DNA of 64,000 bases from the NCBI GenBank assembly GCA_902799905.1, contig CADCCB010000012.1:1-64000 (forward strand), written 5' to 3'. The translations under genes were made by a program, and so were the position numbers. This stretch comes from an uncultured Prevotellaceae bacterium. Its GTDB lineage: Bacteria; Bacteroidota; Bacteroidia; Bacteroidales; Bacteroidaceae. Of this stretch, positions 1-64,000 are shown one piece after another (position 1 is the stretch's first letter; the number at the start of each line of letters is the position of its first letter). Below the pieces are notes generated by a model. It saw nothing but the letters and a program-made list of their open reading frames with translations. It had not been told where the DNA came from and ran no database searches.

Positions 1-370
1 CATGACGGCTTGGTGTTTAAGCCGTCATATTGCCGTCATATAGGGGTGCATTTCACAAAAAAATGGCACTATTTTAGGCTGTTTTTGCTTGTAAATAACT
101 GAATAGCAGAGAGTTTTACGATAACACTAATAGTCCAAACTGACAGTTTCTACGGCAGAAACTAACAGTTTTAACGGGGAAAACTGGCAGTTTGCACCGT
201 CGATACAGATGCAAACTAATATTCCGATGAGGATAAAGAACGGTCGGAACGACGACATTCTAGCCGAAAATGACGGCAATATGACACTAGCATGACACTT
301 CATACACCAAGGTGTCATGCCTTAACGTACTATGTAGCAGGAGGTTAAGTATTGATATGACACCTTGAAG
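1..370. repeat. Structured non-coding region rich in inverted repeats
   Basis: No credible gene is present. A perfect 10-bp stem (2-11 with 19-28) lies at the edge. The 15-mer at 24-38 recurs inverted at 271-285. An 11-bp inverted pair lies at 308-318 and 357-367. Between them, 137-217 holds a 22-bp-period palindrome array that is listed separately. The density of dyads suggests a recombination or replication site, or the end of a mobile element that starts left of the window. This is inference. Confidence 0.6.
137..217. repeat. Array of AAACTnnnAGTTT palindromes at 22-bp period
   Basis: The 13-bp palindrome AAACTnnnAGTTT occurs at 137-149, 159-171 and 181-193, exactly 22 bp apart. A fourth AAACT closes the array at 213-217. 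Each AGTTT can also pair with the next AAACT, giving three consecutive hairpins (145-163, 166-186, 189-217). The 22-bp spacing is two helical turns, as seen in iterons and phased operators. No protein partner is visible. Confidence 0.6.
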
Positions 371-533
371 CATTTTTTCTCGAAAATTTTCAAAATAGAA
401 TTTTATGGAAGTCTGCGCATTCGTTGTTCACGCCGAGGACATAATAATCGAGGCTGAAACCAGGGCTTCGACCACATAGGAATCTCAAAGTGGTGCAGGC
501 GGTGGTCAGAAAGGAATGCCTCGTTCAGGTCAT

Positions 534-658
534 CCGAACGTCATCTACGTCACACTCCGATGCTTTGCAACAATCATCCGGATGCTTCCTTATAGTGGTA
601 AGGAAGCATCCGGACGGAGGCTGCGAAGCATTCAAACGTAGGCTGCGAAGCATCGGAA
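534..658 (+). repeat. MITE-like structured repeat, copy 1
   Basis: This segment aligns with the reverse complement of 33350-33452. Both contain, in order, CCGAACGTCATCTACG, CCGATGCTTTG, a long GATGCTTCCTTA hairpin and TGCGAAGCATCGGAA. In this copy the central hairpin has perfect 16-bp arms (577-592 and 599-614) around a 6-bp loop. Copy 1 is longer because GGCTGCGAAGCAT is duplicated with a 22-bp step (619 and 641). There is no coding capacity. Copies in opposite orientation 33 kb apart suggest a dispersed non-autonomous element. Confidence 0.7.
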
Positions 659-793
659 CGGGTGATAGAAGGTATTTCCACGGGCTCGGCATCTTGTTGC
701 AAGCCGAATGCAATGGAGCGAGTTACAATTGCTGAGGCGCAGCCGAGTTTCGCACGCTTTTGTTGCAAATATACGAATAATTTCCAAATAAAT

Positions 794-824
794 GATTGAT
801 ATTGCGAAATAATTTGTAACTTTG
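794..824 (+). promoter_or_regulatory. Bacteroidetes-type promoter for ndk
   Basis: The -7 element TAACTTTG lies at 817-824. A weak -33 element (GATTG, 794-798) lies about 18 bp upstream. The start codon of ndk is 30 bp downstream. The pattern matches the primary sigma factor promoter of Bacteroidetes. Confidence 0.5.
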
Positions 825-853
825 CAACATCTTCTTATAAAACCTAGAATAAT

Positions 854-1318
854 ATGGAAACAACTTTAGTATTGTTGAAGCCTGGCTGTGTACAGAGACA
901 GTTGATTGGAGAAGTGGTTAATCGTTTTGAACGTCGAGGACTGCGCATCTCAGGAATGAAGATGATGCAACTCTCTGACGAGATTCTGCGCGAGCACTAT
1001 GCACACCTCGTCGACAAACCCTTCTTCCCTGGCTTGCAGGCCTCCATGCAGGCATCACCCGTCATCGCACTGGCACTGACTGGCGTCGAGGCTGTGAAGG
1101 TGGTTCGTCAGATGGCTGGTCCTACCAATGGTCGCGAAGCGGCTCCTGGCACCATTCGTGGCGACTACTCTATGAGCAACCAGCAGAACATCGTCCATGC
1201 CTCCGACTCAGTAGAGAATGCTGCCATCGAGGTACGTCGCTTCTTCCGTCCAGAGGAAGTCTTCGACTACACCGCTCATTCGCAGTGCTACGTCTATGGC
1301 AACGGTGAGTGCAAGTAA
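854..1318 (+). CDS. ndk: Nucleoside diphosphate kinase
   Basis: The cytoplasmic enzyme moves the gamma phosphate from an NTP (usually ATP) to NDPs through a phosphohistidine, balancing the nucleotide pools. The 154-residue product has the family opening (TLVLLKPGCVQR), the ATP-site segment around RGDY (102-105) and the active-site NIVHASDS with catalytic His115. The length fits the Bacteroidales form, which carries a short insert after TNGREA. It stands alone behind its own TAnnTTTG promoter and converges with the AraC-type gene, separated only by a small hairpin. Nothing unusual is seen in the protein. Confidence 0.97.
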   Translation: METTLVLLKPGCVQRQLIGEVVNRFERRGLRISGMKMMQLSDEILREHYAHLVDKPFFPGLQASMQASPVIALALTGVEAVKVVRQMAGPTNGREAAPGTIRGDYSMSNQQNIVHASDSVENAAIEVRRFFRPEEVFDYTAHSQCYVYGNGECK

Positions 1319-1319
1319 G

Positions 1320-1335
1320 GGCGTTTGATAACGCC
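1320..1335. terminator. Small hairpin between convergent ndk and AraC-type gene
   Basis: GGCGTT (1320-1325) pairs with AACGCC (1330-1335) around a 4-nt loop. It sits between the two stop codons. There is no strong T-run on either side, so its role as a bidirectional terminator is tentative. Confidence 0.35.
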
Positions 1336-2024
1336 TAAGACATCGCTTTCTTCTTAAACATCGTGCTCATGCCTTGCACGTAGTCTGTCGGCGTGATGCC
1401 AAAAGCGAATTTGAAGGCGCTGATGAATGCTGATGAATGACTGAAGCCACACTTGCGGGCCAATTCACCCATTGAGCAGTCCGAGTGCTCCATAAGTATC
1501 TTTGCGGCGTATTCTGCACGTAAAGAGTTGATATAATCAAGTGTTCGCTCAGGATCTTTATAACGTGGAACCAGTTGGCAGAACGTCTCCACATCAACGC
1601 CCATAAACTCTGCCAGTGCCTGCTGGTCGAATTCTGGATCCGTGAAGGGCTTCTCCTTGTTCACGCGGGCATCCATCTTCACATAGAAAGCCTGACTACC
1701 GTCTGCCTGGACAGCCTTGGCAGCCATCGACCTTGATTGCTGCAGTTTCAATACGTCTTCCTGCTCATCAAGCGACAATGCCCCTTCGGCTACAATGGCA
1801 CGATAAGCATCCAGCGCATTAAGTATTCGGAGAAGTTGCTCATTTCGGCGACTGATAACCCTGTTATAATGCAGGCCGAAGCCTCCCAGCACAAGAAGTA
1901 CTATCACGATGACTATCAGTATCGCGATGATGGTGTAGGCCTCAGCCCCCGTCAACGACTGTGCGTGACAGTATGAAGTTGCCAGTAAAACCAGTAGGGT
2001 CGTTATAGCAATTCTCTTTTTCAT
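1335..2024 (-). CDS. Membrane-anchored AraC-type helix-turn-helix protein
   Basis: The 229-residue protein begins with a signal-like segment ending near CHAQ (residue 22). A long hydrophobic helix follows (about 29-50), then a basic stop-transfer stretch (NRVISRRNEQ). Residues about 140-217 form an AraC-type DNA-binding region (AEYAAKILMEHSDCSMGELARKC.. then SHSSAFISAFKFAFGITP). Such single-pass AraC-like proteins occur widely in Bacteroidales and presumably bind DNA while tethered to the inner membrane. There is almost no periplasmic domain here, so a sensor role would need a partner. Target genes cannot be read from the sequence. The gene is monocistronic and convergent with ndk. Confidence 0.8.
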   Translation of the reverse strand: MKKRIAITTLLVLLATSYCHAQSLTGAEAYTIIAILIVIVIVLLVLGGFGLHYNRVISRRNEQLLRILNALDAYRAIVAEGALSLDEQEDVLKLQQSRSMAAKAVQADGSQAFYVKMDARVNKEKPFTDPEFDQQALAEFMGVDVETFCQLVPRYKDPERTLDYINSLRAEYAAKILMEHSDCSMGELARKCGFSHSSAFISAFKFAFGITPTDYVQGMSTMFKKKAMS

Positions 2025-2207
2025 ATTGATATTTCAATGCAAAGATAAGAATATTTTTACAAAAACCTAAACTCTGAGCATCTTTTTTTTGCCTTTTGTA
2101 AATTTTGAAACATTTTTTGTTAATTCTGAAAGTCGGACACCACCTAGAGGCTCGCTTCAGGGATCAATTAGGCATGATTCATCTATCCTCTCCTAAAGAA
2201 CCATCTC

Positions 2208-3029
2208 TTAATTCTGGCAAACGGTATTATTCCAAATCTGATAAAACTCTAATTTATCTATCATATTATCTTTTGTCAGTTTATCGAATTGCTGCTGATT
2301 GCACATCTCTTTAAATAAAGATGCCAGTTTATCAGATATTATTTGAGAAGCATCATTATCCCCTTCAGGACTATATCTTTCTACAACCACATCAGATTGT
2401 ACGAGCATTGCCTTGACAAGTTTATAGCGAAAAGTCTCCATATATAACGTCAGATTATCCTCGAAGACAAATTTAGAATAGACATTCTGACTATAGTCAT
2501 TTTTGGCCAAATCCAGTATCGTCTCCCTTATCTTTTTGATGTTTTCGGGGGTTGCATACTTTTTCTCAAGCCTTACGGAAGTATCAAATCTAATAGTACT
2601 TTTTGGCTCAGAAATCCAACCATAAATTGGAATCCTCAATTGTTCTATACGGGTCTTAAACTGATATTTCCTTTCCTCATACTCTTTTGGATAACGAAAA
2701 GGATTCATGTACATTGTCCTTGACATAAGAAAAACCTTTTTCTTAGCATCATATCTGTAAGAGATTTCGCTTTCCTCATCGTAAACATCGCCTGTTTGTG
2801 AATAACTATCTATTTCCACTCTTACTTTTTTGTATTGCTTAGGACACATTACTGGCAGCCTGCGATGAAACCAGAAATTGTCCATACTCTTCCATAAAAC
2901 AAATAACAAAAGCAAACTCAAAAGAGCCATTGGGGCTATACTATTGACAGAACGGTCAATAAGAGCATATATGTATATAGGAATACAGATTCCGATGACT
3001 ATCAAGGGAGGGTAAAGTATCTTATTCAT
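2208..3029 (-). CDS. Hypothetical membrane protein with two N-terminal TM helices
   Basis: I do not recognise a family. The 273-residue product starts with two hydrophobic helices (about 5-23 and 30-48). They are followed by a basic segment (NFWFHRR) and about 210 mostly soluble residues rich in K, E, Y and I with several amphipathic stretches. The cytoplasmic or periplasmic side cannot be fixed. It is isolated, with 183 bp to the AraC-type gene and 154 bp to the transposase promoter. The AT-rich composition relative to the neighbours suggests an accessory gene. The reading frame is long and uninterrupted and the N-terminus is credible. Confidence 0.65.
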   Translation of the reverse strand: MNKILYPPLIVIGICIPIYIYALIDRSVNSIAPMALLSLLLLFVLWKSMDNFWFHRRLPVMCPKQYKKVRVEIDSYSQTGDVYDEESEISYRYDAKKKVFLMSRTMYMNPFRYPKEYEERKYQFKTRIEQLRIPIYGWISEPKSTIRFDTSVRLEKKYATPENIKKIRETILDLAKNDYSQNVYSKFVFEDNLTLYMETFRYKLVKAMLVQSDVVVERYSPEGDNDASQIISDKLASLFKEMCNQQQFDKLTKDNMIDKLEFYQIWNNTVCQN

Positions 3030-3129
3030 AATACAACAAATATAGAAATTCTTTTCATTTATTATTGGGGTGCAAATTTACAAAAATAATGCGGAATAAT
3101 AGTATTCAGAAGCAGAATAATACAGAATA

Positions 3130-3161
3130 TTTGGTTTTATAGGAAGAAATCATTATCTTTG
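3130..3161 (+). promoter_or_regulatory. Promoter for the RAYT-type transposase
   Basis: TTTG (3130-3133) and TATCTTTG (3154-3161) are separated by 20 bp, a textbook Bacteroidetes promoter. The ATG follows 22 bp after the -7 box, so the transposase has its own promoter. Confidence 0.75.
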
Positions 3162-3183
3162 CTGCATAAAATCTTAAACAAGT

Positions 3184-4203
3184 ATGAAAGACCTGCGGGC
3201 AAAGTTTGAAAGCAGGAAAGCATTTGCAGGGGAGAAGAAGCCCTCAATGCATCGACGCTGTGTAGATAACGACTACACAGCACGACGAATGTATATGATA
3301 ACTATGGTAACAGAGGGGAGAAAGCCGTTGTTTGGCCAGGTAGTAGGGCAAAGTGAGGCTATTGAGCCTTCGCCAGAGGCTCCCCGTATCAAGTTATCGT
3401 TATTAGGGAAGGCCGTGGAGGAGATTTGGCAGACGATAGGCAGCCATCATCCGGAGGTAAAGGTGGTAGCGCTACAGATGATGCCTGACCATTTGCACGC
3501 CATCCTGTTTGTGAAAGAACGAATGGAGAAACCGCTGGGGAAGGTGCTATTGGGGGTTAAGCAAGCCTGTAACCAAGCGTTCCGAGAGGTGATGCCCGTA
3601 GAGTTTGTTGCTGTGGCACAGCAACATGCTGAACGAGCAAGAGAGAACGGGCTTCTGTTTGCAAAGGGCTTCAACGACCAGATATTGCTGAGGGAAGGAC
3701 AGTTGGAACGATGGCTGAACTACCTCAAAGATAACCCGCGGCGACTGCTAATGAAGCGAGAGAACCCTGATTTGTTTCGAGTTCAAAGAGGGTTGACTTT
3801 TTGTGGGCATAGTTTTTCTGCTATTGGAAATCGGTTTTTGTTGGAAAGACCGTTGAAACTTCAGGTGCAATGTTCGAGAAGCATCAATGAGAGCGATTTA
3901 CAGGCTAAAATGGCCGAATGCCTTCGTGCTGCACGGCAAGGGGCAGTGCTGGTGTCGCCAGCAATCTCAAAAGGAGAAAAGGTTATCATGCGGGGGGCTT
4001 TCGAGGAGAGGCTGCCACTGATTTATCTCCAAGAAAATGGTTTCACAGATATGGCAAAACCTGGCGGAATGAGGATGGATGCCTGCGCCAGAGGGCAATT
4101 GCTAATCTTGGCGCCTTGGGAGCATCATAATGAGAAGATGACGATAAAAAGGGGGCAATGCTTAGAACTGAACGAGATGGCGAGAGCAATTTGTGAGAAT
4201 TAA
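3184..4203 (+). CDS. RAYT/IS200-like tyrosine (Y1) transposase with C-terminal extension
   Basis: The 339-residue protein belongs to the Y1 transposase superfamily (REP-associated type), which cuts single-stranded hairpin DNA through a tyrosine. The metal-binding HxH is in PDHLHAIL (His103 and His105). The probable nucleophile is Tyr180 in RWLNYLKDNPRR, the usual Y..NP context. Residues about 200-339 form an extension with an LVSPAISKGEK motif and a glycine-rich loop; I know it from Bacteroidales homologues but not its function. No insertion-sequence ends are seen. Instead an almost identical 34-bp palindromic sequence lies inside the gene (3601-3634) and just after its stop (4208-4241). The gene has its own promoter and appears intact. 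It may mobilise short palindromes rather than itself. Confidence 0.85.
   Translation: MKDLRAKFESRKAFAGEKKPSMHRRCVDNDYTARRMYMITMVTEGRKPLFGQVVGQSEAIEPSPEAPRIKLSLLGKAVEEIWQTIGSHHPEVKVVALQMMPDHLHAILFVKERMEKPLGKVLLGVKQACNQAFREVMPVEFVAVAQQHAERARENGLLFAKGFNDQILLREGQLERWLNYLKDNPRRLLMKRENPDLFRVQRGLTFCGHSFSAIGNRFLLERPLKLQVQCSRSINESDLQAKMAECLRAARQGAVLVSPAISKGEKVIMRGAFEERLPLIYLQENGFTDMAKPGGMRMDACARGQLLILAPWEHHNEKMTIKRGQCLELNEMARAICEN
3601..3634 (+). repeat. REP-like palindrome inside the transposase gene
   Basis: The arms TGTTGCTGTG (3606-3615) and CACAGCAACA (3617-3626) form a perfect 10-bp inverted repeat around one base. An overlapping CAGCA..TGCTG stem is also possible. The 34-bp sequence is read in frame as EFVAVAQQHAE. 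It matches 4208-4241 at 33 of 34 positions, and the only difference is the central base of the dyad. Confidence 0.8.
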
Positions 4204-4207
4204 TGTT

Positions 4208-4241
4208 GAGTTTGTTGCTGTGACACAGCAACATGCTGAAC
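4208..4241 (+). repeat. Second copy of the REP-like palindrome, downstream of the transposase
   Basis: It begins 4 bp after the transposase stop codon and is identical to 3601-3634 except for A in place of G at the dyad centre. Its position suits a terminator-like hairpin or a transposase-recognised subterminal site. Confidence 0.8.
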
Positions 4242-4314
4242 AAAAGAGCGCAACAGATTATCTCTACAGCGCTCTTAGAATAAAATGTACATAAGATTAA
4301 TCTGCTAACTTTGC

Positions 4315-4992
4315 CTAAATCGCTCTCTCATCGCTTTCTATCTGCTGACCAAGTTCACGGGCGTGGCTGGCGAGGGGACGACTGGCGAAATCGGGGGTGT
4401 TATAAGAATCGAACAGGTCGCGATAGTATTCCTTGGGATTGCGCTGAGGCAGGAGGAAAGGTTTTGAGGCCTTGCCGTCGGCATCTAAATGGGAGAAGTA
4501 GATACGGGTGTAAAGCCCATCGTCGCGACGGCTGGTGAAAAGGAACCAACGGCTGTTAGGTGTCCAGTTGTGCAGGCTCTCCGCACGCGGACTGTTCACT
4601 TCATCCAAAGGGCGTGTCTCGCCTGTCTGGAGGTCGAGGAGCCAAAGGTCGGCCTCAGGATGCCAAACAGAGAAATAGCCGTAATCCGCCTGGGTATACA
4701 TGATGTAGCGTCCATCGGCCCGACAGATACTGTGCGACAACGAAGATGATTGCGTAGGCGATGGCACCATTTACGGTATTGATAAAGAACTGGGCTATCA
4801 TTTCCCCCAGATACTGCGCCAGTCCGCCAGGCACGGCAATACGTTCCGTGAAATAGTCGCCCGTCCACAGGAACAACTGCGTCATTTCCCTCACGACAGG
4901 GATAAACGGATATAGCAGAAGCCAGAAACAAACACCATTACGGCTAATACGGCTAACAGCATTTGCTGCCAGTATCTGACGATAACATTCAT
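4315..4992 (-). pseudogene. Chimeric remnant: multi-TM membrane protein N-terminus joined to TolB/PD40-like C-terminus
   Basis: From ATG at 4992 the minus strand encodes a hydrophobic start (NVIVRYWQQMLLAVLAVMVF) that stops early. The continuation FWLLLYPFIPVVREMTQLFL is in another frame, so there is a one-base-type frameshift near 4930. That frame runs through FLWTGDYFTERIAVPGGLAQ, typical of large Bacteroidales membrane proteins of unknown function (DUF6057-like). Near 4735 the homology changes to a third frame. It encodes DGRYIMYTQADYGYFSVW and further PD40/TolB-type beta-propeller sequence to the stop at 4315. The simplest reading is two adjacent genes joined by an internal deletion plus a frameshift. 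No intact product is expected. Confidence 0.7.
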
Positions 4993-5007
4993 ATTATAGG
5001 AATACAT

Positions 5008-6030
5008 TTAAATCCACTTTTCACGACGCATCTTCGTATCGAAAAGCCACTTGACAACTTTAGGATGACGGCACATCTGCTTGACGATGAAAAAGCCGAA
5101 GGAACTGAACAGGAAGTTACGCACCCTGAGTTCGTTCTTCATCTTGCGGAATACGGGGGCATTGACCTCGCGGAAAGAACGCTTCTGTATGATCGCTGTA
5201 GCGGCATTTTCAGCGGTCTTGAAGGCATCGTAAATACCTTCGCTTGTAGTGCGATTGGCAAAACCACCAGCATCGCCAATAAGAATAATATTGTCGCGGA
5301 GGGGATAGTCGTTTGAGAGGTAGACATAGGCTCCTTTCAGTTTTGTCTCGCTGATGCCTTTATCACTAAGCACCTTACGGAATTTGTCGGGTGTAGTGCT
5401 GTAGTCGCCAAATCCGATGATGTCGAAGCCGGTATTAGGAAAACGGTAGAAGTAACCAGCAACGTAGTATGCCTGCGAAATTTCAACCTCTATGACATTC
5501 TCACCATTTTTCTCCACATACTGCTCCATAGCCAGAATGCCCCTGTCGGTGTGAGGGTTCAGATAACGACGCACACGGCTATTGGAACCATCGGCTCCTA
5601 CTAAATAACGGCATTGCACTTGTTCACCAGAGTGAAGTGTAACGATGACGTGTCCGTCGCGCTCAACAATGTCCTTAAGACTGTCCTGCAGAAAGCGTCC
5701 ACCATGCTTTTGATAGTACTGCAACAGCGTATAATCAAACAATTTACGTCGGACTATGCGTATGGGTTCGTCAATGTCGAACTCACACTTGTTACCGCCA
5801 TTGACATAAAGACGGACATTACTCACCGCATTAAACTCATAGTCCAAACCAGGCAATAGTCTGTCAAGAAGGTGCCACGCTTTTGAAGTCATTCCACCAC
5901 CACAGATTTTATCACGTGGAAAAGTGGCACGATCTATCAGCAGGCAATCTATACCGCTCTTATGCAAAAGACTGCCACAGACACTCCCCGCAGGTCCTGC
6001 TCCGACAATTAACACATCTGTTGTAATCAT
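5008..6030 (-). CDS. Geranylgeranyl reductase family FAD-dependent oxidoreductase
   Basis: The 340-residue flavoprotein opens with a Rossmann FAD motif (VGAGPAGS, 9-16). The family signature around RDKICGGG (39-46) follows. A second FAD-contact motif, LIGDAGGFANRTTSEGI, lies in the C-terminal third, followed by the basic C-terminus. Family members reduce double bonds of isoprenoid chains or act on related lipids; the actual substrate here is unknown. The gene follows the pseudogene remnant by 15 bp in the same direction, which suggests a former operon. It is slightly shorter than archaeal and plant relatives (about 390-400), as is common for Bacteroidales members. Confidence 0.85.
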   Translation of the reverse strand: MITTDVLIVGAGPAGSVCGSLLHKSGIDCLLIDRATFPRDKICGGGMTSKAWHLLDRLLPGLDYEFNAVSNVRLYVNGGNKCEFDIDEPIRIVRRKLFDYTLLQYYQKHGGRFLQDSLKDIVERDGHVIVTLHSGEQVQCRYLVGADGSNSRVRRYLNPHTDRGILAMEQYVEKNGENVIEVEISQAYYVAGYFYRFPNTGFDIIGFGDYSTTPDKFRKVLSDKGISETKLKGAYVYLSNDYPLRDNIILIGDAGGFANRTTSEGIYDAFKTAENAATAIIQKRSFREVNAPVFRKMKNELRVRNFLFSSFGFFIVKQMCRHPKVVKWLFDTKMRREKWI

Positions 6031-6126
6031 TTGGCAAACAAATTCTAGTTAATACAGCATGGCAATAAAGATTGCTACTTGTTTATTCATCATTGTGAGC
6101 AGTATTAGTTGGCAAAATAAGGACAT

Positions 6127-7671
6127 TCATTCATGCATCCAATTAATCGCTCTTCCCCAACGGTTGGATGAAACAGGGGAATCGTTGAGGGGCTTAACGG
6201 CTCTGACAGGTAACCCTACACAACGATAAACCGCACTCATGTCGTAGGGCTTACCTTCACCGAACTTCAGTGCATCCGCCACATTGGGGCCCGTGTCTGC
6301 ACCAGGACCGCCTCCGCCAGGGACTGAATTCCACGAGCAACGGCTGGGATAATAACCGTCTTTCTCGTCTGGCCTATCGAAATAGTCATCATTGCGGTAT
6401 CCAGCACAAGGCAAGATCAGGGTGCGGCCATTGGGGGCAGTGAGTTCCAAGACCCGACGGCTGTTGATGGTCCGATAATCCTGTTTGCAGCAAGACATCA
6501 GTTCCATCAGTTCGTTGGGTGTCGGCAGACGATAACCCTCACCAAGCAATGCCGTGGCGGTGTCGGTACCAGTTGAGTATGCTGTATATTCGCAACTGCT
6601 TGGCGAGGCATAATCCTCAAACATCGGTGGCACATCATACACCATCGCTGTTTCTTTTTTTGCGTTCTTGTAGTTTGATTCCTTATAGACTTCCTTTGGA
6701 GCGTTTTCATTATGGGCGAAGAACTCGCCCGCCTGTTCCGGACTCGAAGCACCGAGGTTTGAGTTTCTCCACAACACGCTCAGTCCCAAATCGGTAAAAT
6801 CGCTCTCAGAAGTTGGCGGTGTCGTGCCCCATTGCTCCTGTACAGTGAACGCCTTCAATGTTTCACGGAAATCGTCGGGAAGCAGACCAAAGCAGCGGTC
6901 TGCAATGTCGGCAGGAATTGCCATGCCTGGTGTAGCAGCAGCCAGCGCACCGGCAATGGCTGCCAGCGTGTCGGCATCTCCTCCCAGCGAGACAGCATTC
7001 CTCACAGTCTCTTCGTAGGTCTTGGAGTGATACCAGCAGGCGAAAGCCTCTGGCACACATTTTTGACATTCAATCTCGAACTGGTACGTCTCGCGTATCT
7101 TCTCAGGCAAGTGAGTAATATTCGTTCTATACGACTGATAGTCGTACCAATTCATCACATAGTTCATGATAGATTCCTTGGACAGACCCTTGCGCGTCAG
7201 CAGAATGGCTGTTGCCACAGCCTGAGCCGCCATCGATGCCTGATTGGAATCGTGGCTGACGCGAGCTGAGATGTCGGCAAGCCTGCGCACTTCACGGAGA
7301 CTGTCGGAAGCATATCCTATAGCAGCCACTCTCATCACAGCACCATTGGAGGTCACTCCCTTGCGGTCCATCGTTCCGTCCGACTCCACCCACTGCATGA
7401 AGCCACGTCCCCACACGTTCTTGTGCTTGAATCGTCGTGCATACTCCAGCAGCAATTGGCGCAGCCGTTCCTCCGTGCGTTCTGTTCCCATCACCCATTT
7501 GGCGATGGCAATGCTCAGAATCGTATCGTCGGAAAAGTCTTCAAACTTCATGCTAAAGTTAAAGTCCTTGGTTCGGGTTCCTCTAAATTCGTAGGGCAAT
7601 CCTATGATGTCGCCACAAATTGCTCCCGTCAGACCGTGGCAACAAACAATATTCAAAAAATCGTTGTTCAT
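6127..7671 (-). CDS. ADP-ribosylglycohydrolase domain fused to a FISUMP-like C-terminal domain
   Basis: Residues 1-280 form an ADP-ribosyl-(dinitrogen reductase)-hydrolase-type domain, which removes ADP-ribose from proteins or small molecules using two Mg ions. The metal motifs are visible: GDIIG (20-24), SDDT (47-50) and GGDADT (230-235). Residues about 291-500 form a second domain starting DLGLSVLWRNSNLGA, with YRLPTPNELMEL later and a glycine-rich PGGGGPGADTG stretch. This resembles the Fibrobacter-succinogenes-major-paralogous/DUF1566-like module usually found on exported proteins. No signal peptide is seen, so this fused copy is probably cytoplasmic. The combination is unusual. The gene stands between the flavoprotein and frdB. 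Confidence 0.85.
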   Translation of the reverse strand: MNNDFLNIVCCHGLTGAICGDIIGLPYEFRGTRTKDFNFSMKFEDFSDDTILSIAIAKWVMGTERTEERLRQLLLEYARRFKHKNVWGRGFMQWVESDGTMDRKGVTSNGAVMRVAAIGYASDSLREVRRLADISARVSHDSNQASMAAQAVATAILLTRKGLSKESIMNYVMNWYDYQSYRTNITHLPEKIRETYQFEIECQKCVPEAFACWYHSKTYEETVRNAVSLGGDADTLAAIAGALAAATPGMAIPADIADRCFGLLPDDFRETLKAFTVQEQWGTTPPTSESDFTDLGLSVLWRNSNLGASSPEQAGEFFAHNENAPKEVYKESNYKNAKKETAMVYDVPPMFEDYASPSSCEYTAYSTGTDTATALLGEGYRLPTPNELMELMSCCKQDYRTINSRRVLELTAPNGRTLILPCAGYRNDDYFDRPDEKDGYYPSRCSWNSVPGGGGPGADTGPNVADALKFGEGKPYDMSAVYRCVGLPVRAVKPLNDSPVSSNRWGRAINWMHE

Positions 7672-7696
7672 AAGTTTTTGAATTGTTCGGGAATAA

Positions 7697-7728
7697 AAGT
7701 GGCGATTCCTATAGTGGAACCGCCACTT
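7697..7728 (-). terminator. Hairpin after frdB
   Basis: AAGTGGCG (7697-7704) pairs with CGCCACTT (7721-7728), with further partial pairing inside the loop. It lies 24 bp past the frdB stop and before the ADP-ribosylglycohydrolase start, so it may end the frd transcript. There is no long T-run. Confidence 0.4.
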
Positions 7729-7751
7729 GTGAAAGTGATAAGGTGTGAGCC

Positions 7752-8510
7752 TTAGTCTGCCAACTTTGCCTTGATCATCTCGCGGTTGAGGCGGGCGATG
7801 TTGGCGATAGTCTCATTCTTCGGGCAGACAGCCTCGCAGGCGCGAGTGTTGGTGCAGTTACCGAAGCCGAGTTCGTCCATCTTGGCAATCATGTTCTTCA
7901 CACGACGGGCAGCCTCAACCTTACCCTGGGGAAGCAGGGCGAGTTGAGAAACCTTAGATGATACGAACAGCATGGCAGAACCGTTCTTACAAGCAGCGAC
8001 GCAAGCACCACAGCCGATGCAAGATGCGCAGTCCATAGCCTCGTCGGCATCCTCCTTAGGAATCAGGATAGCGTTGGCATCCTGAGCCTGACCAGTGCGG
8101 ATAGTGGTGTATCCACCAGCCTGGATAATCTTATCGAAGGCGTTGCGGTCAACCATACAGTCCTTAATCACGGGGAAGGCTGCTGAGCGCCAAGGCTCAA
8201 CGGTAATGACGTCACCATCGTTGAAGCGACGCATATAGAGTTGGCAGGTGGTAGCACCACGCTCAGTCTTGCCATGAGGTGTACCGTTGATGTAGAGCGA
8301 GCACATACCGCAGATACCCTCGCGGCAGTCGTGGTCGAATACGAAGGGCTCTTTGCCTTCATTAATCAGTTCCTCGTTCAGAATATCGAGCATCTCCAGG
8401 AACGAGGTATCATCGGGAATGTCGTGCATCTCGTGGGTGTCGAAATGTCCGGCGTCTTTTGGCCCATTCTGGCGCCAAAATTTGATAGTGAAACTTATAT
8501 TACGTGCCAT
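7752..8510 (-). CDS. frdB: Fumarate reductase/succinate dehydrogenase iron-sulfur subunit
   Basis: The electron-transfer subunit passes electrons between the flavin of FrdA and the haem/quinone site of FrdC at the inner membrane. The 252-residue protein has the [2Fe-2S] ligands Cys62, Cys67, Cys70 (CREGICGMC) and Cys89. A cysteine-rich C-terminal half follows: C161xxC164xxC167..C170 with C174, and later [13 protein letters not shown], for the [4Fe-4S] and [3Fe-4S] clusters. It is the last gene of frdCAB, 5 bp after frdA. In Prevotella this complex drives anaerobic fumarate respiration to succinate. The sequence is intact. Confidence 0.96.
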
Positions 8511-8515
8511 ATCAA

Positions 8516-10398
8516 TTAATTCTTGTAGTTACGGGTTTGTACTTTGATAGCTTCATATTCAAGGGGTTCCTTAATCAGAGTCGGTTCATTGCCCTTGCCC
8601 TGATACTCCCAGCAGCCTACGTAGAAGTAGTTCTCGTCGTCGCGCTTAGCCTCGCCTTCCTCGGTCTGGTACTCCTCACGGAAGTGACCACCGCAAGACT
8701 CATTACGAGAGAGGGCGTCGAAGGCAACGAGTTGACCCATGGTGAAGAAGTCACGCAGGTGGATAGCCTTATCAAGTTCGATATTCAGGCCTTCCTTGGT
8801 GCCAGGGACAAAGAGGTTCGTATCGAACTCTTTCTCCAATTCGTGCATCTTCTTCAAACCAGTCTTCAAGCCCTCAGCGGTACGACCCATACCTACATAC
8901 TCCCACATGATGTGGCCGAGTTCCTTATGGATAGAGTCAACAGAACGCTTACCCTTGATATTGAGCAGACGGTCGATCTCAGCGTTGACAGCCTTCTCAG
9001 CCTCGTCAAACTCAGGACGGTCAGTACCAATCTTACCCCAGATAGCCTGGTCGGCCAGATAGTTCTGGATGGTGTAAGGCAGCACAAAGTAACCATCAGC
9101 CAGACCCTGCATCAGGGCAGAAGCACCCAGACGGTTAGCACCATGGTCAGAGAAGTTACACTCACCGATAGCGAACAGGCCGGGGATAGTGGTCTGCAGT
9201 TCGTAGTCAACCCAGATACCACCCATCGTGTAGTGAACGGCGGGATAGATCATCATGGGCTTGTAGTACTTCACACCGTTGATTTCGTTGGCCACGTCGC
9301 CAGGGAACACGTCAGTAATCTCCTCGTACATCTCGAAGAGGTTGCCGTAACGCTGCATGATGACGTCGATGCCCAGACGGTTGATAGACTCAGAGAAGTC
9401 GAGGAACACAGCCAGACCCGTGTTGTTGACACCGAAGCCCTTATCGCAACGCTCCTTAGCGGCACGAGAGGCCACGTCACGAGGAACGAGGTTACCGAAT
9501 GCAGGATAACGGCGCTCCAGATAGTAGTCGCGATCCTCCTCAGGAATCTCCCAACCCTGCTTGGTTCCACGCCATGAACGGGGATACAGGTGGGGTGAAT
9601 CTGAACGTAAGAGGGATTTGCAAAGTAAGCACCCTTGCGATAGCACTGGACAGCAGCGGTGCAGTTACAACCCATAGCGTTTGTGCTGAGGAAATAGGTG
9701 TTACCATAGCCGCCAGTAGCGATAACCACGGCATTGGCGCTGAAGCGCTCCAGTTTACCAGTAACCAGGTTCTTGGCGATGATACCACGAGCGCGGCCAT
9801 CAACAATCACCACATCTTCCATCTCATAACGGGTGTAGAGCTTCACCTTACCAGCGTTGACCTGACAGCTCAAAGAAGAGTAAGCACCCAGCAGCAACTG
9901 CTGACCGGTCTGACCCTTAGCGTAGAACGTACGGCTAACCTGAGCACCACCGAACGAACGGTTGGCCAGCATGCCACCATACTCACGAGCGAAGGGAACA
10001 CCCTGAGCCACGCACTGGTCGATAATATTGTTGCTGACCTCAGCCAGACGATAAACGTTAGCCTCGCGAGCACGATAGTCACCACCCTTCACGGTGTCGT
10101 AGAACAGACGATAGATGGAGTCACCATCGTTCTGATAGCACTTGGCGGCGTTGATACCACCCTGAGCGGCGATAGAGTGAGCACGACGGGGAGAATCCTG
10201 AATGCACAGGTTAATCACGTTGAAGCCCATCTCACCGAGTGAAGCAGCGGCAGAGGCACCAGCCAGACCAGTACCAACTACGATCACATCCAACTTCAGC
10301 TTGTTCTTGGGGTTAACCAGACGCTGATGAGCCTTATATTCCTTCCATTTCTCAGGTACTGGACCTGCGGGAATCTTAGAATCAATTACTTTTGCCAT
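8516..10398 (-). CDS. frdA: Fumarate reductase flavoprotein subunit, interrupted by an apparent deletion/frameshift
   Basis: This is the catalytic subunit with covalent FAD that reduces fumarate. The N-terminal part (10398 to about 9571) has [19 protein letters not shown], the FAD-attachment region [11 protein letters not shown] and ends at [13 protein letters not shown]. The remainder (about 9568 to 8516) is in another frame, from [20 protein letters not shown] to the stop. It includes LVPRD (probable catalytic Arg), [10 protein letters not shown] and [20 protein letters not shown]. The two parts total about 620 residues against about 655 in Bacteroides. The missing segment of roughly 33 residues should contain the SESLRNDG-type active-site motif. 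Because the complex is central to this metabolism, an assembly error is at least as likely as a true mutation. Confidence 0.85.
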
Positions 10399-10421
10399 AA
10401 TACTTTTCTAGTGTTTAAGGT

Positions 10422-11111
10422 TTAACAAATGGCACCACAAAACACGCTCTTGCAATAGAACGTCAGGATGACAGCAAGGAAGCCAAGGGCCAGCAGAGTC
10501 ACATAGATGAAACCGATGACCTTCCAGCGGCAGAACCATGTCTTTCCGCTCAGACCCAGAGTCTGCAGAGAAGACCAGAAGCCGTGAGTGAGGTGGAACC
10601 AGAGAGCCACAATCCAAATGACATAGAGCACTACGAAGAGTGGCTGTGAGAAGGTGTAGACCATGATGCCATAGCCGTCAGTGGGATCGAATCCCATCGT
10701 GGTGTGAATCAACTCGGCAAACATCATCTTGTACCAGAAGTTGGCCAAATGCAGGCCGAGGCCCAGCACGATGATGATACCCAGTACGAGCATGTTCTTT
10801 GATGCCCACTCCACCTTGCCGGCATTCACCGTCGTAGCCACCTCATAGCGGTTGTCGCCGCGGGCACTACGGTTCTGAGCCGTAAGGATGAATGCATACA
10901 CGATGTGAGCCACAGCCAATCCGGCGAGACCCAACGTAGCCACAACAGCATACCAGTTGGCACCGAGCATCTTACAAATCATGTTGTAAGCATTGCCATC
11001 GAAGAGTGCAACCAGATTCATGCAGCAGTGGAACGTCATAAACAGAATCAGCGAGATGCCTGTAACCGACATCACCACTTTTCTACCAATTGATGAATTA
11101 AATAACCACAT
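10422..11111 (-). CDS. frdC: Fumarate reductase/succinate dehydrogenase cytochrome b subunit
   Basis: The five-helix membrane anchor carries di-haem b and the menaquinol site. I place the start at MWLFNSSIGRKVVMSVTG (11111), which gives 229 residues and the usual Bacteroidales N-terminus; the frame is open further upstream to 11207. Histidines in FHCCMN, AHIVYA, GLHLANFW and WFHLTHGFW are candidate haem ligands. It heads the frdCAB operon, 23 bp before frdA. A TAATTTTG box on the minus strand (11227-11220) is a plausible promoter, divergent from mnmG. Confidence 0.93.
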   Translation of the reverse strand: MWLFNSSIGRKVVMSVTGISLILFMTFHCCMNLVALFDGNAYNMICKMLGANWYAVVATLGLAGLAVAHIVYAFILTAQNRSARGDNRYEVATTVNAGKVEWASKNMLVLGIIIVLGLGLHLANFWYKMMFAELIHTTMGFDPTDGYGIMVYTFSQPLFVVLYVIWIVALWFHLTHGFWSSLQTLGLSGKTWFCRWKVIGFIYVTLLALGFLAVILTFYCKSVFCGAIC

Positions 11112-11341
11112 AAATGCTTGAAAATTAATTAATATTGAATTTAGATTATAGTCAGCATCGGTCTTTTCTCCTGGCGGCATAATACTTATTATTAAGTACG
11201 CACACACACGGAGGGGCTACAAAATTACTATAAAATAGTGAAAATTCCAACTTTTTTGCAGAGAAATATGATTTTTATGATACATTTTTTTCCTTATCTA
11301 TACAAAATGCAAAGCCCATATAACAAAACGTCTACCAAAAA

Positions 11342-11373
11342 TTTGGCTTTTTGCACGAATTACACTAACTTTG
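11342..11373 (+). promoter_or_regulatory. Promoter for mnmG
   Basis: TTTG (11342-11345), 20 bp, then TAACTTTG (11366-11373). The mnmG ATG at 11397 follows after 23 bp. This promoter rules out translation from the upstream in-frame ATG at 11238. Confidence 0.75.
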
Positions 11374-11396
11374 CGCTCGAAAAGAAACAAGCGATT

Positions 11397-13295
11397 ATGA
11401 TTCTGAAATATGATGTGATTGTCATTGGTGGAGGGCACGCCGGATGTGAGGCAGCATGTGCCTCGGCCAATATGGGTGCACGGACACTACTGGTGACAAT
11501 GGATATGAACAAGATTGCACAGATGTCGTGTAACCCTGCCGTTGGTGGTATTGCTAAAGGGCAGATTGTGCGTGAGATCGATGCCCTGGGCGGACAGATG
11601 GGACGTGTTGCTGATGCTACAGCCATCCAGTTCCGTATGCTGAACGTAGGAAAAGGGCCAGCCGTGTGGAGTCCGCGAGCCCAATGCGATCGAGGCAAGT
11701 TCATCTGGGAGTGGCGTCGCGTGCTGGACGAGACGGAGAACCTGGATATCTGGCAAGACCAGGCCGAGGAACTACTTGTGGAAAATGGTAAGGCTATTGG
11801 CGTAAAGACCATTTGGGGAGCCGAGATTCATGCACGCTGCGTCATAATCACAGCAGGCACCTTCCTCAATGGCCTGATGCACATCGGAAGAAAGATGGTC
11901 AAAGGCGGTCGTATAGCAGAACCTGCTGCTGAGCACCTGACGGAAAGCATCACCAAGCACGGCATCCGCTCAGCTCGAATGAAGACAGGCACACCCGTCA
12001 GACTTGACAAACGCAGTATTGACTTCAGCCAGTTACGCAAACAGGAAGGCGAAAATCGCCCCTATCGCTTCTCCTATTTTCCACCGTATGTTGCGACAGG
12101 GTCACAACAAACAAAAGAAGCCCTCCCCCAACTGCCTTGTTGGGAATGCTATACCAACACCGCCGTTCACGAGATGTTACGCTCAGGACTGGCCGATTCT
12201 CCATTGTACAACGGACAAATCCAATCCATCGGCCCACGCTATTGTCCTTCGATAGAAACCAAGTTGGTGACCTTCCCTGACCGCGAGCAGCATCTGCTGT
12301 TCTTGGAACCAGAAGGCGTAGAGACTAACGAGATGTACCTGAATGGTTTTTCTTCATCGTTGCCAATGGACGTGCAAATCGAAGCCCTCAGAAAGATTTC
12401 TGGTCTCGAGCATGCCAAGGTCTATCGTCCTGGCTACGCCATCGAGTACGATTTCTTCGATCCGACACAACTGAAACACACGTTGGAATCTAAGATTATC
12501 GATGGGTTATTCATGGCTGGACAGGTCAACGGCACCACAGGCTACGAAGAGGCTGCCGGACAGGGTTTGGTGGCTGGTATCAATGCCGCATTGAAGTGCG
12601 ATGGAACCAAAGAATTTATAATGAACCGCGATGAGTCGTACATCGGAGTACTGATTGACGACCTGGTTACGAAGGGTGTAGACGAGCCCTACCGCATGTT
12701 CACGTCAAGGGCAGAGTATCGCATCCTGCTCCGCCAAGACGATGCCGATGCCCGCCTGACCGAACGCTCTTATCAGATGGGACTAGCCAAAAGAGACCGT
12801 TACGAATGGTGGCTCGAGAAGAAAAAACACATCGAAGAAATCGAAACATTCTGCAAGGAATTCCCCATCAAAGCCAAAGAGATTAACGCGCAACTGGAAC
12901 AGTTAGGCACTACCCCACTCCAGTTCGGCGTGAAGTTAGAAGACCTGATTGCCCGTCCGCAACTTAATTTCCATAACCTACAGGAAATCATTCCCGAACT
13001 AAAAGAATTCATCGGGCGCCTGCCAAACAGAACGGAAGAAATAGCCGAAGCGGCAGAAATCAGAATCAAATATAAAGGATATATAGAACGCGAACGACTG
13101 GTTGCCGACAAGATGCACCGACTGGAGAATATCAGAATCAAGGGACACTTCGACTACAACTCCATCCAGTCGCTTTCAACAGAGTGCCGACAGAAACTCA
13201 CAGCCATAGATCCAGAAACGCTGGCCCAAGCCAGCCGAATTCCAGGGGTCAGTCCTAGTGACATCAATGTGCTTCTGGTGCTGATGGGACGATAA
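11397..13295 (+). CDS. mnmG: tRNA uridine-5-carboxymethylaminomethyl modification enzyme, FAD subunit
   Basis: Together with MnmE this subunit installs the cmnm5 group on wobble U34 of several tRNAs. The start MILKYDVIVIGGGHAGCEA (11397) gives 632 residues, the family norm. The frame is open 53 codons upstream but a promoter lies inside that stretch. Visible motifs are the FAD dinucleotide motif GGGHAG (11-16), CNPAVGGIAKGQIVREIDALGG, IGPRYCPSIETK and GQVNGTTGYEEAAGQG, with the helical C-terminus ending ISGVSPxD-like (RIPGVSPSDINVLLVLMGR). The gene (also gidA) often lies near the replication origin. Here it is followed by two parS sites. Confidence 0.97.
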   Translation: MILKYDVIVIGGGHAGCEAACASANMGARTLLVTMDMNKIAQMSCNPAVGGIAKGQIVREIDALGGQMGRVADATAIQFRMLNVGKGPAVWSPRAQCDRGKFIWEWRRVLDETENLDIWQDQAEELLVENGKAIGVKTIWGAEIHARCVIITAGTFLNGLMHIGRKMVKGGRIAEPAAEHLTESITKHGIRSARMKTGTPVRLDKRSIDFSQLRKQEGENRPYRFSYFPPYVATGSQQTKEALPQLPCWECYTNTAVHEMLRSGLADSPLYNGQIQSIGPRYCPSIETKLVTFPDREQHLLFLEPEGVETNEMYLNGFSSSLPMDVQIEALRKISGLEHAKVYRPGYAIEYDFFDPTQLKHTLESKIIDGLFMAGQVNGTTGYEEAAGQGLVAGINAALKCDGTKEFIMNRDESYIGVLIDDLVTKGVDEPYRMFTSRAEYRILLRQDDADARLTERSYQMGLAKRDRYEWWLEKKKHIEEIETFCKEFPIKAKEINAQLEQLGTTPLQFGVKLEDLIARPQLNFHNLQEIIPELKEFIGRLPNRTEEIAEAAEIRIKYKGYIERERLVADKMHRLENIRIKGHFDYNSIQSLSTECRQKLTAIDPETLAQASRIPGVSPSDINVLLVLMGR

Positions 13296-13316
13296 TCTGA
13301 AGGAAGCAATAGACAG

Positions 13317-13332
13317 CGTTTCACGTGAAACA
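13317..13332. promoter_or_regulatory. parS-like ParB binding site 1
   Basis: The sequence CGTTTCACGTGAAACA matches the widely conserved parS consensus TGTTTCACGTGAAACA at 15 of 16 positions. The 14-bp core is a perfect palindrome. It lies between mnmG and apt. Confidence 0.85.
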
Positions 13333-13365
13333 AAGAACGTATTTAACTTAAATAACTAACTGATT

Positions 13366-13893
13366 ATGAACAACAAAGTATTGATGGACAATCTGCGTTG
13401 CATACCTGACTTTCCAAAGAAGGGCATCAACTTCCGTGACGTGACAACACTCTACAAGAATGCAGAGTGCATGAAAATCATGATAGACGAACTCTACGAG
13501 ATTTACAAGGACAAGGGTATCACCAAGATCGTCGGCATAGAGAGTCGCGGCTTTGTTCTAGGTGCTGCCCTAGCCGGAAGATTAGGATGTGGTTTTGTGA
13601 TGGCACGCAAGCCAGGCAAACTGCCCGCAACGGTGATCAAGGAGTACTATTCAAAAGAATATGGTGTTGACACCATTGAGATGCACATCGACTCCATTGA
13701 TGAAAACGACGTAGTGCTCATACACGACGATCTGCTGGCAACAGGTGGTACGGCTAAGGCTGCCTACAAACTCGTCCAGCACTTCAACCCCAAGAAAGTA
13801 TACATCAACTTCATCATCGAGATTACTGACGAGGGCCTGCATGGCAGAGATGAATTTGAGGGCGTAGAACTAACGACATTGATGACCATCTAA
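13366..13893 (+). CDS. apt: Adenine phosphoribosyltransferase
   Basis: The purine-salvage enzyme makes AMP and pyrophosphate from adenine and PRPP in the cytoplasm. The 175-residue protein begins DNLRCIPDFPKKGINFRDVT and carries the adenine-side segment GIESRGFVLGAALA. The PRPP-binding loop is VLIHDDLLATGGTAKA (about 117-132). The size is typical. It lies 70 bp after mnmG and 92 bp before uvrC on the same strand, with a parS-like site in each gap. Co-transcription with uvrC is likely. Nothing unusual is seen in the protein. Confidence 0.97.
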   Translation: MNNKVLMDNLRCIPDFPKKGINFRDVTTLYKNAECMKIMIDELYEIYKDKGITKIVGIESRGFVLGAALAGRLGCGFVMARKPGKLPATVIKEYYSKEYGVDTIEMHIDSIDENDVVLIHDDLLATGGTAKAAYKLVQHFNPKKVYINFIIEITDEGLHGRDEFEGVELTTLMTI

Positions 13894-13930
13894 GACGGTT
13901 CAGGGAAATCTGAGGTCAAAGGGAAGGGCG

Positions 13931-13960
13931 CGTTTCACGTGAAACAAAGAAACGTGAAAC
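13931..13960. promoter_or_regulatory. parS-like ParB binding site 2 plus adjacent half-site
   Basis: CGTTTCACGTGAAACA at 13931-13946 is identical to site 1, including the following AAAGAA. A degenerate half-site (ACGTGAAAC, 13952-13960) follows directly. It lies between apt and uvrC, 614 bp from site 1. Confidence 0.85.
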
Positions 13961-13985
13961 AACGATAAACAAAGAGAGTCAGGAG

Positions 13986-15821
13986 ATGACAAGGGAAGAA
14001 AACGAAAAGCGTCTCGCATATCTGAAAGGCATCGTGGCAAGGTTACCAGAGAAGCCTGGCAGTTATCAGTACTACGACGAGACAGGTACTATCATCTACG
14101 TGGGAAAGGCAAAGAATCTCAAGGCGAGAGTCTCTTCCTATTTCCATGCAGAGGTAGATCGTTTCAAAACCAAGGTACTGGTCAGCAAGATTCACGACAT
14201 ATCCTATACGGTGGTGAATACTGAAGAGGATGCCTTGCTGTTGGAAAACGAACTCATCAAGAAGTATAATCCACGCTACAACGTATTGCTTAAAGACGGC
14301 AAGACCTACCCCAGCATCTGTGTCACCAACGAGCCCTACCCTCGCATCTTCAAGACACGTACCATCAACAAGAAATGGGGCACTTATTATGGCCCCTATT
14401 CCCATATCTCGTCGATGTATGCCGTACTGGAACTGATCAACAAACTATACCATCCTCGCACTTGCAGACAGCCCATCACGCGCGAAGGTATTGAGGCAGG
14501 AAAATACCAGGTCTGTCTGGAATATCACATCAAGAACTGCTATGGTCCCTGCATAGCAAGACAGTCATACGAAGCCTACCAAAAGAACATCCTTCAGGCA
14601 CGTGAAATACTGAAAGGAAACACGCGCCAGATACTCCGCGACATGCGTGAAGAGATGATGCAACTGGCCGAGGAACTACGCTTTGAAGAGGCTGAGGAAA
14701 TAAAGCGCAGATACCTGCTCATCGACTCGTTTGTGAGCAAGAGCGAGGTGGTCAGCCACACCATAGATAATGTGGATGTGTTCTCCATTACCAGCGATGA
14801 CAAGACTGCCTACATCAACTTCATCCACGTCTCTAACGGAGCCATCAACCAGTCGTTTACGTTCGAATACAAGAAGCGCCTGAACGAGACAGAAGTAGAA
14901 CTGTTGCAGTTGGGAATCGTGGAGATGCGCGAACGGTTCAAGAGCAGTTCAAAGGAGATAGTAGTACCCTTCGACCCTGAGATGGAACTGGAAAACGTGA
15001 CCTTTACCATCCCTCAAAGGGGAGACAAAAAGACCCTGCTCGACCTCTCTGTAATGAATGGAAAACAGTATAAATTCGACCGCCTGAAACAGGCAGAGAA
15101 ACTGAATCCAGAACAGAAGCAAGTACGACTGATGAAGGAACTGCAGGAGAAGTTGGGACTGCCCAAACTGCCCTATCAAATAGAGTGTTTCGACAACTCG
15201 AATATATCTGGTACTGATGCCGTTGCAGCCTGTGTGGTCTTCAAGAAGATGAAGCCCTCGAAACGCGACTATAAGCACTACAACATCAAGACCGTCACAG
15301 GGCCTGACGACTATGCCTCGATGAAGGAAGTCGTAAGGAGAAGATACACCCGCCTCATTGAGGAAGAAGAGCCCCTACCCGACCTCATCGTGGCTGATGG
15401 CGGCAAGGGTCAGATGGAGGTGATCAGGGAGGTCATACAGGACGAGATGAACCTCGATATACCTATTGCCGGCCTTGCCAAAAACGACCACCATCGTACC
15501 AACGAACTGCTCTATGGCTTCCCTCCCAGGGTGATAGGACTGAAGACAGACAGCGAACTCTTCCACGTGCTGACACAACTGCAAGACGAGGTACACCGCT
15601 TCGCCATTACTTTCCATCGAGAGAAGCGCTCTAAACGCGCTTTACACTCTGAACTGGACAATATCAAGGGTATAGGTCCCAAAACGCGTGACGGGCTTCT
15701 AAATGCCCTTAAATCGGTTCGTAGGATTCGGGAGGCAGACTTGCAGACGCTCAGCAGCCTCATCGGTCCCTCCAAGGCACAGATTGTATTCGACTACTTC
15801 CATACTGAAAACGAAACGTAA
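13986..15821 (+). CDS. uvrC: UvrABC system excinuclease subunit C
   Basis: UvrC makes the two incisions around a lesion in nucleotide excision repair after loading by UvrB. The 611-residue protein has the N-terminal GIY-YIG nuclease domain (GSYQYYDETGTIIYVGKAKNLKARV, about 25-49). A UVR motif that contacts UvrB follows (MMQLAEELRFEEAEEIKRR). The RNase-H-like C-terminal nuclease shows IECFDNSNISGTDAVA and DLIVADGGKGQ. The tail is a helix-hairpin-helix pair (NIKGIGPKTRDGLLNAL). It follows apt and ends before a repeat-filled gap. Length and motifs are normal. Confidence 0.97.
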   Translation: MTREENEKRLAYLKGIVARLPEKPGSYQYYDETGTIIYVGKAKNLKARVSSYFHAEVDRFKTKVLVSKIHDISYTVVNTEEDALLLENELIKKYNPRYNVLLKDGKTYPSICVTNEPYPRIFKTRTINKKWGTYYGPYSHISSMYAVLELINKLYHPRTCRQPITREGIEAGKYQVCLEYHIKNCYGPCIARQSYEAYQKNILQAREILKGNTRQILRDMREEMMQLAEELRFEEAEEIKRRYLLIDSFVSKSEVVSHTIDNVDVFSITSDDKTAYINFIHVSNGAINQSFTFEYKKRLNETEVELLQLGIVEMRERFKSSSKEIVVPFDPEMELENVTFTIPQRGDKKTLLDLSVMNGKQYKFDRLKQAEKLNPEQKQVRLMKELQEKLGLPKLPYQIECFDNSNISGTDAVAACVVFKKMKPSKRDYKHYNIKTVTGPDDYASMKEVVRRRYTRLIEEEEPLPDLIVADGGKGQMEVIREVIQDEMNLDIPIAGLAKNDHHRTNELLYGFPPRVIGLKTDSELFHVLTQLQDEVHRFAITFHREKRSKRALHSELDNIKGIGPKTRDGLLNALKSVRRIREADLQTLSSLIGPSKAQIVFDYFHTENET

Positions 15822-15921
15822 TCCATTCTGCATTTTCCTTGTATCGTATTGATGCACAATGGTTTATAGGTTGTATAGTGCCTTTGTGACTATTCAAGTC
15901 AATCGCTATCGTAAAGCATCG

Positions 15922-16036
15922 TTTTTGTTCCACCCCATGGAACAGTTTGTTCCAACCTATGGAACAACTTGTTCCAAGCCTTGGAACAATCTATACCAAG
16001 CATTAGAACAATCTATTCCAGGCCTTGGAACAAAAC
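15922..16036. repeat. 22-bp tandem array of TTGTTCCAAG/CTTGGAACAA palindromes
   Basis: Four full 22-bp units start at 15938, 15960, 15982 and 16004, with partial units on both sides. The unit reads roughly TGGAACAAtcTaTTCCAagCcT. The central pair forms a perfect 10-bp-arm palindrome (15969-15978 with 15980-15989). It fills the uvrC-dtd gap upstream of the dtd promoter. The short reading frame across it (about 15859-16080) only reflects the repeat. Confidence 0.8.
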
Positions 16037-16061
16037 ATTATGAAGGGAAGTACGCATATTA

Positions 16062-16093
16062 TTTGGTAGATTCAAAATAAAGTTGTATCTTTG
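16062..16093 (+). promoter_or_regulatory. Promoter for dtd
   Basis: TTTG (16062-16065), 20 bp, then TATCTTTG (16086-16093), with the dtd ATG 17 bp further on. The 22-bp repeat array ends just upstream, so it could influence this promoter. Confidence 0.75.
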
Positions 16094-16110
16094 CCGAAAA
16101 TTAAATCACT

Positions 16111-16563
16111 ATGAGGGCAGTCATCCAACGCGTTAGCCACGCCAGCGTCACCATCGAAGGCAACATAAAAAGCCAAATTCGGCAGGGTTTCCTTATCCTG
16201 CTGGGCATCTGCGATGAGGATACGATGGAAGACGTAGAGTGGATGGTGAAGAAGATCGCCAATCTGCGCGTTTTTGGCGACGAGAACGACGTCATGAATC
16301 GAAGCATCCTCGACGTTCAAGGCGAGGCCCTTGTGGTGAGCCAGTTCACGCTCTATGCCTCCTACAAAAAAGGCAACCGTCCCTCATGGTTTCGTGCAGG
16401 TTCCCACGAGCACTCTATCCCACTCTACGAGGCCTTCTGCAAGGCGTTAAGCGAACAACTGGGGAAACCTGTTGGCACAGGTGAATTCGGAGCCGATATG
16501 AAGGTCGAACTGCTGAACGATGGGCCAGTAACTATCTGTATGGACACAAAGAACAAGGAATAA
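16111..16563 (+). CDS. dtd: D-aminoacyl-tRNA deacylase
   Basis: The homodimeric enzyme hydrolyses D-amino acids mischarged on tRNA. The 150-residue protein has the family start MRAVIQRVSHASVTI, the active-site strand SQFTLYA (77-83) and the NRPSWFRA segment. The C-terminal Gly-Pro pair is in NDGPVTI (Gly138-Pro139), which enforces chirality from the partner subunit. It is the first gene of a dtd-mazG-deoC group with gaps of only 7 and 4 bp, driven by the promoter just upstream. Confidence 0.96.
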   Translation: MRAVIQRVSHASVTIEGNIKSQIRQGFLILLGICDEDTMEDVEWMVKKIANLRVFGDENDVMNRSILDVQGEALVVSQFTLYASYKKGNRPSWFRAGSHEHSIPLYEAFCKALSEQLGKPVGTGEFGADMKVELLNDGPVTICMDTKNKE

Positions 16564-16570
16564 TAAAAAG

Positions 16571-16897
16571 ATGACAATAGAAGAGGCACAAGAAACTGTT
16601 GACCAGTGGATTAAAAAATATGGTGTTCGCTACTTCTCAGAACTGACCAATATGGCGGTGCTAACTGAGGAAGTGGGCGAACTGGCACGCGTGATTGCAC
16701 GCAAATATGGCGACCAGAGTTTCAAGGAAGGCGAAAAAGAGAACCTGGGCGAAGAGATGGCCGACGTGCTATGGGTGCTCATCTGCTTGGCCAATCAGAC
16801 GGGTGTCAACCTGACAGAAGAACTGCAGAAATCAATCGATAAAAAGACGAAAAGAGACTCATTAAGACATATTGCTAACCCTAAATTAAAAGCATAA
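16571..16897 (+). CDS. MazG-like nucleotide pyrophosphohydrolase
   Basis: A small all-alpha NTP pyrophosphohydrolase, presumably removing pyrophosphate from unwanted nucleoside triphosphates. The 108-residue protein has the metal-binding acidic helices of the MazG fold. The first is in LTEEVGELARVIARKYGD (ExxE type) and the second in NLGEEMADVLWVLICLANQ (ExxD type). It corresponds to the short, single-domain form rather than full-length MazG. It is wedged between dtd and deoC in an apparent operon, which fits nucleotide housekeeping. The natural substrate cannot be told from sequence. Confidence 0.85.
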   Translation: MTIEEAQETVDQWIKKYGVRYFSELTNMAVLTEEVGELARVIARKYGDQSFKEGEKENLGEEMADVLWVLICLANQTGVNLTEELQKSIDKKTKRDSLRHIANPKLKA

Positions 16898-16901
16898 AAC
16901 T

Positions 16902-17792
16902 ATGGTAGAAATGAACAAAATTGAGCAGGTGCTCAGCAAGTACAACCTTGACATTACTGACGAGGAAGTAAAGGAAGCAGTAAAGAAAATTATTGCCGAG
17001 AAAGTACACGAGAACGACACACCCGAGGTGAAGAAATTCCTGATGGGTAGCGTGGAACTCACCACCCTGAAGACCACAGACAGCGAGACAAGCGTGATGG
17101 CCTTCACAGAGAAAGTCAACCAGTTTGAGGAGGCCTACCCCACCCTACCCCACGTTGCCACCATTTGCGTCTATCCTAAGTTCGCCAAGGTGGTAAGTGA
17201 GACGCTGGAGGTTGAGGGCGTTGAAGTGGCCTGCGTATCAGGCAGTTTCCCCTCATCGCAGTCGCTCATCGAGGTGAAGACCGTAGAGACTTCACTCGCT
17301 GTGAAAGACGGTGCCACAGAGATAGATATCGTGATGAATGTAGGTGCCTTCCTGGACGGCGACTACGACACAGTAGTAGATGAAGTACAGCAGGAAAAGG
17401 AAGCCTGTGGCGAGAAAGACATGAAGGTTATTCTGGAGACAGGATGCCTAAAGACAGCCAAAAACATCAAGATTGCCTCGATTCTGTCGATGTATGGCGG
17501 TGCCGACTACATCAAGACATCAACTGGTAAACTGGAGCCTGCAGCCACACCAGAGGCCGCTTACGTGATGTGCCAGGCCATCAAGGAATACTACGAGCAG
17601 ACAGGCATACAGATCGGTTTTAAGCCCGCTGGAGGCCTTAACAGCGTGATGGACGCCCTCATATACTATACCATCGTGAAAGAGGTTCTGGGCGAGAAAT
17701 GGCTCACCAACAAGTGGTTCCGCATGGGTACTTCAAGACTTGCTAACCTTCTGCTGAGCGAAGTTATCGGAGAAGAAGTGAAGTTCTTCTAA
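16902..17792 (+). CDS. deoC: Deoxyribose-phosphate aldolase
   Basis: The enzyme cleaves 2-deoxyribose-5-phosphate to acetaldehyde and glyceraldehyde-3-phosphate in deoxynucleoside catabolism. It is a TIM barrel of 296 residues, the longer DeoC type. The Schiff-base lysine is Lys205 in ADYIKTSTGK and the second conserved lysine lies in GFKPAGGLNS. An N-terminal helical extension of about 60 residues precedes the barrel. I keep the start at MVEMNKIEQ, since the alternative ATG at codon 4 changes little. It ends the dtd-mazG-deoC operon and is followed by a large hairpin. Confidence 0.95.
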   Translation: MVEMNKIEQVLSKYNLDITDEEVKEAVKKIIAEKVHENDTPEVKKFLMGSVELTTLKTTDSETSVMAFTEKVNQFEEAYPTLPHVATICVYPKFAKVVSETLEVEGVEVACVSGSFPSSQSLIEVKTVETSLAVKDGATEIDIVMNVGAFLDGDYDTVVDEVQQEKEACGEKDMKVILETGCLKTAKNIKIASILSMYGGADYIKTSTGKLEPAATPEAAYVMCQAIKEYYEQTGIQIGFKPAGGLNSVMDALIYYTIVKEVLGEKWLTNKWFRMGTSRLANLLLSEVIGEEVKFF

Positions 17793-17802
17793 GTGAAGAG
17801 TG

Positions 17803-17880
17803 AATAGTAAAAAGTGAAGGATTTGCTTCTGCTCCTGATGCAAGGGCTGTAGCAAATCCTTCACTTTTACTATTACTTTT
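17803..17880. terminator. Long bidirectional terminator-like inverted repeat after deoC
   Basis: The segment 17803-17827 pairs with 17851-17874 over about 24 bp with a single bulge, leaving a 23-nt loop, and a T-rich stretch follows. It sits between convergent deoC and the membrane-protein gene. The left arm has a 7-bp period (GTGAAGA, GTGAATA and so on), like the other heptad tracts in this window. Confidence 0.75.
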
Positions 17881-17884
17881 TACC

Positions 17885-18493
17885 TTATCGTAATTCTTCT
17901 ATCGCATTCACATCGCCTGTTGAGGCACTTATACGTCCCACGGTGTCATCGCTACCTATTGCCAGCAGCACGAAGAGCACGAAGCAGAACATCGTCAGGA
18001 CCAACTTGCCTGTACTCGTTCGTCGTCGCTCTACCCTATCGACATTCTTAAATCCCAGTGAATGAACAAAATAGATATAAAGGAATCCACAAACAATGGC
18101 CATCAAATAAGCCATCACGTCAGAGGAATCATAGGTGCCATGCATAATGCCGAGACCCTGCAGGAACTCGTGAGGAATGCAAATAAAAGGCATCACAAGA
18201 ACGAACATCCAGCAGTCGCGTATCTTGAAGTTCCAGATGCAACCAATGAGGATGCTATAGGCGAAGAGCCAGATGCCGTCAGGCAGGTTGTAGAGCAGCC
18301 AAAAAGGAACCCGTGCAGGATTGTGTTGCAATTCTTCCAGATAATCCAAAATACCAAAAAACTTGAACCAATGGAACATCTTCAGGGTATCTGGGCGGAA
18401 AGAAATATACATCAATCCGCACATCAAGACACACGACAACGCCAAAACAATGGTGCCGGTCTTCAAGAAGATTCTTTTCCTATTCTCTGTCAT
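17885..18493 (-). CDS. Predicted inner-membrane protein, about 6 TM, unknown function
   Basis: I do not recognise a defined family with confidence. I set the start at MTENRKRIFLKTG (18493), giving 202 residues, because a TATCTTTG promoter box on the minus strand (18520-18513) lies only 20 bp upstream. The protein alternates hydrophobic segments (ALSCVLMCGLMYI, WLFAYSILIGCIWNF, CWMFVLVMPFICI, VMAYLMAIVCGFLYIYFVHSL, LTMFCFVLFVLLAIG) with short polar loops. A PHEFLQGLGIMHGTYDSSD loop resembles VanZ-like or small integral membrane proteins. It is monocistronic and convergent with deoC. Confidence 0.6.
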   Translation of the reverse strand: MTENRKRIFLKTGTIVLALSCVLMCGLMYISFRPDTLKMFHWFKFFGILDYLEELQHNPARVPFWLLYNLPDGIWLFAYSILIGCIWNFKIRDCWMFVLVMPFICIPHEFLQGLGIMHGTYDSSDVMAYLMAIVCGFLYIYFVHSLGFKNVDRVERRRTSTGKLVLTMFCFVLFVLLAIGSDDTVGRISASTGDVNAIEELR

Positions 18494-18582
18494 AGTTATC
18501 GGAAAAACTCCGCAAAGATAGACATTTTTTTTGGAATGCCCATCCAAATCAAGTTTAAAATGTGCAAAAAGAGGAAATTTTT

Positions 18583-19560
18583 CTATTTATTACGCTTGAT
18601 GATATACTCAAGATAAGCCATCAGCGACTGTCGTATTTCAGGATCAGGAATCGATTCATCCAGATATTTCAAGGCCTCAGCATGGAAATCCTCCATCCGT
18701 TTCTCGGCATAATCTATACCACCCTGCTGCTTTGTAAACTCCACTAAAACAGCAATTTCATCGTTATTGATGGTGCCTGCCTTCACCTTTTTGGACAGAT
18801 TGATCATCGATTCATAGGGCGAATGGTTCAAAGCATAGATAACAGGAAGCGTCAGTTTGCCCTCAGCCATATCGTTGCCTGTAGGCTTGCCTATCTCCTT
18901 CGAGTCATAATAGTCGAAAATATCATCACGAATCTGGAACATAATACCAAGATTCTGTCCGAACTGACTGGCACGACGCACCTCCTCGTCAGAGGCTCCT
19001 GCAGAGAGCGCACCAATAGCAGCACACGACTCGAAAAGCACGGCCGTCTTCTGCTTAATCACCTCGTAGTAAATGTCTTCTGAGATTTCTTTATTGCTGA
19101 TGTTCCACAACTGCAGCAACTCACCAGAAGCCAGCGTACGACCCAGTTCTGCAAGGTTTTCCACGATACGCTGATCGTTTGTGTACGACACATGAAGCAG
19201 GGCTGTGGAAAGGATGAAATCACCCACCAGCACGGCGGCTTTATTATTATAGGTAGCGTTCACAGAGGCCTGACCACGACGCTCCCCACTCTCATCGACC
19301 ACGTCATCGTGAACCAACGAAGCAGTATGCAGCAACTCCAGTCCGATCGCAGCATTCTGCGTCACACGGGTAACGCCACCATAACTTTTGGCTATCAAAA
19401 GCGTCAAGATTGGACGCATGCGTTTTCCTCCTCGCTGACGGATATGCGCCAACACCTCAGAAAGCAGCCTGTCGCCGTGTGTCAACGACTGGTTAAACAA
19501 GTCGGTAAACTCAGAAAATTCACGTTCTATGGGTTGTTTGATGAGCGATAATTGGTCCAT
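18583..19560 (-). CDS. Long-chain polyprenyl diphosphate synthase
   Basis: A trans-prenyltransferase that extends farnesyl diphosphate with IPP to the side chain of menaquinone (probably C40 or longer). The 325-residue protein has the first aspartate-rich motif DDVVDESGERRG (85-96) and the second RDDIFDY (211-217). The GGKRMRP stretch near the N-terminus binds IPP. The product length is set by residues before the first motif and cannot be predicted reliably here. The gene is divergent from polA, and a TACTTTTG box on the minus strand (19585-19578) is a likely promoter element. IspB/HepT-type naming would be a guess. Confidence 0.92.
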   Translation of the reverse strand: MDQLSLIKQPIEREFSEFTDLFNQSLTHGDRLLSEVLAHIRQRGGKRMRPILTLLIAKSYGGVTRVTQNAAIGLELLHTASLVHDDVVDESGERRGQASVNATYNNKAAVLVGDFILSTALLHVSYTNDQRIVENLAELGRTLASGELLQLWNISNKEISEDIYYEVIKQKTAVLFESCAAIGALSAGASDEEVRRASQFGQNLGIMFQIRDDIFDYYDSKEIGKPTGNDMAEGKLTLPVIYALNHSPYESMINLSKKVKAGTINNDEIAVLVEFTKQQGGIDYAEKRMEDFHAEALKYLDESIPDPEIRQSLMAYLEYIIKRNK

Positions 19561-19647
19561 TTCTCAGAATTTTGATACAAAAGTAGTGAAAATATCGCGA
19601 TATTGGAAAATTTTTTAGTAATTTTACACGAAAATTCTGAAAATAGT

Positions 19648-22416
19648 ATGGATAAACTCTTTTTGCTCGACGCGTATGCCCTGATTTACAGGTCGTACTA
19701 CGCTTTTATCAAGAACCCGCGCATCAATTCGAAGGGGCTCAACACATCGGCCATCATTGGCTTTGTCAACACCCTCCAGGAGGTCATTGAAAAAGAGAAG
19801 CCAAAGTATCTGGGCGTTGCCTTTGACCCTCATGGGCCAACCTTCCGGAGTGAGGAGTTTCCAGCCTACAAGGCTCAACGCGAAGCCACTCCTGAGGATA
19901 TACGCAAGGCTGTGCCCATCATCAAAAACCTGCTGGAAGCCTATCATATCCCCGTACTTCAGGTAGATGGTTTTGAGGCTGATGACGTGATTGGTACGCT
20001 GGCCAAAAAGGCAGATTCCATCGAAGGCATAGAAACCTATATGCTGACACCTGATAAAGACTACGGTCAACTGGTTAGTGAACGAGTTAAAATCTATCGC
20101 CCCCGTCATGGTGGCGGCTACGAGGTGATGGGACCTAAAGAGGTATGCATGAAATATGGCATCACTACCCCACTCCAAGTCATCGATTTGCTGGCATTGA
20201 TGGGCGACTCGGCAGACAACTTCCCAGGATGTCCAGGTGTGGGTGAAAAGACTGCCGCCAAACTCATCAACGACTTCCACACGGTGAACGAACTCCTACA
20301 ACGAACTGGTGAATTGAAGGGTGCCTTGAAAACAAAAGTGGAAGATCACGTCGATGACATCCGCATGTCTTACTTCCTTGCCACCATCCGAACCGATGTA
20401 CCCATCGACCTCAATCTTGATGAATTGGTGATGAAAGGTCCTGACGAGGAAAAACTTGCTGCGCTCTTCACAGAACTGGAGTTCAAGGCGTTGACGAACA
20501 GAGTTATTAAAAAAACTGAAAAAGTGGTAAAACCTGCAAATGCACAACTCGATTTGTTTGCAGAATTTGCGACCAACGACTCAGGCAGCCAAGAATTTTC
20601 TTCTTTTGAGAGCCTTAAAACGACCCCTCATGAATACAAACTCGTTGAAAATGAGGAAGAAATACAAAAACTTTGTGACTTTTTTAGGACAAAAGATTTT
20701 CTCGTTCTAGACACAGAAACTACTTCGACGCAGCCAATCGATGCAGAATTGGTGGGTTTGAGTTTCTCTGTAGAGGAACACAAGGCATTTTATGTGCCCA
20801 TTCCGGCTAATCGTGAAGAAGCGTTGCGAATTGTTAATATCTTTAAACCACTCTATGAAGATGCCTCCATCTTGAAAATCGGACAGAACTTGAAGTACGA
20901 TTTGGAAGTACTAAGGAATTATGACGTCCGACTGCAAGGTCCGATGTGGGACACGATGATAGCCCATTATCTTATCCAGCCCGAACTGCGTCACAATATG
21001 GACTATATGGCAGAAATCTACCTCAACTACCAGACAGTACATATTGACGAACTAATAGGACCGAAGGGTAAGAACCAACGTTCGATGCGTGACCTCACGC
21101 CTAACGAAGTCTATGAGTACGCCTGCGAGGATGCAGACATCACGTTACAGTTGAAGAACAAACTGGAGGCAGAACTGAAGAAGCATGAGTGCGAGCAACT
21201 CTTCTACGACATAGAGATACCCTTGATGCCTGTACTGGCAGAAATGGAGATAAACGGCGTGTGCATCGACACGGAATCGCTACAAGAAACGTCAAAAGTT
21301 TTGACTAACCGTTGTCAGGAAATTGAGGCACGCATCTATGAACTAGCAGGACAGCCATTCAATATTGCCTCCCCCAAACAGGTTGGCGAGATACTGTTTG
21401 AAAAACTGAAAATTGTAGAAAAGGCCAAGAAGACCAAGACAGGTCAATACGTGACGAGTGAGGAAGTACTTCAGCAACTGAAGAACAAACACGAGATAGT
21501 GGCTGACATACTGGAACACAGAGGGTTGAAGAAACTCATAGGCACCTACATTGATGCTCTGCCAAAACTGATCAACCCACGCACAGGCCACATCCATACA
21601 TCGTTCAACCAGACCGTAACAGCCACAGGACGACTGTCGTCTTCAGATCCTAACCTACAGAATATTCCCATCCGCGGAGAAGACGGTAAGGAGATTCGCA
21701 AAGCCTTCATACCTGAGCCAGGTTGTCTGTTTTTTTCAGCAGACTATAGCCAGATTGAACTGCGCGTGATGGCCCACTTGTCGGGAGATGAAAACATGAT
21801 TCGTGTATTCCAAGAAGGACACGACCTGCATGCAGCCACCGCCGCCAATATCTACAAGAAAACGATAGAAGAAGTGACACGTGACGAGCGAACCAAGTCG
21901 AAACGCGCCAACTTCGGTATCATCTACGGCATCACCATCTTTGGATTGGCCGAGCGTCTCGATATCAGCCGCGACGAAGCAAAGAGGTTGATAGACGGCT
22001 ACTTCCAAACCTTCCCACAAGTGCATGACTACATGGAGCGCTCAAAACAGATTGCCCGCGAAAAGGGTTATGTCACAACACTCTTCGGTCGTCGTCGCTA
22101 TCTGCCAGATATCAATTCTCAAAATGCTACTGTTCGTGGTTTTGCTGAGCGAAACGCCATCAATGCTCCCATTCAGGGCACCGCTGCCGATATCATCAAG
22201 GTGGCCATGATCCGCATCTTCCAGCGTTTCCAAAAAGAAGGTATCCGTTCGAAAATGATTCTTCAGGTGCACGACGAACTCAACTTCAGCGTCTATCCCG
22301 ACGAGAAAGAGCAAGTGGAGCACATCGTGCTGGAAGAAATGCAGAATGCTTTCAAGATGAAAGTACCCCTCGTGGCCGACTCTGGATTTGGAAGCAATTG
22401 GTTAGAGGCACATTAA
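19648..22416 (+). CDS. polA: DNA polymerase I
   Basis: The repair and Okazaki-fragment-maturation polymerase, 922 residues from MDKLFLLDAYALIYRSYYAF (19648). The frame is open 15 codons upstream but homology starts here. Residues 1-290 form the 5'-3' exonuclease (FEADDVIGTLA, TPDKDYGQL). From about 330 there is a 3'-5' exonuclease with its acidic residues still present (LVLDTETTS, KIGQNLKYDLE, YACEDADITLQ), so proofreading is probably active. The polymerase shows FSADYSQIELRVMAHLSGD, RTKSKRANFGIIYG and ILQVHDELNF. It is divergent from the polyprenyl synthase gene and is followed 41 bp later by an HI0933-type gene. Confidence 0.97.
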   Translation: MDKLFLLDAYALIYRSYYAFIKNPRINSKGLNTSAIIGFVNTLQEVIEKEKPKYLGVAFDPHGPTFRSEEFPAYKAQREATPEDIRKAVPIIKNLLEAYHIPVLQVDGFEADDVIGTLAKKADSIEGIETYMLTPDKDYGQLVSERVKIYRPRHGGGYEVMGPKEVCMKYGITTPLQVIDLLALMGDSADNFPGCPGVGEKTAAKLINDFHTVNELLQRTGELKGALKTKVEDHVDDIRMSYFLATIRTDVPIDLNLDELVMKGPDEEKLAALFTELEFKALTNRVIKKTEKVVKPANAQLDLFAEFATNDSGSQEFSSFESLKTTPHEYKLVENEEEIQKLCDFFRTKDFLVLDTETTSTQPIDAELVGLSFSVEEHKAFYVPIPANREEALRIVNIFKPLYEDASILKIGQNLKYDLEVLRNYDVRLQGPMWDTMIAHYLIQPELRHNMDYMAEIYLNYQTVHIDELIGPKGKNQRSMRDLTPNEVYEYACEDADITLQLKNKLEAELKKHECEQLFYDIEIPLMPVLAEMEINGVCIDTESLQETSKVLTNRCQEIEARIYELAGQPFNIASPKQVGEILFEKLKIVEKAKKTKTGQYVTSEEVLQQLKNKHEIVADILEHRGLKKLIGTYIDALPKLINPRTGHIHTSFNQTVTATGRLSSSDPNLQNIPIRGEDGKEIRKAFIPEPGCLFFSADYSQIELRVMAHLSGDENMIRVFQEGHDLHAATAANIYKKTIEEVTRDERTKSKRANFGIIYGITIFGLAERLDISRDEAKRLIDGYFQTFPQVHDYMERSKQIAREKGYVTTLFGRRRYLPDINSQNATVRGFAERNAINAPIQGTAADIIKVAMIRIFQRFQKEGIRSKMILQVHDELNFSVYPDEKEQVEHIVLEEMQNAFKMKVPLVADSGFGSNWLEAH

Positions 22417-22456
22417 AAAATGAAAGAATAAAAGAATGAAAAAGTTGAAATAAAAA

Positions 22457-23647
22457 GTGAGTAAGACGGCTATCATAGGCGGTGGAGCAGCAGGGTTCTT
22501 CCTGGCTATCAACCTGAAGGAGATGTGTCCACAAATGGAAGTCACTATCTTCGAGCGAGGCAAAAAAGTGCTCCGCAAGGTGGAGGTGTCGGGTGGGGGA
22601 CGTTGCAACTGCACTAACTCGTTCGAAGCAGTCAAGGACTTGCAGAGCGTCTATCCTCGCGGTCACCGTCTGATGAAGCGTCTTTTCAAACTGTTCAACC
22701 ACGAGGATGCCTTCCAATGGTTTGAAGACCGAGGGGTGGCTCTTGTAACCCAAGACGACCACTGTGTATTTCCACGTTCTCAAGACTCACACACCATCAT
22801 CAATCTCTTCCTGAATGAATCCAGGCGGCTGGGTATCAGCATCAAAACAGATGCAGGAATTGATTCGCTCGATCAACTAAGCGACTATGATTATATCTGC
22901 ATCACCACTGGTGGCCAACCTCGCGAAGAGAACCTCTCCTGGCTCGGACATCCCATAGAAAAGCCCGTGCCGTCGCTCTTCACCTTCAACATCGAAGATC
23001 CCATACTAAGAACCCTGATGGGCACGGTCGTTGAAGATGCTACGACAATGATTCCCAGTACTAAACTGCGTGCTTCAGGCCCATTGCTCATTACTCACTG
23101 GGGCATGAGCGGTCCTGCCATCCTCAGGCTGTCCAGTTATGCAGCACGCCTGTTGAATGAACACGATTATCGAATGCCTCTGACCGTCAACTGGACCAGC
23201 CATAACGAGGCTGATATCCGTCAGGAACTAGAGTTAATCTGTCGACAGCATCCTCAGAAACAACTGCAGACCATCCGACCATTCGCTCTTCCTCAACGGC
23301 TTTGGACCTATCTGTTGGAAAAGAGCATGAAGGGTAGGGGAGAGGCCCCCTGGGGAAGTCTGAACCAGAAAGAGCAAAACCGACTGGTCAACGTACTGAT
23401 GAACGACACATATCAAATATCTGGACGTGCTGCCTTCAAGGATGAGTTCGTCACTTGCGGCGGCATTGCTCTCTCGGCTGTCAACCCTGCTACTCTGGAG
23501 AGTCGCGTGCGTAGCCATCTCTACTTTGCTGGCGAGATTCTTGACATTGATGGTGTCACTGGCGGCTTCAACTTTCAGGCCGCTTGGACGACTGGCTACA
23601 CTGTTGCCAAGGCCATTCATGAAGATTTTAGGCAAAATATTTTGTAG
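22457..23647 (+). CDS. HI0933/YhiN family flavoprotein
   Basis: A 396-residue NAD(P)/FAD-dependent oxidoreductase of unknown substrate. The start is a GTG at 22457, read as MSKTAIIGGGAAGFFLA with the FAD motif GGGAAG directly after; no ATG fits. Other family marks are RKVEVSGGGRCNCTNS, RAFPRSQ-like VFPRSQDSHTI, GHPIEKPVPSLFTF and the C-terminal FAD segment FAGEILDIDGVTGGFNFQAAWTTGYTVAKA. The family includes proteins proposed to act in tRNA or lipid chemistry, but its function is not settled. It follows polA after 40 bp of A-rich sequence and is probably co-transcribed. Confidence 0.9.
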   Translation: MSKTAIIGGGAAGFFLAINLKEMCPQMEVTIFERGKKVLRKVEVSGGGRCNCTNSFEAVKDLQSVYPRGHRLMKRLFKLFNHEDAFQWFEDRGVALVTQDDHCVFPRSQDSHTIINLFLNESRRLGISIKTDAGIDSLDQLSDYDYICITTGGQPREENLSWLGHPIEKPVPSLFTFNIEDPILRTLMGTVVEDATTMIPSTKLRASGPLLITHWGMSGPAILRLSSYAARLLNEHDYRMPLTVNWTSHNEADIRQELELICRQHPQKQLQTIRPFALPQRLWTYLLEKSMKGRGEAPWGSLNQKEQNRLVNVLMNDTYQISGRAAFKDEFVTCGGIALSAVNPATLESRVRSHLYFAGEILDIDGVTGGFNFQAAWTTGYTVAKAIHEDFRQNIL

Positions 23648-23671
23648 TCTCGCAAAGAAAGTTTATCTTTG
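23641..23671 (+). promoter_or_regulatory. Promoter for the secreted CxxC protein
   Basis: TTTG (23641-23644), overlapping the stop of the preceding gene, and TATCTTTG (23664-23671) are 19 bp apart. The downstream gene starts at 23731 after a 59-bp leader. Confidence 0.7.
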
Positions 23672-23730
23672 CAAAGTAAAAATACATCCTACACAAACTA
23701 ACAATAGAAAATACGTTTAACTAAATCCTT

Positions 23731-24381
23731 ATGAAGATGAAAACAAATATGAACAGACTCGTAGCATTGGTCATGATGATAACCTTTGCTACTGGCATTT
23801 TTGCACAGAACAACGGACGGTTGTTGTACAACGACACCTATACCAGCAATGGTATATATGTGCTGGATGGACAATGGTACAACAATGGTCCACGCATGCT
23901 TACCTCATTCCAGATTTACGAGAACTATCTTTATTCTGGTAATATGACATTACCTTATAGGGGCAACGTGACTTACATGGGGTACCAGTGTCGATGCTAT
24001 GGTACCAACAACGACAGTTATTATATGGTGGCCAACAATGGGGTAGTGATGTACTACTTCAGTTTTACGACTACTTATCCTATAATGGGTACAGTCAGAT
24101 CCACATCGGTCTCTTTCTATGATAAGGGTAACACGCTCGGTGCTTACAGCAACCCAAACATGGGAGGAGGCTACACGTCACCACCGACGACAACCACTAC
24201 ACCAACACGTACCCCTCGTACCTGTGGTTTGTGCAACGGACGCGGCACCGTTGGTACCGATGAGGGTGTGAGCAACTATGGAAGTGACAAGAAGAAGTGG
24301 TGTGCCGACTGTCGCACTTATGTCTATCTGAACCATTATCACAAGACCTGTCCAAGTTGTAACGGACGCGGTAAGTGGTAA
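23731..24381 (+). CDS. Secreted protein with DnaJ-type CxxCxGxG motifs
   Basis: I do not recognise a named family. The 216-residue protein has a clear signal peptide (cleavage after about Ala25, IFA-QNN). Next comes a tyrosine- and asparagine-rich beta-type region (26-145), then a low-complexity PPTTTTTPTRTP linker. The C-terminus carries three CxxC pairs: CGLCNGRGT (165-173), CADC (191-194) and CPSCNGRGKW (207-216, the very end). CxxCxGxG repeats bind zinc in DnaJ, but here they sit on an exported protein. Many Bacteroidales have similar small secreted proteins. The gene has its own promoter and terminator. Confidence 0.7.
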   Translation: MKMKTNMNRLVALVMMITFATGIFAQNNGRLLYNDTYTSNGIYVLDGQWYNNGPRMLTSFQIYENYLYSGNMTLPYRGNVTYMGYQCRCYGTNNDSYYMVANNGVVMYYFSFTTTYPIMGTVRSTSVSFYDKGNTLGAYSNPNMGGGYTSPPTTTTTPTRTPRTCGLCNGRGTVGTDEGVSNYGSDKKKWCADCRTYVYLNHYHKTCPSCNGRGKW

Positions 24382-24401
24382 ATAGGCAAAGAACTGTTTG
24401 G

Positions 24402-24432
24402 AAGCGGAAAATGCAGTTTTTCCGCTTTTTTC
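24402..24432 (+). terminator. Rho-independent terminator
   Basis: The stem 24402-24411 pairs with 24418-24427 (AAGCGGAAAA with TTTTCCGCTT) around a 6-nt loop and is followed by a T-run. It ends the secreted CxxC-protein gene, and the leuS promoter starts just after. Confidence 0.85.
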
Positions 24433-24463
24433 TTTGTCATCTCAGAGAATAGTCGTATCTTTG
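24433..24463 (+). promoter_or_regulatory. Promoter for leuS
   Basis: TTTG (24433-24436), 19 bp, TATCTTTG (24456-24463). It lies directly behind the preceding terminator, and the leuS ATG is 34 bp downstream. Confidence 0.75.
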
Positions 24464-24497
24464 CAGATTAGGAAATAACAAATACAAAGACAAGTAT

Positions 24498-27344
24498 ATG
24501 GAATATAACTTCAGAGAGATTGAAAAGAAATGGCAGAAGCGTTGGGTTGACAACGGCATCTACCGTGTTGTGGAAGATGATAAAAAGAAAAAATTCTATG
24601 TGCTCAACATGTTCCCGTATCCTTCAGGAGCAGGCTTGCATGTTGGTCATCCTCTTGGCTATATCGCCTCCGACATCTATGCCCGCTACAAGCGTCTGAA
24701 AGGCTTCAACGTGCTGAATCCCATGGGTTATGATGCCTATGGACTGCCCGCTGAGCAATACGCCATCCAGACTGGTCAGCATCCCGCCATTACTACCGAG
24801 CGGAATATCAATCGCTACCGCGAACAACTGGACAAGATAGGTTTTTCGTTTGACTGGAGTAGGGAAGTGCGTACCTGCGATCCCGACTATTATCATTGGA
24901 CGCAATGGGCTTTCCAGCGCATGTTCAAGTCTTATTTCAGTATCTCTTCGCAAAAGGCTCAGCCTACTATCAAACTCATTGAGCACTTCGAACTGATGGG
25001 TACTGAGAACTGTGGTGCCCTAGGTACTGAGGAACTGCACTTCACAGCCAGCGACTGGGCTGGTTTCTCTGAGAAGAAGAAGCAGGAGGTGCTGATGAAC
25101 TACCGCATAGCCTATCTGGCCGAGACGATGGTCAACTGGTGTCCTGCATTAGGTACCGTGCTGGCCAACGACGAGGTTATCAATGGTGTCAGCGAGCGTG
25201 GCGGCTATCCTGTAGAACAGAAGAAGATGCGCCAGTGGTGCTTGCGTACCTCGGCTTATGCTCAGCGTCTGCTTGACGGATTGGAGGAGATTGACTGGAC
25301 TGACTCGCTGAAAGAAGCCCAGCGCAACTGGATTGGTCGCTCAGAGGGTACGGAAATGGAGTTCAATGTAGCCGACTCTGACAAGCATTTCACCATATTC
25401 ACCACTCGTGCCGATACCATCTTCGGTGTTACATTCATGGTGCTGGCTCCAGAGTCAGAACTGGTGAAAGAACTGACCACACCCGATCAGCAGCAGGCTG
25501 TTGACGAATATCTTGCCTATGTGAAAAAACGCACCGAACGTGAACGTCAAATGGACCATAGCGTCACTGGTGTCTTCTCTGGCTCCTATGCCATCAATCC
25601 CTTCACTGGCGAACGTATCCCCATTTGGATTGCCGAATATGTGTTGGCAGGCTACGGTACTGGTGCCATTATGGCTGTGCCTGCTCACGACAGTCGCGAC
25701 TATGCCTTTGCCCGTCACTTCAACCTGCCCATCATCCCACTGATTGAGGGTGCTGATGTGAGCGAAGAGAGTTTCGATGCCAAAGAAGGTATCGTGATGA
25801 ACTCACCAGCAGCAGGAAAGACCGCACTCGACGGCTTTACGTTGAATGGACTGACCGTCAAAGAGGCTATTGCAGCCACAAAGAAATTCGTCACTGAGCA
25901 CAACCTCGGTCGTGTAAAGGTGAACTATCGTCTGCGCGATGCAATCTTCTCACGTCAGCGCTACTGGGGTGAGCCGTTCCCTGTCTACTACAAGGATGAT
26001 ATGCCCTACATGATTCCGAAGGAGTGCCTGCCATTGCAATTACCAGATATCGATGAATACAAGCCCACTGAGACCGGTGAGCCTCCATTGGGCCGTGCTA
26101 AAAAATGGGCATGGGATACCAAGACCGATAGTGTGGTCGATTGTTCGGCAATCGATAATAAGTCCGTCTTCCCCTTGGAACTGAACACGATGCCTGGCTT
26201 TGCAGGCTCCAGCGCCTATTATCTGCGCTATATGGATCCCAACAACGGCCGTGCTTTGGTTGGAAAGGATGCTGATGAGTATTGGCGCAATGTCGATCTC
26301 TATGTAGGTGGTTCAGAGCATGCCACCGGCCACCTGATCTATTCCCGTTTCTGGAATAAGTTCCTCTATGACTCAGGCTATTCCTGCGAGGACGAGCCGT
26401 TCAAGAAACTCGTCAATCAGGGTATGATCCAGGGCCGTTCTAACTTCGTCTATCGCATCAATTCTGACGACAAGGAGAAACCTACATTCGTCAGCCTCAA
26501 CCTGAAAGACCAGTACGAGGTGACTCCTATTCATGTCGATGTAAACATCGTGGAAAACGATATCCTCGACATTGAAGCCTTCAAGGCCTGGCGTCCAGAA
26601 TACCAGAATGCCGAGTTCATCCTCGAAGATGGCAAATACGTCTGCGGATGGGCTATCGAGAAGATGTCAAAGTCGATGTTCAACGTGGTGAATCCCGATA
26701 TGATTGTTGAGAAATACGGTGCCGACACACTACGCATCTTTGAGATGTTCCTTGGCCCTGTGGAACAGTCGAAGCCCTGGGATCCCAAGAACATCGAAGG
26801 CAGTCACCGCTTCCTCAAGAAGTTCTGGAACCTCTGCTCAGCATGCAGCGACAATGTCAATGCTGACGTTGCTCCCACTCCCGACGAACTGAAGAGCCTG
26901 CACAAACTCATCAAGAAGGTCACCCAGGACATCGAGCAGTTCTCATACAACACTTCCATCTCTGCCTTTATGATCTGCGTCAACGAACTGTCGCAACAAA
27001 AATGCAAGAATGCCGATGTGGCCCGTACACTCACCATCCTCATCGCTCCCTTCGCGCCCCATATTGCTGAGGAACTTTGGGAAATGCTGGGAGGCAAGGG
27101 TAGTGTCTGCGATGCCCAATGGCCTGAGTGGAACGAGGAATATCTGGTGGAAAGCCAGGTAAAGATGGGAGTGGCCATCAACGGTAAGACCCGCTTCGAG
27201 ATTCAGTTGGCCGCAGATGCCGATAATCCCACCATCGAACAGTTGGTACGTAGCGACGAGCGTACTGCCAAATATGTGGAAGGCAAACAAATTGCAAAGG
27301 TTATCATCGTCCCTAAGCGTATGGTGAACATCGTTGTGAAATAA
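24498..27344 (+). CDS. leuS: Leucyl-tRNA synthetase
   Basis: A class I aminoacyl-tRNA synthetase charging tRNA-Leu. The 948-residue protein has HVGH (48-51) in [16 protein letters not shown] and KMSKS at 722-726. Between them lies the CP1 editing domain ([15 protein letters not shown] with the conserved Asp, and [11 protein letters not shown]), and the anticodon-binding C-terminal part follows. The zinc-1 region is of the Bacteroidetes type, with an extended insert between the two halves. The first gene of a leuS-yitT-rdgB-porZ-like string, it ends directly at the next ATG. Confidence 0.97.
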
Positions 27345-28334
27345 ATGACCATCAATCACAAACTTATACTCAAGGAGGTCGAGGATTATGTATTCATAAC
27401 CCTTGGCCTCTTTCTGTATTCCTTTGGATTCACCGTATTTCTCATGCCCTACCAGATAGTGACTGGAGGCGTGACTGGTATATCGGCTATTATCTTCTAT
27501 GCCACGGGCTTTCCCATCGAATATACCTATTTCTTTATCAATGTCATATTGGGACTCATAGCCCTGCGCATACTGGGATGGAAATTTCTGTCAAAGACCA
27601 TCTATGCCTTTACCATGCTCTCATTCATGCTGGGCTTCTTCCAGCAACTGATGCCTGTCGATGAAGAAGGTCATTTCATCAAGATTCTGGGTGAAGGACA
27701 GAATTTCATGTCACTTCTCATCGGATGTATCATGACTGGTTCGGCTCTGGCTATTGTCTTCCTGAACAACGGCTCTACGGGCGGTACCGACATCATTGCC
27801 GCTTCTGTCAATAAATACCGTGATGTGTCGCTAGGGACGGTGTTGACATTCCTCGATCTGGTCATCATCTGCTCCTGTCTGCTCATTCCGCAGTTTGGTG
27901 AGCCGCTACATCGGGCCTATATGGTGGTGTTTGGTCTCTGTACAATGGTTGTCGAGAACTTCATGCTCGACTATCTGATGAACCGTCAGCGACAGTCTGT
28001 TCAGTTTCTCATCTTCTCCAACAAGTGGCAGGAGATAGCCAATGCCATTGGAACCAAAATGGATCATGGTGTTACCATTCTCGATGGTCACGGCTGGTAC
28101 ACAGGGGAAAAGCGCAAGGTGCTCTGCATCTTGGCCAAAAAACGTGAGAGCCTCACCATTTTCCGTCTCATTAAGATGATCGACCCTAATGCCTTTGTCA
28201 GTCAGAGTGCCGTTATTGGTGTTTTTGGTGAAGGTTTTGACCAAATCAAAGTAAAAGTAGAAAAAAATGAAAATAGTATTCGCAACCAACAACCAGCACA
28301 AACTGCAGGAGATACGCCAGATTCTGGGCAATAG
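27345..28334 (+). CDS. YitT family membrane protein (DUF161 plus DUF2179)
   Basis: The 329-residue protein has an N-terminal membrane part with about five or six helices ([61 protein letters not shown]) and the family-typical [24 protein letters not shown]. The C-terminal soluble domain (about 225-310, [28 protein letters not shown]) matches DUF2179, a PII-like fold. Transport function is suspected for the family but not established. The start codon directly abuts the leuS stop. The 3' end overlaps rdgB by 68 bp, which implies translational coupling. Confidence 0.88.
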
Positions 28335-28893
28335 CATCGAGGTGCTATCGCTCATGGATATCAACTGTGATGTTGACATACCTGAAACGGGAGAGACCCT
28401 TCAGGAGAATGCCTTGCAGAAGGCCCGCTATGTCTATGACAACTACCATCTGGACTGTTTTGCCGACGATACAGGCTTGGAGGTTGAGGCTCTGAATGGT
28501 GCCCCAGGCATCTATAGTGCCCGTTATGCCTCGCTCGAGAATGCCCAATGCCAGGCACATGATAGTGAGGCCAACATGAGTCGATTGTTGCGTGAATTAG
28601 GAGAAAATAACAATCGCCGTGCAAGATTCCGCACCGTTATTGCGTTAATTCAGAAGAAGGATGTCTGTCCTTGTGGCTGTACCAGCATCAAGCAGGAACA
28701 TCTGTTCGAAGGTATCGTCAATGGTGAGATAACACGTGAGCGGAGTGGGGTAGAGGGCTTCGGTTATGATCCTATTTTCCGTCCTGACGGCTATGACAAA
28801 ACATTTGCCGAACTGGGAGCCGATATCAAGAACCAAATCAGCCATAGGGCACGAGCCGTGAAGAAACTCTGTGAGTTTCTAACTGATAAATGA
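28267..28893 (+). CDS. rdgB: Non-canonical purine NTP pyrophosphatase (RdgB/HAM1)
   Basis: The house-cleaning enzyme converts dITP, ITP and XTP to monophosphates. The 208-residue protein has [20 protein letters not shown], the catalytic [22 protein letters not shown] and the C-terminal [23 protein letters not shown] and NQISHRARA. The start overlaps the YitT gene by 68 bp, but the N-terminal motif fixes it. An insert with CPCGC (about 139-143) between strands is common in Bacteroidales. Its last codons (LTDK-stop) lie in a TGATAAA heptad-period tract shared with the next leader. Confidence 0.95.
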
Positions 28894-28921
28894 TAACTGA
28901 CAAATGATAAATAACAAAAGT

Positions 28922-30970
28922 ATGATGAAAGTATTGATACAACATAGTTTGAGATGGATGATAGTTTTATCATTTGTTATTTGTCATTTATCATATAGCC
29001 CTGCATGGGCACAAGTAGGCACGTGGAAGGCCTATATGGCATATTCAGAGCCTCAGCAAATCGTGAAGGCACAGAATACCCTTTTTGTCCGTGCTTCCAA
29101 CGATCTCTATCAGTATAATCTCAACGACAAGTCAATTACCACCTACGACAAGACCAACGTATTGAATGACAACAATATCAGGCTGATTGAGTGGAATACG
29201 GAAGCCAAGCGACTCATCATCGTCTATGACAATTCAAACATCGACATCATGGATGTGAATGGTGAAGTGAATAACCTTAGCGCCCTCTACAATATGACGA
29301 TGACGCAGGACAAGGGCATCAACAGCATCTACATGAATGGCATCTATGCCTATCTTTCTACTGATTTCGGCGTTATGAAAGTCAACATGCAGCGCTATGA
29401 GATCAGCGAAACCTATATGCTGAATCAAAACATACAATCTGTTACTATCAGTAATGGATTTATCTATGCACGCAATGATCAAAATGTGGTTTATAGTGCC
29501 AATATGAACGATAATCTCATTAATCAGAATAATTGGCAACAAACCGACAATTATCCCTCTTTTACTATCAATACAGCCGACTGGGACAACTATATAGAAA
29601 TAGTGAAGACGCTAAAGCCAGGTGGACCATACTATAACCAGTTCTACGAATCGAAAATCGTCAATGGAAAACTGTATACTACAGGTGGCGCATTCCGTTC
29701 TGGACAGATTGCACTCAATAATCCTGGCATCATACAGGAATATGACTTTGATACTTGGACAGTCTATCCAACCAATATCAATGAGATAACAGAAGTTTCT
29801 TACAAAGATATCAACTGCATAGATGTTGATCCTACCGATTACAACCATTTCTTTGCTGCTGGACGATGCGGTCTTTACGAATTCTCAAACGGTTCATTCA
29901 AGACACTCTATAACCAGCACAACAGTCCGTTAAAGCCTGCATTTGACCGTTCATTCTTATCAGACGGTTATACACTCGTTCATGGTATAAAATTTGATAG
30001 CGAGGGTAATCTTTGGGTTCTAAACAGTCAGACCAAGGATGTCAATCTGATGGTACTGGAAAAGAATGGAGAATGGAAGACTCATACCAAGAGTGAACTC
30101 TTCAACAGCAATGGTATCAGTAAACCTGGTTTGCGATGTATGATGTTCGACAGTAGTGGATTGCTCTGGTTTGTCAATACGCACTTTTCAGGACCTTCTG
30201 TACATTGTTATAGTACCCAGACAAACGAAATCCTTTCATATACCAAGTTCACCAACCAGGATGGTACGAACTATGAGAACTGCTATCCTTACGATATTCA
30301 GGAAGACAATCAAGGCAATATCTGGATAGCCACCAATCAAGGACCGTTTTATATTAAGAAAGAAGAGAAAGGCCAGAGCAATGCGACTCTCTATCAGGAA
30401 AAAGTACCCCGTAATGATGGTACAAATTATGCCGACTATCTGCTGAGTGGTATTCATACCAACGGTATAGCCATTGACGGTGGCGGCAGAAAATGGTTTG
30501 CAACCATCGGAAACGGCGTTTTTCTGGTTAGTGCAGACAATATGACGCAGTTACAGCATTTCACCGCTGAGAACTCTCCCTTGTTGTCTAACAATGTACA
30601 ATACATATCTATCAATCATTCATCAGGTGAAGTGTTCTTCCTCACAGACAAAGGACTCTGTTCTTACGTAGCCGATGCCACTATTGCCAGCGATGATATG
30701 CAGAAAGACAATGTCTATGCCTATCCTAATCCTGTAGAATCAGGCTATACAGGCATTATAACGGTCGTAGGACTGTCTTATGATGCTGATGTGAAGATTC
30801 TCACCAGTAGTGGCCGATTAGTGACTCAGGGACGCTCTAATGGCGGCACATTTACTTGGGACGGCATGGATACACAAGGTAAGCGTGTGGCCAGTGGCGT
30901 CTATATGGTTGCAGCGACAACCAGCGATGGAAATAAAGGAATAGTGTGTAAGATAGCCATCATCAATTAG
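28922..30970 (+). CDS. porZ: PorZ-like type IX secretion beta-propeller protein
   Basis: I choose the start at 28922 (MMKVLIQHSLRWM), because the ATG at 28904 lies in a repeat; the product is about 682 residues. A signal peptide ends at AWA-Q. GTWKAYMAYSEPQQIVKA then opens a two-bladed propeller arrangement of two-component-regulator-propeller repeats (LWVLNSQ, LLWFVNTHF, GNIWIATNQGPFYI, GRKWFATIGNGVFLV). A T9SS-type C-terminal domain follows (VYAYPNPVESGYTG to MVAATTSDGNKGIVCKIAIIN). In Porphyromonas, PorZ sits at the surface and supports A-LPS attachment of cargo. The signal-peptide codons VICHLS are themselves made from a heptad-type repeat. Confidence 0.82.
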   Translation: MMKVLIQHSLRWMIVLSFVICHLSYSPAWAQVGTWKAYMAYSEPQQIVKAQNTLFVRASNDLYQYNLNDKSITTYDKTNVLNDNNIRLIEWNTEAKRLIIVYDNSNIDIMDVNGEVNNLSALYNMTMTQDKGINSIYMNGIYAYLSTDFGVMKVNMQRYEISETYMLNQNIQSVTISNGFIYARNDQNVVYSANMNDNLINQNNWQQTDNYPSFTINTADWDNYIEIVKTLKPGGPYYNQFYESKIVNGKLYTTGGAFRSGQIALNNPGIIQEYDFDTWTVYPTNINEITEVSYKDINCIDVDPTDYNHFFAAGRCGLYEFSNGSFKTLYNQHNSPLKPAFDRSFLSDGYTLVHGIKFDSEGNLWVLNSQTKDVNLMVLEKNGEWKTHTKSELFNSNGISKPGLRCMMFDSSGLLWFVNTHFSGPSVHCYSTQTNEILSYTKFTNQDGTNYENCYPYDIQEDNQGNIWIATNQGPFYIKKEEKGQSNATLYQEKVPRNDGTNYADYLLSGIHTNGIAIDGGGRKWFATIGNGVFLVSADNMTQLQHFTAENSPLLSNNVQYISINHSSGEVFFLTDKGLCSYVADATIASDDMQKDNVYAYPNPVESGYTGIITVVGLSYDADVKILTSSGRLVTQGRSNGGTFTWDGMDTQGKRVASGVYMVAATTSDGNKGIVCKIAIIN

Positions 30971-30973
30971 AGT

Positions 30974-31930
30974 ATGAAAAGAATAGGGTGGATAGATTTC
31001 CTGCGTGGAACATCGATGATACTTATTCTTTTGTTCCATACGGAAGTATATTATAAGGAATCAGGCTACACACCCTATTACGTCTATACTACCAATGCCA
31101 TCATACTCTTCTATTTCCTGTCCGGATATGTGTTCTATCGTGAAGGTACATTCAGTCTGAAGAAGAAACTGAAGGCCATCGTCAGGTCGTTACTGATACC
31201 TTACTTCATATTCACTTCGTTGATAGCCGTTCCCAAACTGCTCGTCAGACAGGAGGCTATCGATGTGCAGGAAATCGTCATCAATATCCTGACTGGTCAG
31301 GCATCCTGGTTTATTGCTGCATTGATAGTTGGCGAAGTACTATTTACTATCCTGTTATGGATAAGTCGTGAAAAACAACGATGGTTATTAACAACTGCCA
31401 TTCTCTGTTTTATAATCTACTATTTAGTACCATTTTATGAACATAATTATTGGCGGTGGCAAGATGCTCTGTTAGCCTTCTGCTTCCTTTATTCAGGCTA
31501 TCTCTACCATCAATATGAAGAACTTTTCCACACTATCAACAAACCATTATATTCATCCTTATTATTATTGATACTTATCTTTATAAAAGTATATGAGGTT
31601 CATGTTGACTTGCCTATGCGAAACATCGCTGTTGAGAATATTCCGTTATTCATGGTCGATGCCTCCATTTGGCTTTTGTTCATCATCTCTGTCATCAGTT
31701 ATATTCCACGATGCAACATCATAGAATGGACGGGGCGACATTCCCTCATTTACTACTTCCTCTGTGGAGGATGTCCGCTATTGGTATCGATGATGATGAA
31801 TAGGATTGGATTCCCCTACGACGGCTACCTCTATCGTCATCTGATAGCCTTTTTGTTAATATATGTTTTCGCTACAGCGTTAACGTGGCTTATCTATAGG
31901 TTTATGCCCTTTTTAACTGGAAAAAAATGA
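30974..31930 (+). CDS. Acyltransferase family 3 membrane protein
   Basis: A multi-spanning O-acyltransferase, typically acetylating cell-surface sugars with the acyl donor supplied from the cytoplasm. The 318-residue protein starts MKRIGWIDFLRGTSMILILLFHTEV, with the R and the H of the family (RG and FH) visible. About ten hydrophobic helices follow, including FYFLSGYVFYREGTF, a hallmark of the family. It follows porZ by 3 bp and overlaps the CotH-like gene by 4 bp, so the three are co-transcribed. The acceptor is unknown; a surface polysaccharide or secreted cargo modification is possible from context. Confidence 0.85.
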   Translation: MKRIGWIDFLRGTSMILILLFHTEVYYKESGYTPYYVYTTNAIILFYFLSGYVFYREGTFSLKKKLKAIVRSLLIPYFIFTSLIAVPKLLVRQEAIDVQEIVINILTGQASWFIAALIVGEVLFTILLWISREKQRWLLTTAILCFIIYYLVPFYEHNYWRWQDALLAFCFLYSGYLYHQYEELFHTINKPLYSSLLLLILIFIKVYEVHVDLPMRNIAVENIPLFMVDASIWLLFIISVISYIPRCNIIEWTGRHSLIYYFLCGGCPLLVSMMMNRIGFPYDGYLYRHLIAFLLIYVFATALTWLIYRFMPFLTGKK

Positions 31931-33306
31931 AGTTACTATTACTACTGACAATATTCATCAATTCAAAAATTTCTGTCTTGGATATTGAAACCATCAATCA
32001 CGAGATGCCTGCATATTCCGTCGTCTATGCGCCAGAAGGATGCATAGGCACCAGTATTACAGACAATCAATATGTACCAGGAAGAATGACTATGACACTT
32101 CATGGCGATACGCTATATGACAGCAAGGAATATGAAAAAGATGTCTCCGGCATGAGAATCAAGGTACGTGGTAACAGCACAGGAGCCTTTATGGCTCAAC
32201 ATCCTTATAAAATAAAACTATCCAAGAAATACGATTTGCTGCATCGTGATGACAAAGCATACAGACACAAAGAATGGCTATTGTTGCCAATGTATGTATG
32301 GAACAAGAAAATGACTAATCAGGAGAGTAATATCCTGAATATTGCAGGATTAACAGTCAGCAGAATCATCGGTATGCCTTGGACACCAGAATATGATTTT
32401 GTGAATGTAACGATAAATGGAGAGTATCAAGGTATGTACTATCTGATAGAGCCAGTCTCAAGGGGCGAAAAAAGAGTGAATATAGACGATACTGGCTTCC
32501 TCATAGAGCATGATACATTCTGGTGGAACGAAGAAACATACTTTAAAACGGATCGCCAGATCAGCACTTGTGCATATACCTATAAATATCCGGATAGCGA
32601 CGACGTCACAGAAGACATTCAAAGCGCCATGATACGCGATATGAACGAAGCAGAAAAACTAATCTATGAGAACGGAGACATCAGACTGGCAATTGATGTG
32701 GAATCGTTTGCCAAATGGATACTTGTTCACGACATACTTGGTACTGACGATACTGCAGGATGCAACCGCTTTCTATGCAGAAAAAGCGATGCATCACCAC
32801 TCGAAATGGGACCTACATGGGATTATGACTCATCATTCAGAAGCGACGATTGGAGCACACAGCACATATCCTCCTGGTTTTATTATCCGCAACTCTTCCA
32901 AAACAAAGACTTCGTTAACGTCTATATCAGTCTATGGAACAACATCAGGCCTACATTGATGGATCAAATCACAACAGCCTTTGATGAAGTATGGCAAAAA
33001 TACGGTCAAGTGTTTGATGAAAATATGAAGATTCATCAGACAGTCTATCCTGACGAAGGGCATCAAGCGTTGAAGGCACAGATTGACGAAGTATTAGAAA
33101 GATTCAACGAAAGAATAACCATTCTTGATAACCTAATGACTCAATACGACACATCCAACCTTATCAAGACAACAAGTCAAAGGCCCTTCACTACAGGTAT
33201 AACTGATATGATGGGACGCAAATGCCAACATAAGAATAACGTGCCTAAAGGTTTTTACCTTTATCAATACGATGATGGTACTATCAAGAAGAAGATAGTA
33301 AAATGA
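31927..33306 (+). CDS. CotH kinase-like secreted protein
   Basis: The 459-residue protein has a short N-terminal hydrophobic segment (signal-like, 1-13). A CotH-type atypical kinase domain follows: GMRIKVRGNST with KIKLSKKYDLL (nucleotide-side), WLLLPMYVWNKKM, NGEYQGMYYLIEPV, DILGTDDTAGCNRFLCRK and the catalytic-like GPTWDYDSSF. Spore-coat CotH phosphorylates proteins; secreted Bacteroidetes members often accompany carbohydrate or cell-surface clusters. The C-terminus (DMMGRKCQ then GFYLYQYDDGTIKKKIVK) resembles the short T9SS-type tail seen on other secreted proteins in this window. The 5' end overlaps the acyltransferase by 4 bp. Confidence 0.85.
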   Translation: MKLLLLLTIFINSKISVLDIETINHEMPAYSVVYAPEGCIGTSITDNQYVPGRMTMTLHGDTLYDSKEYEKDVSGMRIKVRGNSTGAFMAQHPYKIKLSKKYDLLHRDDKAYRHKEWLLLPMYVWNKKMTNQESNILNIAGLTVSRIIGMPWTPEYDFVNVTINGEYQGMYYLIEPVSRGEKRVNIDDTGFLIEHDTFWWNEETYFKTDRQISTCAYTYKYPDSDDVTEDIQSAMIRDMNEAEKLIYENGDIRLAIDVESFAKWILVHDILGTDDTAGCNRFLCRKSDASPLEMGPTWDYDSSFRSDDWSTQHISSWFYYPQLFQNKDFVNVYISLWNNIRPTLMDQITTAFDEVWQKYGQVFDENMKIHQTVYPDEGHQALKAQIDEVLERFNERITILDNLMTQYDTSNLIKTTSQRPFTTGITDMMGRKCQHKNNVPKGFYLYQYDDGTIKKKIVK

Positions 33307-33604
33307 CTGAAGGATAACCATACATGAGGTTCTACTGGGCTTCTTTTTATTCCGATGCTTCGCAACCTCCGTTCCGATGCTTCCTTAGGGGGGTAAGGAA
33401 GCATTCCTTCGACTGATACAAAGCATCGGAACGGGTCGTAGATGACGTTCGGACGATCCCTCCGAGGCATTCCGATGGATACCCTTTAGCAAGTTTATAT
33501 GTTTAGATGTTTAGAAGTTTAGTTTTTTAGTATAAATGTAAACATAAAAAATTTAATATTTTTCTTTTTTACTATAAATTCTAAACATCTAAACTTCTAA
33601 ACTC
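33307..33604. other. Non-coding gap holding MITE copy 2 and an octamer-period hairpin
   Basis: There is no gene in this convergent gap. It holds the MITE-like copy (33350-33452) and two octamer-period tracts (about 33493-33530 and 33580-33612). The tracts are inverted relative to each other and can fold into one long A/T-rich hairpin, probably acting as a bidirectional terminator for the two converging genes. Confidence 0.7.
33350..33452 (-). repeat. MITE-like structured repeat, copy 2
   Basis: On the minus strand this matches 534-658: CCGAACGTCATCTACG, CCGATGCTTTG, the TAAGGAAGCAT hairpin and GAGGtTGCGAAGCATCGGAA. The central stem here has 11-bp perfect arms (33377-33387 and 33394-33404) around GGGGGG. 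It lacks the 22-bp internal duplication of copy 1. Confidence 0.7.
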
Positions 33605-34681
33605 CTAAACTTTAACTGAACGTCTCCCCGACAATATATTGGTTACTCTTGGCATATACCTATTCATTATCCAAAACATAGCAACACATAGCAGTATAGT
33701 TATGCTGACAATGAACAAATAGTAGAAGTAAAGCAATATGTCGTTATTGATGTGGTTCAGTATGCTATTTGATATATGCATCAAAGGAGCCGTAAACAAC
33801 CTATGAACGGCAAAGATAAAAAAGACGCTGGAAGACAACAGGGCACACTCACGCCAATGATGGTGTTCTATCATGTAAGTGACTAATGAAAGTACACCCA
33901 TTTGCAACAATAAAGAGGAGAAAAACGCTACATATTCATTATCAATCATGATGCTGGACAACGATATAAGGATGATGACAATAACTGTCCATAGAGGAAT
34001 ATGCCTTAAATGGTTGATAAGATTGATATGCATGATTGAAATGTATGCTCCAAGACAAAAATAGGCTATACCCGCATTGTTCACTCCTGGTATGTCCACC
34101 TGATAATCAATCAGACACAAGGCTAAGAATAGCAGTAAAAAGAAATGACGTGTAAACTGAATGAGTTTATAAATGACAGGACTTAGCAAAATACTTAAGA
34201 AGAGACATTGAATAAACCAAAAAACGCCTACCAAACAAGCAGGCTGGTCATCGGCCAAATGGCTTATTTGTCTGATATCCCAAAATATCCATAAGTAATC
34301 AGTCAAACTGAAATCTGCTATTCGCTTATGCAACAATAACAAAACATCGGGCTTGAAGTATTGCTGGATAGCGATGATACAGAAATAGAGAATATTCCAT
34401 ATTATATAAGGTATCAATAAGGTGTATATGCGGCTGGATAGTTTGGTTTTATACAATGTCATATTAAAGGTTCCCTCCTTGAAAAAGAGTAAACCTGAAA
34501 TGAAAAAGAATATGGGAACACTTACCCACACTAACTTCTGGGTAAGCGAAAAAAGAAACGAAAAAAGAGTTCTTGACTCTAATTCTGGATGGAATAACAC
34601 TATATTACAATGAATGACTACCACAGCAGCCATCATTGGAAAACGTATAAAAGATATAACACGCGATGTCAGTCCATCCAT
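33605..34681 (-). CDS. Acyltransferase family 3 (OafA/YrhL-like) membrane protein
   Basis: The 358-residue protein has about ten hydrophobic helices, starting with SRVISFIRFPMMAAVVVIHCNIVLF (R and H of the family). It includes KLVWVSVPIFFFISGLLFFKEGTF, the second hallmark. Like its neighbour at 30974 it should move acyl groups (often acetyl) onto a surface glycan or lipid, but the two are not closely similar. The C-terminal residues VKV and the stop codon lie inside an octamer-period repeat. It lies 13 bp after nadA and is probably in the same transcript, without an obvious functional link. Confidence 0.8.
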   Translation of the reverse strand: MDGLTSRVISFIRFPMMAAVVVIHCNIVLFHPELESRTLFSFLFSLTQKLVWVSVPIFFFISGLLFFKEGTFNMTLYKTKLSSRIYTLLIPYIIWNILYFCIIAIQQYFKPDVLLLLHKRIADFSLTDYLWIFWDIRQISHLADDQPACLVGVFWFIQCLFLSILLSPVIYKLIQFTRHFFLLLFLALCLIDYQVDIPGVNNAGIAYFCLGAYISIMHINLINHLRHIPLWTVIVIILISLSSIMIDNEYVAFFSSLLLQMGVLSLVTYMIEHHHWRECALLSSSVFFIFAVHRLFTAPLMHISNSILNHINNDILLYFYYLFIVSITILLCVAMFWIMNRYMPRVTNILSGRRSVKV

Positions 34682-34694
34682 TTACATGTCTCTT

Positions 34695-35687
34695 TTAACT
34701 CAATGCAAGCATCTTTTCTATTGGCTTTACTGCATCTTTGGCAATTTCTGGATCTACCTCTACTGAAGGCCATTCGTACTTCAGACAGTTGTAGATTTTC
34801 AAGAGTGTATTCATCTTCATATATTGACACTCGTTACAACTGCATTCCAATCCGCTCTCACTGATTTCTGGCGGCACAGGGATGAATTCCTTATCAGGAC
34901 AGGTACGTTGCATCTCATGCAGTATTCCAGCCTCTGTAGCCACTATAAACTGCTTTTGGTTACTCTGCTGCGCATAGGTCAACATCGTGGCTGTAGAGCC
35001 CTTTATATCGGCTACGGCAAGCACTGGAGCCTTACACTCAAGATGAGCCATCACCACAGCATCAGGATATTGCTTCTTCAGTTCCAATATCTTACTGACT
35101 GAAAAACGCTCGTGGACATGACAGCCACCATTCCACAACAACATCTGTCGGCCTGTCACTTCATTGATATAGTTGCCCAGATTATAATCAGGACCGAAGA
35201 TAAATTTTCCATCCTCAGGCAACTGATCGACTACTTTCTTGGCATTACCACTGGTGACAACTACATCCGTCAGAGCCTTAACTGCAGCCGTCGTATTGAC
35301 ATAAGAGATAACCTGATAGCCAGGATGCTCATCCTTGAATTTCTCCAAGTCCTCGGCCTTACAAGAATCAGCCAACGAACAGCCAGCATTCAAGTCAGGA
35401 CAAAGCACAGTTTTATCAGGTGACAGCAATTTACAGGTTTCAGCCATAAAGTGAACACCACACATCACCATGATCTTGGCATCTGTCTCAGCAGCCTTGC
35501 GAGCCAAAGCCAGCGAGTCGCCAACAAAGTCGGCCACCTCCTGTATGTCACCTATAGTATAATAGTGAGCCAGTATGATGGCATCTTTCTCTTTACAAAG
35601 TCTGCGAATCTCAGCCTTCAGGTCTATGTTCTCTGCTACAGGCTCATCGATAAAGCCCTGTTCAATCCACTCGTTTTTCAACACCAT
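34695..35687 (-). CDS. nadA: Quinolinate synthase A
   Basis: The enzyme condenses iminoaspartate with dihydroxyacetone phosphate to quinolinate in NAD synthesis, using an oxygen-sensitive [4Fe-4S] cluster. The 330-residue protein shows AIILAHYYTIGDIQEVADFVGDS, VMCGVHFMAETCKLL with the first cysteine ligand, and LCPDLNAGCSLADSC. The last cysteine region is SGLECSCNECQYMKMNTL. The length is typical of the shorter NadA type. nadB and nadC are not nearby. The start lies at the edge of the candidate origin region. Confidence 0.96.
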   Translation of the reverse strand: MVLKNEWIEQGFIDEPVAENIDLKAEIRRLCKEKDAIILAHYYTIGDIQEVADFVGDSLALARKAAETDAKIMVMCGVHFMAETCKLLSPDKTVLCPDLNAGCSLADSCKAEDLEKFKDEHPGYQVISYVNTTAAVKALTDVVVTSGNAKKVVDQLPEDGKFIFGPDYNLGNYINEVTGRQMLLWNGGCHVHERFSVSKILELKKQYPDAVVMAHLECKAPVLAVADIKGSTATMLTYAQQSNQKQFIVATEAGILHEMQRTCPDKEFIPVPPEISESGLECSCNECQYMKMNTLLKIYNCLKYEWPSVEVDPEIAKDAVKPIEKMLALS

Positions 35688-36058
35688 ATCATTTATTTAT
35701 TTTTTCTTTTTCTTTTTTAAAAATAGAAATGAGTAGTATGATGTGCCGTTGATAAGTTGAAAACTTATTAGCCTTTTTCTTGCTCATTTCTTTATTCACT
35801 TGTGATATTAGTCTATCCACACGCTCTGTTCATTGTTTCTTATTGAAAATGAGACAAGTGTGATAGTTATCCACAGTTTCGTATTTCGGTGCAAAATTAC
35901 TAAGTTTATATTTTTTTTCAGCAAAAAAGCGTGGAAAATTTTAAAAAAAGTGTATAAAAAAGACGTGGATATCTACACCCACGTCTCTTCTATTGGATAT
36001 CCACATTGTTATTCACACACTTATCCACAAAGTTTTCCACACCAATATCTCTCATTTC
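35688..36058. other. Candidate replication origin (oriC): DnaA-box cluster with AT-rich DNA
   Basis: This 371-bp gap has no gene. Perfect DnaA boxes TTATCCACA occur at 35867-35875 and 36021-36029, and TTATTCACA at 36009-36017. Near matches are at 35813-35821 (CTATCCACA), 35997-36005 (ATATCCACA) and 36033-36041 (TTTTCCACA), all on the plus strand. AT-rich stretches that could unwind lie at about 35696-35730 and 35890-35960. Two stems are present: 35752-35758 with 35762-35768, and AGACGTGG (35961-35968) with CCACGTCT (35979-35986). Gene orientation does not favour an origin here, since genes on both sides point toward it, so the call stays tentative. Confidence 0.55.
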
Positions 36059-37228
36059 TCATCTTTCATCTCTCATTTCTCGAGAATCCAGTAAGTATCG
36101 GTCTATGAATGACTGCACAATAGGCCATTGGCTTTGTGGCAATTGACAATGTCCATGTTGTCCGACAATGCTCCATGCCATTCTATCTGGTATACCAAAA
36201 AACTTCCATACACAATGGGCGGCTTCGGCAGAGACTTGCATCGACTCGTCGGCAAGCCATTCGTAGTCAGGATTACCTAACAAGAGTAAGGCTCGTGGAC
36301 AGATCATTGCACACAATTCATGCTGGTCGTAGGGGAGTTGATAGACGCTGTCACCATGGAAATTCTCCTTCTGACTCTCCAAGAACCAGTGATAGTCGGT
36401 CTTATCAATGTCTTCCAGTTTTTTTCCTGCCAATGTCAACTCGTGCGACTTTCTCCATACTGCAGCACCACCTCCACCAGGTTCTTGTGCAATGGTCAGA
36501 GCGATACGCTCATCGAAGGCACCACAGTAGAGAGCCATCTTGCCGGCATAAGAACATCCTGTCACACTAATATGTTTCGTATCTATCTTGGTTGCTTCTG
36601 GTCCCAACTGCTGTAATCCGTCAATCAGACGACTCATTCCCCACGCCCATTCACTGTAGGCTCCATTGTCCTTCAGGGTAGGGTAGAGGCGGTCAAAATG
36701 ATGTTCGCCCCGTTCGTGGTGTTTACCCCACTGCTTGTAGTCATTAACCTGTGCTGAGACAAAGGTTGCGGTGGCAATAGGCTTGTCTTCTAATAGTTGA
36801 CGAGGCAGGGCTATCATATCGGTGCCTATCATTAGTGCGTATGGAGCGTTACCTGTCTTGGGATAATGAATCTCAGATTTCAGCGTCAATGTCTCCTTAT
36901 CCACTGTGACATCCACTATCAGTGTGTCACCCTCCATACGGGCTTTCACCTGTGCTGGTTCCACGGTAGGTTTTACACCAATGCCGTAGTGTTGTATAAG
37001 ATGACCAATGTCACTGCGACGTTTAGCCCAGTCGTTGAAACTACTGACACCCTCTAAGGCATTTGGCAGTTCATGGATCACAGGCAACTGATCAGCATCT
37101 GGCATTTGTGGCACAGCAAAGTGCTTGCCGGTATGCTCAACCTCATAGACATAAGGCACATCTTGGGCCGCTACGGTTTGAAAGCCTGTTATGAGTGCGG
37201 TTATACATAAGAAAATAGATACTCTCAT
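36059..37228 (-). CDS. CE15-type glucuronoyl methylesterase
   Basis: The secreted alpha/beta hydrolase should cleave ester bonds between 4-O-methylglucuronic acid of xylan and lignin or methyl groups. The 389-residue protein has a signal peptide (cleavage near VAA-QDV). The CE15 serine motif is VTGCSYAGKMAL (Ser226), and the acid and arginine segment is AQEPGGGGAAVWRKS (Glu249). The catalytic histidine is in GQHGHCQLP (His360). It is the 3'-most gene of the minus-strand xylan cluster. The last residues SREMRDER and the stop are encoded by a heptad-period tract (TCTCATT-type), so the native C-terminus probably ended near DRYLL. Confidence 0.85.
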   Translation of the reverse strand: MRVSIFLCITALITGFQTVAAQDVPYVYEVEHTGKHFAVPQMPDADQLPVIHELPNALEGVSSFNDWAKRRSDIGHLIQHYGIGVKPTVEPAQVKARMEGDTLIVDVTVDKETLTLKSEIHYPKTGNAPYALMIGTDMIALPRQLLEDKPIATATFVSAQVNDYKQWGKHHERGEHHFDRLYPTLKDNGAYSEWAWGMSRLIDGLQQLGPEATKIDTKHISVTGCSYAGKMALYCGAFDERIALTIAQEPGGGGAAVWRKSHELTLAGKKLEDIDKTDYHWFLESQKENFHGDSVYQLPYDQHELCAMICPRALLLLGNPDYEWLADESMQVSAEAAHCVWKFFGIPDRMAWSIVGQHGHCQLPQSQWPIVQSFIDRYLLDSREMRDER

Positions 37229-37257
37229 TACTTCTCAGTCATTTTACTCTTCACCCT

Positions 37258-39816
37258 TCACCTGTTAAGGATCATCTTCTTTCCGTCTTTGATATACAGA
37301 CCTGGCTTCAGGCTGGTATCACTGACGCGACGACCATCAAGAGTATAAACTGTACTGTGTGTTGCGATTCTATCGCAACTCTCAGGGCTGATGCCAGTAT
37401 CCAGCGTGCGATGGCGCAGAGCAGAGCGCACGGAATACCAAGCCTTTTTTCTACCCATGCCTGAATCGTAGAGCAGCGGATTGGAGTTTGTACGCCACGA
37501 GTCATTATCCTTGATACCCCAGATAACCATGCTCGGACAGTTGTCGTTATTCAGCACGATATCGGTAATCATACGATAATTACGAGCCTGCTCCTCCAAG
37601 TTCTCAGAAGAGGTAGAGGGAATACCCATGTCCAACTCGGTGATGATACACTTCAGACCAGCCTCCGCGAATTTCTTGATGGTGCGGTTCAGTTTCACAC
37701 CATCGACCTCGCCTACAGAGAAGTGGCATTGCAGACCAACGCCATGAATGGGGATACCCTTGTTCTTCAGTCTGACAGCCAGGTTATAGAATGCCAACGA
37801 TTTTGCCTTACCCTGCAATTCTACGCCATAGTCGTTAAGGTATAGTTCTGCATCGGGGTCAGCCTCATGGGCATAGACAAAGGCAGAGTCGATATAGTCG
37901 TCACCAATTGCACGCTGCCAGACGCTCTGCTGGCGTAGGTCGTAACTGTCAGGATTGCTGCGAACAGTCGTCTGGTCGTCATCCAAACACTCGTTGACGA
38001 CATCCCACTCGCGTACCTTACTTTTATAGTGCTGCATCACCTTGGTGATGTGATTCTTCATAATCTCCAAGGCCTCTTTGCGCGTCCAATTCATGTCGTT
38101 TTTCTTACCGTCAGACGACACCCAGCCAGCTACCTGTGAGTGCCATACCAGACAGTGGCCACGAATAGCCATATTGTTCTGCTGAGCAAGGCTCACCAGA
38201 TTGTCGGCACCATCAAAAGAGAAACTGTTGCGTGAGGGCTCCAATGCATCGAACTTCATCTCGTTCTCACAAACCATCATATTGAACTGTTTAGCAGCAG
38301 TCTCACGATCACTAGACAGGCCCTTATAGGTAGCGAGTGCTACACCGATAAACTTCTCGTTCTGGTCAGCATAGTATTTCAGTGATTTTCTATCGGAAGA
38401 ATCATTGATACCATCGTCATAGAGGGCGCCCGTGGTATAGATGGGGTCGTTAGCCTCGTCAGGGTCATCTGGATCGTCAATAGTCTCCATATCGTTATAC
38501 GATTCCAGACGTACCACAAAGACCAGTTTGCCGTTCTCTTCCTTTTCTTCGACTACCCATGTGTATTTGTTGGCACGCACATCGAAGTGCCAGTCGCCAG
38601 ACTTACCATTAGCAGTCAGTACACGATACTCCGTACCGATGGGTAGGTTGGCTGTCTGCTCAATAGTCATCTCGATAATAGGCATCTTGTCACTCGTCGA
38701 GAAATCTTCCTGCATATTGCTATAACTCAGCGTACCATCCACCAGCAACTGGTCATAGTTGTCTGTTGCAGCCACTTCAAAGTGCAGACGAGACAATGGA
38801 TGAACGGCGAGGTTGGCAGCCTTGTTGACAGTATAGTTCTTCAGCGTCAGCACACCAATGCCATCAGCACCAGGTTCGATGGTTCCGTAGTTGTCGACCA
38901 TGCCGCCAATGCTACCTGTACCTCCCAGCACACCATTGCTGAAGACGTAGGCAATCGCTTCGTTGGCGTTGGGTTTAGCACCCAATGCACCGCGAAGTTT
39001 CTGAGTCTCTGCTTCAGCACGATTGTTCATCACGAGTACCTTACCCTGCAGGATACGTAAGGCACCACTCAGGTAGTTATTGTTACCTGTAATCGTATAG
39101 GTACCTGTTCCTTCCTTGACGATAGACAACGGGGTATTGTCATCATTACTGGCTGGCATGATGGTACCAGCCAAAGTGGCATCGGTATTCAGACCACCCA
39201 ACAAATAGTAAGCTGAACGTCCTGGGTCTACTTTTTTCATATAGCCTGACAGCGTAGAGCCTACCTCAGTATTCAGTTCACCGATACGGAAGCCAGCACC
39301 TGCGGAATTAGCCTCACAACAGATGGTAGCACCCTCATGCAACGTCACATGATTGTTGGCCATGGAGGGATTCACCTTACCCGACTTTGCATCGTCCAGC
39401 GCATTTTCTGGTGATGATGACTTACCACCATGGGCCAGCACAACGCCATAGAAACCTGCCGACGAGGAGTTCTCCTTAAACGGATAGATATGGATATTGC
39501 CCGTATAGCGGGTCCAGTTAGGCCATTCCTTACCTTTCTCAGTACCCAGATAGCAACGCTCGCCACCAGCATAGAGGTTGAGTACGCCAGAACCTGAAAT
39601 GGTAGAACTAAAATAGCAGTAGCGTGCCATTTTCACGTTGACGATGTTAGTGGCGGAAATAGAAAAGGTCGTATTATACGTCTTATAGTCAGAAGACGTA
39701 TTGTTTCCACTGATGTCAATAGTACGCTCTTCTGCTGATACTGACTGTAAACTCATGGCCAGCATTAAGCCGGCCATGAGAATTGTGCTTTTTGAAGAAA
39801 TAAGTGATCTACTCAT
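37258..39816 (-). CDS. Secreted GH10 xylanase with large beta-helix-like N-terminal region
   Basis: An 852-residue endo-beta-1,4-xylanase. After a signal peptide (to about VSA-EE), residues 30-440 are glycine-, asparagine- and threonine-rich strands of the autotransporter/beta-helix kind (LVMNNRAEAETQKLRGALG, GVLGGTGSIGGMVDNYGTIEPGADGIG). The GH10 barrel follows (about 475-810), with FIGVALATYKG, GHCLVWHSQVAGWV, the acid/base Glu609 in WDVVNE and the nucleophile Glu727 in ITELD. The tail TLDGRRVSDTSLKPGLYIKDGKKMILNR is cut here as a T9SS-type sorting motif. A passenger-like beta-helix ahead of GH10 is uncommon. It may bind substrate or hold the enzyme at the surface. Confidence 0.9.
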   Translation of the reverse strand: MSRSLISSKSTILMAGLMLAMSLQSVSAEERTIDISGNNTSSDYKTYNTTFSISATNIVNVKMARYCYFSSTISGSGVLNLYAGGERCYLGTEKGKEWPNWTRYTGNIHIYPFKENSSSAGFYGVVLAHGGKSSSPENALDDAKSGKVNPSMANNHVTLHEGATICCEANSAGAGFRIGELNTEVGSTLSGYMKKVDPGRSAYYLLGGLNTDATLAGTIMPASNDDNTPLSIVKEGTGTYTITGNNNYLSGALRILQGKVLVMNNRAEAETQKLRGALGAKPNANEAIAYVFSNGVLGGTGSIGGMVDNYGTIEPGADGIGVLTLKNYTVNKAANLAVHPLSRLHFEVAATDNYDQLLVDGTLSYSNMQEDFSTSDKMPIIEMTIEQTANLPIGTEYRVLTANGKSGDWHFDVRANKYTWVVEEKEENGKLVFVVRLESYNDMETIDDPDDPDEANDPIYTTGALYDDGINDSSDRKSLKYYADQNEKFIGVALATYKGLSSDRETAAKQFNMMVCENEMKFDALEPSRNSFSFDGADNLVSLAQQNNMAIRGHCLVWHSQVAGWVSSDGKKNDMNWTRKEALEIMKNHITKVMQHYKSKVREWDVVNECLDDDQTTVRSNPDSYDLRQQSVWQRAIGDDYIDSAFVYAHEADPDAELYLNDYGVELQGKAKSLAFYNLAVRLKNKGIPIHGVGLQCHFSVGEVDGVKLNRTIKKFAEAGLKCIITELDMGIPSTSSENLEEQARNYRMITDIVLNNDNCPSMVIWGIKDNDSWRTNSNPLLYDSGMGRKKAWYSVRSALRHRTLDTGISPESCDRIATHSTVYTLDGRRVSDTSLKPGLYIKDGKKMILNR

Positions 39817-39847
39817 CTTCTAAGTTTTTGTTATTTGTTTTTCGTGA

Positions 39848-41335
39848 TTATTTTATGACTACCTTTTTACCATTGATAATATACAATCCTGGACGCAGGT
39901 TGTCAGCGTTAACCTTGCGGCCATCGATGGTATATATACCACTTCTGACATCATCCTTCTTACATATTACATCTTCAATACCCGTGGTAGTCGCTTCCTT
40001 CAGCGTGCAGAAGGTGAAGTAGGTAGGCTCGTCGAACATGGCGGGATGACTGGCATCCTTCAAGTATTTACCTGTACCCACATTCTTGATAGACCAACCC
40101 TTGCCATCGACATACTCCATGTTCCAGACAGCACCTTTTGCAAGGTCTTGACCATTCTGGCTGTTCAGATTGCTTGAAACAAAGCAACAGTCGCCCGTAA
40201 CAACCTGCGTGTTCAGATAGGCATCGTCATCGTCCAGTTGATAATTATCACCATCAGGAGTGATGAGACGCAGGCGGAAACCGCCGCTGGACATCTGCAG
40301 GCGGAAGTAATAGCACTCATTAGAGACATCAAAGGCACTCGCATAATCGCCATAACTCAGGACATTCCCCATCCCGCAGTAGAAAGCCTTGCCTTCTGCC
40401 TCATTGACGATGGCTAAATCCTTGTTGGCCAAATTGGATGTCTTGCCAATGATACGCTCATCAATGGTGTAGTATTTGGTGTATTGCTCCGGATGGTTCA
40501 TCACATCGAGTACCTTTTCGGCATAGCGCTTACCGAAAGTGCGATAGCCTGCTGCGGAGAAATGCCAAGGGTCGGTACCATTACCAGGAATGCCCTCAGC
40601 AGAGACTACATGACCAGTGGGAATCACCTCGGGAATCTTAGCCACCACATGATTATGCCATGAACAGCCACCACCCATATTCTCATATTCCGTCTCACCC
40701 ACATAGATGTGTACGTCGGAGGCTCTGAGATTAAGGTCATGCAGCATGTCTTTATAGATCTTTTTCACCATGCCTGGCCATTTCTCGTCTCCATTGTTCG
40801 AGCACCCCTGATGCAGCAGGATACCCTTGATGACACCCACCTCTTGGGCTTTCTTGGCCATCTCGATAATACGTCCGTAAGGGTTACCGCCATAGTGATT
40901 TTTAGCCAAGGTCACCCACCACTCGCCGGGATTGTCTTTCATCTTCTGTTCATACAGGTCTTTATCGAACATCTCGATAGGACTGCCGCCCATGGCCACG
41001 GCAATGACGCCAATCTTCTTGTCCGGCAGTTCCTTCACCATTGTACGACCGAAATAGTCTGTAGGACCCAGTTTTCCGTTAGGGCTGACAATGGGGCACT
41101 CTGCAGTGTACCAATTACCTTTTGTACGCTTTGGGGAAGAGAAGTTGCAGGTGGCTAGCATCTGGAAACGTGGGTCCACATTGCCCACGTCCTGTGCTTC
41201 CCACTGGGCGTTACCTTCCATGTTCGACTGTCCGAAACAGATGTAGATATAGAAGTTAGGGTCTACTTCAGCCTGAGCCTTCGTGAGGCAGGCTGTCAAG
41301 CCCAGGAGCATTACAAATAATGATTTCTTCATCAC
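39848..41335 (-). CDS. CE6-type acetyl xylan esterase (SGNH hydrolase)
   Basis: The 495-residue secreted esterase should remove acetyl groups from xylan. A signal peptide ends near QAE. The catalytic Ser37 lies in FGQSNMEGNA, followed by LGPTDYFGRTM, the oxyanion segment LLHQGCSNNGDEKW and the Asp-His pair in GTDPWHFSAAGYR. Residues about 300-450 form a second, beta-rich region of RICIN or beta-trefoil-like appearance (YHAS- and NLNSQ-type repeats) that may bind glycan; this is inference. The tail IDGRKVNADNLRPGLYIINGKKVVIK resembles the T9SS-type end of the neighbouring GH10. It lies 3 bp from the next gene. Confidence 0.82.
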   Translation of the reverse strand: MMKKSLFVMLLGLTACLTKAQAEVDPNFYIYICFGQSNMEGNAQWEAQDVGNVDPRFQMLATCNFSSPKRTKGNWYTAECPIVSPNGKLGPTDYFGRTMVKELPDKKIGVIAVAMGGSPIEMFDKDLYEQKMKDNPGEWWVTLAKNHYGGNPYGRIIEMAKKAQEVGVIKGILLHQGCSNNGDEKWPGMVKKIYKDMLHDLNLRASDVHIYVGETEYENMGGGCSWHNHVVAKIPEVIPTGHVVSAEGIPGNGTDPWHFSAAGYRTFGKRYAEKVLDVMNHPEQYTKYYTIDERIIGKTSNLANKDLAIVNEAEGKAFYCGMGNVLSYGDYASAFDVSNECYYFRLQMSSGGFRLRLITPDGDNYQLDDDDAYLNTQVVTGDCCFVSSNLNSQNGQDLAKGAVWNMEYVDGKGWSIKNVGTGKYLKDASHPAMFDEPTYFTFCTLKEATTTGIEDVICKKDDVRSGIYTIDGRKVNADNLRPGLYIINGKKVVIK

Positions 41336-41338
41336 TGC

Positions 41339-43447
41339 TTATTTCTTAAATACCTTTTTACCGTTTCTAATCACAATGCCACGATAGCCGTTACCAACGG
41401 GAACACCCATTAGGTTATAAGTGCGAGTCTCGGGAACATCAACGGTAGTTATTGTTTGGATATCCGTTGGTGTAGCACTAGTGACTTTCAGTTCGCGTGG
41501 ATTTGACCATTTCTCCTTACCTTCTGCATTAACGACAATAGCCGTGATAGAATACGTACCCTTCTCAGAAGGTACAAAATTGACTGAATATGGCTTCTCT
41601 GTAACTGTGCCTACGAGTATGTTGTTAGCATAGAACCTCACCTCCTTGATAGTGCTGTTTTTTGCCGAGAACATACCAGTGAATTCGATGTTGTCACCCA
41701 CACCATATTCTTGATTGAAGGTTTTCACCATACAGGTGCCCTCACCAGCCTCAAAGCGATTGAGCGTGATGCTTTTAATCTTGAAGCCACCCTTTTCGAC
41801 CATCAGCGAGATAACATGGCGACCTGCTGTCAGAGGCACAAGTGTTTTACCATGCAACATCTTGAAATCAGAGGTATTACCTGTCTTTGGAATCTCCACA
41901 AACTCGGTCAGGAACGACAGACTGTCAAGGCTATATTCTGCCAGATGAAATCGGCCATTGGCGTTGGCTGAAGCCACCTCGGCATCAAAGGTGTAGTAGC
42001 CGTCCTCTGCTATGTCGACGGTATAATCCATCCAATGTCCGTCACTTGGTGACATCGGATTGCTGCGCGAGATGCCACTGCTATAGGTAACGCCAACTAT
42101 ACCTTTGTCATACTCGTTGGCTTTGATAGTGCCCGGAATTTGAACGGGCGTGTCATTATACGGTGAGCGCTTGGTGCCCAATGATACATTGAAGCGACCG
42201 TAGCGTTCGTAGGTGCTACCATCGGTAGCCGTCACCACAGCCTTCGTGGTGTTCCAACCTGCCTTGTTGGTGGTGTGCTCTACAATGTAAGGTGCCTCGG
42301 TCATAGTTTTCACCAATTCGTCGTTCACATAGAAGTCGACCTTCTCAATGGTCTTGGTGGCCAGACGGGCATGAACCTTGATGGGCAGCACATCGCCTGC
42401 AGCGGCTTTCATGCTGGCAGGACGGATATAGATAGAGGCCTCTTTCTTGGCTCCAGGGAATGGGCCTACGGCATTTTTGGCAGCATCAGTCTGCATATAC
42501 TCCTTAATCCATGTCATGGCAGGACGCTCTTCACTGCCCCTGTATAATCCTGAGTTGTTAACCCATGTTTTTCCAAGAATATAGCCCCACAGGGTGACAC
42601 CAGCGCAATAGGGGGCTTCCCATATCACTGGTAATACCTGCTGATACTGTGCCTTTTGCTGTTCGTCGTTTTCAATATCTATATCCAATTCCGTGATGAA
42701 CATGGGCATTTGAAGTGCATCTTGCTGCTTTTTCAGTGCGTTACCCAAACTCGTTGAATTCATGTTGGACACAGCGTGCGATTGGTTGCCGTAGGCATCA
42801 ATAGGTGCACCGGCATCACGCAGGGTCTGCACCAAGGTGATATAGGCATCTATATCATACTGGATAGAGTTGTAGTCGTTGTAAATCAGGATGGCATCCG
42901 GCCAGCGCTGTCCAGCCATGTCGAAGGCCCTGATCAGCCAATCATAGCCTGTCTTACCGCCACCGCCCAGCGTTTCCTTGATCATAGGGTTACCCTGCTG
43001 GTGCATACCCACAGCCTCGTTCACCACGTCAATCATAGGAAGTGTGTTATATTTTGCCTTGGCATGTTCAAACCAATTGACCATAGCCGCATAGCGCTCC
43101 TTGGGTGTCAGGCTTTCCAGCCAACTGGGATACTGGGAACCCCACACCAGTGCGTGGAACTTAAAGGGGAAGTTGTGGTTCTTGGCATAGTTGAAGGCAT
43201 TGTCCGCCCCTCCCCAGTTGAAGTTACCACGGGTACCTTCTACAGAGGCCCACTTCGACTCGTTCTCACAGGTAATCTGGTTCCAAAGCGTATAATATTG
43301 AGGAACGCCGCCACCAGCATCTACATTGTAACTGGTAGTGATGTTGCCAAGGAATTTGTTTGGATTGGATGATATCTGAGCGGCAGCAGGCAGTGCACAC
43401 AGACATGCCGCTAGTATCAAAAAGTTTCGAGTAATTGTTTTTTTCAT
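41339..43447 (-). CDS. Secreted GH10 xylanase with Ig-like and CBM-like modules
   Basis: A 702-residue modular endoxylanase. A signal peptide ends at AAA-QIS. The GH10 barrel (about 25-330) shows FHALVWGSQYPSWL, the acid/base Glu144 in DVVNEAV and the nucleophile Glu253 in ITELDIDI. An Ig-like domain follows (about 345-425, VDFYVNDELVKTMTEAPY). Next is a CBM6-like beta-sandwich (about 430-575, HWMDYTVDIAEDGYYTF) and a second Ig-like domain (about 585-660, VRFYANNILVGTV). The tail (LMGVPVGNGYRGIVIRNGKKVFKK) is T9SS-like. The gene is probably co-transcribed with the CE6, GH10 and CE15 genes. Confidence 0.9.
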   Translation of the reverse strand: MKKTITRNFLILAACLCALPAAAQISSNPNKFLGNITTSYNVDAGGGVPQYYTLWNQITCENESKWASVEGTRGNFNWGGADNAFNYAKNHNFPFKFHALVWGSQYPSWLESLTPKERYAAMVNWFEHAKAKYNTLPMIDVVNEAVGMHQQGNPMIKETLGGGGKTGYDWLIRAFDMAGQRWPDAILIYNDYNSIQYDIDAYITLVQTLRDAGAPIDAYGNQSHAVSNMNSTSLGNALKKQQDALQMPMFITELDIDIENDEQQKAQYQQVLPVIWEAPYCAGVTLWGYILGKTWVNNSGLYRGSEERPAMTWIKEYMQTDAAKNAVGPFPGAKKEASIYIRPASMKAAAGDVLPIKVHARLATKTIEKVDFYVNDELVKTMTEAPYIVEHTTNKAGWNTTKAVVTATDGSTYERYGRFNVSLGTKRSPYNDTPVQIPGTIKANEYDKGIVGVTYSSGISRSNPMSPSDGHWMDYTVDIAEDGYYTFDAEVASANANGRFHLAEYSLDSLSFLTEFVEIPKTGNTSDFKMLHGKTLVPLTAGRHVISLMVEKGGFKIKSITLNRFEAGEGTCMVKTFNQEYGVGDNIEFTGMFSAKNSTIKEVRFYANNILVGTVTEKPYSVNFVPSEKGTYSITAIVVNAEGKEKWSNPRELKVTSATPTDIQTITTVDVPETRTYNLMGVPVGNGYRGIVIRNGKKVFKK

Positions 43448-43471
43448 TGCTATTATCTTAACTCTTAACTC

Positions 43472-44407
43472 TCAATTCTTAATTTTCAGATGTGTATGTC
43501 CTTCTGGCATAAATGCGGGGAGAGAGACGTTGGGCATGGCAATGCGACTGGTGAAGGGGGCTATCTCCTCGTCGTCAGGCAGGATATAATCGCCTACAAT
43601 CTCATAGTGGTTTGTGAAGCATGTCTTTCCCCTCTTAAAATCCGGTCTGTTGGTATCGTATGCCAATCGACCAGCCTTCACGCTCGACTTGATGAGTTTG
43701 TTGATGGGAGCATTCATATTGAACTGCAGGACGGTAGGAATATTGATGTCGCATTTCGAATGTACGGTCGGGATTGACTCCTGGAACAGCCAGTCATAGA
43801 GGTAGTGTGGTCGGGTGCTGGTGATATTGTACTGGTATTCTATGATGCTGCCAGCCTGCACATCAGGCACAGTGACGTGTATGACCTCGTAGTTATTGTC
43901 AATGCGCTCCTTGGTAAACTCCTTGGTATTGACTTTCCTTTTCTCTACCTTTCCCTTCTCGTTCTTGCTGAATACCGTAATCTTCAGGTCTGATAGTTCA
44001 TCATGATTGATGTTGAGATTGTCATCAGCATTGAAACAGGTAATGTCGATGTTGGCGTGCTGGGCACCTTCTGGCTTCATAATCTTGGTGCGGAGTCTGA
44101 TCTCATAGTTGGCCAGAATATTGCCTTCGTCAATCATGTTTTTTCCGAAATCGTCAAGACGCTCTAAACTGACATCAGAGTCGGACCTGTTGTAATTGTC
44201 TGCCTGGTCAGAAATCTGATAAGTCACCTTCATGGTCTTGCACAGGATGATGGCATCGGCATCGACAGCCTTACCCCAGCCGGCAAAGTCCCATTCCATG
44301 TTCGAAGGCTTGCCGAATTTCTCGTTGGGCAGTTGGGCATTCACCATGCTTCCGCAAGCCATGAATGCTGCTGCCAGTAATAATTTGAGTGTAGGTTGCT
44401 TAGACAT
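43472..44407 (-). CDS. Secreted DUF3857 protein, possibly truncated
   Basis: I set the start at MSKQPTLKLLLAAAFMACG (44407), giving 311 residues with a signal peptide (MVNA-QLP). A TAACTTTG box on the minus strand (44451-44444) lies 36 bp upstream. The body matches DUF3857, which usually precedes a transglutaminase-like domain; here it ends at HTHLKIKN. Full-length relatives are about 600 or more residues, so the C-terminal half is absent. The last codons and the stop fall in a heptad-period tract (TCTTAAC-type). It heads the minus-strand xylan cluster, but a link to xylan use is only contextual. Confidence 0.75.
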   Translation of the reverse strand: MSKQPTLKLLLAAAFMACGSMVNAQLPNEKFGKPSNMEWDFAGWGKAVDADAIILCKTMKVTYQISDQADNYNRSDSDVSLERLDDFGKNMIDEGNILANYEIRLRTKIMKPEGAQHANIDITCFNADDNLNINHDELSDLKITVFSKNEKGKVEKRKVNTKEFTKERIDNNYEVIHVTVPDVQAGSIIEYQYNITSTRPHYLYDWLFQESIPTVHSKCDINIPTVLQFNMNAPINKLIKSSVKAGRLAYDTNRPDFKRGKTCFTNHYEIVGDYILPDDEEIAPFTSRIAMPNVSLPAFMPEGHTHLKIKN

Positions 44408-44555
44408 ATTAGAATATTTTTTAGTTATTTTTTCAATTGCCTGCAAAGTTACTGCTTTTTCTCAAGAGCAACCCCATCTTTTTGTCTCACATATTTTTTG
44501 TAATGTATCAAATAAAACAAAATTGTCTTTTGGACCTAAAAAAAATATGTGGCTG

Positions 44556-44587
44556 TTTGTTCAATATTCTTTTTTTTCGTACCTTTG
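44556..44587 (+). promoter_or_regulatory. Promoter for the GH30 gene
   Basis: TTTG (44556-44559), 20 bp, TACCTTTG (44580-44587), with the GH30 start 40 bp further on. It is divergent from the DUF3857 promoter, so the two parts of the xylan cluster share a regulatory gap. Confidence 0.75.
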
Positions 44588-44627
44588 CCACCAAATACTT
44601 AAACATAGAATACTCATTCATAAAATA

Positions 44628-46154
44628 ATGTCTATGAAAAGAATTCTTACTTCTATCATGATTGTAATGGTGGCGGGCACTGCTATCGCAGCAGGTTTGC
44701 CTACATCGCTCAAGGTGTACGCCACCAAGAAACAGACAGTCACCGGCTTCGGCGGTGCTTGCTGTGACGGTGCTATGAAACCGTTTGGCGAAGACAACGC
44801 TTGTGTGGGCAAACTTTATGGTCCTCTTTCAAAAATCGGACTGAACATTTTGCGCATGGAAATTTCTCCGAACCTGGAGGATAAGGCCGATCAGTGGGGC
44901 GACTACGACTGGAATGGTTCATTGCCTTCTGCCAAGACTGTCAAGAATCGTAAAGGTATTGTGTTCGGCACACCTTGGTCGCCTCCAGGAGACTATAAGA
45001 CCAATGGCACCGCACAGGGTGGTAATTCTGATGATCAGGGAAACGTAAGAGCCACATTACGCAGAGACTGCTATGAAAAATTCTTCCCGTGGCTGAACAC
45101 CTATCTGAAATGGATGAAGAATCATGGTGTCAATGTCGATGCCGTATCGCTCCAGAACGAGCCCGACTGGTGGGTCAGTTATTCTGGCTGTCTTTACGAA
45201 CCAGACAGTTTGGTGTCGCTTGTCAAGAACTATGCCTGGATGCTTGACCGTGAAACCTATAATGTCAAGTTGATCAGTGGTGAACCTTTGGGGTTCACCC
45301 AGAACTATATCGACCCGTACATGAAGGATGAGGAGTGTCGCAAGCAGATAGACATCGTAGCCGGTCATCTTTATGGTCATCTACCTCTGAAGTACATGAA
45401 GCCAGCCACCGCTCTTGCTTCCAAGTACGGCAAAGAGGTTTGGATGACAGAGCATTCGACGACCGACAATACTGACTCGCTTCCTACATGGAGAGAAAAC
45501 CTTATCTTTGCCGAGGAACTGAACGAGTGTATGCTGGCAGGTTGCACAGGCTACATCTACTGGTATCTGCGTGCCCACTGGGCTTTTGCTGGCACTGGTG
45601 ATTCCAAGTATGGCACTGCCAACAAGAAGGATGAGTTGCTGCCACGTGCTTTTGTGATGTCCCACTTCTCAAAGAATGTGACAGGCGCTACCCGTTTGGA
45701 GACCTCAAAAGATGCTGATGCAGGACGCGAAAAAGAGGAAGTGCTACAGAACTACCAGTACTCGGCATACGAAAAAGGTGACTCTATCATCGTCATGGCA
45801 ATTAACACCACGGCGAACGCTCGCGACTTGAAGATTACGCTGCCTTACAATGTCAAGAGTGGTAAATTGTGGGTGTCAACAGGCAATGAGAGCGGGAACC
45901 TCTGTCAGAAGTCAGACCTTGATATTACAGAATCGACAGATAACTACCTCTACGAGATGCCTGCCCAAAGCCTGAGCACCGTTATCTTCATGATTGACAA
46001 GGGTAGTACTGCCATTCAGAATGTTCAGCAAGGTGACACAGACGGCCCCAAAACTTATTACGACCTGCAGGGTCGGAAACTTGACGAGCCCCACGGACTC
46101 TGCATCGAGCGCAGTGCCAATGGTAGTTCAAGAAAAGTCTTTATAGACCGTTAA
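44628..46154 (+). CDS. GH30 glycoside hydrolase, probable (glucurono)xylanase
   Basis: I set the start at MSMKRILTS (44628), 40 bp after a promoter; the frame is open much further upstream but that DNA belongs to the divergent gene. The product is 508 residues with a signal peptide (to about AIA-AGL). A (beta/alpha)8 barrel plus beta-sandwich follows. The acid/base is Glu178 in SLQNEPDWWVSY and the nucleophile Glu275 in VWMTEHSTT. The substrate arginine of GH30_8 cannot be checked by eye; the context of xylanases suggests glucuronoxylan. The C-terminus (YYDLQGRKLDEPHGLCIERSANGSSRKVFIDR) is a T9SS-like tail variant. Convergent with GH43. Confidence 0.85.
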   Translation: MSMKRILTSIMIVMVAGTAIAAGLPTSLKVYATKKQTVTGFGGACCDGAMKPFGEDNACVGKLYGPLSKIGLNILRMEISPNLEDKADQWGDYDWNGSLPSAKTVKNRKGIVFGTPWSPPGDYKTNGTAQGGNSDDQGNVRATLRRDCYEKFFPWLNTYLKWMKNHGVNVDAVSLQNEPDWWVSYSGCLYEPDSLVSLVKNYAWMLDRETYNVKLISGEPLGFTQNYIDPYMKDEECRKQIDIVAGHLYGHLPLKYMKPATALASKYGKEVWMTEHSTTDNTDSLPTWRENLIFAEELNECMLAGCTGYIYWYLRAHWAFAGTGDSKYGTANKKDELLPRAFVMSHFSKNVTGATRLETSKDADAGREKEEVLQNYQYSAYEKGDSIIVMAINTTANARDLKITLPYNVKSGKLWVSTGNESGNLCQKSDLDITESTDNYLYEMPAQSLSTVIFMIDKGSTAIQNVQQGDTDGPKTYYDLQGRKLDEPHGLCIERSANGSSRKVFIDR

Positions 46155-46171
46155 CAACACGAAATGATACA

Positions 46172-46216
46172 TAACAAAACATCCTGCTACATTCTTTGTA
46201 GCAGGATGTTTTGTTA
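46172..46216. terminator. Bidirectional terminator between GH30 and GH43 genes
   Basis: A perfect 19-bp stem (46173-46191 with 46197-46215), extended by one A-T pair, has a 5-nt loop. The arms end in A-rich and T-rich runs, so it can stop transcription from both sides. Confidence 0.9.
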
Positions 46217-46242
46217 ATCTTTTGCTGAACTCACGGTTATTA

Positions 46243-47991
46243 TTACTGGTTTTCCAGCACCTTGCGACTGTGCTTCACACCATTCTCATCGGTATATTGC
46301 TCTATGACGATGCCACGATGCTGATGTGTGTCAGACAGACGGCGGCCAGACAGGTCGTAAAATTGACCATTAACCATTGACCGTTGACCATTGACCTCCT
46401 GTATGCCGGTAGGATCGTACTCCGTAAACTTCCAGGCATCGACGTAAAAGTCGGTCGCTGCCGTAACGACGAGATAGAGGTTGCTCTTGACGCCTGTAAC
46501 TGCCTTGGTGAGGTCGAAGGTCTGCTCAGCCATGTCTGTCGAAGAGAACTCGATGGTAGCGAAGATTGTCATGGGCGAAGTGCCACTACGTAACTGTATC
46601 GTACCTGTTCCTTTGGCACGGAGCGTGAATTTCGCAGCACCATCAGTACCATAGTCTATATTGCGAACATTTATCCACGAACCTTCCTTCATCTTCACCT
46701 GCATGTTCTCTGAGGCATCATTGCCTAAGGTGTTGATTAAGGTATTCTTCTTGATATTGGTCATGTCCTCGTATTCCACACCTCTACAACTGGCCATGGT
46801 CTCTGCCTGCTGCCACTCATACGGATTCAGGTTCTTGATTTTCTTGACACCCTCAAGGTTTGTTGTTACCTGATTGATAGTCGCCGTACTCTCGTTGACC
46901 GTCACTTTGTTGACACAGAGAGAACGGAAGACACCATCTTGATTCGTTAAGATACCGGCACTTCTCATACTCTCCATCAAGGCTCCATTGTGATAGAGAT
47001 GATAATATTGGCCATTGAACTTCTGCAGATGCGAATGGTTGTTGTTCGTTCCATTGCCAGGATGAGGGCCGTAAACACCTTTGTAAACCCACGAGTCCGG
47101 ATCCGTCGGATTGTCGCTCACCATATAGCACATCGTACAGGCGTTGGGGGCAGAAACGCTGATACCGTGTTCTTGCTTGTAGGCATTCCAATCAGCATCC
47201 GTACGCTGTGCCCAGTTTGAACAGTAGGTATAGACATACTTGCCGCCGATGACGTTCAGTTCGTTGGCCTCGAAATGATAGGGCGCGTGAATCTTAACAG
47301 CCGAACCGTCAACCTCGGTCATCGAGGGCTTGAGTTTCACGATACGGGCAGCATCTGGCATGATAGTACTGGGACCAAGGCCACCGAAACTGATCCAGCC
47401 TACGCCATTGTCGTCAATGGTCACACCTGGATCGAAATTGGCATTAGTACCAGAGGGATTGGCACCAGGGGTATCGTAATGGATCATCAACTTATTGTTA
47501 GGTGATTTCCAAGGACCAATGGGGGAATTGGCCGTCAGCACACCAACACCATGACTGCTATTGCAGAAGTAGAGGAAAAACTCGTCCTTGTTGGTGCTTT
47601 CATTGTGGCGCCAGGTCACTGAAGGTGCCCACGACACTCCATAGCCTACATACCAAGGACTACTGGTCCATCCACCACAAAGTTTCTTGGTGTCAATGGT
47701 ACCGTGGAAGGTCCAGTTCACCATATCGTCAGTTGAGAAAACAACTATCGACTTGATGGCACCATACGTATTCTCGCCTTTCTTGCCATTGGCAATAAAC
47801 TGCTGGTGGTCGTTGGAGCCATAGACATACAGGCGTCCGTTGTATTCCAGCGCCGTGGGGTCGGCACAGAAGATGTTGGCACTGATGGGATTGTTGTTGC
47901 TCGAACCCTTATAGTCGGCTGCCATAGTTTGGGCATTTGTTTGCAGACAAGCCGCCATGAGGGCGGCACCCATGAAGAATTTTCTATACAT
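46243..47991 (-). CDS. Secreted GH43 glycoside hydrolase with C-terminal CBM6-like domain
   Basis: An exo-acting arabinofuranosidase or xylosidase trimming xylan side chains. I set the start at MYRKFFMGAALMAACLQTNA (47991), giving 582 residues with a signal peptide. The five-bladed propeller shows the base Asp44 (FCADPTALEYNGRLYVYGSND), FFLYFCNSSHGVGVLTANSPIGPW, VDDNGVGWISFGG-type and the acid in HFEANELNVIGGKYVYTY. A CBM6-like sandwich follows (about 400-535). EVNGQRSMVNGQ, just before the T9SS-like tail (LSGRRLSDTHQHRG), is encoded by an in-frame heptad repeat (46361-46396). The exact subfamily is not determined. Confidence 0.85.
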   Translation of the reverse strand: MYRKFFMGAALMAACLQTNAQTMAADYKGSSNNNPISANIFCADPTALEYNGRLYVYGSNDHQQFIANGKKGENTYGAIKSIVVFSTDDMVNWTFHGTIDTKKLCGGWTSSPWYVGYGVSWAPSVTWRHNESTNKDEFFLYFCNSSHGVGVLTANSPIGPWKSPNNKLMIHYDTPGANPSGTNANFDPGVTIDDNGVGWISFGGLGPSTIMPDAARIVKLKPSMTEVDGSAVKIHAPYHFEANELNVIGGKYVYTYCSNWAQRTDADWNAYKQEHGISVSAPNACTMCYMVSDNPTDPDSWVYKGVYGPHPGNGTNNNHSHLQKFNGQYYHLYHNGALMESMRSAGILTNQDGVFRSLCVNKVTVNESTATINQVTTNLEGVKKIKNLNPYEWQQAETMASCRGVEYEDMTNIKKNTLINTLGNDASENMQVKMKEGSWINVRNIDYGTDGAAKFTLRAKGTGTIQLRSGTSPMTIFATIEFSSTDMAEQTFDLTKAVTGVKSNLYLVVTAATDFYVDAWKFTEYDPTGIQEVNGQRSMVNGQFYDLSGRRLSDTHQHRGIVIEQYTDENGVKHSRKVLENQ

Positions 47992-48099
47992 AGTGTTGTA
48001 AATCAATATTTTCGTGTGCAAAAGTAATCAAAAAAAACAAACGACAGATACTTTTATGTCGCATTTTGTTTCATTTTTGTTTCATATGTCCATGAACCC

Positions 48100-49425
48100 C
48101 TAACCATTTGCATAATATTTCCTGTTGATCTTTCCGTTGAAAGTGCGCTCAATCCTGTCTGTCTGACTGTAGAGAAGAGGTATCTTGTAGGTTTCCAATC
48201 TTGATTTCAAATGACAGGCCAGTCCCCTTTTGTCCAGTTCCTCCCCCTCCTTCATCACAACCAAAAGTTTCAGCGCTTTGCCCGTTATCAGGTGGTCAAC
48301 GGCTATGCAGACACAGTCCTTTACGTCGGGGAAAGACAGCGCGGCATCTTCCACCTCTGTGGGAGCCACCTTGAAGCCTCCTACGTTGATCACATCGTCC
48401 TCGCGTCCCCTCAGATGCAACATGCCCTCAGCGTCGATTAATCCTAGGTCAGAGGTGTAGACGATGCCGTCCCTCAGCACCGTTGCTGTCAGTTCTGGGT
48501 CTCCCACATAGCCCGTCATCAGCGTTTTACCCTTACAGGCTATCAGTCCCCTCTCGGTGATAATAATCTCGGAATGCTTCATTGGTCTGCCCAAACAGCC
48601 CGTCTCGCATTTCCCTGCATTGTAGTTATAGGTACTGATGATGCCCGTCTCCGTCGAGGCGTAAGTATTATAAAGCCGGGTCGAGGGCATCAGTCGGCAT
48701 AGTGCCTCCATGTCAGATTGTGAGATGGCAGCCGCGCCGGTCTCGATGAATTCTATCTTGTCAGCCAGTGAGGCCAACCGTTCTGCAGCGAACTGCAACA
48801 GGATGCGGATGCTGGCAGGAACCAGGAACGTGGCCATCCTGGACGAGGGATAGTCGAAAGCCCCGAAAAAGGCGTTCATGTCTTTCAGGCCGTCGACGAT
48901 GATGAGTGTTGCCCCCAGCATGACGACAGGATAGATTTTCGACAGGCTTCCGATGTGGTTCAGGGGTCCGTTCACCACGAATGCCAGTTCACTGGAGAAC
49001 CCCTGCCCGTCTATCAGGTTCTCCGCATCGGCCACGATGGCCTGATGACTGACTATCACCCCCTTCGGCTTCCCTGTCGATCCCGTGGTGTAGAGGATGT
49101 CGGCAGACCCCTCGGGAACGGCGTGCGGACACAGTTGGGCGCAGATTTTCTGAAACGTCGCCTCCGGCATGTCCTTCTCCAGTGGAGCAACCACGCATCC
49201 CGTCTGGTGTAGCGCAAAATAGTCTATCAGGAAGTCAACCGTAGGCAGCGCTCTCAGACATACTATCTGCCCCGTCTGGTAGCCGCCTTTTTTATATTCT
49301 GCCACCCTCGTTCTGACTCTTTCCTGCAGCGACCTGTAGGTACAGCGCTCCTGTCCGCAGACGATAGCCACCTTGTCCGGGCAGTCCGCAGCATGCTGTT
49401 CGATATAGTCCTCTATGGTCTTCAT
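48100..49425 (-). CDS. AMP-forming acyl/aryl-acid ligase of the aryl-polyene cluster
   Basis: An ANL-superfamily adenylating enzyme that probably activates the aryl starter acid (or a fatty acid) for loading on an acyl carrier protein. I set the start at MKTIEDYIEQHAADCPDK (49425), one base after the ACP stop (translational coupling), giving 441 residues. Motifs are the phosphate loop YTTGSTGKPKG (112-122), TYASTETG, TSDLGLIDAEGMLHLRGREDDVINVGG and the catalytic-type lysine in TFNGKINRKYY. It is somewhat shorter than classical 4-coumarate ligases (about 550). The last gene of the minus-strand operon; substrate inferred from context. Confidence 0.85.
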   Translation of the reverse strand: MKTIEDYIEQHAADCPDKVAIVCGQERCTYRSLQERVRTRVAEYKKGGYQTGQIVCLRALPTVDFLIDYFALHQTGCVVAPLEKDMPEATFQKICAQLCPHAVPEGSADILYTTGSTGKPKGVIVSHQAIVADAENLIDGQGFSSELAFVVNGPLNHIGSLSKIYPVVMLGATLIIVDGLKDMNAFFGAFDYPSSRMATFLVPASIRILLQFAAERLASLADKIEFIETGAAAISQSDMEALCRLMPSTRLYNTYASTETGIISTYNYNAGKCETGCLGRPMKHSEIIITERGLIACKGKTLMTGYVGDPELTATVLRDGIVYTSDLGLIDAEGMLHLRGREDDVINVGGFKVAPTEVEDAALSFPDVKDCVCIAVDHLITGKALKLLVVMKEGEELDKRGLACHLKSRLETYKIPLLYSQTDRIERTFNGKINRKYYANG

Positions 49426-49426
49426 C

Positions 49427-49669
49427 TCACTTTTCTGCCAGTTTCTTTTCAACGAGCGTCACGATGCTGTCCAGCGTCATCAGGTTCTTGGGCGTCGCGT
49501 CGGTTGCATCCAGACTGATGTCAAACTCGTCAGAGAGCATCATCAGTATGGTAGTGACACCCAGCGAGTCCAGTTCGCTGAACAGGAAGTCAGCGTCAAA
49601 ATTCACCAGAGGCAGTGCCTCCTCCAGCATCGTCCTTATTCTTTCTTTCATTTCACTTCGGCTCTCCAT
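49427..49669 (-). CDS. Acyl carrier protein 3
   Basis: An 80-residue carrier protein. The phosphopantetheine serine is Ser35 in SELDSLGVTTILMML, inside a four-helix ACP fold with an acidic helix II. It directly precedes and is coupled to the ligase gene and starts 1 bp after the MMPL stop. Pairing with the ligase suggests that this carrier receives the activated aryl or acyl group. DSLG in place of the usual DSLD or DSLA is a small deviation. Confidence 0.88.
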   Translation of the reverse strand: MESRSEMKERIRTMLEEALPLVNFDADFLFSELDSLGVTTILMMLSDEFDISLDATDATPKNLMTLDSIVTLVEKKLAEK

Positions 49670-49670
49670 C

Positions 49671-52181
49671 TTATTTAATCATTATAGGATTAAGGTGTTG
49701 ATAGTTTTCTATGTCTATATCCGACGGTTCAAGAAGAACCGCCTGCGTATCGTCAGTCCCGTTAGCCGCCAGCGATGCATACGTGCTGCCATCGTCATAG
49801 AAGGAGATGCGGGCGATGCGGCTTTCTGACACGTTTCTTGCCACGACCGTCTTCTCTCCGTCTTTCTCTATGGCTACAAAAGTCATGTCGGGCCTTCGCA
49901 GTGCAAAGTACAGCACCACTTCGCCCCATCCGCTGTTGATGAAGACGAGGGTCTTCGTAGAGGGCATGATTTGCTCGTCGATAGCCTGAAGCCACCCCTT
50001 CTTCCTGTATCTTTTCAGCCTCCTGTTCACGGCGGTAGCAATGTCTATCCCCCTGTATCGGTAAGCGTCTGACACGAGGCGTGTGGGCGTGTTTTTTCTT
50101 CCTAGGATATTCCTGATGGTAAGCGGCTGCCACCGCTCCTTCCCATGACTGTACACTAGCCATCGGAAAATAAGTGGTGGGAACAGGTAGGCCATCAGCA
50201 CAACGGAGAACATGCCTATGATGGTTACCAGGGCCAGCGAATGGAGTGCCGGATGCTTAGCAAAGATCAGGGCCCCTATGCCGATGAACATGATGAGGGC
50301 GGAGATGATAATGCTGTGCTTATAGGAATCGAGCATCTTCCTTCGGTAGGCATATTCATACTGACAGCCTTCGGTCATGAAGATGGTATAGTCGTCGCCT
50401 TGACCGAAGATGAAGGTAGCAAGAATGATGTTGACTACATTGAACTGAATGCCTAGCAGCGACATAATGCCCAATATCCACACCCAACTGACGGCCATGG
50501 GCAGGAATGCCAGCAGGGCCAACTCGATACTGCCCAGCGAGCACCATAGGAAACAGAATACCATGACACCGCAGGCCCATCCTATATAGTTGAAGTTGTC
50601 GGTGAGGCTGTTGACGATGGTCGTAGTCAGTGTCTGTCCTTCGTCCGCAGGCTCGGTATTCACCAACGCATAGAAGTCGTCAAACGCATCTTCAGCGAAT
50701 CCTGCCTGCACGGCGGCATCCTTCAACTGCTGGCACAACTTCCTGCCCTTGCCCTCGCGCCATTGGTTCCATTGTTGGTTGGAGGTTGGAGGTTGGAGGT
50801 TGGAGGTTTGCAAGAACTGCATATCGGCCTTCTGTTCTGCCGTCATGTAGTTGATGTTGCGCAGGTCGGCATCGAAGGAGGTCTGCATGCTGAAGTAGCC
50901 AAGCACCAGGGTCATCACAGCCACTGTCCACACCACCCACGTCTTGCTCTCTAATTCCAGATGGCCAATCTTGCCCAGAACCCCGGGGGTGGCTCTCTTG
51001 ATACGTTTTGCCAGATGCGGCAGCCACAGGAGCACGAAGAGCATGGTGCCCACGAGCAGGAACGCACCGAAGAGTCCCAGGTCGCGCAATGCCACAGATT
51101 CCAACGGCACCAGCGTCAGAAAGGCGCCCACGGTGGTGATGTTGCCTACAACCAAGGGTGCTGCCACCTCCCTCAGGGCCGACCGTGTGTCAGCGGCGTA
51201 TGGGAGATGGGCCACGAGGTGAAGGGGGTAGTTGACGGCTATGCCCAGAACGACGGACGAAATGCCGATGACGATGATTGACACCTCGTGGTGGACCAGC
51301 GTCAGGCAGCCCATGGCAAACAGCCAGCCCCATGCCGTGCTGAGTGCTATAAGCAGGAGGTTGCGCAAGTCTCTGAATTCCAGCCAGAGCAGCAGCATGA
51401 TCAGCGTGACGGCCACGGCACAGGCCGCGATGCTGTCGGTCCTTATCTGCTGCGCATTACCCACGGCAATCACGGGGCCGCCCGTCAAATGGATGTCCAC
51501 ATCGGGATAGGCCCTTTTCACGTTGTCGCATCCTTGTTGTAGCATGTCCACCAGTTGTGCGTTATGTTCTGTCTCACTGGGCCCATAGGGAGAATCTATC
51601 AGGAGCATCGTCTGCTGCCCGTTCATGGCAGCGCGTAGACGCTCTACGACAGGCGTAAACAGCCCCAGCGGGTCATGCTGAACATACATGGCCATCATAC
51701 CCGCAGTAGGCAGCATCAGTGCCTGCCTGTCGTTCTCCAACTGCCGTGAGACAAAGTCTGCATTCGCTGTCAGGCTGTCTATACGGGCATAGTCTGCCTC
51801 GGTCAACAGCCAGGGCATCCTGGCATAGATGCTACGTATTGCAGTCTGCATCACTTCTGGGTCGTCAGAAGTCATATAGTCTGCCACCATGGCGGTGTCG
51901 GCCCTGTCTATCTCCTCGCACAGCCGCTCCATAGCAGCCTGGCGCGTGCTGTCAGGGGCCACGATGATAGCGTAGATACGCTGTGCACCCAAATCACTCT
52001 GGTATTCCTGCAGAGCCTGCTGTTGCTCACTGTCGAGTGGAAGGAAATCGGAAATATCCTCCTTATACGTCTGTCCCGACAGCAGCAGCGCCAGTACAGC
52101 CGTCAGCACCAGCAGCGATGCCCAGCGTAGCGACGCATGCGCCTTCAGCACTTCGAAAACGTGTAGTATGGCATTAACCAT
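49671..52181 (-). CDS. MMPL/RND-type lipid exporter with C-terminal Rossmann-like extension
   Basis: The 836-residue inner-membrane exporter has 12 predicted helices in two halves (VAVTLIMLLLWLEFRDLRNLLLIALSTAWGW and CGVMVFCFLWCSLGSIELALLAFLPMAVSW.. GQGDDYTIFMTEG). Large periplasmic loops follow TM1 and TM7. Members move lipid or polyketide products across the inner membrane; here the aryl-polyene lipid is the likely cargo. Residues about 680-836 extend beyond the transporter with FINSGWGEVVLYFALRRPDMTFVAIEKDGE, which resembles the nucleotide/SAM-binding start of a class I methyltransferase fold. QTSNLQPPTSNQQ (periplasmic loop 2) is encoded by an in-frame heptad repeat (50775-50810). Confidence 0.85.
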   Translation of the reverse strand: MVNAILHVFEVLKAHASLRWASLLVLTAVLALLLSGQTYKEDISDFLPLDSEQQQALQEYQSDLGAQRIYAIIVAPDSTRQAAMERLCEEIDRADTAMVADYMTSDDPEVMQTAIRSIYARMPWLLTEADYARIDSLTANADFVSRQLENDRQALMLPTAGMMAMYVQHDPLGLFTPVVERLRAAMNGQQTMLLIDSPYGPSETEHNAQLVDMLQQGCDNVKRAYPDVDIHLTGGPVIAVGNAQQIRTDSIAACAVAVTLIMLLLWLEFRDLRNLLLIALSTAWGWLFAMGCLTLVHHEVSIIVIGISSVVLGIAVNYPLHLVAHLPYAADTRSALREVAAPLVVGNITTVGAFLTLVPLESVALRDLGLFGAFLLVGTMLFVLLWLPHLAKRIKRATPGVLGKIGHLELESKTWVVWTVAVMTLVLGYFSMQTSFDADLRNINYMTAEQKADMQFLQTSNLQPPTSNQQWNQWREGKGRKLCQQLKDAAVQAGFAEDAFDDFYALVNTEPADEGQTLTTTIVNSLTDNFNYIGWACGVMVFCFLWCSLGSIELALLAFLPMAVSWVWILGIMSLLGIQFNVVNIILATFIFGQGDDYTIFMTEGCQYEYAYRRKMLDSYKHSIIISALIMFIGIGALIFAKHPALHSLALVTIIGMFSVVLMAYLFPPLIFRWLVYSHGKERWQPLTIRNILGRKNTPTRLVSDAYRYRGIDIATAVNRRLKRYRKKGWLQAIDEQIMPSTKTLVFINSGWGEVVLYFALRRPDMTFVAIEKDGEKTVVARNVSESRIARISFYDDGSTYASLAANGTDDTQAVLLEPSDIDIENYQHLNPIMIK

Positions 52182-52199
52182 GAGTGATTCGACTTTTTA

Positions 52200-53057
52200 T
52201 TATTTCAATTTTTCTTCCGTCCATTCCAGAAACAGGGTCTTCCACTGCCGGCTCTCGGCTGTTCCTTTCTCTTCGCTGGCTCCAAAGGCATGACCTCCCG
52301 TTGTAAACAAAACATATCTGTGGTCTATGTGTTGCGCTGTCAGAGCAGAGTCGAGCAGCACGGAGTTTCGATAATCTACGACAGGGTCGTCCATACAGTT
52401 GACCAAGAACACTGGCGGACAGTCTGGGGTGACATGACGCTCAAGTGACAGCAAGTCTCGCAGTGCCTCGTTTCCGCTTTTGGAATCACCCAGCAATCCT
52501 CTGCGGGAGCGTTTATGCACGTATGGTCCTGTCATCGTGACGACAGGATAGACGGCCACGACAAAGGCAGGACAATCGGCAGGGTCGAACAGTTCTGCAG
52601 CCGACATGGCCAGATGGCCTCCGGCAGAAAATCCCATCACCCCTATTTTCGATGAATCCACACGATAGGTTTCTGCATGGGCTTTGATGTAGCGGATGGC
52701 CTGACGCAGGTCGTCTTGCGGATCAGGATAGCGGTTGCCACGGAACAGTAGTCGATAATGCGTCAGGAAAGCAGGAAACTGGGCCGTCCGATAGTTCAGC
52801 ACGAAGGCATTGATACCATTAGTCTGGAGCCACCGTCCTACGGCGTGCCCCTCGTTCTCGCTGTCGTGCCAGAAATAACTGCCGCCAGGACAAACTATGA
52901 CGCTCAGGTTGCCCGATGGCTGCTGGTCCTCTGATATATATGGCGTCAGTTCCACCCGTTTGCGCACAGATGTCCCTTCCCAGATGTTGACCTGGGCACC
53001 TGCCACGGTGGACAGCATGTTCAGAATCAGGAGAAATACCACTTGCTGCTTAGACAT
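52200..53057 (-). CDS. Secreted alpha/beta-hydrolase (BD-FAE/acetyl esterase-like)
   Basis: A 285-residue serine hydrolase with a signal peptide (to about AGA-QVN). Motifs are VIVCPGGSYFWHDSENEGHAVGRWLQ, the nucleophile elbow GFSAGGHLA, the acid region VNCMDDPVVDYRNS and the catalytic His in TTGGHAFG. It resembles esterases of the acetylxylan/feruloyl type. It sits within the polyene operon, and its 5' end overlaps the GT2/acyltransferase gene by 8 bp, so it is co-expressed. It could trim an ester in the lipid product, or be a xylan-type esterase that moved in. The substrate is not known. Confidence 0.82.
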   Translation of the reverse strand: MSKQQVVFLLILNMLSTVAGAQVNIWEGTSVRKRVELTPYISEDQQPSGNLSVIVCPGGSYFWHDSENEGHAVGRWLQTNGINAFVLNYRTAQFPAFLTHYRLLFRGNRYPDPQDDLRQAIRYIKAHAETYRVDSSKIGVMGFSAGGHLAMSAAELFDPADCPAFVVAVYPVVTMTGPYVHKRSRRGLLGDSKSGNEALRDLLSLERHVTPDCPPVFLVNCMDDPVVDYRNSVLLDSALTAQHIDHRYVLFTTGGHAFGASEEKGTAESRQWKTLFLEWTEEKLK

Positions 53058-54555
53058 CTTGTTCTATACGGTTTGCCATCGTTTCATATTTTTCTATATA
53101 GTGCCGGCGCATCTGCGATGCCTGGGCCATCGTATCGCCCATCTTGGCTAATTCTGAGGAGGCGATGGGATCGCCCACCTCGATATATATCGGACCTTTT
53201 TTCAGATGATAGGTCTTGGGAGGAAGGATACGCCCTGTACCATAGAGGTACATGGGAGTCACGTCGAGCCCCAACTGTCGGGCGATATGGAATGCCCCCT
53301 GATGGAACCGGCCTATACGCCCGTTTCTCGACCGGTGACCCTCAGGATAGAGGGCGATGCTATAGCCTCGCTTTACCAGCGACTGCAGTTTGGGCATCAA
53401 TGCATCGATTCCGTCTGCCACCGGGTAATACTCGGCATGACGAATCATCATGCCATAGAATGGGTTGTTCCACACCCAGTCATTCGTCAGGAAGATGACA
53501 TTCGGGGTGAATATCAACTGACAGGCCAGGTCAAAGTGCGACTGGTGATTGCAGATGAAGACCGATGGTTTAGAGAAATCGGCTTTCTTGCTTATCTTAT
53601 AAGTGAAGGTCGTACCCGGGATGCCATGCTTCAGCATGACGAATCGAAGAGAATAATAGATAATCTTGTGCAGATTCCGGCATTTCTGCTCTGTCATTTT
53701 TCCTATCTTAAGATATAGCCATACGGCAGGATTGATGACGCAGAAACAGAAAAACGACATAAAGAGGATGGAGTAGATGGTTCTGAATATTGTGCCAGCC
53801 CATCTGAAAAGTCTCAAGGGCAGGCCATAGACGACGGCCAGGATGCACAGCACCGTGTTAAGCACGCTGATACGGGCGAAATCCTTGCCCGGACGGAAAT
53901 GGCTGACGCGCTGTTCCCTTGGGGGATAATACACATTGATGTCGATGGGCACCAGTTCTACGCCGTGCCATGATGCAAAGACCAACAGTTCCAGTTCTGC
54001 CTCATAGCGTGATGTCAGCAAACTGAGCCCGTATAGTTTCTTGATGGGGTACAGCCGGTAGCCTGTCTGCGTATCCGGCAGCCGGTGTCCTGTCTGGATG
54101 CAGAACCAGAAGTTGGAGAACTTGTTGGCAAAACTGCTGCCTTTCGAGAGATTAATCCCGTCGAGGTTCCTGCTACCAATAATCAAGGCCCCTGGGTGCT
54201 CTTGGTTGGCTTTTAGGAAAAGAGGGATGTCACTGGGATAATGCTGCCCGTCACCATCGAGCGTAATGGCATAGGCAAACCCCATCTGCAGGGCGCGCTT
54301 GAAACCGTGTTTCAGGGCATAACCCTTACCGCGATTCCTCCCATATTCTACGATGGTGATGTTTTCTATGCTGTGGAGGATGCGCGAGGTATCGTCAGTA
54401 GAGCCGTCATTGACAACAATCACATCGCAACATTCCTTGAGTGCATCGCCGACAACAGCAGCAATGGTCCCACCATTATTATAGGTGGGAATCACAACAC
54501 ATATTCCTCTGTCGTGTAATTGCTGGCGCTGTTTGGTTTTGTCGTTGTCAGTCAT
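53050..54555 (-). CDS. Bifunctional glycosyltransferase (GT2) and PlsC-type acyltransferase
   Basis: The 501-residue protein has an N-terminal GT2 domain with VIPTYNNGGTIAAVVGDAL, VNDGSTDDT and TLDGDGQHYPSD (about 18-230). A hydrophobic linker of one or two helices follows (about 235-290). The C-terminal lysophospholipid acyltransferase domain has NHQSHFDLA (about 340) and LYPEGHRSRNG. The enzyme probably builds the glycolipid or phospholipid-like anchor and adds the acyl chain in the aryl-polyene pathway. Such fusions occur in Bacteroidetes aryl-polyene clusters. It is minus strand, and a heptad-containing gap (54556-54629) separates it from the next upstream gene. Confidence 0.85.
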   Translation of the reverse strand: MTDNDKTKQRQQLHDRGICVVIPTYNNGGTIAAVVGDALKECCDVIVVNDGSTDDTSRILHSIENITIVEYGRNRGKGYALKHGFKRALQMGFAYAITLDGDGQHYPSDIPLFLKANQEHPGALIIGSRNLDGINLSKGSSFANKFSNFWFCIQTGHRLPDTQTGYRLYPIKKLYGLSLLTSRYEAELELLVFASWHGVELVPIDINVYYPPREQRVSHFRPGKDFARISVLNTVLCILAVVYGLPLRLFRWAGTIFRTIYSILFMSFFCFCVINPAVWLYLKIGKMTEQKCRNLHKIIYYSLRFVMLKHGIPGTTFTYKISKKADFSKPSVFICNHQSHFDLACQLIFTPNVIFLTNDWVWNNPFYGMMIRHAEYYPVADGIDALMPKLQSLVKRGYSIALYPEGHRSRNGRIGRFHQGAFHIARQLGLDVTPMYLYGTGRILPPKTYHLKKGPIYIEVGDPIASSELAKMGDTMAQASQMRRHYIEKYETMANRIEQDV

Positions 54556-54660
54556 TATTGGGTGGATGGTGAATGGAGAATGGTCCGCTCGAGCTCCGCT
54601 CGCTTGCTACCGAAGGGACGCAAGAATGTTCAATGGTCAATGTTCAATGGAGAAAACAAA
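54556..54660. repeat. Heptad tract with 45-bp repeat element, copy 1
   Basis: CATTGAA/CCATTGA-type heptads flank a 45-bp sequence (54584-54628, beginning TCCGCTCGAGCTCCGC). The same sequence recurs in the same orientation at 60929-60973. It contains CTTGC..GCAAG and CGAGC..GCTCG stems. The tract supplies the last codons (NIDH) and the stop of the gene at 54630. Confidence 0.7.
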
Positions 54661-55046
54661 TAGTTCATATGACGTCTTTCGTTCCTATATTGTGTCTCGC
54701 CCTCCTGAAGACGAATCATCAGTTGGGCAAGGTCCTTACGGATCACACGACGGATATACCATTTATCCATCATCTTGATGACACTATGCATTTTTACTTT
54801 TTGGCGTTTCGGATCGTAAGTAAAATCGAGCGCAGTAATGCCAAACTCATTAAACAGGCTTCCTTTAATCAGGTCGCCTTCTTTCAGTAAGATGCAGATG
54901 CCGCTGATATAGGCCCGTGGCGTCTCTATATAGGCATGATACTTCACGCGTTCTCCATCTTCTGTGGGGAACGTGGACTGTGCCTGCGTCAGAAGGGCCA
55001 ACAGCGGACTAACGAACAGTAAACATATCAGGGCTAATCGTTTCAT
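54630..55046 (-). CDS. Small exported protein of the aryl-polyene cluster
   Basis: I do not recognise a named family. The 138-residue product has a signal peptide (MKRLALICLLFVSPLLALLTQA-QS). A small, beta-rich domain with conserved-looking patches follows (AYIETPRAYISGICILLKEGD, FGITALDFTYDPKRQKVKM). It is similar in size and place to small exported or lipoprotein genes next to lolA-like genes in aryl-polyene clusters. It overlaps the lolA-like gene by 38 bp, implying co-translation. Its last residues (LNIDH) and stop come from a heptad tract, so the ancestral end may have been earlier (near NYLFSP). Confidence 0.65.
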   Translation of the reverse strand: MKRLALICLLFVSPLLALLTQAQSTFPTEDGERVKYHAYIETPRAYISGICILLKEGDLIKGSLFNEFGITALDFTYDPKRQKVKMHSVIKMMDKWYIRRVIRKDLAQLMIRLQEGETQYRNERRHMNYLFSPLNIDH

Positions 55047-55635
55047 TCGTTTTCACGTTCTTCAGTTCTATCGTCGTCCTGTCGCCGTTCTTCTCTATCA
55101 GTTCCACCTGCGTCACCATCGCCTCCCGCTGGCTGAAGTGAAGGATAATCTCCCGAAACATCTGTTTCATATCCCTGCGTTGAGGCGTGAGGGTGGCTAC
55201 CCATTCACCCCCCCTCGCGGTGACAGTGCTCTTGAAACTCTTGTCGTCGTTCAGGCAATTGCCCACGACGCTATTCATCATGATGCTGGCAATCTCCTTG
55301 AAGAATCTGTTCTGGTTGACGTCTATCACATCCTGGCGCTGACGGTTCTTTAATAAGACCTTATCATGATTGATGATGAGGGTGTAGTCGTAGGGTGAGG
55401 TGTATTCCCAGCGCAGGCATTGGCTCTGCTGGTAGCACATCCGGCCTTTCGACACCATTTCCTCGCTGAGCATCTTCAGATGCTTGGTCTGCACAAAGTC
55501 ACACTGCATGGTCTTCATGGCAGCGGCAGCCTGACTGATCTTCTGACGGATCTGGGCATCACCCTGCTGTGCCAGCGAGACGAGTAGCGAGAAGTGGAAG
55601 GTGAGCAGTATCAGTAATCCCTTTTTCATATTCAT
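55009..55635 (-). CDS. LolA-like outer-membrane lipid carrier
   Basis: The periplasmic carrier should ferry the finished lipid or lipoprotein to the outer membrane. I set the start at MNMKKGLLILLTFHFSLL (55635), where the ATG overlaps the EamA stop as ATGA, giving 208 residues with a signal peptide (LVSLA-QQG). The LolA/LolB-type sandwich shows TMQCDFVQTKHLKMLSEEMVSKGRMCYQQSQCLRWEYTSPYDYTL and DMKQMFREI. Aryl-polyene clusters typically encode such a carrier. It overlaps the downstream small exported gene by 38 bp. Confidence 0.85.
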   Translation of the reverse strand: MNMKKGLLILLTFHFSLLVSLAQQGDAQIRQKISQAAAAMKTMQCDFVQTKHLKMLSEEMVSKGRMCYQQSQCLRWEYTSPYDYTLIINHDKVLLKNRQRQDVIDVNQNRFFKEIASIMMNSVVGNCLNDDKSFKSTVTARGGEWVATLTPQRRDMKQMFREIILHFSQREAMVTQVELIEKNGDRTTIELKNVKTNETISPDMFTVR

Positions 55636-55985
55636 TTTGCTATTAACATACAACCAAGCACGATCAGCGTCACCCCTATCCATTTCATGACCGACACCTC
55701 CTCATGGAAAAAGAACATGGCGGCCAGCATGCCGAACACATAACTCAGACTGACCATCGGATAGGCCGAACTGAGGGGGAACACCTTGACGATATACATC
55801 CACAGCAGCGAGGCCAGTCCAAAGAGGAGGCCGCTGACGGCAAACTGCCAATTGGTGAGCAGACTGAACCAGAAATCACGGGCCCACGCAAAGGCTGGCA
55901 TTCGAGTCAGGGCAAACTTCAGAAACACTTGCGCACCAGTCAGCAAGAGGCTTTGCAGTATGGCGTATGGTATTATTCTCCACAT
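55632..55985 (-). CDS. EamA/SMR-like four-helix membrane protein
   Basis: The 117-residue protein has four hydrophobic helices (YAILQSLLLTGAQVFLKFAL, WQFAVSGLLFGLASLLWMYIV, AYPMVSLSYVFGMLAAMFFF, VMKWIGVTLIVLGCMLIA). This is the half-size layout of EamA/DMT proteins such as ArnE/ArnF, which move lipid-linked intermediates. It probably acts as a dimer in moving the polyene lipid or its precursor across the inner membrane. It overlaps lolA-like by 4 bp (ATGA) and the KS-CLF fusion by 13 bp, so the three are translationally coupled. Confidence 0.8.
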   Translation of the reverse strand: MWRIIPYAILQSLLLTGAQVFLKFALTRMPAFAWARDFWFSLLTNWQFAVSGLLFGLASLLWMYIVKVFPLSSAYPMVSLSYVFGMLAAMFFFHEEVSVMKWIGVTLIVLGCMLIAK

Positions 55986-57790
55986 GATAAAACAATGGCT
56001 AAAGAGTGAATAGATGGCAGATGGTCATGACCCAGTCGTGCCATCAGTTTACGATAGAAAGGAGTCGTCTCGTCGTGACAGCCCACCAGTACTGTCCTGC
56101 ACGCTCCGCTTGCCAGCAGCATCCTGGCATCACGCATGGCCCAGTCAAGCGACTGTTCATCTTGGGTATAGGTGATATTATACCCGTGACAACCGAGATG
56201 AATGGCTATATTACTGCTTATTGTGTTGTGAGTGCTCTGCATGAAATAGGTCGGCTTCAGTGAGGTCTCACCTTCATTGAGCAGTTGGAACAACAACTGC
56301 TCTGAGTTTTCCAGACAGCCCATGGCAGTTGCCGTGATAATGGCATCCGGTTTCTCTATACCAGCCAGTCGCAGAGCCTTCAGCGATGCCAGCAGCGAAC
56401 TCTTCATGATCTTCCCCATGCGCCGTGCTTCCAGAGGCTTCACGTAGTCACGTATCTCGGCCAGTTCCTCTTCTGAGGTTATCTCAACACGGGAGAGGAG
56501 GGTGGGAGGTTGGCTATTGGCTATTGGCTTTTGGCTATTGGCTATTGGCTTTTGGCTATTGGCTATTGGCTGTTGACAATTGTTTCGTGAGATGACGAGG
56601 GAGGTGTCATTGCCTCCGAAGCCGAAGGAGTTGCACACCACGTGGTGTAGGTCGCAGGCGTCCTCGCCCATGGTCGGCACGACAACGTCTGGCGCTGCCT
56701 GCGACCATCCCAGGTTGGCTGGCACAAACTGATGTTGCAGGGCCAGCAGGCAGATGACAGCCTCGATACTGCCGGAGGCACTGGTGGTGTGGCCAGTGAA
56801 TGATTTTGTGGAACTGACCAGTGGCATGCTGTCGCCAAAGACACGTCGCAACGCGGCACTTTCTGACAAGTCATTATTGGGCGTACCCGTTCCATGGGCA
56901 TTCACATACTGAATGTCGGCAGGTGTCAGTCCTGCCATCGCCAATGCTTCAGTCATGGCCAGATAGGCCCCTTCGCCATTCTCCGATGAGGCTGTCTGGT
57001 GGAAGGCATCGCAGGCATTGCCATAACCGCTAAGGCTGGCGTGGGCCATGGCCCCTCGGCTGTTGGCTCCTGATGTTTTCTCCATGACGAGGAAGGCGGC
57101 GCCCTCGCCCAGGTTAAGGCCTGCGCGACTGGCATCGAACGGACGGCATCGCTCATGGTCGAGTATCATCAGCGAATTGAAGCCGTTGAGGTGGAAGACC
57201 GACAGGGCCTCCGTGCCGCCCGCCACCACGATGTCGGCTTCGCCCGCCGCCAGCAGGCGCGCTCCCAGCATGATGGCGTTGGCTGCCGATGAGCAGGCGG
57301 TGGAGATGGTGGTATAGTCGGCAAACACGTGGAAAAAGTCGGCCATCAGGCGTGTTGTGGTGCCCGCACTGTGGTATGCCAGACTCTGCAGGGCCTCGTC
57401 AGAATGTTCCATCTGACCGAAGCACCGCTCTGTGACGTCCATGCCTCCTACGGTGGTGCCAGAGATGAGCACCACACGCAACGACCGCTCCCTGACCATC
57501 GCCTCGTCAACTCCCGCGTCGGCCAGTGCCTGACGTACCGTCAGCATGCCCATCAGGGTGGTGCGGCTAATGAAGGGGGCATCACCCAGGCCCAACAGGT
57601 TGCGCATATCGTCGTCAGACAGTGGCACCTCTCCAACAGGCAACTCCCTGTGGACAGAGTTCAGGTGTCTCATCGTGCCAATGCCCGACCGCTTCTCTCT
57701 GAGGGAGGCCAGCACCGACGGCTTGTCCGTGCCGATGGCACAGACGATACCTTCACCGGTTATGACGATATGCTCGTTCGTTTCGCTCAT
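55973..57790 (-). CDS. Ketosynthase fused to a chain-length-factor-like domain
   Basis: A 605-residue fusion. Residues 1-402 form a complete beta-ketoacyl-ACP synthase II with Cys166 (STACSSAANA), His299 (NAHGTGTPNND) and His334 (FTGHTTSASG), so it is condensation-competent. Residues about 430-605 match the beta-ketoacyl synthase-like domain that serves as partner or chain-length factor in aryl-polyene clusters (SVEITSEEELAEIRDYV.., PTYFMQSTHNTISSNIAIHLGC). Here it lacks an obvious catalytic Cys. The joining linker (about 403-430) is made of heptad repeats read as QKPIANSQKPIANSQ. The start overlaps the ACP gene by 4 bp. Confidence 0.88.
   Translation of the reverse strand: MSETNEHIVITGEGIVCAIGTDKPSVLASLREKRSGIGTMRHLNSVHRELPVGEVPLSDDDMRNLLGLGDAPFISRTTLMGMLTVRQALADAGVDEAMVRERSLRVVLISGTTVGGMDVTERCFGQMEHSDEALQSLAYHSAGTTTRLMADFFHVFADYTTISTACSSAANAIMLGARLLAAGEADIVVAGGTEALSVFHLNGFNSLMILDHERCRPFDASRAGLNLGEGAAFLVMEKTSGANSRGAMAHASLSGYGNACDAFHQTASSENGEGAYLAMTEALAMAGLTPADIQYVNAHGTGTPNNDLSESAALRRVFGDSMPLVSSTKSFTGHTTSASGSIEAVICLLALQHQFVPANLGWSQAAPDVVVPTMGEDACDLHHVVCNSFGFGGNDTSLVISRNNCQQPIANSQKPIANSQKPIANSQPPTLLSRVEITSEEELAEIRDYVKPLEARRMGKIMKSSLLASLKALRLAGIEKPDAIITATAMGCLENSEQLLFQLLNEGETSLKPTYFMQSTHNTISSNIAIHLGCHGYNITYTQDEQSLDWAMRDARMLLASGACRTVLVGCHDETTPFYRKLMARLGHDHLPSIHSLAIVLSCGE
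56511..56577 (-). repeat. In-frame heptad tract encoding the KS-CLF linker
   Basis: On the coding strand the units read AATAGCC, AATAGCC, AAAAGCC and repeat. The unit that would place TAG in frame is changed to AAG each time, so the frame stays open. The translated linker has a 7-residue period (PIANSQK). Confidence 0.8.
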
Positions 57791-58044
57791 TTTATTCTGT
57801 GTTCCTTGACGTATTCGGCCATGGTGCGTACACTCTTGAAGATGGCCTTGCCTTCTGCGGGATTGGCCAACCTGATGCCATAGTCTTTTTCTATCATGAC
57901 GATAAGTTCCAGAGCGTCAATGGAGTCCAAGGCGAGACCTTCGCCGAACAATGGCTCATCGGCATCGATATCGGCTGGAGTCATCTCCTCCAGATTCAAT
58001 GCCTTGATAATCTTTTCCTTTAGTTCTAAAATCAATTCTTCCAT
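57787..58044 (-). CDS. Acyl carrier protein 2
   Basis: An 85-residue ACP with the phosphopantetheine serine at Ser41 in GLALDSIDALELIVMIEKDYG. It has the typical acidic fold and ends HRIK. The gene overlaps the KS-CLF gene by 4 bp and is preceded by a 150-bp heptad tract. It is the probable carrier for chain extension by the flanking ketosynthases. Confidence 0.92.
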   Translation of the reverse strand: MEELILELKEKIIKALNLEEMTPADIDADEPLFGEGLALDSIDALELIVMIEKDYGIRLANPAEGKAIFKSVRTMAEYVKEHRIK

Positions 58045-58194
58045 TTTTATCTATCTAATATTCAATTCACAATTACCAATTCACAATTCACAATGGACAA
58101 TTCACAATTACCAATTCACAATTCACAATTACCAATTCACAATGTTCAATGTTCAATGTTCAATGTTCAATGTTCAATGGTCAATGGTCAATGT
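58045..58194. repeat. Heptad-period tract between ACP 2 and ketosynthase genes
   Basis: It consists of AATTCAC/AATTACC units (about 58067-58138), then TCAATGT/TCAATGG units (about 58140-58208). The tract continues into the ketosynthase gene and encodes its last residues (IIEH) and stop. It has no spacers and no coding potential of its own. Confidence 0.9.
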
Positions 58195-59955
58195 TCAATG
58201 TTCAATGATCATAACTTTCGCCTCAAAGTTCTCATCGTCTTGATAATCCACCCATCCCGTCACCATGCTGTGCACCGTCTTGTCCAGGAAGGTGGATTGA
58301 ATGACCTTGTTAATCATCGACTCATCCTTCTCACTCATGATGTAGAACGATGTCTCTGAGTGGTAGCCATGACGAATGGCGATCTCACCACAAACGATGT
58401 TGGGTAGGGTGCCGACAAACAGCGACGGACTGGGGTAATAGTCCTCGCCAGGAACGATGGTCTGAGCAAACGCCCGGTCGGCACAGACCGATGATGAGTG
58501 GTTGAACAATACCACGGCCCTGTCTGTGCAAGGCCCTTTGCGGGGGTCCTCTTGTGCCAGCAGCAACTCGCTGGCCACAAAGCCCAGTTGGGAGAGGCGG
58601 TCCATCTTGTAGAATTTGGGGTAGGAGCCGATGTGGTTCTTATAGATCCAGGTAAGTATGTCTGCTCCCTCGCCTTCGATAGGACATTCTCTGCCGTCGA
58701 TAGTCACCCGCGATGGTGTGATCTCCACGCTGTGCATGATTCTCAACGTGGTAGGAGCCACATTTTCCGTCGGAGATGGGGTAGGGGGAGTGTTCGTACA
58801 ATATAATGCTGCATTGCAGCCGCCGAAACCGGAGATGACCTTCACAAACGAATGGCCGCTGACCGCCATTGGACTGGCAGAGAGGGTCATCTTGCCAGAG
58901 ACGCCCGACTCGCTGAATCCACGGGTGGCAGGTAGTTCGCCACTGGCCACGCTATGCATCGTGATGATAGTCTCAAGAATGCCCGAGGCCCCAAGGGTAT
59001 GACCGAAGTAGCCCTTCAGACTGTTGGTGGGTGTTTGTGACAGCCCTGTGGCGGCAAGGGCCACCGACTCCATCTGGTCGTTGAACAGGGTGGCGGTGCC
59101 ATGGGCGTTGACGGCCGATAGCGACCGGGGGTCTGTGCCGTCGATGACATATCTGATGGCACTGGCGCAGCCATCACCTTTGGGCGATGGACTGCTGGTA
59201 TGGTAGGCATCGTTGCGAATGGCTCCGCTAACCATTGACCATTGGTCGCTAACCAATAACCAATAACCATTAACCCTTAACCCTTCACCATTCGTGAGAA
59301 TAATCGTGGCAGCAGCCTCGCCCAGGTTCATGCCGATGCGGTCGATGTCGAACGGACGGCAGGGCTCTGGTGACAGGGCCTTGAGCGACTGGAAGCCAGA
59401 CACGATGAAATGGCTGATAATATCGCATCCCGTGACAATGATGGTGTCGTAGAGGCCTGCCATTAACAGGCGCTGGGCGGTCACCAGGGCTGCCACACCC
59501 GATATGCAGGCGTTGCAGACCACCAGGGGTGGGGTAGTGACACCCAGCAGCGTGGCAATCCTCTTGGCCGACTCGGCAGGCTGCAGCCGCTCGTAGTCGG
59601 GCGAAGAGAGGTGTTCGATGTTGGCCTTTGTCGTGCTGATGACCAGCAGGGTGCGCCGGCTGGCCACGTCGATGGTACAATGGGTCAGGGTTTCGCTGAC
59701 GCTGTGATACACCAGCGACTCAAACCATGTCAGGCCGTCCACCATCAGTGCCTGTCGTTGGGCTTCGCTGAAACATGAGGCCACAAAGTCATCCATTCCC
59801 GCTGATGTGCCTACCCGTGGCCTTTTACTCCTTCCGGCATAACGTGCCAGCGACGAGCGCCCTGCTCTCACGGCCTCATAGTTGGCCGCTGTCGTCGAGC
59901 CCAATGGCGAGAGCACATTGTCTGCTATGATATATGGGAAGTGTCGCGTCGTCAT
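58195..59955 (-). CDS. Ketosynthase with C-terminal ketosynthase-like domain
   Basis: The 586-residue protein has a KS domain (1-395) with Cys150 (VVCNACISGVAAL), His285 (NAHGTATLFND) and His319 (YFGHTLGASG). The first half is divergent from FabF (PLGSTTAANYEAVRAG). Residues about 400-586 form a second KS-like region (VEITPSRVTIDGRECPIEGEG.., PSPSLFVGTLPNIVCGEIAIRHG). The loop GEGLRVNGYWLLVSDQWSMVSGAIRND (about 223-248) is built from an in-frame heptad tract (59227-59293). The last residues IIEH and the stop are also tract-derived. It overlaps the LpxL-like gene by 4 bp. Confidence 0.85.
   Translation of the reverse strand: MTTRHFPYIIADNVLSPLGSTTAANYEAVRAGRSSLARYAGRSKRPRVGTSAGMDDFVASCFSEAQRQALMVDGLTWFESLVYHSVSETLTHCTIDVASRRTLLVISTTKANIEHLSSPDYERLQPAESAKRIATLLGVTTPPLVVCNACISGVAALVTAQRLLMAGLYDTIIVTGCDIISHFIVSGFQSLKALSPEPCRPFDIDRIGMNLGEAAATIILTNGEGLRVNGYWLLVSDQWSMVSGAIRNDAYHTSSPSPKGDGCASAIRYVIDGTDPRSLSAVNAHGTATLFNDQMESVALAATGLSQTPTNSLKGYFGHTLGASGILETIITMHSVASGELPATRGFSESGVSGKMTLSASPMAVSGHSFVKVISGFGGCNAALYCTNTPPTPSPTENVAPTTLRIMHSVEITPSRVTIDGRECPIEGEGADILTWIYKNHIGSYPKFYKMDRLSQLGFVASELLLAQEDPRKGPCTDRAVVLFNHSSSVCADRAFAQTIVPGEDYYPSPSLFVGTLPNIVCGEIAIRHGYHSETSFYIMSEKDESMINKVIQSTFLDKTVHSMVTGWVDYQDDENFEAKVMIIEH
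59227..59293 (-). repeat. In-frame heptad tract inside the ketosynthase gene
   Basis: About nine GGTTAAT/GGTTATT/GGTCAAT units read in frame (LRVNGYWLLVSDQWSMVSG), in a surface loop between the KS beta-core and the DAYHTSSPSPKGDG region. It adds about 20 residues compared with a standard KS. Confidence 0.75.
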
Positions 59956-60824
59956 ACGTTCCAGAAATCATAAAAGTTGTACCATTGCGTGGGATACTTC
60001 CTGAGTATCCGTTCCAATTCGGTCGTATAGCCGTGAGCCAACTGGGCTGTCTGCTCAGACCGGGGAGCCTCGCGGTCGTAACTGAGCGGGGTCACATAGA
60101 TGGTGTAGCCCCTGGTGGAACTCTTCATGACATTCACCGCTAGGACGTCCAGTCCGCGCATCGCGGCCACGCTGAACGGTCCGAGGGGCAGTTTGACGGG
60201 GGCTCCCAGCAGGTGTTCGTCCACACGTTTCTCCGATCCGAACATCCTGTCGGCCGGCATGCTGACAATCTCGCCTCTCTGGATGGCACCGTCTATCAGG
60301 AACAGGTGGCTCATGTCGTCTCTGGTGGCTATCATGCGGATGTTCTTGTCTGAGAACATCTTCGCACGGTTCTCCATCACCGACGGCTTCTCGCCCCCAA
60401 AGACCAGGGCGTTCAGCGGCTTCTTGGCTGACAGGGTGTAGCCAGCCATCTCGTAGTTGCCGATATGCGAACTCAACTGGATGAAGGCCTCGGGCTTGTC
60501 GGACAACTGTTGGAAGTGCTCATAGCCCTCTACGTCGAAATGGAAGTGCTTGCCGGCATACATGGCGAACCTGTCGATGACGACTTGGCTGAACATGCAG
60601 TGGTTTTGCCAGGTTTTGAAGAACGCCTTCACACGACCATAGCCCCACCGCTGGCGGAAATAGCGGTATATGTACTTGAAGCCTGGACGGAACAGATAGG
60701 CGGGTACGACAAAGACATAGGCAAAGGCATAGATCAACCTGATGTCTATGACCCGTAACAGCATGATGAGTCCGCTGTGCATCTGACTGTTACCCGATGT
60801 TGTGCCCTGCCACTGCTTGTTCAT
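59952..60824 (-). CDS. LpxL/HtrB-type acyltransferase
   Basis: An inner-membrane, cytoplasm-facing acyltransferase of 290 residues. It has an N-terminal amphipathic/TM region (HSGLIMLLRVIDIRLIYAFAYVFVVPAYLF) and the H-x4-E catalytic motif in LSSHIGNYEMAGYTL. ALVFGGEKPSVMENRAKMF and ADRMFGSEKRVDEHLLG follow, with the substrate-binding arginine-rich segment PRSEQTAQLAHGYT. It probably transfers an acyl or polyene chain onto the lipid anchor. Coupled to the ketosynthase by a 4-bp overlap, with a repeat-filled gap upstream. Confidence 0.85.
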   Translation of the reverse strand: MNKQWQGTTSGNSQMHSGLIMLLRVIDIRLIYAFAYVFVVPAYLFRPGFKYIYRYFRQRWGYGRVKAFFKTWQNHCMFSQVVIDRFAMYAGKHFHFDVEGYEHFQQLSDKPEAFIQLSSHIGNYEMAGYTLSAKKPLNALVFGGEKPSVMENRAKMFSDKNIRMIATRDDMSHLFLIDGAIQRGEIVSMPADRMFGSEKRVDEHLLGAPVKLPLGPFSVAAMRGLDVLAVNVMKSSTRGYTIYVTPLSYDREAPRSEQTAQLAHGYTTELERILRKYPTQWYNFYDFWNV

Positions 60825-61037
60825 CTATTTTCAATTCACAATTATCAATTCACAATTGACAATTCACAATTATCAATTCACAATTATCAATTCACAATTC
60901 ACAATTTTCAATGATCAATGTTCAATGTTCCGCTCGAGCTCCGCTCGCTTGCTACCGAAGGGACGCAAGAATGGTCAATGTTCAATGTTCAATGGTCAAT
61001 GTTCAATGTTCAATGGTCAATGTTCAATGTTCAATGG
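60825..61037. repeat. Heptad tract with 45-bp repeat element, copy 2
   Basis: AATTCAC/AATTATC units (about 60837-60910) and TCAATGT/TCAATGG units (about 60915-61060) surround the 45-bp element at 60929-60973. The tract supplies the end (LTIEH) and stop codon of the ACP gene upstream. No gene is present. Confidence 0.9.
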
Positions 61038-61292
61038 TCAATGTTCAATGGTCAATGTTTTACTCTCAATATAGTCGCAGAACTGATGGAAGGTGGTGAC
61101 ACCCCTCATCTCTTCGGGCTTGATTCTGAAGCCAAAGGTCCTGTCAACAATGACGACGATATCCACGATGTCGAGGCTGTCTATCTCCATGTCCTCCTTC
61201 AGCCTCGCATCGTCGAAAACCTTGTCCTCGTCAATCTCGAAATCATTGATGAGGAAGGACCTTACCTTTTCTTCTATTTCTTCTCTACTCAT
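61038..61292 (-). CDS. Acyl carrier protein 1
   Basis: An 84-residue ACP with Ser39 in EDMEIDSLDIVDIVVIVDRTFGF as the phosphopantetheine site and strongly acidic helices. The family start MSREEIEEKVRSFLI is kept. The last five residues (LTIEH) lie in the heptad tract downstream. The ACP is probably the main extension carrier for the adjacent ketosynthase at 62755. Between it and the methyltransferase lies a 103-bp tandem duplication. Confidence 0.92.
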   Translation of the reverse strand: MSREEIEEKVRSFLINDFEIDEDKVFDDARLKEDMEIDSLDIVDIVVIVDRTFGFRIKPEEMRGVTTFHQFCDYIESKTLTIEH

Positions 61293-61307
61293 TATATTTA
61301 TTTCGTT

Positions 61308-61513
61308 TTATTACTGCTTTGGCAGCAAATTATCTGCGGCGGCAGCAAATTATTCACTTTTCACTATTCACTTTTACCTCAATAATCGAGTGTCCCTGCC
61401 CCAGGTGGTCGTATTATTGCTTTGGCAGCAAATTATCTGCGGCGGCAGCAAATTATTCACTTTTCACTATTCACTTTTACCTCAATAATCGAGTGTCCTT
61501 GCCCCAGGTGGTC
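61308..61513. repeat. 103-bp tandem duplication covering the methyltransferase gene end
   Basis: 61308-61410 and 61411-61513 are identical apart from about two substitutions (61314/61417 and 61395/61498). The unit holds GGCAGCAAATTAT repeats, TATTCAC/TTTTCAC heptads and the last about 18 codons of the methyltransferase. The left copy is therefore a dead copy of the gene tail. Confidence 0.85.
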
Positions 61514-62569
61514 GTGAATCTTTTCTATTCTCAGGCCTGCCCGTTCTATGCATTGCTGCATATCCTCGGTATTGTACATCTTGGAATTGCCGTTGGCAAT
61601 GGCCGCGAAATACAGACTGGTCATTGTCAGACAGAAGGCTGCCGGCTCGAATCGCTGACGGTCCCAAAGGGTCTCCATAATGAAGATCCGTGTCTCTGGG
61701 GTCATGACTTGTCTGGCGCGAGTCAGGATACTCACGATTTCCTCCATGCTGAAACAGTCCAGGAACTGGCTCATCCAGATGGCATCAGGACCGTCTGCCC
61801 GTTGAGGGAAGGCAGCGTCAGGGTCAAGCAGGTCCATGCCATAGCCGCTGATGCGCTCGGCACCCTCCTTTCCCTTGACATGCTCCTGCATCATCTGAAT
61901 CTGCTGGGGCAGGTCGAGGATGGTCACCTGCACCTCTTTGTCATATCCCACACACTGCAAAGCCCACTTACCCGTATTGCCGCCAACATCATACAACGAC
62001 TTGACATGATGCTCGTCGAAGATGATTCTCAATGCCTCAGGGAAGGAGGAGTCGCTATAGAAATGGTCAAAGCCAAACCAACTCTCCTGCACCTGTTCGG
62101 GCAGACTCGACAGGCCCTCATAGACTGTGGGCCAGGGGCCGAAATGCTTCAGCCCTTCCGGCTTGCCGTTCAGGAGCGATTCCTCCAGCATGAACCACCC
62201 CTCATAGTTCACATCATGGCAGAAGTCGATGTTGACTCGCGTGGCAGGGTCGTTGAGCAGGAACCACCCCGTCTTCGACAGCGTGTACCTCTCCGTCGTG
62301 GTATCTACCAGGAGCAGACCGATGCACAGTCCTGCCTCCAGGAGACATTTCACCGCATATTCCGACCGTCCCGTCGCCTGGCGTATCTCCTCAAGGGTCA
62401 TGCCGTTCGCTGAATCGCGGATCAGGTCCAGTATGCTCCATTTCAGGAGGATGCGCGAGGCCTGAAACACGGCTGGTCCCCACGCGATGAACTCTGCCAG
62501 TCGCTGCGCCTCACGGGCCGTCATCGATTCCTTCGTATATCTTTCTTGTAAAGCCGGCGACAAATTCAT
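61457..62569 (-). CDS. O-methyltransferase of the aryl-polyene cluster
   Basis: A SAM-dependent methyltransferase of the plant-type O-MT/hydroxyindole-O-MT family, probably methylating the aryl head group. The 370-residue protein has an N-terminal winged-helix dimerisation domain (RLAEFIAWGPAVFQASRILLKWSILDLI.., MTLEEIRQATGRSEYAVKCLLEAGL). The SAM core follows with SLYDVGGNTGKWALQ, VTILDLPQQI and DAIWMSQFLDCFSMEE. The catalytic base His cannot be assigned with certainty; FLDCFS occupies its usual place. The last residues (VKVNSEK) and stop are heptad-derived and lie in the duplicated segment. Confidence 0.85.
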   Translation of the reverse strand: MNLSPALQERYTKESMTAREAQRLAEFIAWGPAVFQASRILLKWSILDLIRDSANGMTLEEIRQATGRSEYAVKCLLEAGLCIGLLLVDTTTERYTLSKTGWFLLNDPATRVNIDFCHDVNYEGWFMLEESLLNGKPEGLKHFGPWPTVYEGLSSLPEQVQESWFGFDHFYSDSSFPEALRIIFDEHHVKSLYDVGGNTGKWALQCVGYDKEVQVTILDLPQQIQMMQEHVKGKEGAERISGYGMDLLDPDAAFPQRADGPDAIWMSQFLDCFSMEEIVSILTRARQVMTPETRIFIMETLWDRQRFEPAAFCLTMTSLYFAAIANGNSKMYNTEDMQQCIERAGLRIEKIHDHLGQGHSIIEVKVNSEK

Positions 62570-62754
62570 ATCTCTTTTTTCAATTCACAATTCACAATTA
62601 GCAATTCACAATTAGCAATTCACAATGTTCAATGTTCAATGTTCAATGGTCAATGGTCAATGTTCAATGTTCAATGTTCAATGTTCAATGTTCAATGTTC
62701 AATGTTCAATGTTCAATGTTCAATGGTCAATGTTCAATGTTCAATGGTCAATGG
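62570..62754. repeat. Heptad-period tract upstream of the methyltransferase
   Basis: AATTCAC/AATTAGC units (about 62581-62625) are followed by about twenty TCAATGT/TCAATGG units to about 62770, continuing into the ketosynthase gene end (NIEH, stop). No gene or promoter is visible. Confidence 0.9.
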
Positions 62755-63984
62755 TCAATGTTCAATGTTCCTAACGATCAGCGCACTATTCGTGCCGCCA
62801 AACCCGAAGGAGTTGCTGAGCACGGTGTTGACCTCTGTCTCTACGGTCTTGGCCGCGATGTTCAGTTTCTCGGAATACTCGTCAGGATTCTCGAAGTTGA
62901 TGTTGGGAGCCACGAAGTTGTTTTCCATCATGATGATGCTATAGACAATCTCGCTGGCACCTGCCATCCAACATTCGTGACCAGTCATCGACTTCGTTGA
63001 ACTGATCAGGGCACGCCGTCCGTGAAACAGCCTGTCAAGGGCGATGGCCTCGTACATGTCGCCCTGGGGCGTCGAGGTGGCATGGGCATTGATATAGTCT
63101 ATATCGTCGAGCGAGATGCCGGCATTGGCAATGGCACGGGTCATGGCCTTGACGCTGCCCTCATCACTCGGCTCTGATATATTGCTGCCGTTGCTGGAGA
63201 AGCCATAGCCGATGACTTCGGCCAAAATCTTCGCACCGCGGGCCACAGCATGGTCGTAGTCTTCCAGTACCAAGGCGGCAGCACCGCCACCGGGTACCAG
63301 GCCGTCGCGGTCACGGTCAAACGGGCGGCTGGCCTTAGTGGGGTCGTCCATACGCACGGAGAACGCCCGCAGCGCGTCGAACGAGAGCATGGAATAGAAG
63401 TTGGTCTCCTGGGCGCCGCCACACAGCACCATGTCCTGCAGTCCCTGCCTGATGAGCATATAGCCCAGTCCGATGGAATGGCTCCCGCTGGCACAGGCGG
63501 CACTCACGGTGAAGTTCACGCCGCTCAGATGGAATATCGTGCTGAGGTTCATGGTGACCGTCGAGTTCATCGACTGAAAGACAAGACCATAGCCCAGCAT
63601 CGCCGTGTCATGTTTCTCGTCCATGATCTTCGATGACTCTACCACGGGTTTTGCCGAGGAGTCATTGCCGAAGATGCAGCCTATCTCATGGCCTCTCAGG
63701 TAGTCTTGGTCTATGCCTGCCTGCTCAAAGGCCTGCCTGCTGGCCATATAGGCATACTGGGCTTCTTCCGACATGCCTGCACGGGTATGCCTGTCAACCA
63801 TCTGTTTGGTGATGACAGGTGTTTCCACTATCCCTGAAAGACCAGAGCGATAGCCCTTTTCAAGACGTTCTGACAGCAGGCCGATACCTGATTTGCCCTC
63901 ATAAAGGGATTTCTTCACGGTGTCTATGTCTGTGCCAAGACACGACCAGATGCCTATACCTGTTATGACTACGCGTTTACTCAT
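62755..63984 (-). CDS. Beta-ketoacyl-ACP synthase of the aryl-polyene cluster
   Basis: A complete 409-residue condensing enzyme of FabB/FabF type. Motifs are Cys164 (VSAACASGSHSIG), the histidines in YINAHATSTPQGDM and TGHECWMAGAS, and the C-terminal NSFGFGGTNSALIV. It should carry out malonyl-ACP condensations on ACP 1. The start MSKRVVITGIGIWSCLGTD is at 63984, 16 bp from the window edge, so the rest of the operon (promoter and further pathway genes) is outside. The end RNIEH and the stop are taken from the heptad tract. Confidence 0.92.
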   Translation of the reverse strand: MSKRVVITGIGIWSCLGTDIDTVKKSLYEGKSGIGLLSERLEKGYRSGLSGIVETPVITKQMVDRHTRAGMSEEAQYAYMASRQAFEQAGIDQDYLRGHEIGCIFGNDSSAKPVVESSKIMDEKHDTAMLGYGLVFQSMNSTVTMNLSTIFHLSGVNFTVSAACASGSHSIGLGYMLIRQGLQDMVLCGGAQETNFYSMLSFDALRAFSVRMDDPTKASRPFDRDRDGLVPGGGAAALVLEDYDHAVARGAKILAEVIGYGFSSNGSNISEPSDEGSVKAMTRAIANAGISLDDIDYINAHATSTPQGDMYEAIALDRLFHGRRALISSTKSMTGHECWMAGASEIVYSIIMMENNFVAPNINFENPDEYSEKLNIAAKTVETEVNTVLSNSFGFGGTNSALIVRNIEH

Positions 63985-64000
63985 ATTTATATTTAGGGTG

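Follow-up and report, generated by a model that had tools for sequence, protein, structure and literature searches.

A conserved cluster of phased DnaA boxes beside nadA is the probable chromosomal replication origin of a Prevotella-type genome

The gap at 35688-36058 of the window, by which the whole analysed stretch of 64,000 nucleotides is meant, is very probably the DnaA-dependent chromosomal origin (oriC) of a Prevotella-type genome. A sequence-only reading of this DNA had proposed a candidate origin here, and the proposal was supported by the box cluster, by its conservation, by the GC skew of relatives and by the place of parS-like sites. The analysis establishes the sites themselves, how they are phased and conserved, in how many copies they occur, and that they lie at the skew switch of relatives or close to it. 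The gap measures 371 bp, is 70% AT and separates nadA from a glucuronoyl-esterase gene. The features discussed below are the following.

11238-13295, plus strand: gidA/mnmG (PF01134, E 1.9e-157)
13317-13332: parS-like palindrome with 1 mismatch to TGTTTCACGTGAAACA, which we take to be the parS consensus (motif scan)
13931-13946: second parS-like palindrome, 1 mismatch (motif scan)
34695-35687, minus strand: nadA, quinolinate synthase, left neighbour, with its start at the gap and reading away from it (PF02445, E 3.4e-119)
35813-35821, plus strand: DnaA-type box CTATCCACA, 1 mismatch (scan of the window)
35867-35875, plus strand: perfect DnaA box TTATCCACA, left border of the conserved core (scan of the window)
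35885-35929: conserved AT-rich core GGTGCAAAATTA.TAAGTTTATAT.TTTTT, proposed duplex unwinding element (alignments, stability profile)
35892-35899, minus strand: promoter-like word TAnnTTTG inside the core, reading toward nadA
35930-35938, minus strand: inverted box-like TTTTCCACG, 2 mismatches, of which GTGGAAA[AT] is kept in 65 of 77 relatives
35954-35993, minus strand: intrinsic-terminator-like hairpin followed by a T run (folding)
35997-36041, plus strand: four head-to-tail DnaA boxes, ATATCCACA, TTATTCACA, TTATCCACA and TTTTCCACA
36059-37228, minus strand: glucuronoyl esterase gene, presumably CE15-type, right neighbour, pointing into the gap (PF22244, E 4.3e-63)

The six same-strand boxes that had been noticed within 230 bp were all recovered, on the plus strand at 35813-36041, when the window was scanned for DnaA-type 9-mers with at most one mismatch. 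In other 230-bp stretches of the window the highest count is one such box for the plus strand and two for the minus strand. At least six boxes were obtained in none of 5000 draws from a first-order Markov model of the 371-bp gap (mean 0.13). This indicates a cluster beyond chance, as is expected of an oriC. The four boxes of the right-hand array start at 35997, 36009, 36021 and 36033, in steps of exactly 12 bp, a regularity that the sequence-only reading does not mention. Boxes in helical phase, on which a filament could assemble, are another mark of an oriC, and they were found with 12-bp steps here and with 11-12 bp in relatives. In the source assembly, a 3.42-Mb draft of 89 contigs, the tandem 12-bp pattern gave 8 matches with at most two mismatches, 3 of them in the gap; both perfect matches of the genome fall in the gap and none elsewhere. 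Exact TTATCCACA occurred 21 times in this draft versus 51 times for the reversed control, as if DnaA boxes were avoided outside the origin. GATC is absent from the 371-bp gap, and Rfam gave no match in the window or in the end of contig C12.

Conservation was studied in the best 80 of 483 related loci obtained in a NadA scan, which are titled Prevotella(ceae) or related. Three of these (L003, L016 and L035) had too little upstream DNA and were dropped, which left 77 usable loci. A box with at most one mismatch was present on the left in 74 of the 77, on the right in 75 and on both sides in 74. The spacing of successive right-hand boxes, counted with a looser box definition of up to two mismatches, was 12 bp in 104 of 155 cases and 11 bp in 28 (132 of 155 together), and 11-12 bp is about one helical turn. 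The counterpart of the box at 35813 was observed at -133 to -141 from nadA in many relatives, not in all.

The left and the right boxes enclose a core of about 45 bp. Apart from the stretch at the nadA start, the remainder of the gap is less well conserved than this core. In 70 of the 77 loci the mean duplex stability had a minimum of -1.054 per step in the core; only the T-run at the nadA end, with -1.027, was less stable. In the window the least stable 60-mer of the gap is likewise at the nadA end, within the lowest 0.5% of the window. That the core would be the least stable part of the gap was ruled out, the T-run at the nadA end being slightly less stable. An easily melted AT-rich element beside the boxes, as an oriC should possess, is present, and the core and the T-run are both candidates for it. 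The core also contains the word TAnnTTTG, a Bacteroidetes-type promoter consensus. Of the stems that had been described in the gap, the one at 35954-35993 folds strongly (-22.7 kcal/mol, z -6.5, none of 200 shuffles as good) and, judged by its sequence, would be placed to stop transcription of the CE15 gene before the core.

A model of the core (R1) was built on sequence alone from 42 sequences, i.e. 41 loci and the window, and was searched against 248 genomes of the family, 85 of the same genus and 163 of other genera, at a threshold of E 1e-5. The tallies were made by hand, and 59 unlisted genomes lacking a match were taken as other genera since same-genus rows were listed first. At E 1e-5 or better R1 matched 62 of the 85 same-genus genomes, with 13 weak matches and 10 genomes without a match, and none of the 163 genomes of other genera. 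An oriC should occur once per chromosome, and by the hand count a single strong match was present in 61 of the 62; G188 has a second one at 9.1e-6. NadA-coding sequence adjoins the match in 30 of the 30 loci returned by the search, and a weak match in G123 (E 1.8e-4) is 368 bp upstream of nadA by coordinates. Because some of the searched genomes also supplied model sequences, this test is not wholly independent. The 23 of 85 same-genus genomes that are without a strong core match count against the origin, as does the draft state of the genome. Five genomes of two contigs each (G032, G054, G138, G141 and G245) showed a single R1 match on one contig only. Should the second contig of such genomes represent a second chromosome, its origin would be a different one; for P. 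intermedia, the origin of the second chromosome is reported to be unknown (PMC4755523).

With the source assembly being a draft, genome-wide evidence from GC skew was drawn from relatives only. In the complete genome of P. communis E15-14, which was sampled in 20-kb stretches, the skew was positive in 7 of the 9 as far as 1.45 Mb and negative in all 11 from 1.63 to 3.43 Mb. Over 232 contiguous kb its cumulative skew was minimal at record position 490, which is 4.7 kb from the nadA start. Skew after the element was greater than before it in four out of four single-contig same-genus genomes tested. The values for the half after and the half before the element, which is far from the record ends in these three genomes, were +0.061/-0.009 in G004, +0.020/-0.034 in G184 and +0.086/-0.062 in G080. 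The share of positions that did as well or better was 0.037 in P. communis, 0.061 in G004, 0.097 in G184 and 0.030 in G080, and the best skew bin holds the element in P. communis and G080. From coarse samples, the breakpoint of a two-arc fit was placed 124-284 kb from the element in G004, 196-371 kb in G184 and 90-260 kb in G080. Out of 300 shuffles 90 were as good in G004, where the signal is weak, 10 in G184, 2 in G080 and none in P. communis. A skew minimum near the gap had been named as the check on the origin, and in relatives the switch indeed lies at or near the conserved element; the minimum that marks an oriC was seen in relatives only, and coarsely in G004, G184 and G080. In the window itself the cumulative skew to the right of the gap falls from -118 at 36 kb to -516 at 63 kb. 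This negative local skew is opposite to the leading-strand sign and counts against an origin. We ascribe it to polysaccharide genes that may have been brought in there.

The right side of the gap differs from that of P. communis. For 14 of the 19 open reading frames at 11.2-35.7 kb the best match is in place, to the left of the P. communis element, and the reading frames at 36.1 to 55 kb are all without a match in the part of P. communis that was sampled. The right neighbour of the element in P. communis is a trmH-type gene that reads away. Of the 80 loci, 57 have a trmH-type homologue on the right side; it is at most 700 bp away in 32 loci and diverges from nadA in 48. The window's own genome has its trmH-type gene (PF00588) on contig C16, beside TonB-receptor and SusD genes. 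This suggests that polysaccharide genes were probably inserted between origin and trmH, with the joins between contigs of this genome as we infer them. The polysaccharide-use genes observed to the right of the gap are those for the glucuronoyl esterase and a GH10 xylanase (36059-64000) and for a TonB receptor and SusD (C16 from 3073). A CE15 homologue adjoins the element on the right side in 6 of 80 relatives, where trmH is about 1.7 kb off.

Against an origin it had been argued that the genes on both sides point toward the gap. That is so for the CE15 gene, which is on the minus strand and points into the gap; nadA, also on the minus strand, reads away from it. Moreover, the coding strand bias in P. 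communis is about nil, as 171,063 of 331,707 coding bases in the samples (51.6%) are co-oriented with replication. This implies that gene direction carries no signal, and the argument fails. In keeping with the remark that parS sites are about 22 kb away, two parS-like sites were found at that distance from the gap. With at most two mismatches, the sites at 13317 and 13931 are the only ones in the own genome, and those at 3,522,361 and 3,522,978 the only ones in P. communis. The pair is 22 kb from the element in the window and 25 kb in P. communis, on the same side, and gidA adjoins it; gidA/mnmG is often near bacterial origins. A reversed parS control gave 1+1 matches versus 2+2 observed in the own genome and 2+2 versus 2+2 in P. 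communis. These counts are similar, and therefore the evidence from parS lies in the shared place, not in the count. Parts of the chromosome close to an oriC usually carry parS, and parS-like sites were found here by motif match.

Adjacency to dnaA, which is usual for an oriC and does not define it, was not observed: the own genome has dnaA on contig C48, and P. communis has it at 757 kb. It had been asked whether a better cluster lies next to dnaA, and no competitor appeared: in both the own genome and P. communis the surroundings of the DnaA domain match are free of box clusters out to 1.5 kb. Near the DnaA match the own genome has two one-mismatch boxes, 439 bp apart and on opposite strands, and P. 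communis has two boxes within 1.5 kb. A rival origin beside dnaA was rejected on the absence of a cluster within this 1.5 kb, and farther out on a scan of the exact box only, which occurs once on the dnaA contig of the own genome, about 12.7 kb away from the DnaA match.

The boxes and the core could form a DnaA-controlled regulatory region of nadA with a Bacteroidetes-type promoter and not an origin. This is in keeping with TAnnTTTG being in the most conserved part and directed at nadA, and with G194, G233 and G219, three genomes of the genus, each in one or two contigs, that lack both a NadA match and a strong core match. However, such a promoter should depend on its adjacency to nadA, and this dependence was not found in two loci. 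The element of L081 is separated from nadA by a methylase gene (1148-2911; N6_Mtase, TaqI_C and Eco57I domains), its left box being 2.3 kb from nadA, and boxes, core and array are all intact. The single-contig genome G194 has no NadA match, yet it carries a seven-box cluster, in reversed orientation, in the same slot. On one side this cluster is flanked by a homologue of the gene at 28904-30970 of the window (49% over 451 aa) and on the other by a glycosyltransferase-9 gene with 55% identity over 215 aa to a P. communis gene near trmH; a homologue of the latter is also on the own contig C16 (54%). The skew contrast at the G194 cluster is +0.064, with a share of 0.099. L081 and G194 together indicate that the element is not simply the nadA promoter, and they rule out that it is a promoter only. 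Furthermore, the array, phased at 11-12 bp, extends as far as 354 bp from the nadA start, and a regulatory role would leave the skew switch and the parS proximity unexplained. We consider regulation of nadA in place of an origin very unlikely.

Slightly less probable again is a cluster that binds DnaA for titration or reactivation. The E. coli sites datA and DARS are DnaA-box clusters too, so a cluster as such would suit this explanation; but the present one coincides with the skew switch of relatives or lies close to it and shares its side of the map with the parS-like sites, and its tandem pattern has no equally good second match in the own genome. That short AT-rich words have clustered by chance can be given practically no weight. 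The number of one-mismatch boxes in the whole window is mildly raised (23 versus 16.4 expected, a count reached in 6 of 100 shuffles), which is what chance would offer in its favour, whereas the Markov draws and the preservation of position, strand and spacing in 74 of the 77 relatives refute it.

For the gap as an origin, we infer DnaA binding, unwinding, initiation and ParB binding in the following manner. By analogy, DnaA-ATP would assemble on the phased array at 35997-36041 and on the box at 35867, and the resulting filament would open AT-rich DNA, most likely the core between the array and the left box. Helicase would then be loaded at the opened DNA, from which replication would proceed bidirectionally. 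The terminator-like hairpin may shield the core from transcription of the right-hand gene, and ParB on the parS-like pair 22 kb away may organise the new origins.

In other genera of the family a trmH-type gene was found upstream of nadA, reading away and 461-550 bp off, in 12 of 14 genomes with nadA. The exceptions are G005, where the trmH-type gene is on the other side of nadA, and G050, where it is not within the stretch. In G100, the only other-genus genome sampled for skew, the skew contrast is maximal (0.125) in the bin at 852-1050 kb that contains the nadA-trmH gap. This suggests that the nadA-trmH gap may be the origin more widely than in the genus. Clustered TTATCCACA upstream of nadA was absent from 15 loci, 14 of other genera and that of G247 of the same genus. 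Ten loci of the g2 group (L212-L214 and L217-L223) have TTATCAACA repeated upstream of nadA, and six of them also TTGTCCACA; some of these copies are inside the trmH-type gene. Judged by their sequence, TTATCAACA and TTGTCCACA are perhaps the DnaA-box forms of the genus g2 group. That the nadA-trmH gap is the ancestral oriC of the family and that the Prevotella core doubles as the nadA promoter is a possibility we hold to be rather doubtful. If true, a gene of NAD synthesis would be transcribed out of the origin in Prevotella.

The position of the origin in Prevotella matters for growth rates derived from metagenome read depth, for the orientation of genomes and for the building of vectors. 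For annotators dnaA is an unreliable guide to the origin here. For most same-genus genomes of the search, including drafts, the conserved element beside nadA would serve as a searchable oriC marker, and it offers a precise experimental target.

In E. coli the oriC has an AT-rich unwinding element by an ordered array of DnaA boxes, with gidA nearby, and the present gap is like it in having an AT-rich element beside ordered boxes and gidA in its neighbourhood. The E. coli oriC also has Dam GATC sites and boxes of mixed orientation, unlike the gap, which is without GATC and has its six boxes on one strand. The oriC of B. subtilis adjoins dnaA, unlike the gap described here. The unwinding region incC of B. 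subtilis has one group of DnaA boxes close to the unwinding site and a second group at a greater distance (PMC6669920), and the gap resembles it in its two box groups and in the consensus TTATCCACA; the B. subtilis oriC is also described there as carrying DnaA-trios. Among the literature titles and abstracts surveyed, none reported a Prevotella or Bacteroides oriC beside nadA. The kind of site is already known, namely as a predicted oriC away from dnaA in Prevotella, and a location away from dnaA is said to be common in Bacteroidetes (PMC4755523). The first-chromosome oriC of P. intermedia OMA14 was placed by Ori-Finder at 1,498,452-1,498,927, at a skew transition (PMC4755523); it is a prediction and not an experimental result, and the likeness drawn is to its published description. 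As far as that description goes, the two sites have in common multiple DnaA boxes, a GC-skew transition and a position far from dnaA, and they are similar in size, 476 bp in P. intermedia OMA14 versus 371 bp for the gap.
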